NCBI RefSeq assembly: GCF_900112525.1
Contig: NZ_FOMD01000003.1
Location: 186,001-250,000 of the forward strand
Direction of reading: 5' to 3'
DNA: 64,000 bases
Source: Klenkia taihuensis
GTDB taxonomy: Bacteria > Actinomycetota > Actinomycetes > Mycobacteriales > Geodermatophilaceae
The translations under genes were made by a program, and so were the position numbers. Below, piece after piece: positions 1-64,000 of this stretch (the first letter of the stretch is position 1; every line of letters starts with the position of its first letter). A model generated the notes under the pieces. That model was not told the origin of the DNA. It made no database searches and saw nothing but the letters and a program-made list of their open reading frames with translations.

Positions 1-18
1 TGCCGGTAGAAGGCCATG

Positions 19-1584
19 TCAGATCCGCTCCAGGGACGGGGTGGTGATGCGGGCGAGGGCGGACGGGAGGTCGGCCGGGTCGGTGAGGACGGCGGCCACG
101 TGCGCGTCGGGCCGCAGCACCCAGATCTCGTCGGCGCAGGCCCCGAGCGCCCCGGCCAGCAGGCCGGAGGGGTCCAGGTCGTCGATCCGGTGCACCGCCA
201 CCGGGCCGGCGGCGTCCGGGGCGGGGACGTCGGGGGCCTCGGCGGCCAGCAGCACGGTCAGGCCCTCCCGGGCCAGGGACCGCAGCCGCGTCAGGTCCGG
301 CCGAGCGGCCACGACCACGGGGACGTCGGGGGCCAGCACCCCGGGCGCGGGCTCGGGGACGTCGCCGCGGGCGGGTCGCCCGGCGGCCGGGCGCCGCGGG
401 TCGGGGGTGGTCAGCGGCGAGCCGGAGTACCAGAACGGCTCGGCCAGCCGGCCGCTGTCGACCTGGGCGCGGGCGGCCGGGTCGGTGGCCGCGCGCTCGA
501 GCACGTCGAGCCGGTGCGCGGCCTCCTCGGGGCTGCCCGGCACCAGGAACCGCATGGTGGCCCCGGTGACGTCGAGGTTCTCCACCGCCGCGGCGTGCCG
601 CTCGGTGGAGTAGGTCTCCAGCAGGTCCTCGCCGGCCCAGCCGCGCCGGACGAAGGCGATCTTCCAGGCCGCGTTCTCGGCGTCCAGCACCCCGGAGTTC
701 AGCCCGCGGGCACCGAAGGGGGAGACCAGGTGGGCGGCGTCGCCGGCGACGAGCACCCGACCGACCCGCATCCGGTCGACCACCCGGGAGTGGAACCGGT
801 AGACCGACTTCCAGACCACCTCGTAGGGCCGGTCGCCGACGACCTGCCGGATCCGGGCGTCCAGGCCCCCCGACGCCTCCTCGGCGGCCAGGTCGAAGTC
901 CGGCGGCACCTGCCAGTCGATGCGGAAGGTGGAGTCCGGGCAGGGGTGGATGAGCACCTGCCGGCCGGGGTTCCACTCGGGGTCGAAGTAGAAACGGCGC
1001 TCGGTCTCCCAGCCGGGCAGCTCGGTGCGGATGTCGCAGATGAGGAACTGGTCGCCGAACGTCCGGCCCTCGAAGGACAGGCCGAGCTCGCGGCGCAGCA
1101 GGTCGGCCCGCGCGCCCCCGCAGACGACGGCGTGGCTGCCGCGGTGCTCGCTGCCGTCGGCGCAGCGCAGGACCACGCCGTCCTCGTCCTGGTCGATGCC
1201 CTCCACCCGGGCGCCCCAGCGGACCTCGACCAGCGGCTGGCCGGCAATCGCCTCGTCCAGCAGCTCCTCGGTGCGGCACTGGCTGACGTTGACGAACGGC
1301 GGGAACGGCGAGCGACCCCGGTCGACGAAACCTGCGGAGAACAGCTCGCGGTCGCGGTGGAAGGTGCGGGCGGTGGTCCAGGTGACCCCGTGCGGGGCGA
1401 CCTGGACGCCGACGGAGTCCCAGACGTCGAGGACGTCGCGCTGCTGGCAGATCGCCTTGGACCCGACCAGGTCGCGCTCGGGCCGGGCGTCGAGCACCAC
1501 CACGGGCAGGCCCCAGCGGGCCAGCAGCAACGCGGTCGTCTGACCGACCGGGCCGCACCCGACGACGAGGACCGGTGCCGTCAT
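19..1584 (-). CDS. FAD-dependent aromatic monooxygenase (MhpA/PheA-type)
   Basis: Predicted class A flavoprotein hydroxylase (521 aa) that would use NAD(P)H and O2 to hydroxylate an aromatic or polyketide-like substrate in the cytosol. The N-terminus has the FAD-binding GxGxxG run (VGCGPVGQTTALLLARWG), and the second FAD motif GDAAHLVSPFGARGLNSG lies near residue 300. The C-terminal ~130 residues look like the thioredoxin-like tail of this family. I chose the ATG at 1584 because it forms an ATGA overlap with the stop of the upstream metallo-hydrolase gene and puts the FAD motif at residue 5; an open frame continues 27 codons further upstream but lies inside the neighbour. Co-transcribed with that hydrolase. 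Substrate unknown. Confidence 0.85.
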   Translation of the reverse strand: MTAPVLVVGCGPVGQTTALLLARWGLPVVVLDARPERDLVGSKAICQQRDVLDVWDSVGVQVAPHGVTWTTARTFHRDRELFSAGFVDRGRSPFPPFVNVSQCRTEELLDEAIAGQPLVEVRWGARVEGIDQDEDGVVLRCADGSEHRGSHAVVCGGARADLLRRELGLSFEGRTFGDQFLICDIRTELPGWETERRFYFDPEWNPGRQVLIHPCPDSTFRIDWQVPPDFDLAAEEASGGLDARIRQVVGDRPYEVVWKSVYRFHSRVVDRMRVGRVLVAGDAAHLVSPFGARGLNSGVLDAENAAWKIAFVRRGWAGEDLLETYSTERHAAAVENLDVTGATMRFLVPGSPEEAAHRLDVLERAATDPAARAQVDSGRLAEPFWYSGSPLTTPDPRRPAAGRPARGDVPEPAPGVLAPDVPVVVAARPDLTRLRSLAREGLTVLLAAEAPDVPAPDAAGPVAVHRIDDLDPSGLLAGALGACADEIWVLRPDAHVAAVLTDPADLPSALARITTPSLERI

Positions 1585-2540
1585 GACTGCAGCTGGTCCC
1601 ACACCTGGCGGTCGCGCTCGGCGGTCCAGATGACGGGGCGCTCGATGCCCGAGAACTCGTCCCACAGCCGGGAGACGTCGAAGGGCAGGCAGTGCTCGAA
1701 GATCGGCCAGTGCCCGAACTTCGGGGCCAGCGCGGCGTGCGTGGCGTCGAAGGCGTCCTTCAGCGTGCCGCCGGAGCGGTGCGCGGTGCCGACCGTGTCG
1801 TGCATCGTGGTGAGGAAGGCGCGGGTCTGCTCGACGGCGGCGTCGACCTCGTCGCGGCCGCGGGCGATGGCGCCGCGGCCGCCGATCAGCTGCTGGGCGC
1901 CGAAGGCCTTGACCCGGTCCAGGGTGCCGGCGGCCCAGTCGAAGTGGAACGCGTCGCCGGTGTACAGCGCTGCCTGGCTCTCGACCAGGTCGCCGGCGAA
2001 CAGGATCCCGTGCTTCGGGATCCAGGCCACGACGTCGCCCTCGGTGTGGCCGCGGCCGACGTGCTCGAGCACCAGCTCGCCGCGGTCACCGCCCAGCTCG
2101 ATGGTGAGCATGTCCCGGAAGGTCAGGGTGGGCCAGGTCAGGCCGGGGATGGACTCGGGCTCCTCGAACAGCCGGGGCATCCGGCCGTACTCGCTCTCCC
2201 AGTCCTGCTGGCCGCGCTCGGCGATGAGGCTCTTCGTCTGCTCGGAGCTGACGATGACCTCGGCGTCGAACGCGGAGGCCCCCAGCACCCGGACGGCGTG
2301 GTAGTGGCTGAGCACCAGGTAGCGGACCGGCTTGTCGGTGTGCTCGCGCAGCCGGGAGAGCCAGCGGCGGGCAGCGACCGGGGTGGCCAGCGCCTCGAAG
2401 CAGACCAGGAAGTCCTCTCCCTCGACGGCGCCCAGGTTGGGGTCGCCCTCGGCGGTCAGCGCGTAGACGCCGTCGGCGAGCACCTCCAGCGTCTGCTCCT
2501 TCGCCGCGAGGTCGGCCGACGATGCGAACGGCTTGGCCAC
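1581..2540 (-). CDS. MBL-fold metallo-hydrolase, atypical HxH motif
   Basis: A 319-aa metallo-beta-lactamase-fold protein. The first metal motif reads SHYHAVRVLG (H79, H81), so the Asp and second His of the usual HxHxDH are Val83 and Arg84. The later GHTEGD and FAGDLVES segments supply the second His and the bridging Asp. It therefore probably binds one metal or has changed chemistry. It is the first gene of a two-gene unit with the flavin monooxygenase (4-bp overlap) and has a good ribosome site (gggagg) 6 nt before the ATG. The hydrolase may process the oxygenated product, for example an ester or lactone; this is inference from the pairing. Confidence 0.8.
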   Translation of the reverse strand: MAKPFASSADLAAKEQTLEVLADGVYALTAEGDPNLGAVEGEDFLVCFEALATPVAARRWLSRLREHTDKPVRYLVLSHYHAVRVLGASAFDAEVIVSSEQTKSLIAERGQQDWESEYGRMPRLFEEPESIPGLTWPTLTFRDMLTIELGGDRGELVLEHVGRGHTEGDVVAWIPKHGILFAGDLVESQAALYTGDAFHFDWAAGTLDRVKAFGAQQLIGGRGAIARGRDEVDAAVEQTRAFLTTMHDTVGTAHRSGGTLKDAFDATHAALAPKFGHWPIFEHCLPFDVSRLWDEFSGIERPVIWTAERDRQVWDQLQS

Positions 2541-2560
2541 GGTGCCTCCCTGTTCGTTAT

Positions 2561-2595
2561 GCGAGCAACGTGCTCGCCTGCTGAGCAGGACCGTA
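2561..2595 (-). promoter_or_regulatory. Promoter with two adjoining palindromes for the hydrolase/monooxygenase unit
   Basis: Read on the minus strand, a -10-like TACGGT (2590-2595) is followed by a perfect 13-bp palindrome (2577-2589, arms cctgct/agcagg) and a perfect 17-bp palindrome (2561-2577, arms gcgagca/tgctcgc, 3-nt centre). Both lie between the putative transcription start and the ATG at 2540, so they may be repressor sites or RNA hairpins. The regulator is not obvious in this window. Confidence 0.5.
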
Positions 2596-2622
2596 GCGGG
2601 TGCGTGACCCGGGCCACAACCC

Positions 2623-3093
2623 TCAGCCGGCGCGCTCCCGCAGCAGCGGCGCGACCCGCAGCGGCACCACGTCGGCCAGCGCGATCGACGTGCTCGCCCG
2701 CTGCACGCCGGGCGCGGCCAGCACCAGCTCGGTGATCCGGTACAGGTCCGCGGTGTCCACGGCGACCACCCGGGCCAGCAGGTCGGCGTCGCCGGTGGTG
2801 GCCAGCACCTCCACCACCTCGGGGATCGCGGCCAGTGCCGCGGCCGTGTCGGCGGGGGACTCCCGCTGGCTCACCGACAGCGTCATGAAGGCCAGCAGGT
2901 TCCGGCCGAGCGCTCCTGCGTCGACCCGGCGGCTGTGCGCCTGCAGCGCGCCGTCGTCCTCCAGCCGGCGCAGCCGGGCGTGCACGGTGTTGCGGGCCAG
3001 GCCGAGCCGGGTGGCCAGCGCCATCGTCGAGGACTGCGGGTCCTCGTCGAGGGCGAGCAGGATGCGGGCGTCGGTCGCGTCGATGGTGGGCAT
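2623..3093 (-). CDS. Lrp/AsnC-family transcriptional regulator
   Basis: A 156-aa feast/famine regulator. It has an N-terminal winged helix-turn-helix (IDATDARILLALDEDPQSST, then LATRLGLARNTVHARLRRLE) and a C-terminal RAM/AsnC ligand-binding domain (around residues 70-150, GDADLLARVVAVDTADL). Length matches the family. The start at 3093 places the conserved D-x-x-D-x-x-I segment at the usual position. It is divergent from the 2-oxoacid decarboxylase, with two palindromes in the 102-bp gap. That arrangement suggests it responds to an amino acid and controls the decarboxylase, and perhaps the permease downstream. Confidence 0.9.
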   Translation of the reverse strand: MPTIDATDARILLALDEDPQSSTMALATRLGLARNTVHARLRRLEDDGALQAHSRRVDAGALGRNLLAFMTLSVSQRESPADTAAALAAIPEVVEVLATTGDADLLARVVAVDTADLYRITELVLAAPGVQRASTSIALADVVPLRVAPLLRERAG

Positions 3094-3146
3094 GCTGCGC
3101 AGCGCTCCGGTCCAGTCGGCAGACCCGCTGGGCACATCGCTCAGCG

Positions 3147-3188
3147 TTGCGCGCAATGGTTGCGCACATGTGCGGTGCCGTCCACCGT
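3147..3188. promoter_or_regulatory. Divergent operator/promoter region (Lrp-type regulator and decarboxylase)
   Basis: Two perfect palindromes sit between the divergent genes: ttgcgcgcaa at 3147-3156 and cgcacatgtgcg at 3163-3174. A CACCGT hexamer (3183-3188) lies 7 nt before the decarboxylase ATG and would be a -10 for a leaderless transcript, which puts the palindromes over and just upstream of the -35 position. They are likely binding sites for the Lrp-type protein. Confidence 0.5.
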
Positions 3189-3195
3189 GGACGGC

Positions 3196-4905
3196 ATGAC
3201 CGCCCTGGACGAGCGACCCACCACCGACGGCTCCGTCTACGCCGACCCGGCCACCACCACGGTGACCGTCGCCGCCTACCTCGGCACCCGGTTGCAGCAG
3301 CTGGGCGTCGGCCACCTGTTCGGCGTCCCGGGCGACTTCAACCTCGACCTGCTCGACGGCCTCGCGGTGGACGGCCCCACCTGGGTCGGTTCCCCCAACG
3401 AGCTGGGCGCGGGCTACGCCGCCGACGCCTACGCCCGCTCCCGCGGCCTGGGCGTCGTCGTCACCACCTACGGCGTCGGCGAGCTCTCGGTCATCAACGC
3501 CCTCGCCGGCGCCTACGCCGAGGACGTGCCGCTCGTGCAGGTCGTCGGTGCGCCCCGCCGGGCCGCCGTCGAGGCCGGCGCGCTGGTGCACCACACGCTG
3601 GCCGACGGCGACTTCGGGCACTTCTCCCGCGCCGCCGCCGAGGTCACCGTCGCCGCGGAGACGCTGACCGCCGAGCGCGCCGCCGAGCAGATCGACACCG
3701 TGCTGCTGGCCGCGGTCACCGCCCGCAAGCCCGGCTACCTCGCCGTCCCGCAGGACCTCGCGCTGGCCCGGGTCGACGCCGCCCCGCTGGCGCAGCGCCT
3801 GGTCGCCCGCTCCGACGACGCCGCCCTGGCCGCGTTCGAGGCCGGGCTCGCCGAGCAGCTGGCCGGCGCCGAGCGCCCGGTGCTGCTCGTCGGCCAGCTG
3901 GTGCCCCGGTTCGGCCTGGGCCGCGAGCTCGCCGACCTCGCCGCCCGGCACGGCGTCGCGGTGGTCACCCAGCTGTCCGCCCGCGGTGTGCTCGAGCCCG
4001 GCCACCCGTCGCTGGCCGGGTCCTACGCCGGTTCCATGCTCGACCCGGGCGCCCGCGCGGTCGTCGACGAGGCCGACGTCGTGGTGCACGTCGGCACCGT
4101 GCTGACCACTGAGCTGACCGGCTTCGGCTCGCACCGCCGCCCCGGCGTCGACACCCCGTTCCTGGCCGCCGACCGCGCCGGGTTCGGCGCCGAGGAGACC
4201 GGCCGGGTGCTGCTGCCCGACGCCCTCGCCGCGCTGGACCGTGCGCTCGCCGGCCGGGTCGGGCCCCGGTTCGCCGCCGCAGCGCAGGAGGCCCCCGCCG
4301 TCCCCGCCGCGGGCGGCCCGCTGACCCAGGCCCAGCTCTGGCACGTGCTGGGTGGTGCGCTGCCGTCGGGCACCGCGCTGCTGGCCGACACCGGCACCGC
4401 CTACTGGGGCGCGCTGGGCATGCCGCTGCCCGCCGACACCGTGTTCGGGGGCCAGCCGATCTGGAGCTCCATCGGCTACGCGCTGCCCGCCGTCCTCGGC
4501 CAGGGCCTGGCCGACCGCGACCGCCGGCCCGTGCTGGTCATCGGGGACGGCGCGGCGCAGATGACCGTGCAGGAGCTGTCCACGATCGCCGCCGCCGGGC
4601 TCACCCCCGTCGTCCTGCTGCTGGACAACGCCGGCTACACCATCGAGCGCGCGCTGCAGTCGCCGCGCGCGGCCTACAACGACGTCGCCGCCTGGGACTG
4701 GGGCATGCTCGTCGCCGGCTTCACCGGCGGCCGGGCCGCCTACGCCGAGGCGACCACCGACGCCGCGCTGGCCGGGGCGCTGGCCGACGCGTTCGCCGAC
4801 ACCGGGCGGGTGCACGTCGTCCGGGCGGTCCTGGACGCCGACGACACCCCGCCGCTGATCGACACGCTCGCCGCGCTGGCGACCGCCGCGAAGTCGGCCG
4901 TGTAA
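3196..4905 (+). CDS. Thiamine diphosphate-dependent 2-oxoacid decarboxylase (PDC/IPDC family)
   Basis: A 569-aa enzyme predicted to decarboxylate a 2-oxoacid (pyruvate, indolepyruvate, phenylpyruvate or branched-chain) to an aldehyde. The catalytic Glu is E69 in PNELGAGYAADAYARS, and the His pair is H132-H133 in VHHTLADGDF. The diphosphate/Mg motif is GDGAAQMTVQE (from residue 450) followed by NAGYTIE, whose Glu is about residue 484. These are features of decarboxylases, not acetolactate synthases. Its regulator is divergent and an amino-acid permease follows, which suggests amino-acid catabolism by transamination then decarboxylation (Ehrlich-like or indole-acetate-like). Which 2-oxoacid is used cannot be told from the sequence. 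Confidence 0.88.
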   Translation: MTALDERPTTDGSVYADPATTTVTVAAYLGTRLQQLGVGHLFGVPGDFNLDLLDGLAVDGPTWVGSPNELGAGYAADAYARSRGLGVVVTTYGVGELSVINALAGAYAEDVPLVQVVGAPRRAAVEAGALVHHTLADGDFGHFSRAAAEVTVAAETLTAERAAEQIDTVLLAAVTARKPGYLAVPQDLALARVDAAPLAQRLVARSDDAALAAFEAGLAEQLAGAERPVLLVGQLVPRFGLGRELADLAARHGVAVVTQLSARGVLEPGHPSLAGSYAGSMLDPGARAVVDEADVVVHVGTVLTTELTGFGSHRRPGVDTPFLAADRAGFGAEETGRVLLPDALAALDRALAGRVGPRFAAAAQEAPAVPAAGGPLTQAQLWHVLGGALPSGTALLADTGTAYWGALGMPLPADTVFGGQPIWSSIGYALPAVLGQGLADRDRRPVLVIGDGAAQMTVQELSTIAAAGLTPVVLLLDNAGYTIERALQSPRAAYNDVAAWDWGMLVAGFTGGRAAYAEATTDAALAGALADAFADTGRVHVVRAVLDADDTPPLIDTLAALATAAKSAV

Positions 4906-5000
4906 CGACTGCGCGGCGGACGGCGCCCCCTCTTCCGCCGGGGCCGCTCCGGCCGCACACTCCCGTTGCCTGGTGCAACGTCCTGCGAGGAGTGTGGCGA

Positions 5001-6530
5001 GTGGCCGATCCGGTGGAGTCGAAGGGCGGCCTGCGCCGTTCGCTGTCGGTCTGGCAGGCGATCGGCCTGTCCGTGGCGCTCATGGCGCCGTCGATGGCGG
5101 CCAACATCAACCCGCAGGGGACGGCGGGGACCGTCGGCCGCGCCGTCCCGCTGGCGTTCCTGCTCGCCGCGGTGGGCGTGCTGCTCGTCGCCTACGGGTT
5201 CGTCCGGCTCTGCCAGCACTTCCAGCACGCCGGCTCGGTCTACGCCTTCGTCGGGGCCACCCTCGGCCCGCGCGCCGGCCTGTTCTCCGGCTTCGGGCTG
5301 CTGGGCACCTACTGCTTCTACGGCGTGGTCACCTCCTCGGCGACCGGCATCTTCGGGACGGCGTTCCTGCAGCAGGTCGGCATCTGGCCGAACCCGCCGA
5401 CGTGGGGCCCGTTCGTGCTGGTCGCGGTCGCGCTGGTGGCCGCCTACCTGCTGACCGTGGTGCCGGCCAAGCGCGGCACCAGCGTGCTGCTCACCGTCGA
5501 GGGCGTCACCGTGGCGCTGATCCTGGTGATCGTCGCGGTCGTCCTGGTCCGGCTGCTCGGCGGTTCCACCCCTGACTCGGGCACGTTCGCGGGCGGGTCG
5601 TTCACCCTCGACGTCTTCACCGTCGCGCCGGGCACCGACGCCTCGGCGGTGTTCCTGGGCGTGGTGTTCGGCTTCCTGTCCTTCGCCGGGTTCGAGGCCG
5701 CCGCGACCCTGGGGGAGGAGGCCCGCAACCCGCGCCGGGACATCCCCCGCGCGATCCTGGGGACGGCGGTCTTCGGCGGCGTCTACTTCGTCGTCGTCAC
5801 CGCGGTGGAGATGATGGCCTTCGGCACCGACGACGCCGGGGTGGCCGCGTTCACCTCGTCGTCCTCGTTGCTCGGTGACATCGGCACCGCCTACATCGGG
5901 TCCTGGATCGGCGAGGCGATCACCCTCGGGGCGGCGATCAGCGCCTTCGGCTGCTGCCTGGCCTGCGTGGTCGGGGCCTCGCGGCTGGTGTTCGCCTTCG
6001 CCCGGGACACCGCTCCCGCCGAGCGCTCGGCCGCGGGCCTGGCCGCGGTGAACCGCGAGGGCGTGCCGGCCCGGGCCGCGCTGGCCTCCACGGTCGTGAT
6101 GGCCGCGATCGTGCTGGTGTGCGCGCTGTTCTTCGGGGCGCAGGCCGAGGACACGTTCCTGTGGTCGGGGACCATCGGCACGCTGATCCTGCTGGTCACC
6201 TACGTGCTCACCACGGTGGGCGCGATCCGGCTGGTGTTCGTGCAGAAGAGGCTGCCCGGGGTGCCGATGTGGCAGGTCGTCATCCCGGTCGCCGCCCTGG
6301 TGGTGCTGGGCTACACGATCGTCCGCAACGTCTTCCCCTACCCGGCCTACGCCGACGGGGCGCCGTTCTGGTTCCCGGTGGTGGCCGGCGTGTGGCTGCT
6401 GGCCGGGCTGGTTGCCGTGCTCGCCGCTCCGGCACTGGCCCGCCGGGCCGGGCAGGCGCTGATGGCGGCGGAGCTGGGCAGCCGTGAGCCCGAGCGCACC
6501 GGACCCGGCGCGGGCAAGGTGGGGGGATGA
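5001..6530 (+). CDS. APC-superfamily amino-acid permease
   Basis: A 509-aa polytopic membrane protein with about 12 predicted membrane segments. The N-terminal segment LRRSLSVWQAIGLSVALMAP is the typical start of an APC transporter (unwound TM1 region), and GFLSFAGFEAAATLGEEARN matches the conserved TM6-loop with the FEG-like motif. I chose the GTG at 5001 because gcgaggag lies 8 nt upstream; a GTG at 4992 is in frame but lies inside that ribosome site. It follows the decarboxylase by 95 bp and overlaps the epoxide hydrolase gene by 4 bp. It probably imports the amino acid that feeds the decarboxylase; substrate is inferred only. Confidence 0.88.
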   Translation: MADPVESKGGLRRSLSVWQAIGLSVALMAPSMAANINPQGTAGTVGRAVPLAFLLAAVGVLLVAYGFVRLCQHFQHAGSVYAFVGATLGPRAGLFSGFGLLGTYCFYGVVTSSATGIFGTAFLQQVGIWPNPPTWGPFVLVAVALVAAYLLTVVPAKRGTSVLLTVEGVTVALILVIVAVVLVRLLGGSTPDSGTFAGGSFTLDVFTVAPGTDASAVFLGVVFGFLSFAGFEAAATLGEEARNPRRDIPRAILGTAVFGGVYFVVVTAVEMMAFGTDDAGVAAFTSSSSLLGDIGTAYIGSWIGEAITLGAAISAFGCCLACVVGASRLVFAFARDTAPAERSAAGLAAVNREGVPARAALASTVVMAAIVLVCALFFGAQAEDTFLWSGTIGTLILLVTYVLTTVGAIRLVFVQKRLPGVPMWQVVIPVAALVVLGYTIVRNVFPYPAYADGAPFWFPVVAGVWLLAGLVAVLAAPALARRAGQALMAAELGSREPERTGPGAGKVGG

Positions 6531-7627
6531 CCGACAGCGCCGTCGTCCCGTACCGCGTCGAGGTGCCGCAGGCCGACGTCGACGACCTGCGCGACCGGCT
6601 GGCCCGCACCCGCTGGGCGCCCGAGCAGGACCTCGACGGCGAGCGGGGGATCGAGCCCGACCTGGTGCGCCGGCTGGCGCAGCGGTGGGGCGGGGAGTGG
6701 GACTGGCGCGTGCACGAGGCCGCGCTCAACCGCTTCGACCAGGTGACGACGACGATCGACGGCACCCGGGTGCACGCCCTGCACGTCCGCTCGACCCGGG
6801 ACGACGCCCCGGTGCTGGTGCTGCTGCACGGCTGGCCCGGGTCGGTCGTGGAGTTCCAGCAGGTGGTGGAGCCGCTGGCCGAGACCATGCACGTCGTCGT
6901 GCCGTCGCTGCCCGGCTACGGCTTCTCCGGCCCCACCCCGGACGGCGGCTGGACGTCGCAGCGGATGGCCCGGGCGGTGGCCGAGCTGCTCGCCCGGCTC
7001 GGGTACGACCGCTACGTCGTGCACGGGGGCGACTGGGGCTCCCGGGTGGCGCGCGACCTCGCCGTCGCCGACCCCGACCACGTGGCCGGCATCCACGTGA
7101 CGATGACGAACGGCCTGGATCCCGCCGACGGCGCCGACGAGCGGGCCGCGGTGCGGGCGAAGCGGTACGCCGAGGAGCTGGGCGGCTACTTCAAGACCCA
7201 GGCCACCAAGCCGATGTCGCTGGCGTACGGGCTCACCGACTCACCCGTGGGCCAGCTGGCCTGGATCGCCGAGCGGTTCCGCGACTGGACCGACCCGGCG
7301 TCGGACGTCCTCGGCCCGGCGACGATGGACCTGGTGCTGGCCAACACCGCCGTGTACTGGTTCACCCGCACGGCCGGGTCGTCGTCCCAGCTGTACTGGG
7401 AGCGGCGCGCGCACCCGGACGACGAGTGGTCGCGCACGGTGCCGACCGGGGTGTGCGTGCTGCCGCACGACCTGCGGCTGCCCGTGCGCTCGGCCGTCGA
7501 GCCGGCGGTGGACCTGGTGTCCTGGACCGAGCTGCCCCGCGGCGGCCACTTCCCGGGCATCGAGGTGCCCGACCTGCTGGTCGACGAGCTCCGCCGCTTC
7601 GTCCACGAGGACCTCCGGGCGCGCTGA
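6527..7627 (+). CDS. Epoxide hydrolase (EHN domain plus alpha/beta hydrolase)
   Basis: A 366-aa enzyme with the microsomal-type epoxide-hydrolase N-terminal domain (residues 1-85, PYRVEVPQADVDDLRDRLAR) followed by an alpha/beta-hydrolase fold. Visible active-site parts are the oxyanion HGWPG at 101-105, the nucleophile Asp169 in HGGDWGS, and the catalytic His near 341 in GGHFPG. It starts in an ATGA overlap with the permease stop, so translation is coupled. It would open an epoxide to a diol in the cytosol. Its physiological substrate, and its link with the amino-acid genes upstream, are unknown. Confidence 0.88.
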   Translation: MTDSAVVPYRVEVPQADVDDLRDRLARTRWAPEQDLDGERGIEPDLVRRLAQRWGGEWDWRVHEAALNRFDQVTTTIDGTRVHALHVRSTRDDAPVLVLLHGWPGSVVEFQQVVEPLAETMHVVVPSLPGYGFSGPTPDGGWTSQRMARAVAELLARLGYDRYVVHGGDWGSRVARDLAVADPDHVAGIHVTMTNGLDPADGADERAAVRAKRYAEELGGYFKTQATKPMSLAYGLTDSPVGQLAWIAERFRDWTDPASDVLGPATMDLVLANTAVYWFTRTAGSSSQLYWERRAHPDDEWSRTVPTGVCVLPHDLRLPVRSAVEPAVDLVSWTELPRGGHFPGIEVPDLLVDELRRFVHEDLRAR

Positions 7628-7636
7628 CCCGCCGCC

Positions 7637-7691
7637 GAGTGGCACCGCAGCGGGCGTCGCGGGCACCAGCACGCCCGCTCCCGTGCCACTC
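7637..7691. repeat. Nested inverted repeat (hairpin 1) after the epoxide hydrolase gene
   Basis: Outer arms gagtggcac (7637-7645) and gtgccactc (7683-7691) enclose inner arms agcgggcgt (7649-7657) and acgcccgct (7671-7679). Both pairs are perfectly complementary. It lies 10 nt after the epoxide hydrolase stop and could act as a terminator, though no T-run follows; it may be one unit of a dispersed intergenic repeat family. Confidence 0.7.
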
Positions 7692-7695
7692 CGCA

Positions 7696-7754
7696 TCGAG
7701 TGACAGCTCAGCGCGGGTGCAGCGCTCCACGACCAACCCTCAGCTGTCACTCGA
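7696..7754. repeat. Inverted repeat (hairpin 2) with 13-bp perfect arms
   Basis: Arms tcgagtgacagct (7696-7708) and agctgtcactcga (7742-7754) are perfect complements around a 33-nt loop. It starts 4 nt after hairpin 1. Its right arm encodes the last residues and stop codon of the leftward gene ending at 7740. The shared gagtg start of both hairpins suggests related repeat units. Confidence 0.7.
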
Positions 7755-8414
7755 CGCAATGACCTCCGCATGGCCGCGGCGCAGGCTGCCCACGTCCGCG
7801 ACGTCGTGCGCGGCGCGGGAATCGCAGACCCACCGACCCGCGCAGACGGTGAGCGGGGCAGCGTGTGCCCGGCAGCGGAGCGCCATCCCGTGGTCCGCCA
7901 ACGCATCCACCACCCGGTCGCCCACGTGCTGGAGGGCCTCGTCGACGAACTCCTGCTGCACCTCCTCGGCACCGATCCCCGGAGGTAGGGCTTCCTCGTC
8001 GACTGCGGGGTCCAGCTGCAGCGCGCCGGACCCGTAGGGAGAGGTGAGAAGCCAGCCGTCGGGTCGGGCCCGCTCCAGGGACCACCGGCGGCTGGTGACC
8101 CGGCGCAGGTCGTCCCGCACCGCCCGGACCGCGGCCTCCGTCAGTGCCCAGCTGCGGGCCAGGGGCGGGAGGGGGTGCGGATCGGCACGGGGGTCGAGCC
8201 GGGCCAGCAGCCAGACGATGCGGTCCGCCTCGGAGCGCCGGTTCTCCGGCCGTCGGCACCACCGGTCGTGCTCTCGACGGACGACCCGGGGGAGGGTGAC
8301 GTCAGGGCAGGGCCAGCACGGCGTGGGCGAGGCGGAGGTCGGCGGCGCTGGTGGAGGGCAACCCGAAGTGCTCCTCCGCGTGCGACCCCACCCAGGCCGC
8401 GATCTCGCCCGCAC
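7740..8414 (-). CDS. Hypothetical protein, 5' end unresolved
   Basis: I do not recognise this protein. From about 8300 downward the frame has natural composition and codon use (for example WLLTSPYGSGALQLDP and AEEVQQEFVDEALQHVGDRV). Upstream of that it is Pro/Ser/Thr-rich and lies opposite nothing but the overlapping small gene, so the nominal GTG at 8414 is doubtful. No ATG or GTG occurs between 8414 and 8120, where a GTG would give 126 aa. The gene may be 5'-truncated, use a rare start, or be frameshifted. Its last codons lie in the right arm of the 7696-7754 hairpin, so the present C-terminus may come from insertion of that repeat. No domain, signal peptide or membrane segment is evident. 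Confidence 0.45.
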   Translation of the reverse strand: MRARSRPGWGRTRRSTSGCPPPAPPTSASPTPCWPCPDVTLPRVVRREHDRWCRRPENRRSEADRIVWLLARLDPRADPHPLPPLARSWALTEAAVRAVRDDLRRVTSRRWSLERARPDGWLLTSPYGSGALQLDPAVDEEALPPGIGAEEVQQEFVDEALQHVGDRVVDALADHGMALRCRAHAAPLTVCAGRWVCDSRAAHDVADVGSLRRGHAEVIASSDS

Positions 8415-8544
8415 CCGCGCCCCGCGCTCGCAGCGCCAGCAGGGGACCGATCATGCAGTCGTACTCGTCCAGCGGGGAGTCGTCGTCCCGGAGGCCGATG
8501 AGGTCCCACTCCCACAGCAGGTCCCGCACAGCACGCTGGTCCAC
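8302..8544 (-). CDS. Small hypothetical protein (80 aa)
   Basis: An 80-aa acidic, probably helical protein from a GTG start at 8544, directly after the TetR gene (5-bp gap). It contains EWDLIGLRDDDSPLDEYDCM, a W-D-x-I-x-L...DEYD pattern that faintly recalls the DUF1871 family; I would not assign it firmly. It and the gene to its left may be the tail of the TetR transcription unit or a separate two-gene element. Function unknown. Confidence 0.55.
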   Translation of the reverse strand: MDQRAVRDLLWEWDLIGLRDDDSPLDEYDCMIGPLLALRARGAGAGEIAAWVGSHAEEHFGLPSTSAADLRLAHAVLALP

Positions 8545-8549
8545 GGGGG

Positions 8550-9116
8550 TCAGTCCAGCAGGTAGTGGCGCAGCGCGGGGCCCAGCCAGGCCTGGGCCTG
8601 GTCGCGGGTCATGTCGACCAGGGGCGGCAGCCGCAGCACGTAGCGGCCCAGCGCGAAGCCCAGCACCGTCGCGCCCACCAGGGCGGCGCGCTCGGGGGCG
8701 CGGTCGTCGGTGACCGCGGCCAGGGCGGGCGCGACCTGGGCGGCGAAGACCGTGCGCATCGCCTCGGCCGCCACCTCGCTGGTGGCGGCCGCGCGCAGCA
8801 GGGCGAGGAACGTGCCGTCGTCCTCCCACACCGCGAAGAACCGGTCCACCAGCACCCGGGACAGGTCACCGGCCCGGACACCGGTCAGGTCGGGGAGCCG
8901 CAGGTCGAGGTCGGCCGCCCGGGTGAACAACCCCTCCTTGCTGCCGAAGTACCGGATGACCAGCGCGGCGTCGACGCCGACGTCGCCGGCCACCGCCCGG
9001 ATCGTCGTCCGCTCGTAGCCGTCGGCGGCGAACCGGCGACGCGCGGCGGCGAGCAGGTCGTCGCGGGTCGCGTCGGCGTCCCGCGCCCGAGCAGGTATGT
9101 CATCGCTCGTGGACAC
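8550..9116 (-). CDS. TetR-family repressor
   Basis: A 188-aa TetR regulator. The N-terminal helix-turn-helix spans about residues 17-63 (DDLLAAARRRFAADGYERTT, IRAVAGDVGVDAALVIRYFG). An all-helical ligand domain follows and ends GRYVLRLPPL. It starts with GTG at 9116. A TACCCT -10 (9124-9129) lies 7 nt upstream, so the message is probably leaderless. It is divergent from an FAD monooxygenase, and three matching 18-bp palindromes occupy the gap and the start of its own gene. It likely represses both genes until an aromatic or xenobiotic substrate binds. Confidence 0.9.
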   Translation of the reverse strand: MSTSDDIPARARDADATRDDLLAAARRRFAADGYERTTIRAVAGDVGVDAALVIRYFGSKEGLFTRAADLDLRLPDLTGVRAGDLSRVLVDRFFAVWEDDGTFLALLRAAATSEVAAEAMRTVFAAQVAPALAAVTDDRAPERAALVGATVLGFALGRYVLRLPPLVDMTRDQAQAWLGPALRHYLLD

Positions 9117-9181
9117 GACCAGCAGGGTATGTCATCTGGTGTTGACAGCAGAGCTACGGTGCATGTCATCGAGCGATGACA
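9098..9181. promoter_or_regulatory. Three tandem 18-bp TetR-type operators with divergent promoters
   Basis: Three sites share the form tgtcat..NN..tgaca or close: 9098-9115 tgtcatcgctcgtggaca, 9130-9147 tgtcatctggtgttgaca, 9164-9181 tgtcatcgagcgatgaca. The third is a perfect palindrome with a 2-bp centre; the others are imperfect. Centres are 32 and 34 bp apart, near three helical turns. Site 2 carries a TTGACA -35 (9142-9147) for the rightward gene, with tgtcat (9164-9169) in site 3 as a possible -10. Site 2 also lies upstream of the tetR -10, and site 1 covers the tetR start. This predicts control of both genes. Confidence 0.75.
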
Positions 9182-9192
9182 GGAGGCGGTCC

Positions 9193-10461
9193 GTGGACGA
9201 CGTCCTGGTGGTGGGAGCCGGGCCGACCGGCTGCACGGTCGCCGCGGAGGTCGCCCGCGCCGGCGGCCGGGTCACCGTGCTCGACCGGCACGAGGCCCCC
9301 AGCCCGCTGTCCCGCGCCTTCGGCGTGCACGCCCGCACCCTCGAGCAGCTCGACAGCCGCGGGCTGGCCGACGAGCTGGTCGCCACCGGCACCCCGGTCG
9401 ACCACCTGCGGCTGGTCGGCCGGGCCGGCATCGACCTCTCGCGCCTGCCGACCCGCTTCCCGTTCGTGCTCATGACCCCGCAGGTGCACGTCGACCGGCT
9501 GCTGGAGCGGCACGCCCGCGACTGCGGCGCCCGGGTCGAGCGCGCCGTCCGGGTCACCGGTCTGACCCAGGACGACGACGGCGTCACCGTCACCGCCGGC
9601 GACCGCCGCTGGCGGGCCCGGTACGTGGTCGGCGCGGACGGCGTGCACAGCACCGTGCGGCAGCTGGCCGGGGTCCGGTTCCCCGGCCGGGCGGTGCTCA
9701 GCTCGGTGGTGCTGGCCGACGTCCGGCTGGATCTGGCACCGGACGACCTGCGGGTGGACGTCGACGAGCACGGCTTCGGGTTCCTGGCCCCGTTCGGCGA
9801 CGGCTGGTTCCGCCTCATCGGCTGGGACCGGCGCCGCCAGGTCGGCACCGACGTCCCGGTGGAGGACGGCGAGGTGGCCGGCCTGCTGGACCGGGTGTTC
9901 GGGCTGGCGCCCGGGCCGACCCGGTGGACCTCGCGGTTCTCCTGCGACGAGCGGCAGGCCCCGGCCTACCGCGCCGGCCGGGTGCTCCTGGCCGGGGACG
10001 CCGCGCACGTGCACTCCCCGGCCGGCGGGCAGGGCATGAACACCGGCATCCAGGACGCGTTCAACCTGGGCTGGCGGCTGGCCACCGGCGACCTGGACGG
10101 CTACGAGCGCGAGCGGCACCCGGTCGGCCGCACCGTGCTGCGGTCCAGCGGCGCCACCATCCGGCTGATGACCCTCGGCGGCACCCGCGGGCGGCTGGCC
10201 CGGGCGGTCGCGCTGCGCGGCCTGCTCCGGCTCCCGCCGGTCGCGCACGGCGGCGCCGGGACGTTCTCCGGCATCGCGATCCGCTACCCGGGCCCCGGCC
10301 CGGTCGGCACCCGCGCGGCCGCCGTCCCGCTGCACGGCCCGCGCCTGGCCGAGCGGCAGCGGTCGGCCGGGTTCGTCCGGGTCCCGGCCGCCGACCGGGT
10401 GGACGGCGGCCTCGGCCTGCTGGTCCGGCCCGACGGCTACGTGGCCGAGGTCAGCCCGTGA
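9193..10461 (+). CDS. FAD-dependent monooxygenase (PheA/TfdB-like, aromatic hydroxylase)
   Basis: A 422-aa class A flavin monooxygenase. It has an FAD GxGxxG motif at the very N-terminus (VVGAGPTGCTVAAEVARAG), a DG motif (VGADGVHSTVRQLAG), and the GDAAHVHSPAGGQGMNTGIQ FAD/ribityl motif near residue 275. It is shorter than phenol hydroxylases and lacks most of the C-terminal thioredoxin-like domain. The GTG at 9193 was chosen because aggagg (9181-9186) sits 6 nt upstream. The adjacent TetR repressor suggests induction by its substrate. Rifampicin monooxygenases are relatives, but nothing here fixes the substrate. Confidence 0.87.
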   Translation: MDDVLVVGAGPTGCTVAAEVARAGGRVTVLDRHEAPSPLSRAFGVHARTLEQLDSRGLADELVATGTPVDHLRLVGRAGIDLSRLPTRFPFVLMTPQVHVDRLLERHARDCGARVERAVRVTGLTQDDDGVTVTAGDRRWRARYVVGADGVHSTVRQLAGVRFPGRAVLSSVVLADVRLDLAPDDLRVDVDEHGFGFLAPFGDGWFRLIGWDRRRQVGTDVPVEDGEVAGLLDRVFGLAPGPTRWTSRFSCDERQAPAYRAGRVLLAGDAAHVHSPAGGQGMNTGIQDAFNLGWRLATGDLDGYERERHPVGRTVLRSSGATIRLMTLGGTRGRLARAVALRGLLRLPPVAHGGAGTFSGIAIRYPGPGPVGTRAAAVPLHGPRLAERQRSAGFVRVPAADRVDGGLGLLVRPDGYVAEVSP

Positions 10462-10546
10462 CGACGGCGGTGCGGCCGCGTTGCGGGGTGATGTCGGCGG
10501 CGGTCCGCGGTGTGCGCACCGGCCCGGGCTGGGCAGACTGGCCGCC

Positions 10547-11647
10547 GTGGACCTCTCCGAGCTCGACCTCGTCGACCACCACTGCCACGGGCTGATCACC
10601 CGCGACCTCGACCGGCCCGAGTTCGAGTCGATGCTCACCGAGGCCGCGGCGCCCAGCGCGCTGGGCGGGTCGCTGTTCGACTCGCAGATCGGTTTCGCCC
10701 TCCGCCGGTTCTGCGCCCCGGTGCTGGACCTGGAGCCGCACGCCGACCCCGACGCCTACCTGGCCCGCCGCGCCGAGCTGGGCGCCGCGGAGGTCAACCG
10801 GCGGATGCTGGCCGCCACCGGCACCCAGACCTTCCTCGTCGACACCGGCTACCTGCCCGAGCCGATCACCACCCCCGACGAGCTGGCCGCGCTCACCGGC
10901 GGACGGGGACACGAGGTCGTGCGCCTGGAACTGGTCGCGTCGCAGGTGCTCGAGCGGTCGGGCGCCGGCGCGTTCCCCGAGGCGTTCCGCACCGAGCTGG
11001 CCCGCCGCTGCGCCACCGCCGTCGGGGTCAAGTCGATCGCCGCCTACCGCGCCGGGCTGGCCCTGGGCGGGCAGCGCCCGACCGACCTGGCCGTCACCGC
11101 CGCCGCCGACCGGCTGCTGCACACCGGCAGCACCCGGGTCGCCGACCCCGTGCTGCACGAGTTCCTGGTCTGGTCGGGCATCGACCTGGGCATGCCGGTG
11201 CAGTTCCACGTCGGCTACGGCGACGCCGACACCGACCTGCACCGCGGCGACCCGCTGCTGATGACCGACCTGCTGCGGGCCACGGAACCGCACGGCGTGC
11301 CGATCATGCTGCTGCACACCTACCCGTTCCACCGCAACGCCGGCTTCCTCGCCCAGGTCTTCGGGCACGTGTTCGCCGACGTCGGGCTGGCCACGCACAA
11401 CCTCGGCGCCCGCTCGGCGGCGCTGGTCGCCGAGCTGCTGGAGCTGGCCCCCTTCGGCAAGGTGCTGTTCTCCTCCGACGCCTTCGGCCTGGCCGAGCTG
11501 TACCTGCTGGGCACCGTGCTGTTCCGCCGCGGGCTGGGGTCCTTCCTCGACGGCGGCGTCGCCGACGGCGCCTGGACGGCGGCCGACGCGCAGCGGGTCG
11601 CCGCGATGATCGGCGCGGACAACGCGCGGCGGGCGTACCGGCTGTGA
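10547..11647 (+). CDS. Amidohydrolase-superfamily protein
   Basis: A 366-aa TIM-barrel metal hydrolase of the amidohydrolase_2/FluG-like group. The start of the barrel shows DHHCHG (HxH = H12, H14). Later metal-ligand candidates are VQFHVGYGD and MLLHTYPFHRNAG, and FSSDAFG supplies the late-barrel Asp. GTG 10547 follows a CAGACT hexamer by 7 nt, consistent with a leaderless start. It overlaps the M20 peptidase gene by 4 bp (GTGA), so the two probably act in one pathway, for instance hydrolysis of an amide or amino-acid conjugate. Substrate unknown. Confidence 0.8.
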   Translation: MDLSELDLVDHHCHGLITRDLDRPEFESMLTEAAAPSALGGSLFDSQIGFALRRFCAPVLDLEPHADPDAYLARRAELGAAEVNRRMLAATGTQTFLVDTGYLPEPITTPDELAALTGGRGHEVVRLELVASQVLERSGAGAFPEAFRTELARRCATAVGVKSIAAYRAGLALGGQRPTDLAVTAAADRLLHTGSTRVADPVLHEFLVWSGIDLGMPVQFHVGYGDADTDLHRGDPLLMTDLLRATEPHGVPIMLLHTYPFHRNAGFLAQVFGHVFADVGLATHNLGARSAALVAELLELAPFGKVLFSSDAFGLAELYLLGTVLFRRGLGSFLDGGVADGAWTAADAQRVAAMIGADNARRAYRL

Positions 11648-12831
11648 ACGTCGACGACTGGTACGACCGGCTGCACGCCGCCGTCCTCGAGGAGCTGCCG
11701 GCCGCCGTCGAGCTGCGGCACGCGCTGCACGCCGACCCCCGCCGCTCCGGCGACGAGACCGACACCGCGGCCGCCGTCGTGGCCGCCCTGGGGCAGGGGG
11801 AGGGCCGGGAGGTCGCCGGCACCGGCCGCCTGGTCCGGGTGGGGACGGCGACCGGGCCCACCGTCGCGCTGCGCGCCGAGCTCGACGGGCTGGCCGTGCT
11901 CGAGCAGACCGGTGTCGACTGGGCGTCGACGAGCGGGGTCATGCACGCCTGCGGCCACGACGCGCACCTGGCCGGGCTGGTCGCGGTCTGCCGCGCCGTC
12001 GCCCGGGTCGGCGGGCCGGCCCCGCTGCTGGCGCTGCTGCAGCCGCGGGAGGAGTCCGCACCCTCCGGCGCGCGGGACATCGCGCAGTCGGGCCTGCTGG
12101 CCGACGAGCAGGTGGTCGCCGTCGTCGCCGCGCACGTGCAGCCGCAGCTGGCCGCCGGGGTCGTCAACGCCACCCCCGGGCCGGTCAACGCGGCCACCGA
12201 CGAGTTCACCATCACCGTCACCGGGCACGGCGGCCACGGCGGCTACCCGCACACCACGCACGACCCGGTGCTGGCGCTGGCCGCGGTGGTGGTCAACCTG
12301 CAGCAGCTGGTCAGCCGCCGGGTCGACCCGACCGTGGGCGCCGTCCTCGCGGTCACCCAGCTCGACGCCGGCACCAGCTTCAACGTCGTCCCCGACACCG
12401 CCCGGGCCCGCGGCGGCCTGCGGGTCATGCGGGAGAGCGACCGGACCGCCTTGCTCACCGCGCTCACCGAGGTCGCCGAGCACACCGCCGCCGCCCACGG
12501 CTGCACCGCCGAGGTGCACAGCGAGAGCAACGAGCCGGTGCTGGCCAACGACCCCGAGCTCGCCCGGGCCGCGCTGCCGTGGCTCGAGCGCGCCGGGGTG
12601 CAGGTGGACGACAGCTGGCGGTCCTTCGGCGCCGACGACTTCAGCCACTACTGCGCCGACGCGCGCGGGCTCATGCTCTTCCTCGGCGTCGACGGCGGGA
12701 CGGCCGACGACCGCGGCCGGCGTCCGGGCCTGCACGCACCCCGGTTCCTGCCCGAGGACGAGGTGGTCGGGCAGGTCGCCGCGGCGCTGCTGGCCGGGTA
12801 CCTGGCCGGTGCGCAGCTGCTGGCCGCCTAG
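11644..12831 (+). CDS. M20D-family amidohydrolase/peptidase (hippurate or IAA-amino acid hydrolase-like)
   Basis: A 395-aa di-metal aminoacylase-type enzyme that cleaves N-acyl-amino acids or amide conjugates. Visible are MHACGHDAHLAGL (C103 and H105 as the family's metal ligands), the general-base Glu pair in QPREESAPSGA (E136-E137), and the dimerisation-domain segment GHGGHGGYPHTTHDP. Translation is coupled to the amidohydrolase by a GTGA overlap. Its TAG stop is part of the putative promoter of the next gene. Confidence 0.87.
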   Translation: MNVDDWYDRLHAAVLEELPAAVELRHALHADPRRSGDETDTAAAVVAALGQGEGREVAGTGRLVRVGTATGPTVALRAELDGLAVLEQTGVDWASTSGVMHACGHDAHLAGLVAVCRAVARVGGPAPLLALLQPREESAPSGARDIAQSGLLADEQVVAVVAAHVQPQLAAGVVNATPGPVNAATDEFTITVTGHGGHGGYPHTTHDPVLALAAVVVNLQQLVSRRVDPTVGAVLAVTQLDAGTSFNVVPDTARARGGLRVMRESDRTALLTALTEVAEHTAAAHGCTAEVHSESNEPVLANDPELARAALPWLERAGVQVDDSWRSFGADDFSHYCADARGLMLFLGVDGGTADDRGRRPGLHAPRFLPEDEVVGQVAAALLAGYLAGAQLLAA

Positions 12832-12834
12832 CCT
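12829..12834 (+). promoter_or_regulatory. Leaderless -10 (TAGCCT) for the YibE/F gene
   Basis: TAGCCT lies 6 nt before GTG 12841 and its TAG is also the stop codon of the M20 peptidase gene. No ribosome site is present, which fits a leaderless message. Confidence 0.5.
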
Positions 12835-12840
12835 TCCCCC

Positions 12841-14094
12841 GTGCCGGCCCACTCCCACTCGCACGCCCACGCCGACGAGCCACCGCCGACCCCGGAGGCG
12901 GCCACCCGCCGCACGCGGGCGACCTGGCTGATGCTGCTCGTGCTGGTCCCCGTCGGGCTGGCCACGGTCATCGGGCTGGTCGCGCTGTGGCCCTCCGGCG
13001 ACGCCTCCCGCGCCCAGCAGGCGGCGGAGTCCTTTCAACCGCCGGGCACCACCTTCCCCGACGCGACGGTGCAGTCGCTGCAGACGGTGGACTGCTCCGA
13101 CGGGTCGGCGTCCGGGCAGCAGCTGACCTGCGGCACCGCCGTGGTCGAGGTGACCGACGGGGAGGGCGCCGGGGACTTCGTCTCGATCGACCTGCCGCCG
13201 GAGGTCGTCGGCGTCGGGATCGAGGTCGGCGACGGGTTCGTGCTGACCCGCTCCGTCGACCCGGCGACCGGGGACCCCAGCTACGCGTTCTCCGACTTCC
13301 AGCGCAGCACCCCGATCATCACGCTCGCCCTGGCGTTCGTGCTGGTGGTGGCCGCGGTCGCCCGGCTGCGGGGGATCGCCGCGCTGGTGGGGCTGGGGTT
13401 CGCCTTCGTCGTCCTGCTGCAGTTCATCCTGCCGGGGATCCTCACCGAGTCCTCGCCGACGCTGGTCACGCTGGTCGGCAGCGCGGCGATCATGTTCGTC
13501 GTCCTGTACCTGGCGCACGGGTTCAGCGCCCGGACGACGACGGCGCTCATCGGCACGCTGTTCGGCCTGGTGCTGGTCGCCGTCATGGGGGCGCTGGCGG
13601 TGTCGGCGGCGCGGCTGACCGGGTTCTCCAGCGAGGAGACCATCCAGCTGCAGACCTACGACCCCACGCTGGACTTCTCCGGCCTGGTGCTGGCCGGCAT
13701 CACCGTCGCCGGGCTGGGCGTGCTCAACGACGTGACCATCACCCAGGCCTCGGCGATCTGGCAGCTGCACGAGGTCGACCCCACGATGGGCGCCCGGCAG
13801 CTGTTCGCCCGCGGGATGACGGTGGGGCGCGACCACATCGCCTCGACCATCTACACGATCGTCTTCGCCTACGCGGGTGCCTCGCTGCCGGTGCTGCTGC
13901 TGGTCGAGATCTACGACCGGCCGCTGTGGACCGTGCTCACGGGGACCCAGGTCGGCGAGGAGGTCATCCGCACGCTGGTCGGTGCCATCGCGCTGGTCCT
14001 CGCCGTCCCCGTGACGACGGCGGCCGGCGCCTTCTTCGCCACCGCCGCGGGCGACAAGCCGGCGCCGAAGCTGCTGGCCCGGTTCGGCCGGTGA
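12841..14094 (+). CDS. YibE/F-family membrane protein
   Basis: A 417-aa membrane protein of the YibE/F-like family. It has a His-rich N-terminal stretch (HSHSHAHAD), one membrane segment at about 28-50, an extracytoplasmic beta-rich region to about residue 155, then roughly six membrane segments. The conserved core GLGVLNDVTITQASAIWQL (about residues 295-315) is typical. The family is thought to be transport-related but its function is not established; the N-terminal histidines might bind metal. It overlaps the following methyltransferase gene by 4 bp (GTGA). Confidence 0.85.
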   Translation: MPAHSHSHAHADEPPPTPEAATRRTRATWLMLLVLVPVGLATVIGLVALWPSGDASRAQQAAESFQPPGTTFPDATVQSLQTVDCSDGSASGQQLTCGTAVVEVTDGEGAGDFVSIDLPPEVVGVGIEVGDGFVLTRSVDPATGDPSYAFSDFQRSTPIITLALAFVLVVAAVARLRGIAALVGLGFAFVVLLQFILPGILTESSPTLVTLVGSAAIMFVVLYLAHGFSARTTTALIGTLFGLVLVAVMGALAVSAARLTGFSSEETIQLQTYDPTLDFSGLVLAGITVAGLGVLNDVTITQASAIWQLHEVDPTMGARQLFARGMTVGRDHIASTIYTIVFAYAGASLPVLLLVEIYDRPLWTVLTGTQVGEEVIRTLVGAIALVLAVPVTTAAGAFFATAAGDKPAPKLLARFGR

Positions 14095-14711
14095 CCCGCA
14101 CCGAGGAGCTGCTGGCCGCGGCCGCGGCGGCGCCGGGGTTCATGCCCGCCGACGAGGGCCGGGCGCTGTACGAGGCCGCCCGGGCCGTGGCCGTCGACGG
14201 CCCGCTGCTGGAGATCGGCAGCTGGATGGGCAAGTCAGCGCTCTACCTGGCCGCGGCCGCCGCGGAGGCCGGCCGGGTGGTCGTGACCGTCGACCACCAC
14301 CGTGGCTCCGAGGAGCACCAGCCCGGGTGGGAGTACCACCAGCCCGAGCTCGTCGACCCGGCCACCGGCCTGCTGGACACGCTGCCCTCGTTCCGGCGCA
14401 CCGTGCACCCGGCCGAGGACCTGGTGGTCGCCGTCGTCGGCCGGTCGGAGGTGCTCGCACCGCTGTGGTCCAGCCCGCCGGCGCTGCTGTTCCTGGACGG
14501 CTCGCACACCGAGGAGTCCGCGCGGCGGGACCAGGACGCCTGGGTCGGGAAGCTCGCCGTGGGCGGCACGCTGGCGGTGCACGACGTCTTCCCCGACCCC
14601 GCCGACGGCGGACAGGCCCCGTTCGGCGTCTACACCCGGGTGCTGGCGTCCGGGGACTTCACCGAGCTGCCCGGCACCGGGTCGCTGCGGGTGCTGCGCC
14701 GCGACCGCTGA
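14091..14711 (+). CDS. Class I SAM-dependent methyltransferase
   Basis: A 206-aa protein with a Rossmann-type SAM site: LLEIGSWMGKSALYLA (residues about 39-54) and VVVTVDHHRGSEEH after it. ALLFLDGSHTEESARRDQDA near residue 130 is typical of the Methyltransf_24/CmcI-like group that acts on sugars or small molecules. It is co-translated with the YibE/F gene through a GTGA overlap. Acceptor unknown. Confidence 0.8.
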   Translation: MTRTEELLAAAAAAPGFMPADEGRALYEAARAVAVDGPLLEIGSWMGKSALYLAAAAAEAGRVVVTVDHHRGSEEHQPGWEYHQPELVDPATGLLDTLPSFRRTVHPAEDLVVAVVGRSEVLAPLWSSPPALLFLDGSHTEESARRDQDAWVGKLAVGGTLAVHDVFPDPADGGQAPFGVYTRVLASGDFTELPGTGSLRVLRRDR

Positions 14712-14743
14712 GACCTGTCGGTGGTCCGGGGCACGATGGGCCG

Positions 14744-15076
14744 GTGACCGCACCCGAGGAGCAGCTGTGCCGGGCCCGCACCGAGACGCGGGCGCAGATC
14801 GCCGCGCTGACCGCCGACTACGCCGCGGTGGTCGAGGCGTCGAAGGGGTCCAACGCCGACGACGAGCACGACCCGGAGGGCCAGACGATCGGGTTCGAGC
14901 GGGCCCAGCTCGGCTCGGTGCTCGAGCAGGCCCGCGCCCGGCTGGCCGAGCTCGACGCCGCGGTCGCCCGGGTGGCCGACGGCAGCTACGGCCGCTGCGA
15001 GGTCTGCGGCGCACCCATCGGCGACGCCCGGCTGGAGGCCCGCCCCGCGGCCCGCACCTGCATCCAGCACGCCTGA
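14744..15076 (+). CDS. DksA/TraR-type zinc-finger protein
   Basis: A 110-aa protein with a long N-terminal helical hairpin (FERAQLGSVLEQARARLAEL) and a C-terminal DksA/TraR C4-type finger, RCEVCGAPIGDARLEARP followed by TCIQH. The ligands are C85, C88, C106 and His109 in place of the usual fourth Cys. Such proteins bind in the RNA polymerase secondary channel, but whether this one does is unknown. A CACGAT hexamer lies 6 nt before GTG 14744. It ends 3 bp from the convergent gene at 15080. Confidence 0.8.
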   Translation: MTAPEEQLCRARTETRAQIAALTADYAAVVEASKGSNADDEHDPEGQTIGFERAQLGSVLEQARARLAELDAAVARVADGSYGRCEVCGAPIGDARLEARPAARTCIQHA

Positions 15077-15079
15077 CCG

Positions 15080-15361
15080 TCAGCCGGCCAGCAGCCCGAC
15101 CCCGGTGACCAGCAGGACCACCGCGCCGAGCAGCCGGCGGAACGGGTTCACCCCGCGCAGCAGCTCGTCCCCGGCCCACCACACCAGCGCCACCCGGGTG
15201 CCGACGAACACCGCCGTGCCCCACGGGCCCTGGTCGACCACCTGCCGGACGAGGGTCAGCACGAGGAAGGCCCAGGCCGCCGCGTTGGGCCACTGCGCGA
15301 CGGTCCAGCGCCGGTCGGCCCGGGTGCGGTCGGCCAGCAGCCGGTCCAGCGCCCGCCTCAT
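15080..15361 (-). CDS. Small membrane protein (93 aa)
   Basis: A 93-aa protein with a basic N-terminus (about 20 residues, LLADRTRADRRW) and three hydrophobic segments: AAAWAFLVLTLVRQV, TAVFVGTRVALVWWAG, and LLGAVVLLVTGVGLLAG. It is the last gene of the four-gene leftward operon and begins in an ATGA overlap with the gene before it. I do not recognise a family. Its position suggests a membrane partner for the glycosyltransferase/methyltransferase pathway. Confidence 0.7.
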   Translation of the reverse strand: MRRALDRLLADRTRADRRWTVAQWPNAAAWAFLVLTLVRQVVDQGPWGTAVFVGTRVALVWWAGDELLRGVNPFRRLLGAVVLLVTGVGLLAG

Positions 15362-16386
15362 CGCGGCTCGGCGGCCAGGAACGCGGGGTCGGTGAACAGC
15401 GCCGCGCCGGGGGTCGCCCCCGACAGGGCGTCGGCGGCCAGCACCACCGCGGCCGCCGTCCAGGTGGTGCGCTCGACCGGCCACACCGCGTCGTCGGCGA
15501 ACACGTAGCCGGTCCAGTAGCCGCCGTCCTCGTGCCGCAGGTGCTGCATCGCGGCCAGCTGCTCGGTCGCCGCGTCGGCCTGGCCGGCCGCGGCCAGGGC
15601 CATCGCCAGCTCGCAGGTCTCCGCCCCGGTCACCCAGGGTCGGTCGGCCACGCACCGCACCCCCAGCCCCGGGACGACGAAGGCGTCCCACGACGCCGCG
15701 AGCCGGTCCTCGGCCGCCGCGCCGGTCAGCGCGCCGCCGAGCACCGGGTAGTACCAGTCCATCGAGAACCGCGACCGGTCGGCGAAGGCACCCGGGTCGT
15801 CGGTCAGCGCCGCCTGGAGCCGGGTGGCCGCGGCGGTCCAGAGCGGCCGGGCCTCGCCGACCCGGTCGGCCAGGGCGAGCCCGCAGCGCAGTGCCTGCAG
15901 CAGCGAGGAGCAGCCGGTGAGCAGCGCGGTGGTGTCCGGCGTCCCGTCCGGGCGCAGCGCCCACCCGACCGCGCCCGAGGTCAGCTGCATCCGGCAGACC
16001 AGGTCCAGCGCCCGGGTCACCGCGCCCCACCAGCGGGTGCCGGACGAGCCGGTGACCAGCGCATGGTGCAGCGCGCCGACGGCCAGGTAGCCGGCGTGGT
16101 TGGCCTCGACGCCGGGCGCGGTCACCGCGCCGTCCCGCCACTCCGCCGGGAAGCCGCCCGAGGGGAGCTGTCGCCGGGCGAGCCAGTCCAGCGCCGCGGC
16201 GGCCTCGTCGACCCGCCCGCCGGCGGTCAGCGCCATCGCCGCCTCGACGGAGTCCCAGGCGTCCAGCGCGCCGCCGCGCCACCACGGGAGCATCCCGTCG
16301 GCGGCCTGCTCGGCGGCGATCGCGGCCACCGTCGCCGCGACGTCGTCGGCCCCGAGGACGCCCGGGACCTCCGGCAGCAGGGTCAC
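15358..16386 (-). CDS. Prenyltransferase/squalene-oxidase-repeat-like (alpha/alpha-barrel) protein
   Basis: A 342-aa protein with repeated helical pairs carrying Gly-Trp/Gly-Phe and small-residue turns (WWRGGALDAWDSVEAAMAL, RQLPSGGFPAEW, MQLTSGAVGWAL, HEDGGYWTGYVF), as in prenyltransferase or terpene-cyclase-like alpha/alpha barrels. No DxDD or DDxxD catalytic motif is visible, so true prenyl transfer or cyclisation is doubtful; a glycan-acting (alpha/alpha)6 barrel is an alternative. It starts at GTG 16386 in an overlap with the methyltransferase stop. Third gene of the operon beginning with the GT4 gene. Confidence 0.75.
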   Translation of the reverse strand: MTLLPEVPGVLGADDVAATVAAIAAEQAADGMLPWWRGGALDAWDSVEAAMALTAGGRVDEAAAALDWLARRQLPSGGFPAEWRDGAVTAPGVEANHAGYLAVGALHHALVTGSSGTRWWGAVTRALDLVCRMQLTSGAVGWALRPDGTPDTTALLTGCSSLLQALRCGLALADRVGEARPLWTAAATRLQAALTDDPGAFADRSRFSMDWYYPVLGGALTGAAAEDRLAASWDAFVVPGLGVRCVADRPWVTGAETCELAMALAAAGQADAATEQLAAMQHLRHEDGGYWTGYVFADDAVWPVERTTWTAAAVVLAADALSGATPGAALFTDPAFLAAEPR

Positions 16387-17093
16387 CAGGGCTTGGTCGC
16401 GTAGACGACCAGGCTCTTGCCGATCACCGGGTCGAGCAGCTTCTCCGCCGCCCGGGTCAGCCACGGCCGCTCGGTCAGGTCCCACACCAGCAGCCGGTGG
16501 TAGGCCCGCACCGGGGCGGGGGAGCGGTCCACGCCGACGGCGCACTTGAGCCACCAGTAGGGCGCGTGCAGGGCGTGCGCGTGGTGGCTGGACCCCGGCA
16601 GCAGACCGACCTCGGCCAGCCGCGACCGGACCTCGGCCTCGCGGTAGATGCGGATGTGCCCGCCCTCGTTGGCGTGGTAGGCGTCCGACAGCGCCCAGCA
16701 GACCCGCTCCGGGCCGTACCGCGGCACGGTGACCGCCACCCGACCGCCCGGCTTGAGCACCCGGGCGATCTCGGTGAACGCGGTCAGGTCGTCGGGGACG
16801 TGCTCGAGCACCTCGGAGGCGATGACCCGGTCCACCGACGCGTCGGGCACCGGCAGGTGCAGCAGGTCCCCGCGCACCGCGGTGGCCGACGCCCCGACCG
16901 GCGCCTCGCCGGCCGCGGCGATGGCACCCAGCCACTGCTGGGTGGTCGCCACCTCGTCGCGGCCCCAGTCGAGGGCGACGACGGCGGCACCCCGCCGGTA
17001 GGCCTCGAAGGCGTGCCGGCCCTCGCCGCAGCCCAGGTCCAGCACGGTCTGCCCGGCGCGGACGTCGAGCCGGTCGTAGTCGACGGTCAGCAC
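16383..17093 (-). CDS. Class I SAM-dependent methyltransferase (UbiE/Methyltransf_11 type)
   Basis: A 236-aa methyltransferase with motif I LDLGCGEGRHAFEAYRRG (about residues 18-35), the acidic loop ALDWG, motif IV DRVIASEVLEHVPDD, and post-motif LKPGGRVAVTVP. It overlaps the glycosyltransferase gene by 7 bp and the barrel-protein gene by 4 bp, so all are co-translated. It probably methylates the product of the glycosyltransferase or a lipid intermediate; the acceptor is not known. Confidence 0.87.
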   Translation of the reverse strand: MLTVDYDRLDVRAGQTVLDLGCGEGRHAFEAYRRGAAVVALDWGRDEVATTQQWLGAIAAAGEAPVGASATAVRGDLLHLPVPDASVDRVIASEVLEHVPDDLTAFTEIARVLKPGGRVAVTVPRYGPERVCWALSDAYHANEGGHIRIYREAEVRSRLAEVGLLPGSSHHAHALHAPYWWLKCAVGVDRSPAPVRAYHRLLVWDLTERPWLTRAAEKLLDPVIGKSLVVYATKPW

Positions 17094-18334
17094 GGGGCCG
17101 GCACCTCCGCGAGCACCCGCTCGTACCAGGCGGCGGTGCGCTCGGCGGTCGAGCGCCAGGTGAAGTTCTGCAGCACCCGCGCCCGCCCGGCCCGGCCGAG
17201 CTGCTCCTGCAGCCCGTGGTGGTCGAGCACCTGGGCCAGCGCGCCGGCCAGCCGGTCGACGTCCCCGGCCGGTACCTGCACCGCGGCGTGCGGGCCGACC
17301 ACCTCGGGGAGCGCGCCGGCATCCGTGGTCACCAGCGGCGTCGCGCAGGCCATCGCCTCGACCGCCGGCAGGGAGAACCCCTCGTAGAGCGAGGGGACGA
17401 CGGCGACCGTCGCCCGCTGCAGCAACCCGACCAGGTCGGCCTGGGGGAGCGGACCGGTGAACCGGACCGTGCCGGCCAGCGACAACCGCTCCACCGCCGC
17501 CGCCGCGGGCCCGCCGGGGCGCGCCGTGCCGACGACGGTCAGCCGCACCTCGCGCTCGGTGCGCAGCTTCGCCACCGCCTCCAGCAGCGGCACCAGCCCC
17601 TTGAGCGGGACGTCGGCGGAGGTGGTGACGACGACGTGGTCGGCGTCCCGGGGGCCGTCGGCCGGGGTGAAGACGGCCGGGTCGATGCCCACCGGCACCA
17701 CCTCGACCCGCTCCGCCGGGACGCCCATCAGCCGCTCGACGTCGCGCCGGGAGCTCTCCGAGACCGTGGTGATCGCCGGCAGCCGGCGGGCCACCCGGGC
17801 CTGCATGCCGGTGAAGGCGTACCAGCGGCGCAGCGTCAGCGAGCGCCGGAACGAGGCCTGGGCCAGCTCCAGGTCGCGGTCGACGGCGACCGGGTGGTGG
17901 ATCGTCGCCACGGTGGGCAGCCCGGTGCGCAGCAGGCCCCAGCCCAGGCACTGGTTGTCGTGGACGATGTCCGGACCGCTGTCGGACCCGCCCTGCCTGG
18001 CGCGCAGCAGCCGGGCGGCGCGCAGGGAGAAGGTGAGCGGCTCGGGGAAGGCAGCCGTGCACATCTGGCCGTACTCCAGGACGTCGACCCAGTCGCGGAA
18101 CTCGCGCAGGTGCGGCCGGCGGAACGGGTCGGGCTCGCGGTAGAGGTCCAGGCTCGGCAGCCGGGTGAGCGGGACGCCGTCGTCCAGCTCGGGGTAGGGC
18201 TGCCCGCTGACCACCTCGACCCGGTGGCCCAGCTCGCGCAGCTCCCGGGACAGCGCGCGGACGTAGACGCCCTGCCCGCCGCTGTGCGGCTTGGACCGGT
18301 AGGACAGCAGTGCGATGCGCAGCGACCGTCCCAT
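17087..18334 (-). CDS. Glycosyltransferase family 4
   Basis: A 415-aa GT-B retaining glycosyltransferase. The N-terminal acceptor domain starts MGRSLRIALLSYRSKPHSGG, with the GGQG loop that contacts the donor phosphate. The C-terminal donor domain shows VVPVGIDPAVFTP and the E-x7-E motif in PSLYEGFSLPAVEAMACATP. First gene of the leftward operon. TACAGT lies 7 nt before the ATG, so transcription may start at the start codon. It likely builds a secreted or lipid-linked glycoconjugate; sugar and acceptor cannot be read from the sequence. Confidence 0.9.
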   Translation of the reverse strand: MGRSLRIALLSYRSKPHSGGQGVYVRALSRELRELGHRVEVVSGQPYPELDDGVPLTRLPSLDLYREPDPFRRPHLREFRDWVDVLEYGQMCTAAFPEPLTFSLRAARLLRARQGGSDSGPDIVHDNQCLGWGLLRTGLPTVATIHHPVAVDRDLELAQASFRRSLTLRRWYAFTGMQARVARRLPAITTVSESSRRDVERLMGVPAERVEVVPVGIDPAVFTPADGPRDADHVVVTTSADVPLKGLVPLLEAVAKLRTEREVRLTVVGTARPGGPAAAAVERLSLAGTVRFTGPLPQADLVGLLQRATVAVVPSLYEGFSLPAVEAMACATPLVTTDAGALPEVVGPHAAVQVPAGDVDRLAGALAQVLDHHGLQEQLGRAGRARVLQNFTWRSTAERTAAWYERVLAEVPAPC

Positions 18335-18341
18335 GCCGCGG

Positions 18342-18347
18342 ACTGTA
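18342..18347 (-). promoter_or_regulatory. Leaderless -10 (TACAGT) for the GT4 operon
   Basis: On the minus strand TACAGT ends 7 nt before the ATG at 18334. It is back-to-back with the rightward -10 at 18380-18385, leaving about 32 bp between the two hexamers. Confidence 0.5.
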
Positions 18348-18379
18348 GCCAGCGGGTGTGACGCGCCCGTGCGAGCGCC

Positions 18380-18385
18380 TACCGT
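18380..18385 (+). promoter_or_regulatory. Leaderless -10 (TACCGT) for the first lipoprotein gene
   Basis: TACCGT ends 6 nt before ATG 18392. The spacing favours ATG 18392 over the adjoining in-frame GTG 18389 as the start codon. Confidence 0.5.
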
Positions 18386-18391
18386 GGGGTG

Positions 18392-19126
18392 ATGCGCCGC
18401 ACCCCGCTCCTGCTCGCCGCCGCGTCCTCCGCCTCGCTGCTCCTCGCCGGGTGCGGTGCGTCCACCCCCGCCGCCTCCGGCGACGCGCCGGAGGTCGCCC
18501 CCGCCGCGGCCACCGAGGAGGCCCCCGCGCTGGCCGACGGGCTGCTCCCCGCCGACCGGTTCGCCCCCGGCGGCACGGTCACCCAGGTCACCGGCGACGA
18601 GTTCGCCGCGCTGCTCGGCGGCGACCACGCCGACCACGGGTCGCCGGCCGACGTCACGGTCACCCCGCAGGCCTGCGTCGACGCGCTCACCGCCGCCCGC
18701 ACCGCGCTGGGCGACCCGTCCGCCGTCGAGGACGCAGCCGGCCAGTACACCCGCACCGGGTTCACCGGCACCGGCGAGGTGCTGGCCACCGGCGGGCCCG
18801 CGGCCACCGTCGTCGGCACGCTCACCGACGCGGTCGCCGCCTGCCCGACCGCCACCGTCGCGACCCCGATGGGCCAGGCCGTGGTCACCTTCGGCACCGT
18901 CACCACCCCCGACCTCGGCGACGCCGCCGCCGTCGTGCCGGTGACCGTGACGGTCACCCGCGACCAGGGCCCGGGCATGACCGGCTCCGCGCTGGTGGGC
19001 GTGGTCTCCGACGGCGACCGGGTGCTCGGCCTGGCCACCGGGGGCCTGGGCGCCGCGCCGGACGCGGCGGCCTTCGACGCGCTGCTCGCCGACGCCGCGC
19101 AGCACGCCGCCGACACCCTGGGGTGA
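18392..19126 (+). CDS. Putative lipoprotein, paralogue A (extracytoplasmic)
   Basis: A 244-aa exported protein. The N-terminal signal ends in the lipobox LLLAGC, followed by an Ala/Pro/Glu-rich linker. The mature domain begins ADGLLPADRFAPGGTV and has two spaced cysteines (TPQACVDA and VAACPTATV) that may form a disulfide. The pattern recalls the sensor domains of mycobacterial PknH-type extracellular regions. It is 38-40 bp from a second protein of the same layout, so the two are tandem paralogues. Ligand unknown. Confidence 0.75.
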   Translation: MRRTPLLLAAASSASLLLAGCGASTPAASGDAPEVAPAAATEEAPALADGLLPADRFAPGGTVTQVTGDEFAALLGGDHADHGSPADVTVTPQACVDALTAARTALGDPSAVEDAAGQYTRTGFTGTGEVLATGGPAATVVGTLTDAVAACPTATVATPMGQAVVTFGTVTTPDLGDAAAVVPVTVTVTRDQGPGMTGSALVGVVSDGDRVLGLATGGLGAAPDAAAFDALLADAAQHAADTLG

Positions 19127-19163
19127 GGCGGGCACCGGGCATCCGTGGTCGGATGGGCGGGTG

Positions 19164-19907
19164 ATGCAGCCCCGCCGTCCCCTGCTCGCCCTGGCCGCCG
19201 CCCTCGCCGTCGCCGGCTGCAGCAGCACCGTCGAGGGGACGGCGTCGCCGTCGCCGACCGAGCCCTCCGGCGGCTCGTCGAGCTCCTCGGCGCCCTCGTC
19301 CAGCGCGGAGCCGACCGGTGGCGGTGACGACCTGACCGCCGGGCTGCTGCCGCAGGACGCGTTCGGCGCCGGCGCGGTCGTGACGCCGATCAGCCAGAGC
19401 GACCTCGAGGCGGGCGCGGCGGTCGGCACCGACCTCGACGGCGCGACCATCACCCCGGAGAGCTGCGCCCAGGCCGTCGCGGAGAGCCAGCCGTCGGTCA
19501 CCGACCTCACCGGCGTCGCCGCGCAGGCCGCCACCTCGGGCACCACCGTCACCGCACAGCTGCTCACCACGGGCACGCCGGGCGACCCGGTCGCCGAGCT
19601 CGCCGCGGCCGCCACGGCCTGCCCGCAGGCCACCATCACCTCCCCCGACATCGGCACCGCGACCATCACGCTGGCCGCCCTGCAGGTGCCCGCGCTCGGC
19701 GACGGCTCGGCCGGGCTGGCGTACACGACCACGGTCTCCGCGCCCGACGGGTCGCAGATCGCCGTCCCCGCGCTCTACGCCGTGGTCGCCGACGGCGACC
19801 GGCTGCTGTCGATGATCAGCACCAGCATCGGCGGCACCGTCGACCAGGCCGCGTTCACCGCCCTGGTGCAGCAGGCCTTCGAGTACCAGGCCCAGCAGCT
19901 CGACTGA
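19164..19907 (+). CDS. Putative lipoprotein, paralogue B (extracytoplasmic)
   Basis: A 247-aa lipoprotein with lipobox AVAGC, a Ser/Pro/Gly-rich linker (about residues 25-50), and a mature domain starting TAGLLPQDAFGAGAVV. That aligns by eye with the first lipoprotein's domain start, including the two cysteines (TPESCAQA and ATACPQATI). A GTG directly precedes the ATG and could also serve as the start. Probably arose by tandem duplication. Role unknown; envelope sensing or binding is a guess from domain resemblance. Confidence 0.75.
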   Translation: MQPRRPLLALAAALAVAGCSSTVEGTASPSPTEPSGGSSSSSAPSSSAEPTGGGDDLTAGLLPQDAFGAGAVVTPISQSDLEAGAAVGTDLDGATITPESCAQAVAESQPSVTDLTGVAAQAATSGTTVTAQLLTTGTPGDPVAELAAAATACPQATITSPDIGTATITLAALQVPALGDGSAGLAYTTTVSAPDGSQIAVPALYAVVADGDRLLSMISTSIGGTVDQAAFTALVQQAFEYQAQQLD

Positions 19908-20020
19908 GCCCCTAGCAGGGCGGCGGCGCACGTGCCGGCCGCCGTCCACATCCGGGGTCCCCGTCCACAGACGGGGCGGCGGCGGCCGCGGGCCGGGCGC
20001 CGGCCACGAGGGTTGCGGGC

Positions 20021-21163
20021 ATGAGCCCCGACGACCCCGTCCACCTCGGCACCGGCGCCGAGCTCGCCGCCGCGCTGCCGCACCTGCTCGGCTTCCACCC
20101 GCAGGAGTCCCTCGTCCTGGTCGCGCTCACCGGCGACCGCGCCCACCGCGTGGGGGTGACCCTGCGGGTGGACCTGCCGGGCCCGGCACCGGTCGAGGAC
20201 CTCGCGGAGGAGGCGGTGCGCCGGCTGGGCCACGAGCCACCGGCCGCCGTCGTCGCGGTGGTGGTCACCGAGGGCCCCGACGACGTCGCCCGGCTCGACC
20301 CGGCCGAGCTGCTCGACGTCCCCGTCGGCGACCTGGACCCGGTCGGCGTGCGGCTGCTGCGCACCCGGGACGCTGCCGGGGACGTGCTCGACCTGCCCCG
20401 CCGGGACGTCGTGCACGCCGTCGGCAGGGCGCTCGCCGAGCGGGGTGTCCCGCTGCTGGAGGCGCTGCTGGTCCGCGACGGCCGGTGCTTCGACTACGGC
20501 TGCACCGCCCCCTGCTGCGACCCCGGGGCCGGCCACCCCCTGCCCGGGGGCACCTCGTCGCTGGCGGCCGCCGCGGTGCTCGACGGTCGGGTCCTGGCCG
20601 CCGACCGCGCCGAGGTGGTCGGGCGGCTCGCCCCCGTCACCGGCCCCGCGGCGCTGGCGGTGCACCGCGCCTGCGCGGTGGTCGGCGCGGAGCAGGCCGT
20701 GGCGCTGCGGGAGCTGGGCTGGGCCCGGGTGGTCGAGCGGGCCTGGGCCCGGGTGCTCGACGGCGTGGCCGCGCACCGCCCCGGCCGCACCGCCGCGCTG
20801 GGCGACCAGCAGGTGGCCGCGCTGGGCTGGGCGCTCACCGACGTCGAGGTGCGCGACCGGGCGGCCGTGCTCGCCGTCGGCCCCGACGCCTGCGCCGCGG
20901 CCGCGCTGTGGCTCGACCTCACCCGCCGGCTGCCCGACCCGCTCACCGCTGCGCCGGCGACCCTGCTGGCCGCCGCGGCCTGGGCGCGGGGTGACGGCAC
21001 CACCGCCCGGGCGGCGCTGGACCGGGCACTGGCCGCCCAGCCGTCCTGCTCGCTGGCCCTGCTGCTGGCCGACGGCCTGGACGCCGGGCTGCCGCCGTCG
21101 GTGGTCCGCGAGTGGCTCACCGCGGCGGCGACCCGGCCGGTGTCAGAGGAGCTCGGGGCGTGA
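20021..21163 (+). CDS. DUF4192 protein
   Basis: A 380-aa protein recognised by the DUF4192 N-terminal signature LPHLLGFHPQESLVLVAL. A Cys-rich segment, DYGCTAPCCDPGAGHPL (about residues 155-171), is followed by a helical Ala/Leu-rich half with tetratricopeptide-like spacing (ALDRALAAQPSCSLALLLAD). This actinobacterial family has no known function. The gene overlaps the convergent S9 peptidase gene by 21 bp. Confidence 0.85.
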   Translation: MSPDDPVHLGTGAELAAALPHLLGFHPQESLVLVALTGDRAHRVGVTLRVDLPGPAPVEDLAEEAVRRLGHEPPAAVVAVVVTEGPDDVARLDPAELLDVPVGDLDPVGVRLLRTRDAAGDVLDLPRRDVVHAVGRALAERGVPLLEALLVRDGRCFDYGCTAPCCDPGAGHPLPGGTSSLAAAAVLDGRVLAADRAEVVGRLAPVTGPAALAVHRACAVVGAEQAVALRELGWARVVERAWARVLDGVAAHRPGRTAALGDQQVAALGWALTDVEVRDRAAVLAVGPDACAAAALWLDLTRRLPDPLTAAPATLLAAAAWARGDGTTARAALDRALAAQPSCSLALLLADGLDAGLPPSVVREWLTAAATRPVSEELGA

Positions 21164-23230
21164 CCAGTCCTCGCCCAGCACGTGCTCGGCCAGGAACGCC
21201 AGCACCGTCTCGTACCAGACCGTGTGGTTCCCCGGGGTCAGCACCCAGTGGTTCTCGTCCGGGAAGTACAGGAACTTCGACGGCACCCCGCGCTTCTGCA
21301 GGTCGTACCAGAGCCGCAGGCCCTCGCCGATCGGCACCCGGTAGTCCTTGTCGCCGTGGATGACCAGCACCGGGGAGGTGATGGCGTCCGCGTAGCGGTG
21401 CGGCGAGTTCTGCTCGTAGCGCGCCGGCTCGGTGAGCGGGTCGCCGAACTCCTTCTCCCAGTAGAACGCCGCGTCGGTGGCACCGATGAAGCCGTCCAGG
21501 TGCCACAGGCTGGCGTGGGTCACGACCGCGTCGAACCGGTCCGTCTGCGTGGCGATCCAGTTGGCCATGTAGCCGCCGAACGAGCCGCCCATCGCCGCGG
21601 TGCGGGTGCCGTCGATCTCCGGCAGTTCGACCGCGGCGTCGGTGGCGGCCATCAGGTCGGTGTAGGGCGCCCCGCCCCAGCTGCCCCAGCCGCGCCGGAC
21701 GAAGTCCTGACCGAAGCCCTGCGACAGCGCCGGGTTGGGCAGCAGCACCGCGTAGCCCTGCGCGGCCATCACCCAGGGCAGCCAGCGCCACGACCACCCG
21801 TTCCAGCTCATCAGCGGGCCGCCGTGGATCCACAGCAGCAGCGGCGCCGGCTTCTCCGCCGAGGCGCCCTCGGGCAGCACCAGCCACGACTGCACCTCGA
21901 CCCCGTCGGAGGCGGTGGCCCGCAGCTCGCGCAGGGTGCCCGGCAGGGCGTCCAGCGTGCCGGGGTTGGGCAGCGGGTCGGGCTGCTGGTCGGTGGCGAC
22001 CGGGTCCAGCCGCACCGGGGCCGCCGGGTGGTCGAAGGCCGAGCGCAGCGCGTAGAGCGCCGACCCGTCACGGGCCACCTGCAGGTCGGAGTAGGCGCCG
22101 TCCCGGGTCAGCCGCACCGGCGCCTCGCCGGGCACCACCCGGAACACCGCGTGCCGTCCGTCGTCGTCGGCCAGGAAGTACACGGCCTCCCCGGCGGCGT
22201 CGAACTGCGGCGCCGAGGGCCAGCGGTCGAAGCCGGCGGTGAGGTCGGTGGTCGTGCCGGTGGCGACGTCCACCACCAGCAGGGTGTGGTCCGGCGGCTC
22301 GGCCTGGGTGGTCTCGGACTCCCGGTTGCACACCAGCCGGGTCGAGTCCGGCGACCAGGCCGGGGAGCTGATGTCGGCGTGCTCGTCGTCGACCAGCACC
22401 CGGGTCTGCCCGGTGGCGGTGTCGGTGAGCACCAACCGGTTGCGCCACGAGGCGCGCGCCTCGGGGACCTCCTCGGCGCGGGCCAGCCAGCGGCCGTCGG
22501 GGGAGAGCGCCAGGTCGGTGCCCGAGCCGTTGGGCGGCACGGCGCCGGGGGTGAGGTCGCGCCAGGCCGGCTGCGCGCCGTCGGCGGTGACCTGCCCGAC
22601 GAAGAACGCCCGCGCGACGGCGGGGCCCAGGTCGTGGTCCCAGAACCGCACGGGGTAGCTCTCGTGCAGGATCGCGGTCACCCCGGCGTCCTTGCGGGCC
22701 TTGCGGCGGGCGTCGTCGGCCTCGTCGTCGGTGGCGCCGGGCGTGGCGGAGGCGACCACGACGACGTCGCCGCTGTCCGCGGCGACCGAGACGCCGCTGA
22801 TGCCGTTCCGGCGGCCCAGCACCCGGCGGGCCTCGCCACCGGCGGCGTCCAGCGCCCACAGCGCGGGCTTGGCGTCCCCGGCGTCCTTGTCCGCGTCGGG
22901 GTCGGGCCGGGCGGAGGTGAACAGCAGCGTGCCGTCGGGGGCGAACACCGGCGAGGACTCACCCGGGGAGCTGCGGGTCAGCCGGCGGGCGTCCCGGGCC
23001 CCGGTGGGGTCGACCTCCCACAGCGCGGTCCGCCAGCTGGTGCGGTCCGGCGACAGGGTGGCCACCGAGGTGACCAGCCGGGTGCCGTCGGGCGACAGCG
23101 CCAGCCCCGACAGCCGGGGCAGGGCCATCACGTCGGCGAGCCGGGAGAACGGGGTCGTGCCGGCGTCCAGCGGCTGGGCGGCGATCTCGTCGGTCATCCC
23201 GACCGGTGCGTCGTGCGCAGGCTTCGTCAC
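21143..23230 (-). CDS. S9-family serine peptidase (prolyl oligopeptidase/acylaminoacyl-peptidase-like)
   Basis: A 695-aa two-domain peptidase: an N-terminal beta-propeller (about residues 30-400; repeated S-P-D-G-T/R blades such as LSPDGTRLVTSV and LSPDGRWLARAE), then an alpha/beta-hydrolase domain. The nucleophile Ser550 lies in GGSFGGYMANW, the catalytic His661 in PDENHWV, and a candidate Asp in HGDKDYRVP. There is no signal peptide, so it is probably cytosolic and trims short or acylated peptides. GTG 23230 is preceded by TAGGGT at 6 nt and by a perfect palindrome. Confidence 0.9.
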   Translation of the reverse strand: MTKPAHDAPVGMTDEIAAQPLDAGTTPFSRLADVMALPRLSGLALSPDGTRLVTSVATLSPDRTSWRTALWEVDPTGARDARRLTRSSPGESSPVFAPDGTLLFTSARPDPDADKDAGDAKPALWALDAAGGEARRVLGRRNGISGVSVAADSGDVVVVASATPGATDDEADDARRKARKDAGVTAILHESYPVRFWDHDLGPAVARAFFVGQVTADGAQPAWRDLTPGAVPPNGSGTDLALSPDGRWLARAEEVPEARASWRNRLVLTDTATGQTRVLVDDEHADISSPAWSPDSTRLVCNRESETTQAEPPDHTLLVVDVATGTTTDLTAGFDRWPSAPQFDAAGEAVYFLADDDGRHAVFRVVPGEAPVRLTRDGAYSDLQVARDGSALYALRSAFDHPAAPVRLDPVATDQQPDPLPNPGTLDALPGTLRELRATASDGVEVQSWLVLPEGASAEKPAPLLLWIHGGPLMSWNGWSWRWLPWVMAAQGYAVLLPNPALSQGFGQDFVRRGWGSWGGAPYTDLMAATDAAVELPEIDGTRTAAMGGSFGGYMANWIATQTDRFDAVVTHASLWHLDGFIGATDAAFYWEKEFGDPLTEPARYEQNSPHRYADAITSPVLVIHGDKDYRVPIGEGLRLWYDLQKRGVPSKFLYFPDENHWVLTPGNHTVWYETVLAFLAEHVLGEDWSRPELL

Positions 23231-23236
23231 CCCGCC

Positions 23237-23271
23237 ACCCTAGTGCCGAGGTCGTTCGCCGGGCGAACGAC
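23237..23271 (-). promoter_or_regulatory. Leaderless promoter with a perfect palindrome, S9 peptidase gene
   Basis: TAGGGT (minus strand, 23237-23242) lies 6 nt before GTG 23230. A perfect inverted repeat with 10-bp arms gtcgttcgcc/ggcgaacgac and a 1-bp centre spans 23251-23271, which is where the -35 would be. It is also 7 nt beyond the ideR stop, so it could instead serve as the ideR terminator (9-bp stem, 3-nt loop as RNA). Confidence 0.5.
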
Positions 23272-23277
23272 TTGACG

Positions 23278-23967
23278 TCAGTGCGCGGGGACCGGCTCCT
23301 CGGCGGGGGAGACGAACACGTGGTGGGCCACGCCCGCCGGCAGGACGGTGCCGCCGATGCTCACCGACCCGTTCGAGAGCACCGCCTGCACCGTCGAGCC
23401 CGGCCGCACGCCCTGGTCGGCCAGCGAGCGCAGCAGGTCCTGGTCCTCCTGCAGCTGCTCGCTGATCCGGCGGACGACGACCGTGGCGCCCTCGGGCGTG
23501 GCCGAGGTGGACAGCAGCGTGAGCGACTCCTGCTGGGCGACCGGGTCGGCGCCGAGCGCGGCCAGGCCGGGGATGGGGTTGCCGAAGGGGGAGACCTGCG
23601 GGTTGCCCAGCAGCGTGAGCAGCTTGCGCTCCACCGCCTCGCTCATCACGTGCTCCCAGCGGCAGGCCTCCTCGTGCACGTCGGCGTAGTCCAGGCCGAT
23701 GACGTCGACGAGCAGGCACTCGGCCAGCCGGTGCTTGCGCATCACCGCGGTGGCCAGCGCCCGGCCCTCCTCGGACAGCGCCAGGTGCCGGTCGCCCTCG
23801 ACGGACAGCAGCCCGTCGCGCTCCATCCGGGCCACCGTCTGGCTGACCGTGGGCCCGCTCTGGTGCAGCCGCTCGGCGATCCGGGCGCGCAGCGGCGTGA
23901 TGCCCTCCTCCTCGAGCTCGAAGATGGTCCGCAGGTACATCTCGGTGGTGTCGATGAGGTCGTTCAC
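23278..23967 (-). CDS. ideR: Iron-dependent repressor IdeR/DtxR
   Basis: A 229-aa Fe2+-activated repressor controlling iron uptake, storage and oxidative defence genes. The winged helix contains LHQSGPTVSQTVARMERDG (recognition helix SGPTVSQTVARM). The metal ligands sit at classic positions: Met10 in TTEMYLRT, Cys102, Glu105 and His106 in EACRWEH. The FGNPIPGL segment leads to a C-terminal SH3-like FeoA domain. I chose GTG 23967, not the upstream in-frame start, because ggagga lies ~7 nt before it and because it makes the metal ligands match IdeR numbering exactly. No IdeR box was seen in this window. Confidence 0.95.
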   Translation of the reverse strand: MNDLIDTTEMYLRTIFELEEEGITPLRARIAERLHQSGPTVSQTVARMERDGLLSVEGDRHLALSEEGRALATAVMRKHRLAECLLVDVIGLDYADVHEEACRWEHVMSEAVERKLLTLLGNPQVSPFGNPIPGLAALGADPVAQQESLTLLSTSATPEGATVVVRRISEQLQEDQDLLRSLADQGVRPGSTVQAVLSNGSVSIGGTVLPAGVAHHVFVSPAEEPVPAH

Positions 23968-24052
23968 GCCAGGCTCCTCCGTGCAGGGGTCTGGCACCCA
24001 GCCTACGGGGGCGGCGCCACCACGAGCGGGCGCGACGAGGGGTGCCGGGCGG

Positions 24053-24058
24053 TAGCGT
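24053..24058 (+). promoter_or_regulatory. Leaderless -10 (TAGCGT) upstream of a leader peptide and acuC
   Basis: TAGCGT ends 7 nt before GTG 24066, which opens a 13-codon frame that overlaps the acuC start. If transcription starts at or next to 24066, the short peptide is translated first. Confidence 0.45.
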
Positions 24059-24065
24059 CGCCGCC

Positions 24066-24107
24066 GTGAACCGGTCGACGAGGACCACGGCGAGGACCCG
24101 ACGGTGA
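24066..24107 (+). CDS. Candidate 13-residue leader peptide upstream of acuC
   Basis: GTG 24066 opens the frame MNRSTRTTARTRR, whose TGA (24105-24107) overlaps the acuC GTG (24104-24106) as GTGA. The peptide is almost only Arg and Thr. Its start is 7 nt from a TAGCGT -10, and acuC itself lacks a strong ribosome site, so acuC translation may depend on termination of this peptide. The alternative is that it is merely the 5' untranslated region. Confidence 0.35.
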   Translation: MNRSTRTTARTRR

Positions 24108-25288
24108 GCGACGCGGTCAGCGTCGTCTGGGACGACGCGTACCTGGGCTACACCTGGGGCGGGGACCACCCGATGCACCCGGTGCGGCTGGACCTCACCA
24201 TGCGGCTGGCCGACACCCTCGGCGTGCTGGCCGGCGACCGGGTCGACGTCGTCCGGCCCGTGACCGCCGGGGAGGACCTGCTCACCCTGGTGCACGACGC
24301 GGAGTACCTCGACGCCGTCCGCCGCGCCCCGGCCGACCCCGCCGGCGTCGGCCACGGCCTCGGCGGGTCGGACAACCCGGTCTTCGACGGCATCTACGAG
24401 TCCGCGGCGCTCATCGCCGGCGGCTCGGTCACCGCGGCCCGGCTGATCCACGAGGGCAGGGCGCAGCACGCGGTCAACATCGCCGGCGGCATGCACCACG
24501 CGATGCGCGACCACGCCAGCGGCTTCTGCGTGTTCAACGACGCCGCGATCGCCATCGCCTGGCTGCTCGGCCAGGGCTACGAGCGGATCGCCTACGTCGA
24601 CCTCGACGTGCACCACGGCGACGGCGTGCAGGCCGCGTTCTGGAGCGACCCGCGGGTGCTCACGGTGAGCATCCACCAGACCCCGCTCACCCTCTTCCCG
24701 GGCACCGGCTACCCCGAGGAGACCGGCGACCCGGACAGGGCCCCCGGCACGGCGGTCAACCTCGCGCTCCCCAACGGCACCGACGACTCCGGCTGGCTGC
24801 GCGCCTTCCACGCCGTCGTCCCGGGGGTGGTGAAGGCGTTCGCGCCGCAGATCCTGGTCACCCAGTGCGGCTGCGACACCCACCACGAGGACCCCCTCGC
24901 CGACCTCGGCCTCACCGTCGACGGCCAGCGCGCCTCCTACGCCGCGGTGCACCAGCTCGCCCACGAGGTGTGCGACGGCAGGTGGCTGGCCCTGGGCGGC
25001 GGCGGCTACGGCCTGGTGCGCTGCGTGCCCCGCGCCTGGACCCACCTCATCGCCGAGGCCTCGGGCCACCCGCTGGCCCCCGGCACCGCCATCCCCGACT
25101 CCTGGGCCCAGGACGTGCTGTCCAAGGGCCTGCGGATCGAGCCACCGGGCTCCATGACCGAGGGCGGCTGGACCGGCTTCGCCCGCTGGGACCCCTTCAC
25201 CGAGAACCGGGTCGACCGCGCCGTCACCCGCGCCCGCACGGCGGCCTACCCGCTGTTCGGCCTGGACCCGGACGACCCCCGTGACTGA
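24104..25288 (+). CDS. acuC: Class I histone-deacetylase-fold protein, AcuC-like lysine deacetylase
   Basis: A 394-aa Zn2+-dependent deacetylase of the arginase/HDAC fold. It has the catalytic His pair in GGMHHAMRDHASGFCVFND (H131-H132). The metal ligands are Asp168 and His170 in YVDLDVHHGDG and Asp257 in QCGCDTHH. A Gly-rich GGGGYG supplies the late catalytic Tyr. In Bacillus AcuC deacetylates and activates acetyl-CoA synthetase. The gene overlaps by 8 bp the gene for a GNAT/acyl-CoA-synthetase-like protein, so the opposing acetylase and deacetylase seem to be made together. Confidence 0.9.
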   Translation: MSDAVSVVWDDAYLGYTWGGDHPMHPVRLDLTMRLADTLGVLAGDRVDVVRPVTAGEDLLTLVHDAEYLDAVRRAPADPAGVGHGLGGSDNPVFDGIYESAALIAGGSVTAARLIHEGRAQHAVNIAGGMHHAMRDHASGFCVFNDAAIAIAWLLGQGYERIAYVDLDVHHGDGVQAAFWSDPRVLTVSIHQTPLTLFPGTGYPEETGDPDRAPGTAVNLALPNGTDDSGWLRAFHAVVPGVVKAFAPQILVTQCGCDTHHEDPLADLGLTVDGQRASYAAVHQLAHEVCDGRWLALGGGGYGLVRCVPRAWTHLIAEASGHPLAPGTAIPDSWAQDVLSKGLRIEPPGSMTEGGWTGFARWDPFTENRVDRAVTRARTAAYPLFGLDPDDPRD

Positions 25289-27968
25289 GCCGGGCACCGA
25301 CCCGACACCCCCGCCCGGGTGGGAGGCCGACGTGGTGGCCGCCGACGGCGGCACCGTGCACCTGCGCCCGATCACCCCCGAGGACGCCGACGGCATCCAG
25401 GGCCTCATGGAGCGCAGCTCCGACCAGACGCGCTACTACCGGTTCTTCGGCCCGATGAAGCGGTTGTCGGACAAGGACCTGCACCGGTTCACCCACGTCG
25501 ACCACGACAACCGGGTCGCCTTCGTCGTGCTGCTCGGCGACGAGCTCATCGGCGTCGGCCGCTACGACCGCTACCCCGGCACCGACGACGCCGAGGTCGC
25601 GTTCCTGGTCGAGGACGCCCACCAGCGGCGCGGGCTGGGCTCGGTGCTGCTGGAGCACCTGGCCGCCGCCGCCCGCGAGCGCGGCATCACCCGGTTCGTC
25701 GCCGAGGTGCTCAGCCAGAACACCGGCATGGTCCGGGTCTTCCTCGACGCCGGCTACGAGGCCCGCCGCTCCTACGAGGACGGCGTGGTCCACCTGACCT
25801 TCCCGATCGCGCCCACCGAGCAGGCCCTCGCGGTCACCTACGAGCGCGAGCAGCGCAGCGAGTCCCGCTCCATCGGCCGGCTGCTCAACCCGCAGTCGGT
25901 GGCCGTCGTCGGCGCCAGCAACGACACCGCCAAGATCGGCCACGCGGTGCTGCGCAACCTGCTCGACGCCGGGTTCGCCGGGCCGATCTACCCGGTCAAC
26001 CCCGCCGTCCGGCACGTGGCCGGGGTGCCCGCGCACGCCTCGATCGAGGACATCCCCGACGACGTCGACCTCGCCGTCCTCGCCGTGCCCGCCACCGAGG
26101 TGCCCGGCGTGGTCGAGGCCTGCCGGCGCAAGCGGGTCAAGGGCCTGGTCGTCATCTCCGGCGGCTTCGGCGAGACCGGGCCCGAGGGCCGGGCCGCCGA
26201 GCGCGAGTTCGTCGCCGCCGCCCGCGCGTCCGGCATGCGGGTCGTGGGCCCCAACTGCCTGGGCCTGGTCAACACCGACCCCGCGGTGAGCCTGAACGCC
26301 AGCCTCGCGCCGCGGGTGCCCGGCCGGGGCCGGATGGGGTTCTTCGCCCAGTCCGGCGCGCTCGGCGTGATGCTGCTGGAGCGGGCCAGCAACCGCGGCA
26401 TCGGGCTGTCCAGCTTCGTCTCGGCGGGCAACCGGGCCGACGTCAGCGGCAACGACATGCTGCAGTACTGGGCCACCGACCCCGGCACCGAGGTGGTGCT
26501 GCTGCACCTGGAGAGCTTCGGCAACCCCCGCAAGTTCGCCCGGCTGGCCCGCCGGGTCGGCCGGGACAAGCCGGTGGTGGCGGTGAAGAGCGGCCGGCAC
26601 GTCGGCATGACCGCGGGCCTGGCCGGCACCAGCGTCAGCGTGCCCGAGCAGTCGGTGGCCGCGCTGTTCGCCTCCGCCGGGGTGATCCGGGTGCAGACGC
26701 TGGCCGAGCTGTTCGACGTCGGCACGCTGCTGGCCCACCAGCCGCTGCCCGCCGGCGACCGGGTGGCCATCGTGGGCAACTCCACCGCGGTCGGCGTGCT
26801 GGTCGCCGACGCCGTCCTCGAGCTGGGCCTGCAGCTGGCCCACGAGCGGCCGGTCGACATCGGCACCGGCGCGCCGCCCGAGGAGTTCCGCGCCGCCCTG
26901 CAGGCAGCGCTCGACGACGACCGGGTGGACGCCGTCGTGGCGGTGTACCTGCCCGCGCTCGCGCACGAGGCCGAGCCCTTCGGCCGGGTGCTGCGCGAGA
27001 TCTCGGCCGGCGCCACGAAGCCGCTGGTGGCCAACTTCCTGTCCGCCGACGGCATCCCCGACGTCCTGGTGGTCCGCGGCGAGGACGGCATGCCCGCCCG
27101 CGGCTCGGTGCCCTCGTTCTCCACGCCCGAGCGGGCCGTCATCGCCCTGGCCCGGGTCGCCGAGCACGCCGCCTGGCGGCGCCGGCCGGTCGGCGAGGTG
27201 CCCGAGCTCGACGTGGACGAGGCCGCCGCCCGCGCCGTGGTGGACGGCGCCCTGGCCGACGGCGAGGGCCGCGAGCTCACCGACGACGAGGTGATCGCGC
27301 TGCTGGCCGCCTACGGCGTGCCGCTGCTGCGCACCCGCCGGGCCGACGACGCCGAGGCCGCGGTCGCCGCCGCCGAGGAGGTCGGCTACCCGGTGGTGCT
27401 GAAGTCGACCGCGCCGTGGCTGCGGCACCGCGCTGACCTCGGCGGCACCCGGCTGGACCTGCGGGACGCCGACGACGTGCGTGCCGGGTTCGAGGCCATC
27501 CCGTCCGGCGACCCGGTGATCGTGCAGGAGATGGCCGCCCCCGGCGTCCCCACCGTCGTCGAGGTGGTCGACGACCCCTCGTTCGGCGCGCTGGTCAGCT
27601 TCGGCGTGGGCGGCGTGGCCACGGACCTGCTCGGCGACCGTGCCTTCCGCACGCTGCCGCTCACCGACACCGACGCGCACGAGATGGTCCGCGAACCGCG
27701 GGCGTGGCCGCTGCTGGACGGCTACCGGGGCAGCGAGCCGGTCGACGTCGCGGCGCTGGAGGACCTGCTGCTGCGGGTCGCCCGGCTGGCCGACGACCTG
27801 CCCGAGGTGCTGGCGCTGTCGCTGGAGCCGGTGATCGTGGGCCCGGCGTCGCCGTGGCACGGCGGCCGGTCGCTGGTGGTGGCCGGCGCGGCGGTGCGGG
27901 TGGGACCTGCGACGGCCCGGGTGGACCCCGGCCCGCGGCGGATGTTCAGCGCGGCCGACGTGCACTGA
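25281..27968 (+). CDS. pat: Pat-type protein lysine acyltransferase (GNAT + acyl-CoA synthetase-like domains)
   Basis: An 895-aa two-part protein. Residues ~20-180 form a GNAT domain with the acyl-CoA-binding loop QRRGLGSVLLE (115-125). Residues ~200-660 form the CoA-binding and succinyl-CoA-synthetase-like domains of ADP-forming acyl-CoA synthetases (SVAVVGASND at 206-215), and residues ~680-890 an ATP-grasp domain. In the region matching the phosphohistidine loop (about 430-470) the usual S-H-T-G is replaced by AGTSVSVPEQSV, with no His, so the synthetase half is probably regulatory. This is the layout of actinobacterial Pat enzymes that acetylate metabolic enzymes such as acetyl-CoA synthetase. 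It is paired with acuC. Confidence 0.87.
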   Translation: MTEPGTDPTPPPGWEADVVAADGGTVHLRPITPEDADGIQGLMERSSDQTRYYRFFGPMKRLSDKDLHRFTHVDHDNRVAFVVLLGDELIGVGRYDRYPGTDDAEVAFLVEDAHQRRGLGSVLLEHLAAAARERGITRFVAEVLSQNTGMVRVFLDAGYEARRSYEDGVVHLTFPIAPTEQALAVTYEREQRSESRSIGRLLNPQSVAVVGASNDTAKIGHAVLRNLLDAGFAGPIYPVNPAVRHVAGVPAHASIEDIPDDVDLAVLAVPATEVPGVVEACRRKRVKGLVVISGGFGETGPEGRAAEREFVAAARASGMRVVGPNCLGLVNTDPAVSLNASLAPRVPGRGRMGFFAQSGALGVMLLERASNRGIGLSSFVSAGNRADVSGNDMLQYWATDPGTEVVLLHLESFGNPRKFARLARRVGRDKPVVAVKSGRHVGMTAGLAGTSVSVPEQSVAALFASAGVIRVQTLAELFDVGTLLAHQPLPAGDRVAIVGNSTAVGVLVADAVLELGLQLAHERPVDIGTGAPPEEFRAALQAALDDDRVDAVVAVYLPALAHEAEPFGRVLREISAGATKPLVANFLSADGIPDVLVVRGEDGMPARGSVPSFSTPERAVIALARVAEHAAWRRRPVGEVPELDVDEAAARAVVDGALADGEGRELTDDEVIALLAAYGVPLLRTRRADDAEAAVAAAEEVGYPVVLKSTAPWLRHRADLGGTRLDLRDADDVRAGFEAIPSGDPVIVQEMAAPGVPTVVEVVDDPSFGALVSFGVGGVATDLLGDRAFRTLPLTDTDAHEMVREPRAWPLLDGYRGSEPVDVAALEDLLLRVARLADDLPEVLALSLEPVIVGPASPWHGGRSLVVAGAAVRVGPATARVDPGPRRMFSAADVH

Positions 27969-28009
27969 CGCCGGCGCCGGCCACCGCGGGGGTGGCCGGC
28001 GCCGGCGTC
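27967..28009. terminator. Bidirectional terminator between pat and sigB
   Basis: A perfect inverted repeat has 19-bp arms (27967-27985 and 27991-28009; left arm gacgccggcgccggccacc) and a 5-nt loop, filling the gap between two convergent stop codons. No T-run is present, but the stem is very strong and symmetrical, suiting termination from both sides. Confidence 0.85.
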
Positions 28010-28018
28010 GGGACTGCC

Positions 28019-29002
28019 TCAGGCCAGGTAGTCGCGGAGTGCGTCGGCCCGCTCGGGGGAGCGCAGCTTGCTCATCGTCTCGCGCTCGATCTGGCGCACC
28101 CGCTCGCGGGAGAGCCCGAAGCGCTTGCCGATCTGCTCCAGGGTGCGGGGCTGCTCGCCGTCCAGGCCGAACCGCATGACGACGACGTCGCGCTCGCGGT
28201 CCTCCAGGGTGCCCAGGACGTTGCGGACGTCGCCCTTCATCATCTGGAAGGCGACGGCGTCCTCGGCGACCGCGGCGTCGGTGTCCTCGATGAAGTCACC
28301 GAGCCGGGACTCCTCGTCGGCGCCGACGGTCTGGTCCAGGGAGACCAGGTCGCGGCTGTACTCCAGCAGCTCGGTGATCCGCTCGGGGGTCATGTCGAGC
28401 TCCAGACCGAGCTCCTCGGCGGTGGGCTCGCGCTCGAGCTCCTGGTGGATGCGCCGGCGGGTGCGGACCACCTTGTTGACCTGCTCGGCCAGGTGGACGG
28501 GCAGCCGGATGGTGCGGCCGCTGTCGGCCATCGCGCGGGTGATGGCCTGCCGGATCCACCAGGTCGCGTAGGTCGAGAACTTGAAGCCCTTGGTGTAGTC
28601 GAACTTCTCCACGGCGCGGATGAGGCCGACGTTGCCCTCCTGGATCAGGTCCAGGAACGTCATGCCGTGGCCGGTGTACCGCTTGGCCACCGACACGACC
28701 AGGCGGAGGTTGGCCTCCAGCAGGTGGGCCTTGGCGGCCTTGCCGTCGGCGGCGAGCAGCGTGTAGTCGCGCTTGACCGCGGGGGTCAGCTTCTTCTCGC
28801 CCAGCAGGCGGTCGGCGTACAGGCCGGCCTCGATGCGCTTGGCGAGCTCGACCTCCTGCTCGGCGGTGAGCAGCGCGGTCTTCCCGATCGTGTTCAGGTA
28901 GACACGGACCAGGTCGGTCGAGACCAGGCCGGTGGTGTCGGGGGTGCGTCGCGGGGTGCGCACGCTGAGGGTGTCGGTGGGGGAGGACTGCAACAGCGTC
29001 AC
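28019..29002 (-). CDS. sigB: RNA polymerase sigma factor SigB (group 2 sigma-70)
   Basis: A 327-aa primary-like sigma factor. Region 1.2 is [20 protein letters not shown], region 2 has the -10-binding [16 protein letters not shown], region 3 is [10 protein letters not shown], and region 4.2 contains the -35-reading helix [13 protein letters not shown] near the C-terminus. It lacks the long N-terminal region 1.1 seen in SigA and so is the non-essential, stress/stationary-phase type (SigB/HrdD). In mycobacteria sigB is next to ideR; here acuC-pat lies between them. It starts with GTG 29002; no strong ribosome site is visible. Confidence 0.93.
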
Positions 29003-29234
29003 GATGGGTCTTCGTCCTTGCCTCTCGGGTCGGATGGCCGCCGGTCGTGCTGGCCGTCACCCGGGCGTCTTCGGTGCGGGACGAGCGGTGCCGGGATCGC
29101 CGGCGGGCCCGTCCTCGGGGTGGTGGCCCCGATGTGGTACGCCCATGACAACGGCGGAGACCACCCCTGGTGTTCCTGACCGGTCCGTCTCACAGTTGCC
29201 GTGCAGGCAGGCCGGTACCCGGGACGTGCGCGCC

Positions 29235-29254
29235 GAACCACACGACTGTGGTTC
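29235..29254 (-). terminator. Hairpin at the 3' end of dtd
   Basis: Perfect 8-bp arms gaaccaca (29235-29242) and tgtggttc (29247-29254) with a 4-nt loop begin inside the dtd stop codon. No T-run follows; a weak terminator, or a separator from the sigB promoter region (29003-29234), in which I recognise no further gene or clear promoter. Confidence 0.45.
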
Positions 29255-29684
29255 AGGTCTCCAGCAGCAGCGTGAACGGGCCGTCGTTCACGCTGCTGAC
29301 CTGCATGGACGCACCGAACACGCCGGTGGCGACCCGCGCGCCGCGCTCCCGCAGGGCCGTGACCACGGCCTCGACCAGGGGCTCGGCGACCGGCCCGGGG
29401 GCGGCCGCCGACCAGGACGGACGGCGCCCCTTGCGCGTGTCGCCCTGCAACGTGAACTGGCTCACCACCAGCACGGGGAGCCCGAGGTCGGCGGCGGACA
29501 CCTCGCCGTCCGCGCCGTCGAAGATCCGCAGCTCGTGGATCTTGCGGGCCATCTCCCGGGCGGCGTCCTCGCCGTCGGTGCGGGCGACCCCGACCAGGGC
29601 CAGCAGCCCGCGGCCGACCTCCCCGACGACGGCGCCCTCGACCACGACGGAGGCACTGCTGACCCGGCTCACCACGGCGCGCAC
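29253..29684 (-). CDS. dtd: D-aminoacyl-tRNA deacylase
   Basis: A 143-aa cytosolic proofreading enzyme that frees tRNA charged with D-amino acids. Diagnostic features are the start [17 protein letters not shown], the active-site segment [18 protein letters not shown], and the C-terminal [11 protein letters not shown] with the Gly-Pro motif region. Length is normal. GTG 29684 is preceded by a CACCAT hexamer at 7 nt. The first 16 bp overlap the end of the upstream GGDEF-EAL gene on the same strand. Confidence 0.93.
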
Positions 29685-32449
29685 CCGGCCGATGGTGCCG
29701 CACGGCGCCCGGGCGGTGGACCACCGACCAGGGACGCCGAGACCGGCGGGGTGGCGTCGGTGGACCCGGGCCGGGCGGTCACGCCGTCCGGGGCCGGGGG
29801 CCAGCTGTCGCCGGCCCCGGCCACGCGGGCATCCGCGGCGTCGCGCTCGAGGGCGGGGGAGAACAGCCACCCCTGGGCCGACCGGCAGCCCTGGTCGCGC
29901 AGGTGTGCCCGCTGGTCCTCGGACTCCACGCCCTCGGCCACCACGTCCAGACCCATCACCCGGGCGAGCTCGAGCAGGCCCAGCACCACGGGCGGCGCGG
30001 CCACGTCCGGACCGACCCCGCTGACGAAGGAACGGTCGATCTTGAGCACGTCGACCGGGAACTGCCGCAGGTGGGTCAAGGACGAGAAGCCGGTCCCGAA
30101 GTCGTCGACGGCGAGCCGGACCCCCAGCCCGCGCAGCTCGTGCAGGGTGCGGGCGGCCTGCTCGGCGTCGTGGACCAGGGCGGTCTCGGTCAGCTCCAGG
30201 CACAGCGCGTGCGGGGTCAGCCCCGTGCGGTCCAGCGCCGCGGCGACGTCGCCGACCAGCCGGGGGGACCGCAGCTGCCGGCCCGACAGGTTCACCGCGA
30301 TGGTCAGGTCCGCGCCCGGCGTCCCGGCACGCCAGGCCGCGGCGGCCGCGCACGCCTCGCCGAGCACCCAGCGGCCGATCTCCTCGATGAGCCCGTTCTC
30401 CTCGGCCAGCGGGACGAAGGTGGCCGGCGAGACGGCGCCCAGCGTCGGGTGCTGCCAGCGCAGCAGCGCCTCGAACCCCTCGAGGTCGCCGGACCCGAGG
30501 TCGACCACGGGCTGGTAGGCCACCCGCAGCTGCCCCCCGGCGAGTGCGCCGGGGAGGTCCGCGACCAGCTGCGTGTGCAGCAGCAGCTCGGCGCGCATGT
30601 CGGGGGCGAAGACCACCACCTGGCCCTTGCCCCGGCTCTTGGCGCGGTAGAGCGCGGTGTCGGCGTCGCGCAGGAGCGAGGCAGCCGTCGGTCCGGCATC
30701 GGGGTCGGCGACGACGAGGCCCACGCTCGCGCCGACGTGCACGGTCCGCCCGGCCAGGTCGTAGGCCGCGCCGACCGCCGCGACCAGCCGGTCGGCGAGG
30801 GCGCGGTGGCTCTCCCCGGTGTCGGCCGGCCCCGGTTCGACCAGGACGGCGAACTCGTCCCCGCCGAGGCGGGCGACGGTGTCGGCGGGCCGGACCTGGG
30901 CCGACAGGCGGGCGGCGACCTGGCGGAGCAGCTCGTCGCCGGCGGGGTGCCCCAGCGTGTCGTTCACGGTCTTGAACCCGTCGAGGTCCAGCGACAGCAC
31001 GGCGGGGTCGGTCCCGGTGCGCCCGCTGCGGGCCAGGGTGTGGCCGACGCGGTCGTCGAACAGGGCCCGGTTGGCCAGGCCGGTGAGCCCGTCGTGGAAG
31101 GCCTGGTGCGCCAGCTCGTCCTGGACCCGGCGGCGCGCGGTCACGTCCTGCAGGGTCACCACGAGGCCGCCGACGTCGGCGTCGTCGGAGCGGTCCACCA
31201 CCCGGACCTCGACCCATGCCCCCGGGGCGGTGCACAGCTCGGCGGAGACCGTCCGCCCGGGGGCGGTGCGGGCCCGGTCGAGCAGCTCGGCCCGCCCGGA
31301 CGGGTCGTCCTCGCCGAGCGCGGTCCAGACCGCCGACCCCGCCGGGCGCCCGGGGCCGGTGAGGGCCCTGCCCGTGGGGTCGACGACGACGAGGGCGTCG
31401 GCGGAGTCGACGGCCAGGGCGGCCGCCCGCCGGGCACGCAGCTCCAGCGCCTCGCTCAGGTCGGCCTGCTGGCGGGAGAGCCGGTAGGCCCGGGCGTAGG
31501 CGAGCGCGAGGACCGCGGCGGTCACCAGCAGCCCGGGCAGCGGGTCGACGTCGGTGCCGCGGGCCCACGCGACGACCTCCACCACGCCGGGGACGGCCAG
31601 GGGGAGCAGCGCCAGCGTCAACTGCGCGCGCGAGACCGGCAGGCGCCGCCGTCGGCGGGCCGACCGGCGCGGGCCGGCACCGGTGAGCCACACCGACGCG
31701 GCCAGCGCCAGGGACCCCAGGGTCCAGCCCACGTCGAGCACCGCGGAGGTGTCGGCGTCCACCAGGTAGCCCAGGTCGGCGAGGAACCAGGCGGCCGCTC
31801 CGGCGCCGACCCAGACCGCCCCGGCCCCCAGCGACGAGCGCAGGACGCACAGCCGGACCACCAGCGCGAGCAACCAGGCGTCGAGCACGGGGTAGGCCGC
31901 CAGCACCGTCCGCACCAGGACCGGCAGGGAGTCGTCCTCGACGGTGCGGTGCAGCACGAGGACCCACTCCAGGTACACGACCAGGAGGAACGCCGCGGCG
32001 GTGTCCACGAAGCGGTCGAACCGCGACCCCTGGGCGACCTGGGCCAGGGCGCGGCGCAGCCCCAGCGCGACCGCGACGTAGGAGCCCAGGTAGGCGGCGT
32101 CGGCGACCGAGACGGAGGCCTCGGGCGCGCCGGACCAGGCCCCGACCTGCCACAGCCAGTCCCCGGCGCAGGACAGGGTGATCCCCGCCGCGGTCCAGAA
32201 CCCGGCGCGGCCGCTGTGCGCGACCGCCCACCAGGCCGAGACCGATGCACCGGTCACGACGACGAGGTAGCTCACCTCGGCGGCGGTGCCGGCGGGCAGG
32301 AGGGACCGGCCCAGGGCCAGGGCACCCAGGACGGCGAGGAGGACGAGGCCGGGGGCGGAGAGGGCTCCGCCGCGGGCACCAGGGGTGTTCAGCTCAGGCT
32401 CCGGAGGGTCGTCGTACCAGGCCCCTGTACTCGACGCCGACGAGATCAT
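29669..32449 (-). CDS. Membrane GGDEF-EAL protein (cyclic di-GMP synthesis/degradation)
   Basis: A 926-aa protein. The N-terminal ~300 residues contain about nine hydrophobic segments (for example [16 protein letters not shown]), then a PAS-like region ([20 protein letters not shown]). The GGDEF domain has an intact [15 protein letters not shown] active site with [17 protein letters not shown]. The EAL domain keeps [38 protein letters not shown] and EGVES. Both domains look catalytically complete, so the protein may make or break c-di-GMP depending on membrane input. I start at ATG 32449 rather than 15 codons upstream. It overlaps dtd by 16 bp. Confidence 0.9.
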
Positions 32450-32480
32450 CGGCCGCGCCCGGCGGTGCTCGACCCCGGTC

Positions 32481-32516
32481 CGCGCGGCCCTCACCCCTCC
32501 GGGTCAGGGCCGCGCG
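32481..32516 (-). terminator. Inverted repeat between the methyltransferase and GGDEF-EAL genes
   Basis: Perfect 11-bp arms cgcgcggccct (32481-32491) and agggccgcgcg (32506-32516) enclose a 14-nt loop, downstream of the methyltransferase stop at 32615. Likely terminator of that gene, or a structure in the leader of the GGDEF-EAL message. Confidence 0.55.
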
Positions 32517-32614
32517 CCGACCGGGCCGACGCTCCCGCCCCGGCGAGCACGCCCGTGCTCCTGCGCAGTCGGTGCTGCCGTCGCCGGCGGCAGGTGGTCG
32601 ATGTCGGCGACGTG

Positions 32615-33271
32615 TCAGCCGCCGCCCGGCGTCCCGGGTGCCCGCGCGTGGACCAGCGCTCCCGGCACGGCCTCGTCCGGCCTGAGGGCGGTCGTGGCCT
32701 CGATCGAGAACCCGGCGTCCCGCAGCCAGCCCACCATCGTCCGCAGCGGGCGCCGGTGGGTGTCGATGGCGACCGGTCGGCCGGTGTAGCCCCGGGACGT
32801 GTGGTCCACCTCGTCCCCGACCGGGAAGCCGACCAGCAGGGGACCTCCCGGCCGCAGCACCCGGCGGAACCCGGTGAGGACCCCGGGCACGGCGTCGTCG
32901 GGGACGTGGATCACCGACCAGAAGGCCAGCAGACCGGCCACCGAGCCGTCCGCCAGGTCCAGGTCGGTCATGGTGCCCACCTCGAACCGGACGTCGGGGT
33001 GGTCCCGCCGCGCGAGGGCGACCATCCCCGGGGAGAGGTCGATGCCGAACGCGTCGACCCCGAGGTCCCGGAGGTGACGGGTCACGTACCCCGGTCCGCA
33101 GCCGACGTCGGCGACCGGGCCGCCCCCTGCCCGCTGCACGAGGTCGGCGAACAGGGCCAGCCCCGCACGCAGGTGCGGCTGCGCGTCGAGCAGCCCCTGG
33201 ACCACCTCGGCGTACCCGGGGGCATCGGCGTCGTAGGACGCACGGGTGTCGGACAGCCAGTCACCGCTCAT
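32615..33271 (-). CDS. Class I SAM-dependent methyltransferase
   Basis: A 218-aa methyltransferase. Motif I is VADVGCGPGYVTRHLRDLG (about residues 53-71), the acidic loop FGIDLSPGM, and the post-motif LRPGGPLLVGFPVGDEV. N-terminal SYDADAPGYAEVV is usual for the Methyltransf_11/25 group. It follows the DUF899 gene on the same strand by 43 bp. Acceptor unknown; these small enzymes are common in tailoring and detoxification. Confidence 0.83.
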   Translation of the reverse strand: MSGDWLSDTRASYDADAPGYAEVVQGLLDAQPHLRAGLALFADLVQRAGGGPVADVGCGPGYVTRHLRDLGVDAFGIDLSPGMVALARRDHPDVRFEVGTMTDLDLADGSVAGLLAFWSVIHVPDDAVPGVLTGFRRVLRPGGPLLVGFPVGDEVDHTSRGYTGRPVAIDTHRRPLRTMVGWLRDAGFSIEATTALRPDEAVPGALVHARAPGTPGGG

Positions 33272-33314
33272 CCCGGGACCGTCCCGACGGCAGCAGGTCG
33301 TGCACCGAGGTGGT

Positions 33315-33989
33315 TCATCCGTAGGTCGGCTCCTGCGGCCAGCCCCGGGGGCTGTCCTCCCAGTCCTGCTGCCGGCCGTACACGGTGCGGTCCATGATGT
33401 GCGCCGTCGCCAGGACGGCCTCGGTGCCGCGGGCCCTGGTCGTGTAGGTCAGGTAGGGCTTCCCGCCGCTGAGCAGGTAGTAGGAGTAGCCGGGGTGCAG
33501 GACCTGGGAGCCGTCGTCGGCGAGCTGGGTCCACCCCCAGTCCCAGTGGTAGGTCGTGTCGTGGGAGGACACCCAGCGGTGCTGCCACCCGCGGCGGGCG
33601 CGCCACTCCTCCAGCTCGGCGACGGGCGCGTGCGAGACCATGGCGAAGGCGATGCCCTCGTCGGCCACGCGCGCCATGTTCGCGGGGAGGTTGTCGACGG
33701 CCCAGGTGCAGCTCGGGCAGCCCTCGTCCCAGTCGGGGCCGAACATGACGTTCTGGACCAGCAGCAGGTACCCGTCGCCGAACAGCTCGGACAGCCGGAC
33801 CGGCCCCTCGGGTGCGGCGAAGGCGTAGTCCTCCACCTCGACCATGGGGAGCCGCCGCCGGCTCGCGGAGACCCGGTCGTTGTGCCGGGTGACCTCCTTC
33901 TCGGCTGCGACCTGGTCGGCGAGGGCCTCCTCGAACCGGGCGCGGTCGACCACCGGCGGGGTCGCGGTGGGCTGGTCCAGCTTGCTCAT
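33315..33989 (-). CDS. DUF899 thioredoxin-like protein
   Basis: A 224-aa protein of the DUF899 family. Visible family segments are RRRLPMVEVEDYAF, the loop FGPDWDEGCPSCTWAVDN with the CPSC pair in the redox-like position, and the aromatic run DTTYHWDWGWTQL. The fold is thioredoxin-like and the CxxC suggests redox or peroxide-linked activity, but no reaction is proven. It starts at ATG 33989. The 212-bp gap to the divergent gene at 34202 contains no other gene I can support. Confidence 0.85.
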   Translation of the reverse strand: MSKLDQPTATPPVVDRARFEEALADQVAAEKEVTRHNDRVSASRRRLPMVEVEDYAFAAPEGPVRLSELFGDGYLLLVQNVMFGPDWDEGCPSCTWAVDNLPANMARVADEGIAFAMVSHAPVAELEEWRARRGWQHRWVSSHDTTYHWDWGWTQLADDGSQVLHPGYSYYLLSGGKPYLTYTTRARGTEAVLATAHIMDRTVYGRQQDWEDSPRGWPQEPTYG

Positions 33990-34201
33990 GGTGGGTCCCC
34001 TGTCGCGGGTCGGTGGTGCTCGGGCGACCGCCGGACCGGGCCGGCGGCGCGGGTCCGGAGGAGCGGTGCCACCAGGAGGACCCGGCGGGCGGCCAGGACT
34101 CATCGGTCCGCGTGCGGCGCACGGGCAGGGGCGCCCGAGCCGGCAGCGGGCCGGGCGACCTCCCGCCCGGGGGGATCCCGACCGTGGTGCAGACTTCGGC
34201 C

Positions 34202-34786
34202 GTGCCGACCATCCGCATCGCCCAGGACCCCGAGGCCGACGCGTTGCTCGGTCGCGACCCGCTCGCGCTGCTGCTGGGCATGCTGCTGGACCAGCAGTTC
34301 CCCATGGAGCGCGCCTTCGCCGGGCCGGCGCTGCTGGCCCAGCGGCTGGGGACCGACACCCTGTCCGCGGCTGCCATCGCCGACACCGACCCGGAGACGC
34401 TGAAGGCGGCCTTCGCCGGGCCGCCGGCGGTGCACCGCTACCCGGGCTCGATGGCCGAGCGCACGCAGGCGGTGTGCCGGCTGCTGGTGGAACGCCACGA
34501 CGGCCGCGCCGAGCAGCTGTGGGCCGACGTCCCGGACGGCGCGACCCTGCTGCGGCGCATCGGCGAGCTGCCCGGGTTCGGCGCGCAGAAGGCGAAGATC
34601 CTGGTCGCCCTGCTCGGCAAGCAGTACGGCGTCACCCCGCCCGGCTGGCGGGAGGCGGCCGGTGACTACGGCGCCGACGGCGCCCGGCGTTCGGTCGCCG
34701 ACGTGGTCGACCCCACCAGCCTGGCCGAGGTGCGCGCCTTCAAGCAGGAGGCGAAGGCCGCCGCGAAGGCGAAGAAGACCAGCTGA
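34202..34786 (+). CDS. HhH-GPD-type base-excision repair family protein
   Basis: A 194-aa helical protein resembling the uncharacterised HhH-GPD base-excision repair family of actinobacteria. LLLGMLLDQQFPMERAFAGP is the conserved early helix with the Gln pair typical of DNA glycosylases. LLRRIGELPGFGAQKAKILV is the helix-hairpin-helix (LPGFGxxKA). The C-terminus is Lys/Ala-rich (KAAAKAKKTS), perhaps for DNA contact. The catalytic Asp normally placed after the HhH is not evident. A CAGACT hexamer sits 6 nt before GTG 34202, and the in-frame extension upstream is not convincing. Confidence 0.78.
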   Translation: MPTIRIAQDPEADALLGRDPLALLLGMLLDQQFPMERAFAGPALLAQRLGTDTLSAAAIADTDPETLKAAFAGPPAVHRYPGSMAERTQAVCRLLVERHDGRAEQLWADVPDGATLLRRIGELPGFGAQKAKILVALLGKQYGVTPPGWREAAGDYGADGARRSVADVVDPTSLAEVRAFKQEAKAAAKAKKTS

Positions 34787-34844
34787 AACGAGATTTCCCG
34801 GCACGCCGGGCGGGGGTGCCCGATCCGGTGGCACGATGGGTCGT

Positions 34845-35180
34845 GTGACCACGAACCGCGAGACCCGCAACGAGCCGGTCCTCATCACGGAGGCGCAGCC
34901 GAGCCTGGGTGACCAGCACGCGGCGCGCAAGAAGCGGTACGTGATCACGATGCTCATCCGCATCGTGAGCGTCATGCTCGCCGCGATCTTCTACCAGACG
35001 CTGTGGCTGATGGCGATCTTCGCCGTCCTCGGCACCGTGCTGCCGTGGATCGCCGTGGTGATGGCCAACGACCGGCCGCCGAAGAAGAAGGTCGACGTGA
35101 ACCGGTACGAGGTCCCCGCCCCGGACCGGATCCTCGAGGCCCGGCCCAGCGCCGGGCGGGTCATAGACTCGGAGCCGTGA
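34845..35180 (+). CDS. DUF3099 membrane protein
   Basis: A 111-aa protein: N-terminal VLITEAQPSLGDQHAARKKR (the DUF3099 signature), then two membrane segments (IRIVSVMLAAIFYQTLWLMA and FAVLGTVLPWIAVVMAND) and a Lys-rich cytoplasmic tail. GTG 34845 follows a CACGAT hexamer by 7 nt; ATG 34836 is in frame but would lie in that promoter. It overlaps the DUF3039 gene by 4 bp. Function unknown; conserved near sigB/sigA in actinobacteria. Confidence 0.82.
   Translation: MTTNRETRNEPVLITEAQPSLGDQHAARKKRYVITMLIRIVSVMLAAIFYQTLWLMAIFAVLGTVLPWIAVVMANDRPPKKKVDVNRYEVPAPDRILEARPSAGRVIDSEP
35164..35169 (+). promoter_or_regulatory. Internal leaderless -10 (TAGACT) for the DUF3039 gene
   Basis: TAGACT ends 7 nt before GTG 35177, within the last codons of the DUF3099 gene. 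It could give DUF3039 its own leaderless transcript besides coupled translation. Confidence 0.4.
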
Positions 35181-35401
35181 GCACCGAGATCCTGGACCGC
35201 CCGGACGTCCGCGAGAACACCACCTCGCAGCCGCCGGAGGTCTTCCACTACGTGAAGAAGAACCAGATCGCCGAGAGCGCCGTCATGGGCACCCTGGTCG
35301 AGGCGCTGTGCGGCGAGGTCTTCCCGGTGACCAAGAGCCCCAAGCCCGGCAGCCCGGTGTGCGAGCCGTGCAAGGAGGTCTACGCCCAGCTCAAGAAGTG
35401 A
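35177..35401 (+). CDS. DUF3039 small protein
   Basis: A 74-aa actinobacterial protein. The conserved part is FHYVKKNQIAESAVMGTLVE followed by ALCGEVFPVTKSPKPG and VCEPCKEVYAQL, whose three cysteines (one in LCGE, then CEPC) look like a metal-binding knuckle. It starts in a GTGA overlap with DUF3099. Function unknown. It ends 1 bp from the convergent YihY-family gene. Confidence 0.88.
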   Translation: MSTEILDRPDVRENTTSQPPEVFHYVKKNQIAESAVMGTLVEALCGEVFPVTKSPKPGSPVCEPCKEVYAQLKK

Positions 35402-35402
35402 G

Positions 35403-36458
35403 CTAGCGCAGACCCAGCTTCTTCGCCTCGAGCTCGATCTTCGCGGCCCGGCGACGGCGGCGCCGGCGGTCGTGCCGGCGCTGCCCGGTGGGCCAGCGGG
35501 CCTCCACCGTGGCGTTGAGCTCGGCGCCCAGCAGGACCGCCATGCCGAGGAAGAAGCAGAACAGCAGCGCCGCGATCGGGGCCGCCAGCGCGCCGTAGGG
35601 CAGCGCGGTGGTGAGCACGTCGGCGACGTAGGTGCGCAGCACCAGGGCGGCGCCGATGAAGAACCCGGCCGCGAAGACCGCGCCCAGCAGGTGCCGCACC
35701 CACGGCAGCCGCCGGGGCAGCGTGACGTGGTAGAAGCTCGTCAGCGCCAGGATGAGCACGATGGCCACCAGCGGCCAGTACACCGCGTTCACCAGCACCG
35801 TCGCCGTGCCCTGCACGTTCTCCGGCAGCAGCGCGACCAGGGCTCCGCGGCCCAGCACCAGCAGCGGCAGGGACAGCACCGCGATGACCAGGGCGACCAC
35901 GAACAGGCCCAGCGCCATCAGCCGGGTGCGGATCGGCCCGCGGATGTCGCGCTGGTCGTAGGCGATGACGCTGGTGTTCATGAACGTCGCCACGCCCGAG
36001 GACCCGGCCCACAGCGACAGCAGGAAGCCGATGCTCACCACGTCGAGCCGCCCGGAGTTCAGGATGTCGGTCAGCGTGGGCTGCACCAGGCTGTCGACGA
36101 CGCCGGGGGTCAGCGCCTCGGACGCCAGCTCCACCAGGCGCGCCTCGATCTCGGCCACCGCGGAGTCGCCGATGAACGTGCTCAGGTAGCCCAGCGAGCC
36201 GAGCAGCCCGATGAGCAGCGGCGGCACCGACAGGATCTGCCAGAACGACGCCTCCGCCGACAATCCCAGGATGCGGTCCTGCCAGGCCTTGGCCACCGTG
36301 CGGCCCAGCACCTGCAGCGGCACCCGCAGGGGCGCGGGCATCCGGGACACCAGCCCGCGGCGTCTGTCCGGCTCCTCGGCGTCCGGGGACCCGGCCGGAC
36401 CGCCGGCCCCGAGGTCACCGGCGGAGGCCGGGGAGCCCGAGGGCAGGACGGTCGCCAC
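35403..36458 (-). CDS. YihY/virulence-factor BrkB-family membrane protein
   Basis: A 351-aa inner-membrane protein with about six membrane segments. It has the family segments LSAEASFWQILSVPPLLIGL (N-terminal), FLLSLWAGSSGVATFMNTSV and LPYGALAAPIAALLFCFFLG, and a C-terminal Arg-rich tail (RRHDRRRRRRRAAKIE). Often misnamed RNase BN; the true function is unknown. GTG 36458 is the most upstream plausible start; a later ATG (MPAPLRVPL) is possible. It follows the VanW gene by 56 bp, a gap with an imperfect hairpin near 36480-36506. Confidence 0.85.
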   Translation of the reverse strand: MATVLPSGSPASAGDLGAGGPAGSPDAEEPDRRRGLVSRMPAPLRVPLQVLGRTVAKAWQDRILGLSAEASFWQILSVPPLLIGLLGSLGYLSTFIGDSAVAEIEARLVELASEALTPGVVDSLVQPTLTDILNSGRLDVVSIGFLLSLWAGSSGVATFMNTSVIAYDQRDIRGPIRTRLMALGLFVVALVIAVLSLPLLVLGRGALVALLPENVQGTATVLVNAVYWPLVAIVLILALTSFYHVTLPRRLPWVRHLLGAVFAAGFFIGAALVLRTYVADVLTTALPYGALAAPIAALLFCFFLGMAVLLGAELNATVEARWPTGQRRHDRRRRRRRAAKIELEAKKLGLR

Positions 36459-36514
36459 CGGCCCAGTGTGCCGGAGCGGTGGCGTGCCCGTGCGGACACG
36501 CCCACCCGGAGGGG

Positions 36515-38923
36515 TCAGTACCGGCGCGGACGGCGGCCGGTCGGCTGGGCCGGTGCGCCCGGCGCGGTGGACTCCGGCGCGGGCGGCGCCACCGGCACGC
36601 AGCGGATCACCGGCTCGGCGGCGTAGCGGGTGTCGAACTCCTCGGTGCGCACCTGCTGGCCCGTCGCCGGGTCCTTGAAGATCCGGGTGACGGTGATGTC
36701 GAAGCCGTTCGCACCGCCCTGCGGGCTGCAGTTGCCGTCGTCGGGCTTCTCCTGCACCACCGGCGTCCGCACGTTGTACCGGTCGCTGCTGACCGACTCG
36801 ACGTCGTAGCGCTTGGTGCCCCAGAAGGTCACCGTCAGCGCGCCGGGCACCCACTCGGTCTGCACGTACACCCCGGTCGGGCTGTCGTTGCGCCACTGCA
36901 GGTCGATGGAGTCGTAGTAGACGGTGGCCTCGCGGCCGGCCGGGTAGCGGCTGATGTAGTAGCTGTGCGGCTTGTGGTAGACGTCCTCGAGCCCGGCGAA
37001 GAACACCGCGTTGAACATCGTGGTGGCGAACTGGCTGATGCCGCCGCCCACGGCCTGGGTGAACTCGCCGTTGTTGATGACGCCGGCCGGCACGTAGCCC
37101 TGCGCCTCGCCGCGGGGGCCGGTGTAGCCGTTCAGGCTGAACGTCTCGCCCGGCAGGACCACCGCGCCGTCGACGAACTCGGCGACCACCCGGATGTTGG
37201 TGCCGCTGGCCGAGTTGGTGAAGTTCGTGGTGAACGTGCTGATCGGCTCCACGATGCCCAGCGCGTTCGCCTCGTCGGTGGTGAACTCGGCGGGCACCGT
37301 GCCCAGGCTGGCGGTGACCGCCCGCGGGGCCGGCTCGGTCAGCACCGGGAGCAGGGAGGACGCCAGCGCGGCCGGGTCGATGCCGGTGCCGTCGACCGAG
37401 GGGACGACGGAGATGGTGTCGCCGGAGATCTCGAAGCGGGCGTCCTCGGCCGGCGTCCCGAACTCCCCGAGCTGGTCGCCGAGCGCGGTCTGCAGCGCGG
37501 CCGGGTCCAGCGTGGTGTCCAGCGCACCGCCCTCGCCGGGCGCGAAGCGCAGCGCCGAGGCGATGCCGTCGGCGGACAGCTCCGCGGTGGTGCCGTCGTC
37601 GCCGTCGACGGTCACCGGTGCGGCCAGGGCGGGGGTGACGACGTCGTCCAGGGCCTGCTGCGCGGCGTCGTCCTGGACCTGGACGTCGACGGTGTCGACC
37701 GGCAGCTCGATGGGCGTGGCCGGGTCGCCGCCGGAGGACAGCGCCTCGGTGACGGCGTCGCCGGCCGCCTCGCGGTCCAGCTGCCGGCCGGTGACGGCGG
37801 GCACGACCGAGGCCGCGGTGCCCTCGAGGGCGATGGTGGCGTCGACCGGGGCGCGGTCCACCGTCTCGGCGAACGCGTCGACCTGGGCCATGAGCGCGGT
37901 CTCGTCGCCGGTGATGACGGGGGTGACGTCGCGCTCGGTGAACACCGACACCAGCCGGGTCCAGGGGTTGAGCGGCTGCCCGGAGGCGGCCTGCACCGTC
38001 TGGTCGACGTCGAGGGTGATGCCGGCGGTGGCGGGGGAGAGCACGCCCTGCACGTCGTCGGCGACCAGCACGTGGTCGGCGGTGACCCGGGGGGCGAGCT
38101 GCTCGGTGAGGGCCTGGGACGCCGCGCTCGGGGACAGGCCGCCGATCGGCACGCCGGCGACCACGGTGTTGCGGGGGACGTCGTCGCCGGCCACGGCCAG
38201 GTCGACGCCGTAGGCCACGCCGAGGGCGAGCAGCAGCGCGGCGGGCACCAGGACCGCGGGACGCCGCCAGCGGGGGCGGTGGGTGCCGTCGTCGGCGGTG
38301 GGGCCCGCGGGCGGGGGCTCCTCGGCGTCGGCGGCGCGGGTGGGTGCGGGGTCGTCGTCGGGCACGTCGCGGGGGGCGACGGCCGCGGGGACCTCGGCGG
38401 TCTGCTCCACGTCGGCGGGCCCGGGGTCGTCAGCGCTGGCCGGGTCGTCCCGGACGGGGTCCACCTCGGCCGTGTCGTCGGCCGCGTCGTCGGCGGCGGG
38501 CTCGGCGGGCTGCTCGTCGACCGGGTCCGGCTCGTCGACCGCGCGGGGGGCGTCGTCCTCGGCGGGGACGTCGGCCGGGGGGACGGCGCCGATGACCTGG
38601 GTCGAGTCGGCCTCGTCCTGGGGCGCGCCGGCCCGCAGCTCGCCGGTGGGCGTCTGGTCGACCGGCAGCGGGGGCGGCACGTCGGCGTCGGCGGCGCGCC
38701 GGCGGGGGGTCACCGGGAGGGGCTGGCCGGGTGGGGCGACCGGGGTCTGCCCACCCCAGCCGGGTGCGGCGGGGCGGGGGCGCTCGACGGCCGGGGGAGC
38801 GGACGGGCGGCCCGAGCCGACGGTGCCGTCGGGCTGGAGCCGGGCGGTCCGGTCGTCGCCACCACCCGGGGACTCACCCTCGGGTCGAGGGTCAGGGTCG
38901 CGGCGGGGGGTCTCGTCGCTCAT
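36515..38923 (-). CDS. VanW-family protein with peptidoglycan-binding-like domains
   Basis: An 802-aa protein. Residues 1-215 are a disordered Pro/Asp/Glu/Ala-rich cytoplasmic region, one membrane anchor follows (AVLVPAALLLALGVAYGVDL, about 220-240), then repeated PG_binding_4/YoaR-type domains (VAGVPIGGLSPSAASQAL). The VanW domain is near 570-730 (FSLNGYTGPRGEAQGYVPAG, GGGISQFATTMFNAVFFAGL). It probably sits at the cell wall and is tied to peptidoglycan metabolism; VanW itself has no known reaction. It has a structured leader containing a short open frame (38930-39040). Confidence 0.88.
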   Translation of the reverse strand: MSDETPRRDPDPRPEGESPGGGDDRTARLQPDGTVGSGRPSAPPAVERPRPAAPGWGGQTPVAPPGQPLPVTPRRRAADADVPPPLPVDQTPTGELRAGAPQDEADSTQVIGAVPPADVPAEDDAPRAVDEPDPVDEQPAEPAADDAADDTAEVDPVRDDPASADDPGPADVEQTAEVPAAVAPRDVPDDDPAPTRAADAEEPPPAGPTADDGTHRPRWRRPAVLVPAALLLALGVAYGVDLAVAGDDVPRNTVVAGVPIGGLSPSAASQALTEQLAPRVTADHVLVADDVQGVLSPATAGITLDVDQTVQAASGQPLNPWTRLVSVFTERDVTPVITGDETALMAQVDAFAETVDRAPVDATIALEGTAASVVPAVTGRQLDREAAGDAVTEALSSGGDPATPIELPVDTVDVQVQDDAAQQALDDVVTPALAAPVTVDGDDGTTAELSADGIASALRFAPGEGGALDTTLDPAALQTALGDQLGEFGTPAEDARFEISGDTISVVPSVDGTGIDPAALASSLLPVLTEPAPRAVTASLGTVPAEFTTDEANALGIVEPISTFTTNFTNSASGTNIRVVAEFVDGAVVLPGETFSLNGYTGPRGEAQGYVPAGVINNGEFTQAVGGGISQFATTMFNAVFFAGLEDVYHKPHSYYISRYPAGREATVYYDSIDLQWRNDSPTGVYVQTEWVPGALTVTFWGTKRYDVESVSSDRYNVRTPVVQEKPDDGNCSPQGGANGFDITVTRIFKDPATGQQVRTEEFDTRYAAEPVIRCVPVAPPAPESTAPGAPAQPTGRRPRRY

Positions 38924-38929
38924 CGCAGG

Positions 38930-39040
38930 TCACGCTCGCTGTCGGTCGGCCGGTCCAGGAGCCCCGGACGCGGCGACGCCGCCGGAACCGCGCCCCGCGA
39001 GGGGGTGGGCGCCGGCGGCGTCGTCGGGTGAGAGCTCCAT
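38930..39040 (-). CDS. Candidate 36-residue upstream open frame in the VanW leader
   Basis: ATG 39040 opens a 36-codon frame (starting MELSPDDAAGAHPL) that ends with TGA 6 nt before the VanW ATG. A TATCGT -10 (minus strand, 39052-39057) lies 11 nt upstream. The frame covers both arms of a strong inverted repeat, so its translation would melt that hairpin. The peptide itself shows no family; it may be regulatory only, or spurious. Confidence 0.3.
   Translation of the reverse strand: MELSPDDAAGAHPLAGRGSGGVAASGAPGPADRQRA
38974..39023 (-). promoter_or_regulatory. Large inverted repeat in the VanW leader
   Basis: Perfect 12-bp arms cgacgccgccgg (38974-38985) and ccggcggcgtcg (39012-39023) around a 26-nt loop lie between the putative promoter and the VanW start. 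Such a stem in the 5' leader could act as an attenuator or hide a translation signal; it may also serve as the terminator of the DUF7455 gene ending at 39067. Confidence 0.5.
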
Positions 39041-39066
39041 CGCTGTGCGCGACGATAGCGCCTCGG

Positions 39067-39282
39067 TCAGGCGGTGACGGGCTGCTCGCTGTCCGCGTCG
39101 ATGATCTCGATGGCGATGTCGCGCAGCTTCGCGTCGTACTCGCGGGCGTGGTGCCCGCAGAAGACGAGGTCGCTGCCGCTCGCGAGCACGACCCGCACCT
39201 TGGCCAGTGCACCGCACCGGTCGCAGTGGAAGGGAACGACCAGGTCATCGGTGGAACGGTTCGTCGTCAGGGTCTGGGTCAT
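39067..39282 (-). CDS. Small zinc-ribbon-like protein (DUF7455 family)
   Basis: A 71-aa protein with a CDRCGALAKVRVVLASGSDL motif and FCGHHAREY, giving a C-x2-C ... C-x2-H set that should bind zinc. The fold looks like a rubredoxin/zinc-ribbon knuckle. This short protein is conserved downstream of the primary sigma gene in many actinobacteria; I place it in the DUF7455 family from memory. Function unknown; it might act in transcription given its neighbour. Confidence 0.82.
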   Translation of the reverse strand: MTQTLTTNRSTDDLVVPFHCDRCGALAKVRVVLASGSDLVFCGHHAREYDAKLRDIAIEIIDADSEQPVTA

Positions 39283-39602
39283 CTGGTCATCACTCGCTCT
39301 CTACCGCACGGACCCGCGTTCGCGGATCGGCCTCCTGCACAGCGCCAGGATGACCCCCGGTGTTCCCGATCCGGCCCTCCGACCCTCCGACGCGCCGCAG
39401 GCGGTGTGCCGGGTGGTGCAGGACCTGGTGTGTGGAGCGGGTGAGCAGGGATCGCACTGGTTGGTCTGTGTTGCGTGGTTCCGCTGCTCTCGTTGACGGC
39501 TCCACGCTACAACTGATGCCCGCCGGCTGCCGCCGCCAATCCCGCCGCCCCCCGCCGGAGTGGGAAACGTGATGCCTCCGTGACCGGGCGCACAGCGCGG
39601 GC
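39283..39602. other. Intergenic region between sigA and the zinc-ribbon gene
   Basis: A 320-bp gap on the leftward strand after sigA. It is less G+C-rich than its surroundings around 39420-39520. A small hairpin (ccgcg-tt-cgcgg, near 39315) is present. A 71-codon frame (39290-39505, minus) exists but has unnatural composition. I see no convincing terminator for sigA and no clear promoter for the next gene. Confidence 0.4.
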
Positions 39603-40865
<1,263 letters not shown>

Positions 40866-40938
40866 TCGAGTTCCTTCCCGTGCTGCGGCGCGTGCCCCGG
40901 CGCCGTCAGGCTGACCGGCGACGCTCGGGGACGCCGAC

Positions 40939-40944
40939 AGTGTA
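40939..40944 (-). promoter_or_regulatory. sigA -10 element (TACACT)
   Basis: On the minus strand TACACT sits 73 nt before GTG 40865, giving a leader of roughly 65 nt with a ribosome site. No good -35 hexamer is visible at 17 bp. Confidence 0.5.
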
Positions 40945-41011
40945 GCGAGGGTCACGTCGCCGGCGGCGGGATCCGGCACGCGGCCGGTCCGGAACGGTTG
41001 TGCGCGACCGG

Positions 41012-41755
<744 letters not shown>

Positions 41756-41761
41756 GCCGAC

Positions 41762-41767
41762 AGGCTA
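41762..41767 (-). promoter_or_regulatory. Leaderless -10 (TAGCCT) for ppgK
   Basis: On the minus strand TAGCCT ends 6 nt before GTG 41755. A CAGGAT hexamer at 41817-41822 (plus strand, 6 nt before suhB) mirrors it for the divergent gene. Confidence 0.5.
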
Positions 41768-41828
41768 GTGATCCGGGTCGCGGTCGGCTGCACCAGCCGT
41801 GCGCGGCCTCACCCGGCAGGATCAGCGC

Positions 41829-42644
41829 GTGACCGCAGACCCCCGTCCCGCCCCCGCCGAGCTGCTGGACCTGGCCCTGGCCACCGCCCGCGAGGCGGCC
41901 GCCCTGGTCGCCGACGGCCGGGCCAGCGCCGCCGACGACGTGCAGAGCAAGACCACCACGGTGGACGTCGTCACCGCGGTGGACAAGGCCAGCGAGCAGC
42001 TGGTGGTCGACCGCCTGCTCGCCGCCCGCCCCGACGACGGGGTGCTGGGGGAGGAGGGGGCCTCCCGGCCGGGCAGCAGCGGTGTGCGCTGGGTGGTCGA
42101 CCCGATCGACGGGACGGTGAACTTCCTCTACGGCCTGGGCTCCTACGCGGTGTGCATCGCCGCCGAGGTGGACGGCGTGGCGGTGGCCGGCGTGGTGGCC
42201 GACGTCCCGACCGGTGAGGTGTACGCCGCGGTGCGCGGCGGCGGGGCGTGGGTGGAGCGCGACGGCGTCCGCACCCCGCTGCGCTGCTCGTCCCCGGCCA
42301 GCCTGGAGGTGACGCTGGTGGGCACCGGGTTCGCCTACGACCGCGGCATCCGCACCTGGCAGGGCGAGGTGCTGGCCCGGCTGCTGCCCGAGGTCCGCGA
42401 CGTCCGCCGGTGGGGGTCGGCGGCGGTGGAGATCTGCCTGGCCGCCGCGGGCCGGGTCGACGCGTTCTACCAGCTCGACCTCAAGCCCTGGGACTTCACG
42501 GCCGCCTGCCTGGTGGCCGAGGAGGCCGGCCTGGAGGTGCAGGTGACCACCGGCCAGCGCATGGCCGACCCCCTCGTCACCGCCGCCCCCGCCGGCGTCG
42601 CGGACGCGTTCCGGGCACTGGTCGCCCGGGCGCACACCCCCTAG
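41829..42644 (+). CDS. suhB: Inositol monophosphatase-family protein
   Basis: A 271-aa Mg2+-dependent, Li+-sensitive phosphatase. It has the metal-binding Glu-Glu of VLGEEGAS, WVVDPIDGTVNFLYGLG (the DPIDGT motif), and late motif KPWDFTAACLVAEEAGLEV. Likely substrates are inositol phosphates, for mycothiol or phosphatidylinositol synthesis, or another sugar phosphate. GTG 41829 follows a CAGGAT hexamer by 6 nt. Its TAG stop shares CTAG with the convergent cei gene. Confidence 0.92.
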   Translation: MTADPRPAPAELLDLALATAREAAALVADGRASAADDVQSKTTTVDVVTAVDKASEQLVVDRLLAARPDDGVLGEEGASRPGSSGVRWVVDPIDGTVNFLYGLGSYAVCIAAEVDGVAVAGVVADVPTGEVYAAVRGGGAWVERDGVRTPLRCSSPASLEVTLVGTGFAYDRGIRTWQGEVLARLLPEVRDVRRWGSAAVEICLAAAGRVDAFYQLDLKPWDFTAACLVAEEAGLEVQVTTGQRMADPLVTAAPAGVADAFRALVARAHTP

Positions 42645-43186
42645 CAGGCGGCGGCGGAGGCGCTGGCTGCGGGCGTGAGGGCGGCGGCGACCGCCTCGGG
42701 GGTGGCCAGCTCGGTGAACTGCGGCCCGATGACCAGGTCGACCGTGGCGTCGGCGCGGGTGTCCTGGTACTCGCCGGCGCCGGGCAGGAACAGCTCCAGG
42801 TAGCGGGCGGCCTCGGCGCCGCGGGGGCCGAAGCGGACCTCGCCGACCCCGGCCACCTCGGCCCGGCGGGGGGAGGAGTCGTTGGCGAACTCGGTCACGA
42901 CGAACCCGCGCGACTGCATGGTGGCCGCGACGGTGCCGGCCAGGCCGGCGGTGTCGGTGGCGTTGAGCACCCGGATCTGAACGGTGGTCGGGTCCAGCGA
43001 GGGCGCGGCGGCCTCGGCGCTGGAGCAGGCGGCGGCGTCGGCGCGGGCGCCGGCGGCCTCGGTGCGGAAGACGTTCCACCACACGCCGAGGGCGGCCAGG
43101 GCGAGCACGAGCAGGAAGATGACCGGGACCAGGGGACGGCGGTCGCGGCTGGCGCGGGCCGGGCGCCGCTCGCTGGTCTGGGTCAA
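42641..43186 (-). CDS. cei: LytR C-terminal-domain protein, Cei-like envelope integrity protein
   Basis: A 181-aa membrane-anchored protein. It has an Arg-rich N-terminus, one membrane segment (LVPVIFLLVLALAALGVWW), then an extracytoplasmic LytR_C domain beginning VQIRVLNATDTAGLAGTVAA. In mycobacteria the protein at this place (Cei) supports envelope integrity. The start must be TTG 43186: no ATG or GTG lies between it and the upstream in-frame TGA, and ggag-rich sequence sits about 8 nt before it. The stop overlaps the suhB stop. Confidence 0.85.
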   Translation of the reverse strand: MTQTSERRPARASRDRRPLVPVIFLLVLALAALGVWWNVFRTEAAGARADAAACSSAEAAAPSLDPTTVQIRVLNATDTAGLAGTVAATMQSRGFVVTEFANDSSPRRAEVAGVGEVRFGPRGAEAARYLELFLPGAGEYQDTRADATVDLVIGPQFTELATPEAVAAALTPAASASAAAC

Positions 43187-43244
43187 CTGCGCTCCACTCC
43201 GGGCAGGTCAGGGATCGGCGAGATCGTAGTGCGGCCGGGGCCGC

Positions 43245-44291
43245 TCAGACCGCACCGTCGGCCAGCGCGGCGCGCCCCAGCGCGACGCAGGGCCCGATCT
43301 TGTCCGCGTACCCGGTGGCGTCCTTGCCGGCCATGGCGCCGGCGGCGGAGCGGGCGACGATGCCGGCCAGGATGGAGGCGAACTTGAAGTAGGCGAACCC
43401 GACGTACCAGGACAGGTCGCCCAGGTCGGTGCCGGTGCGCGCGGCGTAGCGCTCGGCCACCTGGGCGCGGGTGGGGAAGCCGGGCAGGGTGGTGACCGCC
43501 GAGAGGGCGACGCCGCGGTCCTCGCCGGCCTCGGGCCAGTAGACGAAGAGCATGCCGAGGTCGGTGAGCGGGTCGCCGAGGGTGGACATCTCCCAGTCCA
43601 GGACCGCCCGCACCCGGCCGGGCACGTCGGGGTCGAGCAGGCAGTTGTCCATCCGGTAGTCGCCGTGGACGATGCCGCTGCGCTGGGTGGCGGGGACGGT
43701 CGCGGCCAGCTGGGCGGCCAGGGCGTCGAGGTCGGGCCGGTCGGTGTCGCGGGTGGCCTCCCACTGCGTGGTCCACCGGCGCACCTGGCGGGCCAGGAAG
43801 CCCTCGGGCCGGCCGAAGTCGGCCAGGCCCACCGCCGCGGGGTCGACGGAGTGCAGGTCGGCCAGCACGTCGACCAGGCCGTCGCCGAGGGCGCGGCGCT
43901 CGCCCTCGGTGTCGGCGTAGCCGGGCGGCAGCTGGTCGACGACGTGCACGCCCTCGACCCGCTCCATGACGTAGAAGGGCGCGCCGAGCACCTCGGGGTC
44001 GGTGCACAGGTGCAGCGTGCGCGGCACGGGCACGGGGGTGCCGGCCAGCGCGCTGACCACCCGGTGCTCGCGGGCCATGTCGTGCGCGGTGGCCAGCACG
44101 GCACCGGTGGGCGGGCGGCGGAGGATGACCGCGTCGGAGGCGGGGCCCTCGGCGGGGGTCACCACGTAGGTGAGGTTGGACATGCCCGCCGCGATGAGCG
44201 ACACGTCGACCCGCTGCCAGCGCGGGTCGTCCAGGACGGTCGCGAGGTAGGGGCCGACGACCCCCGGGTCGGCACCCACGATGGCGGTCAT
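43245..44291 (-). CDS. Aminoglycoside phosphotransferase-like (APH/ACAD10-type) protein
   Basis: A 348-aa kinase-fold protein. The N-lobe has LIAAGMSNLTYVV and a Lys-less VILRRPP strand. The catalytic loop is GIVHGDYRMDNCLLD (HGD-x4-N, with Asp as base) and the metal-binding site is LDWEMSTLGDPLTDLGMLF. This matches the phosphotransferase group linked with acyl-CoA dehydrogenases (hydroxyacyl-CoA phosphorylation) rather than drug resistance. TACCCT lies 6 nt before ATG 44291. It interrupts an otherwise conserved gene order between cei and DUF4193. Confidence 0.85.
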   Translation of the reverse strand: MTAIVGADPGVVGPYLATVLDDPRWQRVDVSLIAAGMSNLTYVVTPAEGPASDAVILRRPPTGAVLATAHDMAREHRVVSALAGTPVPVPRTLHLCTDPEVLGAPFYVMERVEGVHVVDQLPPGYADTEGERRALGDGLVDVLADLHSVDPAAVGLADFGRPEGFLARQVRRWTTQWEATRDTDRPDLDALAAQLAATVPATQRSGIVHGDYRMDNCLLDPDVPGRVRAVLDWEMSTLGDPLTDLGMLFVYWPEAGEDRGVALSAVTTLPGFPTRAQVAERYAARTGTDLGDLSWYVGFAYFKFASILAGIVARSAAGAMAGKDATGYADKIGPCVALGRAALADGAV

Positions 44292-44297
44292 CGGCGC

Positions 44298-44303
44298 AGG
44301 GTA
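44298..44303 (-). promoter_or_regulatory. Leaderless -10 (TACCCT) for the phosphotransferase gene
   Basis: On the minus strand TACCCT ends 6 nt before ATG 44291. The rest of the 255-bp gap up to 44546 holds a 15-bp palindrome (44425-44439, arms tgccgga/tccggca) but no gene I can support. Confidence 0.5.
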
Positions 44304-44546
44304 GCCTCTGGCGCTCCCGCCCCGGACGACCCCGTTCCGCGGCCGCGCGACGACGCCCACCGGACACGGTGTGTGACGCCCGCCGACCCGGGCACAAACG
44401 CGGCACCCGCCACGTTGGGTGGCCTGCCGGAGTCCGGCAGCACCGCGAGCGGGGCCCCGAGGGCCGGCCCGAGACCGCGGCGGCCGGACGGGGCGAGGAC
44501 AACGGGCCAGCGGCCCGCACGACGAAGAGAAGAAGAGGGGCACACC

Positions 44547-44846
44547 ATGGCCACCGACTACGACGCCCCACGACGCAACGAGGCCGACGAGCTCGGCGAG
44601 GACTCGCTGGAGGAGCTCAAGGCCCGCCGGGCCGAGGCGCAGTCCTCCTCGGTCGACGTCGACGAGACCGACTTCAACGAGGCGCTGGAGCTGCCCGGCG
44701 CCGACCTGTCCAACGAGGAGCTCACCGTCCGGGTGCTGCCGAAGCAGGAGGACGAGTTCACCTGCTCCAGCTGCTTCCTGGTGCACCACCGCAGCCGGCT
44801 GGCCAGCACCAAGGGCGACCGGCTGATCTGCCGCGACTGCGCCTGA
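44547..44846 (+). CDS. DUF4193 protein (small, zinc-binding)
   Basis: A 99-aa actinobacterial protein. It starts ATDYDAPRRNEADELGEDSL, has an acidic middle, and ends with a treble-clef-like finger FTCSSCFLVHHRSRLASTKG then LICRDCA (C-x2-C ... C-x2-C). It is strongly conserved near dut in actinobacteria with no known function. The ATG is preceded by gaagagggg 5-13 nt upstream, so this gene has a proper leader. Confidence 0.9.
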   Translation: MATDYDAPRRNEADELGEDSLEELKARRAEAQSSSVDVDETDFNEALELPGADLSNEELTVRVLPKQEDEFTCSSCFLVHHRSRLASTKGDRLICRDCA

Positions 44847-44863
44847 TCGACCCGGAGGCCACC

Positions 44864-45757
44864 GTGCAGGAGGAGCCGCGCACCGCACCGGCCCGGGACG
44901 TCCCGCGTCCCCGGCCGGTGGCCGAGGCCGTCGACGACACCGCCAGCCCGCTCGCGCGGGCGGCCCGGTCGGTCGCCGACGCGGTGGGCGGCCTCCTGGC
45001 CGACCGGCCCGCCGGCGAGGAGCCGCCGGGCAAGGGCGGCCGGGCCGGGGCGGTGCTGCGCGACGTCGTCACCGCCGTCGCGTCGGCGGCCCGCGCCGGC
45101 CGCGGTGACGGTGCCGACGACGCCGAGCGCGCCCCCGCCGGCGAGGAGGACCGCGGCGGCGGGTGGCGGCCGGGCACCGTGCTCACCGACCTGCTGCACG
45201 CCGCGGCGCCCCGGCTGCCGATCCGGGACGCCGCACGGCTGCGGGCGGCCTACCCCGGCATGGACACTGACGCCGTCGCCGACGCCCTGGTCACCCGCTA
45301 CGGCCGCATCACCGCCGGCATCGGTGCGGCCACCGGCGGGCTGACCGCCGCGCAGTGGTTCGCGCCGCCGTCGATGGTGGCGCTGCCGCTGGAGCTGGGC
45401 GCCGAGACCGTGCTGGTCGCCGCGGTCGAGGTGGTGCTTATCGGCGAGCTGCACGAGCTGCACGGCCGGCCCGCGCCCGGCGACGCCCGGGCCCGCGCGG
45501 CGGCCTACCTGACCAGCTGGACCCACCAGCGCGCCGTCGACACCGGCGACGGGGGCGGCGGCGGGCTGCTGGCCACCCTGGGTAGCGCCGGGGTGAACGC
45601 GCTGCGCCGCCGGGTCACCCGCCGGCTGGCCCGCAACGTCTCCTCGGCGGCGCCCATGCTGCTCGGCGCCGGCCTGGCGGCGCGCAGCAACCGGAAGGCG
45701 ACGTCCCAGCTCGCCGAGGCCGTGCTCGCCGACCTGCGCGCCCCCGGCCGGCACTAG
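44864..45757 (+). CDS. Conserved hypothetical, probable membrane-associated protein
   Basis: A 297-aa protein. Residues 1-95 are low-complexity and acidic/Ala-rich. Residues ~100-200 contain TVLTDLLHAAAPRLPIRDAA and hydrophobic stretches (GIGAATGGLTAAQWFAPPSM, LPLELGAETVLVAAVEVVLI). The C-terminal part is helical with an Arg-rich RRVTRRLARN and Gly/Ala-rich LLGAGLAARS. I do not recognise the family firmly. GTG 44864 has ggagg 5 nt upstream. It sits in the slot held by a membrane protein gene in mycobacteria. Confidence 0.7.
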   Translation: MQEEPRTAPARDVPRPRPVAEAVDDTASPLARAARSVADAVGGLLADRPAGEEPPGKGGRAGAVLRDVVTAVASAARAGRGDGADDAERAPAGEEDRGGGWRPGTVLTDLLHAAAPRLPIRDAARLRAAYPGMDTDAVADALVTRYGRITAGIGAATGGLTAAQWFAPPSMVALPLELGAETVLVAAVEVVLIGELHELHGRPAPGDARARAAAYLTSWTHQRAVDTGDGGGGGLLATLGSAGVNALRRRVTRRLARNVSSAAPMLLGAGLAARSNRKATSQLAEAVLADLRAPGRH

Positions 45758-45760
45758 CCT
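45755..45760 (+). promoter_or_regulatory. Leaderless -10 (TAGCCT) for dut
   Basis: TAGCCT ends 6 nt before GTG 45767, and its TAG is the stop codon of the preceding gene, the same arrangement as at 12829-12834. Confidence 0.5.
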
Positions 45761-45766
45761 CGGCCC

Positions 45767-46273
45767 GTGCCGTCCCCGTCCGCACCCCTCCCGGCCGCCG
45801 TGCCGGTGCCGGTCGTCCTCGCCGAGGGCGCCGTGGCGCCGTCCTACGCGCAGCCCGGTGACGCCGGGGCCGACCTGGCGCTGACCGAGGACCTCGAGCT
45901 GGCCCCGCACCAGCGGGCGCTGGTGGGCACCGGGGTGGCGGTGGCGATCCCCGAGGGGTACGCCGGGTTCGTGCACCCGCGCTCCGGCCTGGCCCACCGG
46001 GTGGGCCTGGGCATGGTCAACGCCCCGGGCACCATCGACGCGGGCTACCGGGGCGAGATCAAGGTCAACCTGGTCAACCACGACCCCGAGCGCACCATCC
46101 GGCTGCGCCGTGGCGACCGCATCGCCCAGCTGGTCGTGCAGCCGGTGGTGCAGGCGGAGTTCCGGCCGGTCGCGGAGCTGCCGGCCAGCGCGCGCGGCAC
46201 CGGCGGGCACGGCTCCACCGGCGGGTTCACCGCACCGACAGCGACACCGACGCAGACAGAGGGGCAGGCCTGA
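45767..46273 (+). CDS. dut: dUTP diphosphatase
   Basis: A 168-aa trimeric dUTPase that hydrolyses dUTP to dUMP and keeps uracil out of DNA. All five motifs are present: 1 [13 protein letters not shown], 2 HPRSGLAHR, 3 [15 protein letters not shown] (catalytic Asp), 4 [13 protein letters not shown], and 5 [12 protein letters not shown] (flexible C-terminal phosphate-binding tail). GTG 45767 has no ribosome site but a TAGCCT 6 nt before it. Confidence 0.96.
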
Positions 46274-46274
46274 C

Positions 46275-47012
46275 ATGCCGTTCGGACGACGGCGCAACCG
46301 GATCGAGCGCAGCGTGCGGGAGCGGGGCGTCCCCCCGGAGCCGCAGGTGCGCGAGCGGCCGCACGAGGAGACCACCGGCCCCTTCGACGAGACCGACGCG
46401 CCCGAGGACGGCGTGCAGCGCGTCGACCTCGGGTCGCTGCGGCTGCCCGCCGTCCCCGGCATGGAGCTGCGGGTCGACGTCAACCAGGCGCAGAAGGTGA
46501 TCGGCGCCAGCCTGCGCTCCGGCGACTCGCTGCTGCAGGTGTCGGCGTTCGCCGCGCCCCGCGCCGGGGGCATCTGGGAGGGCGTGCGCGCCGACCTGGT
46601 GACCAGCGCCCGGGGCCAGGGCGGCACGCTCACCGAGCAGGACGGGCCGTTCGGCCCCGAGCTGGCCGGCGTGGTCACCGCGGCCGCGCCGCCGCAGCCC
46701 GGGCAGACCGCCCCCGCGGCGCCGGTGCGGCGGGCCGCCCGGTTCATCGGCGTCGACGGCCCGCGGTGGTTCCTGCGCGGGATGATCTCCGGCCCCGCCG
46801 CGGAGACGCCCGAGGCGGGGAAGGCCCTGGAGGACGCGTTCCGGCGCATCGTCGTCGTCCGCGGCACCGAGCCGATGCCGGTGCGCGAGCAGCTGCCGAT
46901 GACGCTGCCCGCGCAGGCCGCCCAGCAGGTCGCCGCCCAGCAGGCGGCGCAGAAGGGTGTGGCGCAGCAGTCGGGGCCACCGGCGGGCACCGGTCCTACC
47001 CTGGAGGCGTGA
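46275..47012 (+). CDS. DUF3710 protein
   Basis: A 245-aa actinobacterial protein. The basic N-terminus PFGRRRNRIERSVRERG is followed by a beta-rich domain (LRLPAVPGMELRVDVNQAQK, GDSLLQVSAFAAPRAGGIWE, RFIGVDGPRWFLRGMISGPA) and a Gln/Ala-rich tail. It begins 1 bp after the dut stop and overlaps the OB-fold gene by 4 bp, so it belongs to the dut operon. Function unknown. Confidence 0.88.
   Translation: MPFGRRRNRIERSVRERGVPPEPQVRERPHEETTGPFDETDAPEDGVQRVDLGSLRLPAVPGMELRVDVNQAQKVIGASLRSGDSLLQVSAFAAPRAGGIWEGVRADLVTSARGQGGTLTEQDGPFGPELAGVVTAAAPPQPGQTAPAAPVRRAARFIGVDGPRWFLRGMISGPAAETPEAGKALEDAFRRIVVVRGTEPMPVREQLPMTLPAQAAQQVAAQQAAQKGVAQQSGPPAGTGPTLEA
46997..47002 (+). promoter_or_regulatory. Possible internal leaderless -10 (TACCCT) for the OB-fold gene
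   Basis: TACCCT ends 6 nt before GTG 47009. The intervening ggaggc might instead be a ribosome site for coupled translation, so this is ambiguous. Confidence 0.35.
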
Positions 47013-47386
47013 CCGAGACCCGTCCGAAGGGCTGGCTGGCCCAGAAGCTGGCCAAGCTGACCGCCGACGACCAGACGATCGACGCGCAGGAGCTGCAGTC
47101 CGACGTCGTCAGCTCCGGCTGCGAGCCGGTGAGCATGTGCCAGAAGGGCAAGGTCGTCGCGGTGACCGGCCGGCTCAAGTCGGTGGTCTACACCCCGCGG
47201 GAGACCGTGCCCACGCTGGAGGCCGAGCTGTTCGACGGCTCCGGCTCGGTCACGCTGGTGTGGCTGGGCCGCCGGCGCATCCCCGGCATCGAACCGGGCC
47301 GGTCGCTGACCGCCCGCGGCCGGTTCGCCTCCTTCGAGGGGCGCAAGGTCATCTACAACCCCTGGTACGAGCTGAGCGCCGGGTGA
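47009..47386 (+). CDS. OB-fold nucleic acid-binding protein
   Basis: A 125-aa single OB-fold domain: GKVVAVTGRLKSVVY, LEAELFDGSGSVTLVWLGRR and LTARGRFASFEGRKVIYNPW form the five-strand barrel of the tRNA-anti/RecG-wedge type. It may bind single-stranded DNA or RNA. It is embedded in the dut-DUF3710-OB-DUF3159 operon with GTGA overlaps at both ends, the same order as in mycobacteria. Confidence 0.88.
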   Translation: MTETRPKGWLAQKLAKLTADDQTIDAQELQSDVVSSGCEPVSMCQKGKVVAVTGRLKSVVYTPRETVPTLEAELFDGSGSVTLVWLGRRRIPGIEPGRSLTARGRFASFEGRKVIYNPWYELSAG

Positions 47387-48165
47387 GCTCTGCGCAGGGG
47401 CGCAAGCCGGTCTCCTTCGACCGGCACCTGGTGCTGGAGCAGCTCGGCGGCTGGCGCGGGATGGTCGACGTCTCGCTGCCCACCGTGGCCTTCGTCGTCG
47501 CCAACGGGATCGGCGGGCTCACCGTCGGCATCTGGGCCGCCCTGGTCGCCGCGGTCCTGGTGTTCGGGCTGCGGCTGCTGCGCAAGGAGAGCGTGCAGCA
47601 GGCGGTCAGCGGGCTGATCGGCGTCGCGATCGCCGTCGCCATCGCGCGCGCCTCCGGCGAGGCCCGGGACTTCTTCGTGCTCGGCCTGGTGCGCAACGCC
47701 GCGCTCGGCGTCGTCCTGCTGGGGTCGGTGCTGGTGCGCTGGCCCCTGGTCGGCGTCGCGGCGGAGTTCCTGGCGCCCAGCCACCTGGGCTCGATGGCCG
47801 ACCACAGCGTGGGGGGCAAGCTCGCGGGGCGGCTGCGCGCCCGCGGGGCGGCCGTCGTCGAGGCGGCCGAGCAGGCCGCCGGGCCCGACGAGGGGACGGC
47901 GGCCGAGCGGGAGCCGGACGCCGCCCCGGAGCGGCACTGGCGCGACGACCGGCGGGTGCTGCGCGCCTACACCTGGCTGACCGTGCTGTGGGCGGGCACG
48001 TTCCTGGTCCGCTTCGCCGTGCAGGGCGTCCTGTACTGGCAGGACCAGGTCACCCTGCTGGGCACCATGTCGGTGGTGCTGGGCCTGCCGGTCACCGGCG
48101 CGGCGCTGGTGGTCACGCTGTGGGTGGTGGCGCGGCTGCACCGCCACCGCACGGCCGACAGCTAG
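47383..48165 (+). CDS. DUF3159 membrane protein
   Basis: A 260-aa membrane protein. The N-terminal segment is VLEQLGGWRGMVDVSLPTVA (family signature), with about five to six membrane segments (GLTVGIWAALVAAVLVFGLR, AVSGLIGVAIAVAIARAS, VRNAALGVVLLGSVLVRWPL, and two near the C-terminus). A charged loop (residues ~160-190) separates two halves. Function unknown; the ordered operon suggests a link to the potassium or nucleic-acid genes next to it. The stop shares CTAG with the convergent TrkA-type gene. Confidence 0.87.
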   Translation: MSSAQGRKPVSFDRHLVLEQLGGWRGMVDVSLPTVAFVVANGIGGLTVGIWAALVAAVLVFGLRLLRKESVQQAVSGLIGVAIAVAIARASGEARDFFVLGLVRNAALGVVLLGSVLVRWPLVGVAAEFLAPSHLGSMADHSVGGKLAGRLRARGAAVVEAAEQAAGPDEGTAAEREPDAAPERHWRDDRRVLRAYTWLTVLWAGTFLVRFAVQGVLYWQDQVTLLGTMSVVLGLPVTGAALVVTLWVVARLHRHRTADS

Positions 48166-48827
48166 GCCGGCCTCCCGGAGAGGACCTCCTGCAGCTCCTC
48201 CTCGACGTCGCCGTGCATGACGAACAGCAGCTCGTCGCCGGCCTCGAGCGGCTCGTCGGGGGAGGGCGTGATGACCCGCTCGCCGCGCAGGATGGCGGTG
48301 AGCACTGTCTCCCGCGGCAGCGGCACGTCGCGCAGCGCTCGGCCCACCCAGGGGGTGTCCTCGGCGAGGGTGATCTCGGTGAGGTTGGCCGCGCCCTTGC
48401 GGAAGCTCATCAGCCGGACGACGTCGCCCACCGTCACCGCCTCCTCGACCAGCGCGGCCAGCACCCGCGGGGTGGAGACGGCGACGTCGACCCCCCACGC
48501 CTCGGTGTAGAGCCACTCGTTGCGCGGGTCCTTGACCCGGGCGACGACGCGGTTGACCGCGAACTCCGTCTTGGCCAGCAGCGAGACGACCAGGTTGGCC
48601 TTGTCGTCGCCGGTGGCGGCGATGACGACGTCGCAGGTCGCCAGCTGCGCCTCCTCGAGCGCGGTGACCTCGCAGGCGTCGGCCTGCACCCACTCGGCGC
48701 CCGGCACGGCCTTGGCGCGCACCTTCGAGGCGTTCTTCTCGATGAGCATGACGGCGTGGCCGTTGCCCAGCAGCTCCCCGGCGATCGAGCGCCCCACGGC
48801 GCCGGCCCCCACGATGGCGACCCGCAT
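48162..48827 (-). CDS. ceoC: TrkA-family potassium uptake regulator (RCK), second copy
   Basis: A 221-aa protein with an RCK_N Rossmann domain (VAIVGAGAVGRSIAGELLGN, dinucleotide-binding GxGxxG) and an RCK_C domain from about 140 (ITLAEDTPWVGRALRDVPLP, EPLEAGDELLFVMHGD). It gates or regulates a potassium transporter by binding nucleotide. Its ATG overlaps the TGA of the upstream ceoB gene (TGATG), so both are co-translated. It keeps both domains but has no membrane part. Confidence 0.91.
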   Translation of the reverse strand: MRVAIVGAGAVGRSIAGELLGNGHAVMLIEKNASKVRAKAVPGAEWVQADACEVTALEEAQLATCDVVIAATGDDKANLVVSLLAKTEFAVNRVVARVKDPRNEWLYTEAWGVDVAVSTPRVLAALVEEAVTVGDVVRLMSFRKGAANLTEITLAEDTPWVGRALRDVPLPRETVLTAILRGERVITPSPDEPLEAGDELLFVMHGDVEEELQEVLSGRPA

Positions 48828-49495
48828 CAGTGGTGCCCTCCTTCGGGTGCGTTCTCCACGACGTCGTGCACGGCGGTGGCGATCTCGTCGGTGGCCGCGA
48901 CCACCAGGTGGTCCCCGGCCTGCAGCACGGTGCCCGAGTGCGGCAGCTGCGCCTCGCCGAAGCGGACCAGCCAGGCCGCCCGGGCGCCGGAGGCGCGCTC
49001 GAGCTCCTTGAGCGGCCGGCCGACCCAGCCGTCGGTGACGGTGACCCGCATGAGCAGCACGGTGCCGGTCGGCTCGCGCCAGATCTCGGTGACCTTGACG
49101 CTGAGCAGCTCGCGCATCAGCCGGTTCACCGTCCACGGCACGGTGGCGACGCTGGGGATGCCCATCCGCTCGTAGACCTCGGCGCGCTTGGAGTCGTAGA
49201 TGCGGGCCACGACGTGCTCGACGCCGAAGGTCTCCCGCGCCACCCGGGCGCTGATGATGTTGGAGTTGTCGCCGCTGCTCACCGCGGCGAAGGCGCCGGC
49301 GGAGTCGATGCCGGCGTCCAGCAGCACCTGCCGGTCGAAGCCGAGGCCGGTGACCTGGCGGCCGTTGAACTCCGGGCCCAGCCGGCGGAAGGCCTCGGCG
49401 TTCTGGTCGATGACCGCGACGCTGTGCCCGATCTTCTCCAGCTTGCGCGCGATGGCCGATCCGACCCGGCCGCAGCCCATGACGACCACGTGCAC
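48827..49495 (-). CDS. ceoB: TrkA-family potassium uptake regulator (RCK), first copy
   Basis: A 222-aa RCK protein: VVVMGCGRVGSAIARKLEKI nucleotide-binding motif, SSGDNSNIISARVARETFGV, then an RCK_C domain (LLMRVTVTDGWVGRPLKELE, LQAGDHLVVAATDEIATAV). It pairs with the second TrkA-type protein, as ceoB/ceoC in mycobacteria, and is divergent from the KimA-like transporter, its likely partner. ATG 49495. Confidence 0.92.
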   Translation of the reverse strand: MHVVVMGCGRVGSAIARKLEKIGHSVAVIDQNAEAFRRLGPEFNGRQVTGLGFDRQVLLDAGIDSAGAFAAVSSGDNSNIISARVARETFGVEHVVARIYDSKRAEVYERMGIPSVATVPWTVNRLMRELLSVKVTEIWREPTGTVLLMRVTVTDGWVGRPLKELERASGARAAWLVRFGEAQLPHSGTVLQAGDHLVVAATDEIATAVHDVVENAPEGGHH

Positions 49496-49571
49496 GTGCG
49501 CTCCTGCGGGGTCCAGCCGCCCGGCGCGGACCGCCGTGGCGTACAGGCCGCGAAGCTACACGTGTGCGCGA

Positions 49572-49610
49572 CCCCACCGGCGCGGACGCGGTGGGGGCCT
49601 CCCGCGTCCG
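49572..49610. repeat. Two overlapping inverted repeats upstream of the transporter gene
   Basis: Repeat 1: ccccaccg (49572-49579) and cggtgggg (49589-49596). Repeat 2: cggacgcg (49583-49590) and cgcgtccg (49603-49610). They share bases 49589-49590 so only one can form at a time. They sit directly upstream of the TACCAT -10, so are more likely a protein-binding site than an RNA switch. Confidence 0.45.
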
Positions 49611-49616
49611 TACCAT
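49611..49616 (+). promoter_or_regulatory. Leaderless -10 (TACCAT) for the KimA-like transporter
   Basis: TACCAT ends 6 nt before GTG 49623, with no ribosome site between. With a leader this short a riboswitch in front of the gene is not possible from this promoter. Confidence 0.5.
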
Positions 49617-49622
49617 CGCCGC

Positions 49623-51653
49623 GTGCCTTCGCTGTCCGACCTCGGGCAACTCCCCAAGCGCCTCGTGCTCGGCCGCCCGGTCCGCAGCGACAAGGCCGGG
49701 GAGTCCCTCCTGCCCAAGCGGCTGGCGCTGCCGATCTTCGCCAGCGACCCGCTCTCCTCCGTGGCCTACGCCACCCAGGAGATCCTGATCGTGCTGACCC
49801 TGGCGGGGACGGCGTTCCTCTTCCTGGCGCCGTGGCTGGCGGTGGCCGTCGTCCTGCTGCTGGTCGTGGTCGTGCTGTCCTACCGCCAGGTGGTGCACGC
49901 CTACCCCTCCGGCGGCGGGGACTACGAGGTGGCGGCGAAGAACCACGGCCGGTTCGCCTCGCTGGTGGTGGCCAGCGCGCTGCTCACCGACTACGTGATG
50001 ACGGTGGCGGTGTCGGTCGCCTCGGGCACCGACAACATCATCTCGGCGTTCCCGCAGCTGGCCGAGCACCGGGTGCTCATCGCCGTCGGGCTGGTGGCCT
50101 TCCTGGCCGGGGCGAACCTGCGGGGCCTGCGGGAGTCGGGCAAGGGCTTCGCGGTCCCCACCTACCTGTTCGTGGCCGGGATCCTGGTCATGGTGGTGAC
50201 CGGGTTCGTCCGGTACTTCTTCACCGACGCCTCCCTGGTCGCCGAGAGTGCCGGGTACTCGATCACCCCCGAGCCGGAGTACGGCGACCTGGCCGGGGTG
50301 GCCCTGCTGTTCTTCGTGCTGCGTGCGTTCGCCTCGGGCTGCACCGCGCTGACCGGGGTCGAGGCCATCGCCAACGGCGTGCCCGCCTTCCGGCCGCCGA
50401 AGTCGAAGAACGCCGCGACCACCCTGGCGCTCATGGGCGGCATCGCCGCCGCCATGTTCGCCGGGGTCACCGCGCTGGCGCTGTTCGCGAACGTCAAGTA
50501 CGCCGAGTTCCCCTGCGACCTCGAGGGGTTCGCCGACTGCGAGACCCAGCCGCAGCGCACCGTCATCGCGCAGGTGGCCAGCGCGGTGTTCGGCGGGGAC
50601 AGCTCGGTGGGCTTCTTCTACATCCAGGCGACCACGGCGCTGGTGCTCATCCTCGCGGCCAACACCGCGTTCAACGGCTTCCCGCTGCTGGGCTCGGTGC
50701 TCGCGCAGGACCGCTACATGCCCAAGCAGCTGCACACCCGGGGCGACAAGCTGGTCTACAGCAACGGCATCCTGCTGCTGGCCGGGTTCGCCGTGGTGAT
50801 GATCGTGGCCTTCGAGGCCGACTCCACCCGGCTCATCCAGCTCTACATCGTCGGGGTGTTCACCAGCTTCACCATCGGCCAGTGGGGCATGGTCCGGCAC
50901 TGGAACCGGGAGATGAAGCTGGTCGAGGGCGCCGAGCGGGCCCGGATGCGGCGCTCCCAGGTGATCAACGCCCTGGGCGGGTCGATCACCACGATCGTGC
51001 TGGTGATCATCGTGCTCACCAAGTTCACCCGCGGCGCCTGGATCGTGCTGGTCGCGATGCCGTTCATCTACCTGCTGATGCGGCAGATCAACCGGCACTA
51101 CACCCACGTCGCCGACCAGCTGGTGCCCAGCGGCGACTCCCGCACGCTGCCCGCGAAGGTGCACGCGGTCGTGCTGGTCAACAAGGTGCACAAGCCGACG
51201 CTGCGGGCGCTGGCCTTCGCCCGCGCGACCCGGCCCGACCAGCTCACCGCGCTCACCGTCAACGTCGACGAGGCCGACACCCGCGCGCTGCAGGCCGACT
51301 GGGAGCGCTACGACATCCCGGTGGCGCTGACCGTGCTGGAGTCGCCCTACCGGGAGATCACCCGGCCGGTCGTCGACTTCGTCAAGGACATCCGCCGGGA
51401 CAGCCCGCGCGAGCTCGTGGTGGTCTTCGTGCCGCAGTACGTGGTCGGCCACTGGTGGGAGAACGTGCTGCACAACCAGAGCGCGCTGCGGCTGCGCACC
51501 CGCCTGCAGTTCCAGCCCGGCGTCATGATCACCACCGTGCCGTGGCAGCTCGAGGGCTCCCGCGACCGCGAGGAGGTGCTGCTGCGCCAGCCCGAGGGCC
51601 CGGCCCCCGGTGACCTGCGCCGCGGCTTCGCGGAGGACCCTGGCGAGAGATGA
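49623..51653 (+). CDS. APC-family potassium transporter (KimA-like)
   Basis: A 676-aa membrane protein. The N-terminus LPIFASDPLSSVAYATQEIL is the KimA/APC helix-1 signature, YPSGGGDYEVAAKNHGRFAS and RAFASGCTALTGVEAIANGV are helix-3 and helix-6 regions. About 12 membrane segments end near residue 490. A ~180-residue cytosolic C-terminal domain (KVHAVVLVNKVHKPTLRALA, ADWERYDIPVALTVLESPYR) resembles the USP-like domain of KimA. Divergent from two TrkA/RCK genes, so it likely imports K+ and may be controlled by nucleotides. It overlaps the methyltransferase gene by 4 bp. Confidence 0.82.
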   Translation: MPSLSDLGQLPKRLVLGRPVRSDKAGESLLPKRLALPIFASDPLSSVAYATQEILIVLTLAGTAFLFLAPWLAVAVVLLLVVVVLSYRQVVHAYPSGGGDYEVAAKNHGRFASLVVASALLTDYVMTVAVSVASGTDNIISAFPQLAEHRVLIAVGLVAFLAGANLRGLRESGKGFAVPTYLFVAGILVMVVTGFVRYFFTDASLVAESAGYSITPEPEYGDLAGVALLFFVLRAFASGCTALTGVEAIANGVPAFRPPKSKNAATTLALMGGIAAAMFAGVTALALFANVKYAEFPCDLEGFADCETQPQRTVIAQVASAVFGGDSSVGFFYIQATTALVLILAANTAFNGFPLLGSVLAQDRYMPKQLHTRGDKLVYSNGILLLAGFAVVMIVAFEADSTRLIQLYIVGVFTSFTIGQWGMVRHWNREMKLVEGAERARMRRSQVINALGGSITTIVLVIIVLTKFTRGAWIVLVAMPFIYLLMRQINRHYTHVADQLVPSGDSRTLPAKVHAVVLVNKVHKPTLRALAFARATRPDQLTALTVNVDEADTRALQADWERYDIPVALTVLESPYREITRPVVDFVKDIRRDSPRELVVVFVPQYVVGHWWENVLHNQSALRLRTRLQFQPGVMITTVPWQLEGSRDREEVLLRQPEGPAPGDLRRGFAEDPGER

Positions 51654-52921
51654 GCGACGACGGCGGTACCTGGGTCGGGCAGCGGTTCGAGGTGACCGTC
51701 GGGCCGGTCGCGCACGGCGGGCACTGCGTGGCCCGGCACGAGGGCCGGGTGGTCTTCGTCCGGCACGCCCTGCCCGGCGAGCGGGTCGTCGTGGCCGTCA
51801 CCGAGGACCGGCACGCCGGCTACTGCCGCGCCGACGCCGTCGAGGTGCTCGACGCCAGCCCCGACCGGGTGCAGCGGCCCTGCCCCGCGTCCGGCCCGGG
51901 GCGCTGCGGGGGCTGCGACTGGCAGCACGTCGACCCCGCCGCGCAGCGCCGGCTCAAGGCCGACGTGGTCACTGAGCAGTTCGCCCGGCTGGCCGGGATG
52001 GACGTCGCCCTCGACGTCGAGGAGCTGCCCGGCGGCCCGCTGCGGTGGCGCTCCCGCGCCCGGTTCGCCGTCGACCGGTCCGGGCGCCCGGGTCTGCGCC
52101 CGCACCGCTCCCGCGACGTCGTCGTCCTCGAGGACTGCCCGATCACCGTCGAGCCCGCGGTCGAGGCGGTGCTGGGTCGCCGGTGGGACGGCGCCGGGGC
52201 GGTCGACGTCGCGGTCGACTCCGTCGGCGGGGTGACGACCACCGTGCTGGACCGGCGTGGGCACGCCCGCTCCACCAAGGTGGCCCGGCCGACCGGGGCC
52301 GGGGCCACCGGGTCGCGCGCGGAGCGCAAGGCCTGGCACCGCGACTGGCAGGTCGAGGGCACCGGCTTCTGGCAGGTGCACCCCGCCGCGGCCGACGCCC
52401 TGGTCGGCGCGGTGGCCGGGTTCGTCGGCGTCCGGCCGGGGGAGCGGGTGCTCGACCTGTACGCCGGCGCGGGCCTGTTCGGCGGGTCGCTGGCCGCCGG
52501 GGTCGGCACCGGTGGCCAGGTGGTGTGCGTGGAGGCCGACGCCGGGGCGTGCGCGGCCGCCGCGGACAACCTGGCCGACCTGCCGCAGGCCGAGGTGTGG
52601 CAGGGCGACGTCGACGGCGAGGGCCTCAGCGGGCTGCTCGCCGAGCTGGACGGCCCGCCCGACGTCGTCGTCCTCGACCCGCCCCGCTCGGGCGCCGGCC
52701 GCGAGGTCAGCACGGTGCTGGCCGCCTCCGGGGCCCGCGCGGTGGCCTACGTGGCGTGCGACCCTGCGTCGCTGGCCCGCGACGTCGCGGTGTTCGCCGC
52801 GGCCGGCTGGCGGCTGGCCGGGCTGCGCGCCTACGACGCCTTCCCCATGACGGCGCACGTGGAGTGCGTCGCCCTGCTGGTGCCCGGTGATCAGCCGGTG
52901 GCCAGCCCCGAGAGGTCGTAG
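51650..52921 (+). CDS. TRAM-domain RNA (uracil-C5) methyltransferase, TrmA/RumA family
   Basis: A 423-aa SAM-dependent enzyme making 5-methyluridine in rRNA or tRNA. N-terminal TRAM domain (VGQRFEVTVGPVAHGGHCVA). The 4Fe-4S ligands are C78, C86, C89 and C163 (CPASGPGRCGGCDW and LEDCPI). The SAM site is VLDLYAGAGLFGGSLAAGVG, with DPPRSGAGRE and the catalytic Cys in YVACDPASLARD near the C-terminus. It starts in an ATGA overlap with the transporter gene, an order also seen in mycobacteria. Which uridine is modified is not known. Confidence 0.9.
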   Translation: MSDDGGTWVGQRFEVTVGPVAHGGHCVARHEGRVVFVRHALPGERVVVAVTEDRHAGYCRADAVEVLDASPDRVQRPCPASGPGRCGGCDWQHVDPAAQRRLKADVVTEQFARLAGMDVALDVEELPGGPLRWRSRARFAVDRSGRPGLRPHRSRDVVVLEDCPITVEPAVEAVLGRRWDGAGAVDVAVDSVGGVTTTVLDRRGHARSTKVARPTGAGATGSRAERKAWHRDWQVEGTGFWQVHPAAADALVGAVAGFVGVRPGERVLDLYAGAGLFGGSLAAGVGTGGQVVCVEADAGACAAAADNLADLPQAEVWQGDVDGEGLSGLLAELDGPPDVVVLDPPRSGAGREVSTVLAASGARAVAYVACDPASLARDVAVFAAAGWRLAGLRAYDAFPMTAHVECVALLVPGDQPVASPERS

Positions 52922-54696
52922 AGCTTCGTCGTCCCGGCCGGGACCTGCCGGCCGTGGCCCTGCACCCAGGCCAGGATGCGGGCCGCGTCGGGGCCGCCGC
53001 CGGTGCCGCCGACGTAGTAGTGGATCCGGTGCGCGGCGACGTCGGCGGTGAACTGGTCGAGGGTGATGTCGGGGTCCTGCCCGGAGAAGCCGCCGATGTC
53101 CATGACGGGCGAGCCCACGGCCAGCTGGATGGATGCACCGTGGTGGCCGGTCGTGGCCGCGACCCAGGTGTAGCCGTCGCCACCGGACTCCAGCAGCTGC
53201 AGCGCCCGCGGGTCGACGCCGGCCCCGTCGTGCGGCCCGACCCGCCAGCCGGCCGCGGTGACCGGCGGCGGGGTGGCGTAGACGTTGCTGCTCTGGTTGA
53301 CCGCCGCGGCGGTGCTCACCGACCAGGTCAGCGGCGCCAGGGTCAGCGCCAGGGCCGCCGCGCCGAGGAACACCCGCGGCCGGCCGGCCCGCCAGGCCAC
53401 CAGCCCGCCGAGGACGACGGCGCCGAGGACGCCGGCCAGCACGGCCGCGGCCCCGGGGTGGTGCCAGTGGTACTGCGCGTCGACGGCGGTCCACCCCGCG
53501 CCCAGCACGACCCCCACGGCCAGCACCGCCCGCCCGGCCCGGCCGCGGCGCCACAGCAGCGTGCCGCCGAGGGCGACCAGCGCGGCGATGGCCGGCGCCA
53601 GCTGCACCGCGTAGTAGCTGTGCTCGATGCCCTTCATGGTGCTCAGCACCCCGGCGGTGACGGCCAGCCAGCCGCCCCACATCACCAGCGCACCGCGCAC
53701 CCGGTCGGTGCGGGCGGCCCGCGCGGTGACCACCAGCCCGGCGACCAGGGCCAGCACGGCCAGCGGCAGCAGCCAGCCGGCCTCGTCGCCGCCGGAGCCG
53801 ACGAGGCGCCAGACCGAGGTCGCCGTCCGGTGCAGCCCGCCGCCGCCGGACATCTCGTCGCCGTCCAGCCGGCCCAGGCCGTTGTAGCCCAGCGCCAGGC
53901 TCAGCGGGTCGTCGTCCTTGGTGCCGCCGACCCAGGGCCGGTCCGCGGCGGGCACCAGCCGCACGGCCAGCACCCACCAGCCCGCCGCGACCACCAGCGC
54001 CGCCCCGGCGCCCAGCAGCTGCAGCACCCGCCGGCCCAGCCGCGGGGGGCCGGCCAGCAGGTAGGCCGCCGCCAGCCCCGGCAGCACCAGGAAGGCCTGC
54101 AGCGACTTGGTGAGGAAGGCGACGCCGAGGAAGGCCCCGGCCAGCAGCAGCCAGCGGGTGCGGCCGTCCGCGACCGCCCGGCCGACCGCCCAGGCGGCCA
54201 GCACGCACAGCAGGGTGAGCAGCGCGTCGGGGTTGTCGTAGCGGAACATCAGCGTGACCACGGGGGTGACCGCCAGCAGCAGCCCGGCCAGCACCCCGGC
54301 CCACGGGCCGAGCACCCGCCGCACGGTCGCGGCCAGGACGGCGACGGCCAGCACACCCATGAGCGCCTGCGGCACCAGCAGCGACCAGCTGGACAACCCG
54401 AACAGCCGCACCGACAGGCCCATCACCCACAGCGCCGCCGGTGGCTTGTCCACGGTGACCGAGCCCGGGGCGTCGGAGGCGCCGAAGAACCAGGCCGACC
54501 AGCTCTGCGACCCGGCCTGCGCGGCGCCGGCGTAGAACGCGTTGCCCCAGCCCGAGCGCGGCAGGGCGACGGTGTACAGCGCCGCGGTGCCGGCGAGCAG
54601 CGCGACCAACGCCAGCCGGTGGGCCGGGGGGCGGCGGCGGGTGCGCGCGGGGGCGGGCCCGGTGGCCGGCGCGGGGGCGTCGAGCAGGGTGGTCAC
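52891..54696 (-). CDS. GT39-family membrane glycosyltransferase (ArnT/PMT-like)
   Basis: A 601-aa polytopic GT-C enzyme. The first luminal loop has LPRSGWGNAFYAGAAQAGSQ and DKPPAALWVMGLSVRLFGLS (the DKPP motif with catalytic Asp). About 11-12 membrane segments follow, e.g. VLAGLLLAVTPVVTLMFRYD, then a C-terminal extracytoplasmic domain with GGFSGQDPDITLDQFTADVA. It should transfer a sugar from a polyprenyl-phosphate donor to an envelope acceptor. It overlaps the convergent methyltransferase gene by 31 bp. GTG 54696; transcription diverges from the esterase operon. Confidence 0.88.
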   Translation of the reverse strand: MTTLLDAPAPATGPAPARTRRRPPAHRLALVALLAGTAALYTVALPRSGWGNAFYAGAAQAGSQSWSAWFFGASDAPGSVTVDKPPAALWVMGLSVRLFGLSSWSLLVPQALMGVLAVAVLAATVRRVLGPWAGVLAGLLLAVTPVVTLMFRYDNPDALLTLLCVLAAWAVGRAVADGRTRWLLLAGAFLGVAFLTKSLQAFLVLPGLAAAYLLAGPPRLGRRVLQLLGAGAALVVAAGWWVLAVRLVPAADRPWVGGTKDDDPLSLALGYNGLGRLDGDEMSGGGGLHRTATSVWRLVGSGGDEAGWLLPLAVLALVAGLVVTARAARTDRVRGALVMWGGWLAVTAGVLSTMKGIEHSYYAVQLAPAIAALVALGGTLLWRRGRAGRAVLAVGVVLGAGWTAVDAQYHWHHPGAAAVLAGVLGAVVLGGLVAWRAGRPRVFLGAAALALTLAPLTWSVSTAAAVNQSSNVYATPPPVTAAGWRVGPHDGAGVDPRALQLLESGGDGYTWVAATTGHHGASIQLAVGSPVMDIGGFSGQDPDITLDQFTADVAAHRIHYYVGGTGGGPDAARILAWVQGHGRQVPAGTTKLYDLSGLATG

Positions 54697-54858
54697 GGCT
54701 GAGGACGGTGTGCCCGGATGCTGACAGGGAGCTCCGGGCCGGCTGTGGACCAGCCCCGGATCGACTGTCCGGGGGATGTGCAGCGGCCTCACAGGTCGCC
54801 TCCCGGGACCTCCCAGCCCGCACCACGACGGTGCCGGGTGTCGATCGAGGAGGATCCC

Positions 54859-56163
54859 GTGCTCAGCCACCTGTGGCGTTGGTTCATCGCCCTGCACCTG
54901 GTCACCGGCCCGCTCTACCAGGCCCTGGTGGCCACGCTGTTCGTCGGTCTGGCCGTGCTCCTGGTCGCCCACCGCCGCCGTCGCTGGTTCACCCGCCGGG
55001 TGCCGCTGGCGCTGCTGGCCGCCGCCGTCCTGCTCGGCATCGCCCAGCTGGTCCTGGTCGTCACCAAGCCCTTCCCGGACGGCCTGCCGTGGCTGGTGCC
55101 GCTGTGGATCGGCCTGGGCCTGCTCGGCATCACCCTGGCCGTGGCCGGGTGGTCCGGTCAGCGCTGGTGGCGCCGCGGCATCACCGTGCTCGCGCTGGTG
55201 GGCGTGCTGCTGGGCGCGGCCAACGCCGTCAACGCGGTCTACCAGCCCTTCCCGACGGTCGCCGCGGCCCTGCAGCTGCCGCCCTACGACCAGGCCGACG
55301 CGCAGGACGTGCTCACCACGGCCACCGTCTCGCCGGACAGCCTGGCCGACTGGACGCCGCCGGCCGGGATGCCGTCGACCGGGGCGCTCGCCCAGGTCAC
55401 CATCCCGGCCACCGCGTCGGGGTTCCCGGCCCGCCCGGCCTGGGTCTACCTGCCGCCGGCCTACCTCAGCTCCGACCGGCCCGACCTGCCGGTGTGGGTG
55501 CTGCTCGGCGGCCAGCCGGGCAGCCCGCGCGACTGGATCGACGGCGGCCAGCTGGCCCAGCGGCTGGACGACTGGGCCGACGCCCACCACGGCCTGGCGC
55601 CGGTGGTGGTGATGCCCGACGACCTGGGCGGCGAGGGCAGCAACCCGCTGTGCATGGACTCCGCGCTGGGCAAGGCCGACACCTACCTGTCGGTCGACGT
55701 CCCGGACTGGATCGCGAAGAACCTGCAGGTGGACACCGACCACAGCCACTGGGCCGTGGGCGGGTTCTCCTACGGCGGCACCTGCGCGCTGCAGCTGGCC
55801 ACCAACCACCCCGACCTGTTCCCGACCCTCTTCGACGCCTCCGGCCAGCGCGCCCCGACGCTGGGCAGCGCGAGCAGCACGCTGGCGGCCACCTTCGGCG
55901 GCCGGGAGGCCCCCTTCGACGCGGTCGACCCGCTGCACCTGCTGGCCGCGCACCGGTACCCGCAGCTGTCGGCCTACCTGGTCGTGGGCGAGGACGACGC
56001 CGACTACCGCCCGCAGCAGGAGGAGGTCGTCACGGCGCTGAAGGGGGCCGGCGTCTCCGTCACCTCCACCGAGCTCCCCGGCAGCCACTCGTGGGACGTC
56101 TGGGGCCCAGGGCTGCAGGGCGCGCTGCCGTGGCTGGCCCAGCACACCGGGCTGCCGGCATGA
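54859..56163 (+). CDS. Membrane-anchored alpha/beta-hydrolase (esterase-D type)
   Basis: A 434-aa protein: four membrane segments (residues 1-120, e.g. ALVATLFVGLAVLLVAHRR, WLVPLWIGLGLLGITLAVAG), then an outward-facing esterase domain. Active-site candidates are Ser in VGGFSYGGTCALQ, Asp in VVGEDDADYR and His in PGSHSWDVW. GTG 54859 was chosen because gaggagga lies just upstream and the membrane part begins immediately. It overlaps the MprF-like gene by 4 bp. Actinobacterial esterases next to aminoacyl-lipid synthases can remove the amino acid, so a matching hydrolase role is likely but inferred. Confidence 0.82.
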   Translation: MLSHLWRWFIALHLVTGPLYQALVATLFVGLAVLLVAHRRRRWFTRRVPLALLAAAVLLGIAQLVLVVTKPFPDGLPWLVPLWIGLGLLGITLAVAGWSGQRWWRRGITVLALVGVLLGAANAVNAVYQPFPTVAAALQLPPYDQADAQDVLTTATVSPDSLADWTPPAGMPSTGALAQVTIPATASGFPARPAWVYLPPAYLSSDRPDLPVWVLLGGQPGSPRDWIDGGQLAQRLDDWADAHHGLAPVVVMPDDLGGEGSNPLCMDSALGKADTYLSVDVPDWIAKNLQVDTDHSHWAVGGFSYGGTCALQLATNHPDLFPTLFDASGQRAPTLGSASSTLAATFGGREAPFDAVDPLHLLAAHRYPQLSAYLVVGEDDADYRPQQEEVVTALKGAGVSVTSTELPGSHSWDVWGPGLQGALPWLAQHTGLPA

Positions 56164-58673
56164 GCGCCGCCGCCCCCCGGGGGTGGGCGCTGCTGCGGCG
56201 GCTCCCGGTCACCGCGGGGCTGCTCGTCGTCCTGCTGGTCGGGGCACCGCTGGGCACGGCGGCGGCCCTCGGGACCGGCGGCGGGCCGCTGGCCGCCGGA
56301 CGGTGGTGGACGCTGCTGACCGCCGGCCTGACCGTGGCCACCCCGGCCGGGACGGCGATCACCCTGCTGCTGGTCGCGGGCCTCCTGGGCACCGTCGAGC
56401 ACCGGGTGGGCAGCGCCCGTGCGCTGGCCGCGCTGGTCGGCGGACAGGTCGCGGCCGGGCTGGTGGGCACCGCGGCCGCCGCCCTGCTGGCCGCCACCGG
56501 GGACCGCTGGGGCGGGCTGCTGGTCGGCGCGCTCGTCGTCGGCCCGCTGCCCGGCGTGCTGGCCGCGGTGGCCGCGGCGTCGGCGACCGCGACCCCGCTG
56601 GCCCGCCGCCGGGTGCGGGTGGTGCTGAGCACCGGGCTGGTCATGCTGGTGCTCTACGGCGGCACCGGGGGCGACGTGCACCGGTTGGCCGGCTGGCTGG
56701 TCGGCCTCGCCGCCGGTGAGGTCGCCCGGCGCGGCCGCGGCCGGCTGCGCGAGCACGCACCGGTCAGCCGCCGGGAGTCCCGCGCCCTGGTCGCACTGGT
56801 CGTCGCGGCCGCCGCCGTCGGCCCCCTGCTGGCCGCACTGGCCCGCACCTCCGCCGGGCCGTGGTCGGTGCTGTCCCACCTGTTCGTCGCCGGTTCCCCG
56901 GACAGCGGGCTGGTGCGGCAGGTGTGCAGCACCACCGGCGAGGCCGCCGACTGCCGGGTGCTCACCGGCCGGGCCCACCTGGCCGGCCTCGGCCCCACCC
57001 TGCTGTCGGCGTTGCCGGTGCTGCTGCAGCTGGTGCTCGCCGAGGGCCTGCGCCGGGGCCGCCGGGCCGCCTGGGTGGGCGCGGTGCTCTTCACCGCGGC
57101 GCTGACCGCGGTGGGCGCCGCCGTCGTCGTGGCGGTGCTGACCCGCCCCGCCGACGCGCTCACCGTGCTGGGCACCCCGCGGGCCGGGCTGCCGGTCGTC
57201 GCGGTGTGGGCCCCGCTGGTGGCGCCGCTGTCCCTGCTGGTGCTGCTGCTGGCCACCCGCGGCCGGTTCGCGGTGCCGGCCGCACCGGGCACCGCCCGCC
57301 GGTGGGCCACCCTGGCCGGCGGCGGGCTCGCCGCGGTGGTCGTGCTGTACCTGGGGCTCGGGCTGCTGCTGCGCGGGGAGTGGGCCACCCCGGCCACGCT
57401 TCCCCGGCTGCTGCTGGACCTGCCCGCCCGGATGCTGCCCCCGGGCTGGCTGGGGGAGGTGCTGCCCCGGCTGGCCCCGCTGCGCGGCACGGCGCGGGTG
57501 CTGGCCAACTGGACCGGTGTCGCCTGCTGGGCGGTGCTCGTCGGCTCGGCCTGGGTGGTCGTCCGGCCGGCCGTGCCCAGCGGCGACGCCGCCCGGGCCC
57601 GCGCCCTGGTCGACCGGGACGGCGACACCGCGCTGTCGTTCATGACCACCTGGGTGGGCAACCGCTGGTGGTTCACCGCCGACGGCCGGGCCGTCGTCGC
57701 CTTCCGGGTGGTCGGCGGCGTCGCGCTGACCACGGGTGACCCGGTCGGCCCGCCGGGTGCCCGCGCCCGCGCGGTGCCGGAGTTCACCGCCTGGTGCCAG
57801 GCCCGTGGCTGGACCCCGTGCTGGTACTCCGTCACCGACGCCGTCGCCGAGGCGCTGCCCGGCGCCCGCCGGCTGCAGGTGGCCAGCGAGACCTGGCTGC
57901 CGCTGGGGTCGCTGGCCTACACCGGCAAGAAGTGGCAGGACGTCCGGACGGCGGTCAACCGCGCCGCCCGCGACGGCGTGCAGGCGCTCTGGGTCACCTG
58001 GGCCGACGCACCGCTGGCGCTGCGCGAGCAGGTCGCCCGGTCCTCGGAGGAGTGGCTGGCCGGCAAGGGCCTGCCCGAGATGGGGTTCACCCTCGGCGGC
58101 CTCGACGAGCTGGAGGACCCCGCCGTCCGGTGCCTGCTCTCCGTCGGTCCCGACGGCCACGTGCACGGCATCACCAGCTGGCTGCCGGCCACCCGCGACG
58201 GCGTCCGGGTGGGCTGGACGCTGGACCTCATGCGCCGCAGCCCCGGCTGCCCGCCCGGCACGATGGAGTTCCTCGTCGGCACCGCGGCGCTGACCTTCCA
58301 GGAGGAGGGTGCGGAGTTCGTCAGCCTGTCCGGTGCGCCGCTGGCCCTGCCCGCCGGCAGCGCCGACGACCCGCTGGCCCGGCTGCTGGAGGCCACGGGC
58401 CGGCTGATGGAGCCGGTCTACGGCTTCCGCTCGCTGCTGTCGTTCAAGGCGAAGTTCCAGCCCCAGCACCGGCCGCTGTGGCTGGTGCACCTGGACACCG
58501 CCGACCTGCCCCGGATCGCCCGCGCGGTCTCGCAGGCCTACCTGCCGCACCTGTCGCCACGGCAGGCGCTGCGGCTGGGCCGTGCCCTGCTGCACGGACG
58601 GCGCCCGCGGCCCGCGCCGGCGCCGCAGCCGGCCGAGCCGCCCCGCGAGCTGGTCGGGTCGGGGCAGCGGTGA
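56160..58673 (+). CDS. MprF-like aminoacyl-lipid synthase with rhomboid-like membrane part
   Basis: An 837-aa protein. The N-terminal six-helix part (residues ~15-200) has WWTLLTAGLTVATPAGTAIT and LLGTVEHRVGSARALAALVG, reminiscent of rhomboid helices, but the catalytic GxSG is replaced by LAATGDRWGG, so it is not a protease. More membrane helices run to about 480. The C-terminal DUF2156 domain (~490-800; FMTTWVGNRWWFTADGRAVV, AFRVVGGVALTTGDPVG, YGFRSLLSFKAKFQPQHRPL) is the aminoacyl-tRNA-dependent transferase. It would modify phosphatidylglycerol or diacylglycerol with an amino acid. Flanked by overlapping esterase and SGNH genes. Confidence 0.82.
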   Translation: MSAAAPRGWALLRRLPVTAGLLVVLLVGAPLGTAAALGTGGGPLAAGRWWTLLTAGLTVATPAGTAITLLLVAGLLGTVEHRVGSARALAALVGGQVAAGLVGTAAAALLAATGDRWGGLLVGALVVGPLPGVLAAVAAASATATPLARRRVRVVLSTGLVMLVLYGGTGGDVHRLAGWLVGLAAGEVARRGRGRLREHAPVSRRESRALVALVVAAAAVGPLLAALARTSAGPWSVLSHLFVAGSPDSGLVRQVCSTTGEAADCRVLTGRAHLAGLGPTLLSALPVLLQLVLAEGLRRGRRAAWVGAVLFTAALTAVGAAVVVAVLTRPADALTVLGTPRAGLPVVAVWAPLVAPLSLLVLLLATRGRFAVPAAPGTARRWATLAGGGLAAVVVLYLGLGLLLRGEWATPATLPRLLLDLPARMLPPGWLGEVLPRLAPLRGTARVLANWTGVACWAVLVGSAWVVVRPAVPSGDAARARALVDRDGDTALSFMTTWVGNRWWFTADGRAVVAFRVVGGVALTTGDPVGPPGARARAVPEFTAWCQARGWTPCWYSVTDAVAEALPGARRLQVASETWLPLGSLAYTGKKWQDVRTAVNRAARDGVQALWVTWADAPLALREQVARSSEEWLAGKGLPEMGFTLGGLDELEDPAVRCLLSVGPDGHVHGITSWLPATRDGVRVGWTLDLMRRSPGCPPGTMEFLVGTAALTFQEEGAEFVSLSGAPLALPAGSADDPLARLLEATGRLMEPVYGFRSLLSFKAKFQPQHRPLWLVHLDTADLPRIARAVSQAYLPHLSPRQALRLGRALLHGRRPRPAPAPQPAEPPRELVGSGQR

Positions 58674-59356
58674 CCCGACGGGCGGTCGTGCTCGGGGCCG
58701 CGCTGCTGGCCGTCGCCGGCTGCGCGGGCCAGGTCGCGCCGCCGACCGCGGCACGGGGGACGCCGGCCGCGGCCGACCCGGTGGCCGTGGTGGCGGTGGG
58801 GGACTCCATCACCGAGATGGACAGCCCCGACTTCGACGCCGGCCGGATCGGCCGGGGGTCCTGGGCGTGGTGGGCCGTCGGGCACGGCGTGGACGTCCTC
58901 GGCGGCTGGGCGCACGCCGGGGCGACCACCGACGACATGCTGGAGGGGGTCGAGAACGCCGGCGTGGGCGACCCGCACCCCGACGTCCTGGTGCTCATGG
59001 GCGGCAACAACGACATCGACTGGGGCATCCCCGCCGAGGACACCCTCGACGACCTGGTGCAGGTCGCCGCGCTGGTGCACGCCCACCGCGTGGTGCTGTC
59101 CGCCGTCGCCCCCGAGGACGGCCTCGGCGAGCAGACCCTGGCGCTGGACGCCCGGCTGGCCACGCTGGCCCAGCAGCGCGGCTGGCTGTACGTCGACCCG
59201 ATGACCGGCTGCCGGGACGCCGACGGCGACTACGCGCCGGGCACCACCCTGGACGGCGTGCACCCCACCGAGCAGGCCGCCGCGGCCATCGGCGCGGCGC
59301 TGCACGAGGCGCTGGCCGACCCCTCCGGCGGCGCCGCGGCGGGGCAGACTGGGTGA
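58670..59356 (+). CDS. SGNH/GDSL-family lipoprotein hydrolase
   Basis: A 228-aa exported lipoprotein with lipobox AVAGC (residue ~18). The SGNH blocks are VAVGDSITEMDSPDF (nucleophile Ser), a Gly in AGATTDDM, GGNNDIDWG (Asn) and DGVHPTEQA (Asp/His). It probably hydrolyses an ester on a lipid or glycan at the cell surface. It begins in a GTGA overlap with the MprF-like gene, so it belongs to the same unit. Confidence 0.85.
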   Translation: MTRRAVVLGAALLAVAGCAGQVAPPTAARGTPAAADPVAVVAVGDSITEMDSPDFDAGRIGRGSWAWWAVGHGVDVLGGWAHAGATTDDMLEGVENAGVGDPHPDVLVLMGGNNDIDWGIPAEDTLDDLVQVAALVHAHRVVLSAVAPEDGLGEQTLALDARLATLAQQRGWLYVDPMTGCRDADGDYAPGTTLDGVHPTEQAAAAIGAALHEALADPSGGAAAGQTG

Positions 59357-59357
59357 C

Positions 59358-59756
59358 GTGCCCGCCGCCGACCGCCCGCCGCCCGGGCGGGACGGCACCG
59401 CGCCGCCCGGCTGGCCGGAGGAGGTGCGCCCGCCCGGGGCCCCCGACTGGGAGCGCACCGCGGTCGCCTGGCTCTACGACCTGGTGCCGCCGGAGTACCG
59501 CAGCCACGAGGTGCTGCGCCGCTACCCGGTGCTGCTGGCCCGCTTCGCCGGCGACCACGTCACCGCCGGCCTGGAGGCGGCCCGCGCGGGCTGGCGCACC
59601 GTGCGGGTGGAGCTGGCCGGCGAGCTGCCGCCGGAGGCGATGGAGGCGGCGATGACCGCCTACGAGCGCGAGGGCACCCGGCTGGCCGCCGCCGCGAAGG
59701 GCGTGGCCCTGGTCGGGGCCGCGCTGCGGGGCGAACGGTGGAACCCGAAGCTGTGA
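59358..59756 (+). CDS. Hypothetical protein (132 aa)
   Basis: A soluble 132-aa protein with a Pro-rich N-terminus (~30 residues) and a helical body: VAWLYDLVPPEYRSHEVLRR, YPVLLARFAGDHVTAGLEAA, and LPPEAMEAAMTAYEREGTRL. No family recognised. GTG 59358 lies 1 bp after the lipoprotein stop; it may be the last gene of that operon. No signal peptide. Confidence 0.7.
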   Translation: MPAADRPPPGRDGTAPPGWPEEVRPPGAPDWERTAVAWLYDLVPPEYRSHEVLRRYPVLLARFAGDHVTAGLEAARAGWRTVRVELAGELPPEAMEAAMTAYEREGTRLAAAAKGVALVGAALRGERWNPKL

Positions 59757-59771
59757 GCCAGGCACCGCGGC

Positions 59772-59777
59772 TACCCT
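59772..59777 (+). promoter_or_regulatory. Leaderless -10 (TACCCT) for dxs
   Basis: TACCCT lies 6 nt before GTG 59784 (3 nt before GTG 59781). The usual spacing favours 59784 as the dxs start. Confidence 0.5.
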
Positions 59778-59783
59778 CGGGTG

Positions 59784-61691
59784 GTGTCCCTGCTGCGCGA
59801 CCTGACCGGCCCGGCCGACCTGCGGGCACTCGCCCCCGACCAGCTCCCGACCCTGGCCGCCGAGGTCCGTGACGCGCTGGTCACCAGCGTCGCCCGCACC
59901 GGCGGGCACCTGGGGCCCAACCTCGGCGCGGTCGAGCTGACCATCGCGGTCCACCGGGTCTTCGACTCCCCGCACGAGCCCGTCGTCTTCGACACCGGCC
60001 ACCAGTCCTACGTGCACAAGCTGCTCACCGGCCGGCTCGAGGGGTTCACCGGGCTGCGCCAGCGCGGCGGGCTGTCGGGCTACCCGGCGCGCGCGGAGAG
60101 CGAGCACGACTGGGTGGAGAACAGCCACGCCTCCACGTCGCTGTCCTACGCCGACGGGCTGGCCAAGGCCTTCGCCGTCCGCGGCGACGTCCGGCCCGTG
60201 GTGGCGGTCATCGGCGACGGCGCGCTCACCGGCGGCATGGCCTGGGAGGCGCTGAACAACATCGCCGCCGCCCAGGACCGGCCGGTGGTCATCGTGGTCA
60301 ACGACAACGGCCGCTCCTACTCGCCGACCATCGGCGGGGTCGCCGACGCGCTGGCCAGCCTGCGGCTGCGGCCGGGCTACGAGCAGGCCCTCGACGCGGT
60401 CCGGGCCTCGGTCACCCGCACCCCGGTGGTCGGCAGTGCGCTCTACGACGCGCTGCACGGCATCAAGAAGGGCCTCAAGGACGTGCTGGCCCCCCAGGGC
60501 ATGTTCGAGGACCTCGGCATGAAGTACGTCGGCCCGGTCGACGGCCACGACATCGCCTCGCTGGAGTCCGCGCTGCGCCGGGCCCGCGCGTTCGGCGGAC
60601 CGGTCATCGTGCACGCCCTCACCGTGAAGGGCTTCGGCTACGCCCCCGCCGAGCGCGACGAGGTCGACGCGTGGCACGCCACCGGCGCCTTCGACCCCGA
60701 CAGCGGGGTCAGCGCGGCCACCGCCGGCCGGGACTGGACGACGGCGTTCTCCGACGCGCTGGTCGAGGCCGGCGCGCAGCGGCCCGACGTCGTGGCCATC
60801 ACCGCCGCGATGCTGCACCCCACCGGCCTGGCCGCCTTCGCCGCCCGGTTCCCCGAGCGCACCTTCGACGTCGGCATCGCCGAGCAGCACGCGCTGACCT
60901 CGGCCGCGGGCCTGGCGATGGGCGGCCTGCACCCGGTGGTGGCGGTCTACTCCACCTTCCTCAACCGGGCCTTCGACCAGCTGCTCATGGACGTCGCGCT
61001 GCACCGCCAGCCGGTCACCGTGGTGCTGGACCGGGCCGGGGTGACCGGCACCGACGGCGCCTCGCACAACGGCATGTGGGACACCTCGATCTGCTCGGTG
61101 GTGCCCGGCCTGCGGATGGCGATGCCCCGCGACGAGGCCACCCTGGTCGAGGAGCTCGACGAGGCGCTGGCCGTCTCCGACGGGCCGACCGTGGTGCGCT
61201 TCCCGAAGGGCTCGGTGCTGCCGTCGCTGCCGGCGCTGGAGCGGGTCGGCCCGGTCGACGTGCTGCGCCGCGGCGCCTCGGCGGAGGTGCTGCTGGTCGC
61301 CTGCGGGGCGATGGTCCCGGCCGGGCTCGCCGCCGCCGAGCGGGCCGGGAAGCAGGGCATCGAGGTCACCGTCGTCGACCCGCGGTGGGTGCTCCCGGCG
61401 TCCCCGGAGCTGGTCGAGCTGTGCCGCGGCCACCGGCTGGTGGTCACGCTGGAGGACGGCGGCCGGTCCGGCGGGGTGGGGGAGACCCTCGCCGCCGCGC
61501 TGCGCGACGCCGAGGTCGACGTCCCGGTGCGCTGCATCGCGCTGCCGCAGGTGTTCCTGGACCACGGCAGCCGGGCCGAGGTGCTCGCCGAGCACGGCCT
61601 GACCGAGCAGGACGTCGCCCGCCGGGTGGTCGAGTGGGCCGCCCGGATCGCTGACCGCACCCCGTCGGAGGACACGCATGCTGATCGCTGA
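59784..61691 (+). CDS. dxs: 1-deoxy-D-xylulose-5-phosphate synthase
   Basis: A 635-aa thiamine-diphosphate enzyme that joins pyruvate and glyceraldehyde-3-phosphate, the first step of the MEP isoprenoid pathway. It has [16 protein letters not shown], the substrate-loop [14 protein letters not shown], the ThDP/Mg motif [18 protein letters not shown], the Glu of [19 protein letters not shown], and a C-terminal transketolase domain (VVDPRWVLP). GTG 59784 (VSLLRDL) fits the family start MSLL. It supplies precursors for polyprenyl carriers needed by the GT39 enzyme nearby. The last 14 bp overlap the next gene. Confidence 0.94.
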
Positions 61692-61959
61692 GATCCAGGT
61701 CGCCCCCAGCCCGCCCGGCACCGCCGAGGAGCCCTACGCGCACGTCAAGGCGGCGATCGCGGTGATCCAGGCGTCCGGGCTGTCCTACGAGGTGGGCGCG
61801 CTGGGCACCACGCTGGAGGGCGAGGCCGACCAGGTGTGGGCCACCCTGCGCGGGGTGCACGAGGCCATGCTGGCCGCCGGCGCGACCGCCGGGATCAGCC
61901 ACATCAAGGTCGCCGAGGTCAACCGCACCATGGACTCCCTCACCGACGGCTTCCGGTAG
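61678..61959 (+). CDS. MTH1187/YkoF-family thiamine-binding protein
   Basis: A 93-aa ferredoxin-like protein of the MTH1187 family, whose members bind thiamine or its phosphates. Signature segments are [32 protein letters not shown] and [23 protein letters not shown] 61678 overlaps the end of dxs by 14 bp, coupling it with a thiamine-diphosphate enzyme. It may deliver or sense the cofactor; that is inference. It overlaps the convergent gene by 20 bp. Confidence 0.83.
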
Positions 61960-62236
61960 CCCCCGCCCAGAGCTGCGCGGCGCGGGCGGCTGCGGCGGCC
62001 ACCAGCTCGGTGAGCTCGGGTCGGTCGGGCACCGGGAAGGACGTGTAGGCGCCGCGCCCGCCGGCGGTGGGCCGGCCGTAGGCCTTGGCGGCGGTGCCGC
62101 CGTCGGGCAGCGGCCGCACGGTGAGGGTCTGCAGGGTGAACTCCTCGCCCCGCCGGACGTCGGTCCACCGCAGGTGCTCGGGGACCACCACGTTCAGCGC
62201 CAGCGCGACCACCTCGACGTCCACGCCGCCCAGCAT
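61940..62236 (-). CDS. Hypothetical protein (98 aa)
   Basis: A 98-aa soluble protein, MLGGVDVEVVALALNVVVPE then FTLQTLTVRPLPDGGTAAKA, probably a small beta-rich domain with a C-terminal helix rich in Ala. No family recognised. ATG 62236. It follows the fatty-acid oxidation gene by 29 bp on the same strand and may be co-transcribed with it. It overlaps the thiamine-binding protein gene tail-to-tail by 20 bp. Confidence 0.65.
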   Translation of the reverse strand: MLGGVDVEVVALALNVVVPEHLRWTDVRRGEEFTLQTLTVRPLPDGGTAAKAYGRPTAGGRGAYTSFPVPDRPELTELVAAAAARAAQLWAGATGSRR

Positions 62237-62265
62237 GGCGCGCCCCGCAGCGGGGCGCACCGTGC

Positions 62266-64000
62266 TCAGAGCGCGCCGACCCGCCGCAGGTGGGGGCTGA
62301 TGCCGCCGAGCCAGAACGGCCAGCCGGCACCCAGCAGCATGGCCAGGTCGATGTCCTCGACGGCCTGCACCACGCCCTCGTCCAGCATCAGCGCGATCTC
62401 CTCGGCCAGCGCCCGCTCCGCGTTCGCCCGCAGCTGCCCGGCGTCCGGCCCGGTGCCCGAGGAGGTGAACGCCTCGGCCAGCTCGGGGTCGACCACGCCG
62501 GGCTCGCTGAACACCGACGGCTTGCCGAGCTCGACCATCCGGCGCAGCCCGTCGCCGACGGCGAACCGGTCGGGGAAGGCCTCGTGCATCCGCTCGGCGA
62601 CGTGCAGCGCCACCGGCGGGCCGACCAGCGACAGCAGCTCGAACGGCGTCATGGGCAGGCCCAGCGGGTCCAGGGCGCGCTCGGCGACCTCGACCGGGGT
62701 CCCGGCGTCGACCGCCGCGGTGACCTCGCCGAGGAACCGGGTGAGCAGCCGGTTGACCACGAACGCCGGGGCGTCGGCGACCAGCACGCAGGACTTGCCC
62801 AGCTGCCTGCCGACGGCGAAGGCGGTGGCCAGCGTGGCGTCGTCGGTCCGGGCGGCCCGCACGACCTCCAGCAGCGGCAGCACCGCGACCGGGTTGAAGA
62901 AGTGCATGCCGACGACCCGCTCGGGGTGGCGCAGCTGCGCCGCCATGTCGGTGATCGACAGCGCCGAGGTGTTGGTGGCCAGTACGCACGTGTCCGACAC
63001 GACCGCCTCGACCTCGGCGAACACCTGCTGCTTGACCGACAGCTCCTCGAACACGGCCTCGACGACCAGGTCGGCGTCGGCGAACGCGGTCTTCTCCAGC
63101 GACCCGGTGACCAGGCCCTTGAGCCGGTTCAGCGCGTCGGGGGACAACCGGCCCCGGCCGGCCAGCTTCTCCAGCTCGCCGTGCACCCAGCCCACGCCCT
63201 TGTCCACCCGGGCCTGGTCGACGTCGGTGAGCACCACCGGCACCTGCAGCTTGCGCAGGAACAGCAGCGCCAGCTGGGAGGCCATCAGCCCCGCCCCCAC
63301 GACACCGACCTTCGTGACCTTCCGTGCCAGGGCCTTGTCCGGCGCCCCGGCCGGGCGCTTGGCCCGCTTCTGGGTGAGGTCGAAGGCGTAGAGCGAGCTG
63401 CGCAGCTCCGGCGTCGTGATCAGGTCGGCCAGCGCCTCGTCCTCCGCGGCGGTGCCGTCGGTGAACGCCGCGTCGCGCGACAGCTCGAGCAGGTCCACGG
63501 CCCGGACGGCGGCCGGCGAGGCACCGCGGGTCCGCGCGGCCACGACCTGCCGGGCGCGGGCGATCGCGTCGTCCCAGGCGGCCGTGTCGACGGCCGGGCG
63601 GTCGACCGTGACCGCACCGGTGAGCACGCCGGCGGCCCACTCCAGCGAGCGCTCCAGGAAGTCGGCCGGCTCGAACAGCGCGTCGGCGATGCCCAGCTCC
63701 GCCGCCCGCGGACCCGACGTCATCCGGTTCTGCGACAGCGCGTTCTCGACGACCACCGTGACGGCGGCGTCGATGCCGATCAGCCGGGGCAGCAGCTGGG
63801 TGCCGCCCCAGCCCGGCACCAGGCCGAGGAACACCTCGGGGAAGGCCACGAACGCGCCCGTCGAGACGGTGCGGTGGTCGGCGTGCAGGGCCAGCTCCAG
63901 CCCGCCGCCGAGCGCCGCGCCGTTGACGAACGCGAAGGTGGGAACGGCGGCGTCGCGCAGCCTGGCGAACACCCGGTGGCCCTGGCGGGCGATCTCCAGC
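62266..64000 (-). CDS. Fatty-acid oxidation alpha subunit (enoyl-CoA hydratase/3-hydroxyacyl-CoA dehydrogenase), 5' end outside the window
   Basis: Partial gene (the visible part ~577 codons, reading off the right edge). The enoyl-CoA hydratase end has NGAALGGGLELALHADHRTV and LGLVPGWGGTQLLPRLIG with the catalytic Glu region. The NAD-binding domain is VGVVGAGLMASQLALLFLRK, LVVEAVFEELSVKQQVF, ATNTSALSITDMAAQL, and HFFNPVAVLPLLEVVRA, and a C-terminal 3HCDH domain follows (FVVNRLLTRFLGEVTAAVDA). It carries two steps of beta-oxidation. The GTG at 63972 is probably internal, because the frame stays open and natural to the window edge. Confidence 0.9.
   Translation of the reverse strand, partial: LEIARQGHRVFARLRDAAVPTFAFVNGAALGGGLELALHADHRTVSTGAFVAFPEVFLGLVPGWGGTQLLPRLIGIDAAVTVVVENALSQNRMTSGPRAAELGIADALFEPADFLERSLEWAAGVLTGAVTVDRPAVDTAAWDDAIARARQVVAARTRGASPAAVRAVDLLELSRDAAFTDGTAAEDEALADLITTPELRSSLYAFDLTQKRAKRPAGAPDKALARKVTKVGVVGAGLMASQLALLFLRKLQVPVVLTDVDQARVDKGVGWVHGELEKLAGRGRLSPDALNRLKGLVTGSLEKTAFADADLVVEAVFEELSVKQQVFAEVEAVVSDTCVLATNTSALSITDMAAQLRHPERVVGMHFFNPVAVLPLLEVVRAARTDDATLATAFAVGRQLGKSCVLVADAPAFVVNRLLTRFLGEVTAAVDAGTPVEVAERALDPLGLPMTPFELLSLVGPPVALHVAERMHEAFPDRFAVGDGLRRMVELGKPSVFSEPGVVDPELAEAFTSSGTGPDAGQLRANAERALAEEIALMLDEGVVQAVEDIDLAMLLGAGWPFWLGGISPHLRRVGAL

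Follow-up and report, generated by a model that had tools for sequence, protein, structure and literature searches.

The tetR gene and the monooxygenase gene that diverges from it in the window (the whole 64,000-nucleotide stretch of Klenkia taihuensis DNA analyzed here) are highly likely to form a self-regulated repressor switch, in which a TetR protein controls its own enzyme gene through three 18-bp operators. The three sites, here designated S1, S2 and S3, very probably serve the adjacent TetR as operators, given their conservation with the gene pair, the way in which half-site class tracks recognition-helix class among relatives, and a codon constraint within S1. In the proposed mechanism, one TetR dimer would occupy each operator; S2, between the -10 elements of both promoters, would serve both, S3 would cover the monooxygenase start region, and S1, at the very start of an apparently leaderless tetR transcript, would block tetR. 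Both genes would be off or low without ligand. Release of TetR by a small molecule, probably one that the enzyme uses or makes, would allow monooxygenase and repressor to be produced together. Cooperativity within the three-site switch is possible. The arrangement in the window is ordinary in kind; what is particular to its genus is a third operator within the repressor gene. The features referred to throughout are as follows.

8550..9116, minus strand: tetR, TetR-family repressor with TetR_N and TetR_C_16 domains, GTG start at 9116, 188 aa (open reading frame and Pfam)
9098..9115: predicted operator S1, TGTCATCGCTCGTGGACA, in tetR codons 1-7; in 6/9 genus genomes; GAT codon constraint
9124..9129, minus strand: likely tetR -10, TACCCT, 7 nt before the GTG; predicted leaderless transcript
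9130..9147: predicted operator S2, TGTCATCTGGTGTTGACA; counterpart in 9/9 genus genomes
9142..9147, plus strand: TTGACA, right arm of S2; predicted -35 in relatives whose core spacing is 40-48 bp, but here too near the -10 by one turn
9155..9160, plus strand: likely monooxygenase -10, TACGGT, 7 nt after TTGACA; identified from TANNNT spacing in relatives
9164..9181: predicted operator S3, TGTCATCGAGCGATGACA, 8/9 symmetric; counterpart in 9/9 genus genomes; over the expected monooxygenase transcription start
9181..9186, plus strand: Shine-Dalgarno AGGAGG for the monooxygenase, read from the sequence
9193..10461, plus strand: class A FAD monooxygenase, FAD_binding_3, 422 aa (open reading frame and Pfam)

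The gene pair and its three predicted operators

The repressor was assigned to the TetR family by matches to PF00440 (47.3 bits; cut-off 24) and PF17920 (94.5 bits; cut-off 26.2), and its start was set from the -10-like box that precedes it by 7 nt and from an alignment of 8 orthologues in the genus; 76 bp lie between the start codons of the two genes. The divergent enzyme matches PF01494 (FAD_binding_3) at 243.3 bits against a cut-off of 22, and we take this domain as a marker of class A monooxygenases. Its nearest solved relative is rifampin monooxygenase 5kow (E 1.6e-68; 476 aa, versus 422 aa here). Identity as a Rox/RIFMO enzyme was considered and rejected, the score against NF033145, an NCBIfam equivalog, being 275.5 bits with a cut-off of 800; by these matches the enzyme is akin to rifampin monooxygenase yet falls under the curated cut-off. 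The monooxygenase frame is open upstream as far as an ATG at 9097 (window 9097-9193) and contains a second in-frame ATG at 9163, just 5' of S3. A start at 9163 would render S3 coding (MSSSDD...), mirroring the MSTSDD that tetR reads from S1.

Three 18-bp sites had been proposed in this gap by a sequence-only reading and are present, with start-to-start spacings of 32 and 34 bp. The third, described there as a perfect repeat, falls one pair short: S3 is symmetric at 8/9 pairs, with a central A/G unpaired, and S1 and S2 are symmetric at 6/9 each. Palindromicity alone was rejected as a measure of significance, as at least 6 paired positions are found in 2,231/63,983 18-mers of the window; significance therefore depends on the sequence common to the sites. 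The pattern TGTCATN6ATGACA with up to 2 mismatches occurs at 9 places in the 4,316,910-bp genome (4 for the backward control pattern), of which S3 has no mismatch, S2 has one, and S1 and six other places have two, so that S2 and S3 are the only places genome-wide with at most one. With GTCAWCN4GWTGAC, 13 places match with up to 1 mismatch (backward control 2). S2 and S3 are the only exact matches in the 4.3-Mb genome, and S1 and ten others carry one mismatch. The search for further targets of the regulator thus returned no exact GTCAWCN4GWTGAC genome-wide beyond S2 and S3, and the ten other one-mismatch places could include additional weak targets.

Predicted operators across relatives

Relatives of the TetR were collected by a search of 146 genomes, from which the loci of 30 matches were retained, and from named genomes, from which the best 80 of 583 relatives were taken, so that the sample leans to close ones. 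The sample comprises 110 gaps (L005-L114), with L005 being the window and two being exact copies of others. A gap was scored as monooxygenase-linked when tblastn with the window enzyme gave a divergent match within 600 bp of tetR, as was the case for 92/110. The palindromic motif KGYCAACRNNYGTTGRCM was learned from the 110 gaps. With the motif trained on the same gaps as were scored, and with plain base shuffles without retraining as controls, the mean number of sites per gap (n=110) was 3.0 versus 0.002 in shuffled DNA under the most stringent of four thresholds and 3.2 versus 0.06 under the least stringent.

All 92 monooxygenase-linked gaps contain at least two copies of one palindrome, and this comparison of the gap in relatives, which the sequence-only reading had suggested, supports the operators. 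At least three copies are found in 65/92, and one gap has ten. Three sites had been thought more elaborate than usual, a view that finds no support in this count or in a precedent in S. coelicolor footprinted in 2012 (PMC3511530). At least one site with a score of 7 or more was found in 106/110 gaps, across many genera. The 18 gaps without a linked monooxygenase contain no site (4 gaps: L036, L044, L046 and L049), one site (7), two (3) or three (4); the four siteless loci indicate that such sites are not obligatory for this TetR.

At L025, L055, L061, L076, L101 and L111, about 490-515 bp separate the starts of monooxygenase and tetR, a distance at which another gene may intervene, and at L025 an open frame is visible between the two. 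Among loci of the VMH class (see below), a small gene probably separates the operators from the enzyme gene at L025, L055, L061, L076 and L111 (about 490-510 bp). L015, L034 and L096 hold TetR relatives with two or three operators that adjoin other genes and have no adjoining monooxygenase match. In the genus of the window, member G007 (L123) gave no monooxygenase match at E <= 1e-60, and the place of the enzyme gene is taken by a co-oriented short-chain dehydrogenase, identified by eye from its sequence (L123, 2865-4580). This one genome retains all three sites together with the tetR -10 and no longer has the monooxygenase -10.

Three recognition-helix classes were defined among the TetR relatives, namely VMR (70 loci), VMH (7) and ALVxR (33, window included). 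Half-sites are mostly G[CT]CAAC in VMR, mostly TTCAAC in VMH, and GTCATC, GTCAAC or GTCACC in ALVxR. Counted by position, VMH half-sites (helix DPALVMHY) have TT at positions 2-3 in 18/28; VMR half-sites (DP[AS]MVMRY) have GC or GT there in 490/520 and AAC at positions 5-7 in 431; and ALVxR half-sites (D[AP]ALVIRY, with the window) have GT in 121/124 and ATC, AAC or ACC in 113. The classes are near-clades, with 4 changes for 3 classes on a quick tree built without the helix columns (47/105 inner branches open), and the agreement of helix with half-site is clade-wise.

Operator number and arrangement also differ by class. ALVxR monooxygenase-linked gaps have two sites in 17/22 and three in 5/22, and these five are confined to the genus of the window, of which G007 is a sixth member with three sites and no monooxygenase. 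In the VMR class, neighboring sites stand exactly 14 bp apart in 61/63 monooxygenase-linked gaps (two of the 63 being duplicates) and in 64/70 loci overall, a step at which adjacent 18-bp palindromes have four bases in common. The step occurs in 0/33 ALVxR loci, and the window, at 32 and 34 bp, is not such an array. A 14-bp step turns the helix by about 120 degrees, and three steps make 42 bp, or four turns. When helix class was compared with 14-bp stepping on the tree, 2-3 independent contrasts were available and the association was not significant; since the classes are near-clades, helix and array type are statistically inseparable.

Monooxygenase-linked gaps range from 2 to 10 sites, with several outer sites scoring well below the inner ones. 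The gap of S. echinatus (L082) holds ten sites grouped as 3 + 3 + 3 + 1; that of Streptomyces sp. Act143 (L114) holds eight, with a single run of six; and that of S. bungoensis (L090) holds seven, including a run of four. Across Streptomyces loci L114, L082, L090, L092 and L097, six to ten operators per gap form overlapping runs of three to six at the 14-bp step. Among the open-licence papers listed, judged by titles and the starts of abstracts and with the longest result lists taken in part, neither 14-bp-step arrays nor one-turn spacing modes were described. PMC5895659 contributed nothing further, and two candidate papers were set aside: in the portions where motif letters occur, PMC11596240 (primers only) and PMC6016246 (Rv0078; probe and primer) are not about the TetR/monooxygenase family of the window.

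Promoter geometry, helical phase and site 1

In 105/110 loci an in-frame tetR start is preceded at 6-7 nt by a TANNNT box, versus 7.9 expected from shuffled upstream DNA with equal freedom in the choice of start. When the farthest upstream ATG or GTG was taken as the start, the box stood at 6-7 nt in 63/109, with 8 boxes over all other gaps from 0 to 24. The tetR transcript therefore looks leaderless. The sites had been proposed to overlap the tetR start and its -10 region. The first part stands, S1 covering two bases of the GTG (9116-9114) together with codons 2-7; the likely tetR -10 (9129-9124) lies uncovered between S1 and S2.

On the enzyme side, the TTGACA of the monooxygenase promoter had also been placed under a site, and the hexamer is indeed inside S2 (9142-9147), but as a -35 element it has a 7-nt spacer and so is unable to pair in the usual way with the conserved -10. 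A strict sigma-70 consensus scan of 9050-9260 found no promoter. In the core operator on the tetR side, TTGAC occupies positions 13-17 in 89/89 distinct gaps that have a core pair (a single other gap is without the pair). At a core distance of 40-48 bp (75 gaps), TANNNT follows TTGACA by 16-19 nt in 67, an arrangement that reads as an ordinary promoter. At 32-34 bp (12 gaps, window included), TANNNT stands at 7-8 nt in 11 and at 16-19 nt in none. Two gaps have core distances of 51 and 53 bp. Three separately supported clades contain the short form: the genus of the window, L026/L031 and L016/L020/L022. Within the genus of the window, L011 has a core distance of 44 bp. From these spacings, the interval from -35 to -10 seems to have shrunk by about one helical turn without loss of either operator or of the -10, which supports a phase constraint between the operators.

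Placement of all three sites on one helical face, as had been suggested, applies to S1 and S2 (32 bp, 3.05 turns at 10.5 bp/turn) and fails for S2 and S3 (34 bp, 3.24 turns, about 86 degrees off); the outer pair is 66 bp or 6.29 turns apart. A reading in which the three sites bind cooperatively to give a sharp switch is one we entertain while leaning against it. Core-operator distances in monooxygenase-linked gaps fall at 32-34, 40-48 or 51-53 bp with none between, in modes about one turn apart that are compatible with cooperativity. The recurrence of the short mode in three separately supported clades also speaks for it, and EthR is reported to form a cooperative octamer on its operator (from a title cited in PMC4482099). 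Besides the S2-S3 phase, however, the 40-48 bp mode spans most of a turn and is also constrained by promoter geometry, and a circular statistic, in a run that, like one list of the core distances, used S1-S2 (32) instead of S2-S3 (34) for five genus loci, gave R 0.61-0.64 for periods of 10-12 and did not single out 10.5 bp.

A broader view, which we advance tentatively and hold no more strongly than cooperativity, is that this TetR/monooxygenase family coats its divergent promoter with a helical operator lattice. One clade would use 14-bp dimer steps on overlapping palindromes, core distances would lie in modes about one turn apart, and the lineage of the window and at least two others would have lost about one turn, keeping operator phase at the cost of a normal -35. 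The genus of the window would then have added a third operator within the first few codons of a repressor gene transcribed without a leader.

That third operator, S1, is found in 6/9 genus genomes, each time 32 bp from S2, and is letter-identical in 5. It could be a remnant or a coincidence of the tetR coding start, leaving S2 and S3 as the sole operators, as might be thought from its being the poorest match of the three (one mismatch in GTCAWCN4GWTGAC), from its absence in 3/9 genus genomes (L011-L013) and in the remaining monooxygenase-linked ALVxR gaps, and from two sites being the rule in that class. We regard this as improbable in view of the constant spacing, the letter identity in 5/6 bearers and the use of codons. 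Codon 5 of tetR is GAT in 6/6 S1-bearing genomes, whereas from codon 7 to the end the Asp codons of the same six tetR genes are GAC 98 times and GAT once. Selection on the DNA is the best explanation for a rare GAT held at codon 5 in 6/6, and S1 thus appears constrained as DNA; the six bearers are close relatives, and so this counts as one event retained, not six. The S1-less genomes L011-L013 are also without the N-terminal extension of tetR and are nested in the genus clade. The string AGCAGG(G)TATGTCATC is repeated at window 9090-9104 and 9121-9136, as if S1 had been born by duplication of the tetR-side half of S2 plus flank. That the palindromes serve another regulator and the neighboring TetR acts elsewhere is most improbable, as half-sites track the recognition helix of TetR and 106/110 gaps adjoining a TetR, from many genera, have a site at score >=7.

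Known systems and the wider family

With the three sites read as operators of the adjacent TetR, the closest layout is that of SCO7222 of S. coelicolor, which is described as binding three copies of TGGAACGNCGTTCCA before the divergent monooxygenase gene SCO7223, with three complexes and 72-fold repression (PMC3511530). Both are divergent TetR/monooxygenase pairs with a gap under 200 bp and three palindromic operator copies, and by this precedent three operators at such a pair are of a known kind. Unlike the window, SCO7222/SCO7223 has a 146-bp gap (76 bp here) and a 15-bp operator, TGGAACGNCGTTCCA, in place of the 18-bp GTCATCG/CAACA type, which has TGTCAT-type sites in the window (PMC3511530). 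EthR/EthA of mycobacteria is similar in pairing a TetR repressor with a flavoprotein monooxygenase and a multi-copy operator (PMC4482099) in a 75-bp gap (PMC3511530); the EthR motifs are characterized as multi-copy, of larger size and unlike classical palindromes (PMC4482099). The window TetR has 19 PDB matches at E <= 0.001, and no chain in that set is named EthR. EthA belongs to the Baeyer-Villiger type, not to class A.

MabTetRx/MabTetX of Mycobacterium abscessus likewise consists of an autoregulated, ligand-released TetR repressor of an antibiotic-modifying flavin monooxygenase, but it is reported as an operon with a 35-bp tetO, whereas the genes of the window diverge and have three separate sites (PMC6143652). 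DarR (PMC10636190) and Rv0078 (PMC6016246) are described as binding as two dimers, with overlapping palindromes for DarR; two dimers on such a stretch are what the 14-bp-step arrays of the relatives would need. Their operators are given as single units of 20-21 bp, in contrast to the non-overlapping sites of the window.

The greater interest of the window is as an entry to a family of regularly spaced operator arrays. The family offers a natural series, graded in operator number (from 2 to 10) and with spacing modes that differ by about one turn, in which operator number, overlap and helical phase can be tested against the sharpness of a one-component repressor switch. Short-core loci permit a test of how a promoter with TTGACA and -10 only 7 nt apart works. 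As the enzymes are akin to antibiotic-inactivating monooxygenases, the operators also provide ready reporters for an inducer search. The gene pair is also found outside the actinobacteria, in the myxobacterium Hyalangium versicolor (L102), with four operators at steps of 14, 43 and 14 bp, suggesting horizontal transfer.
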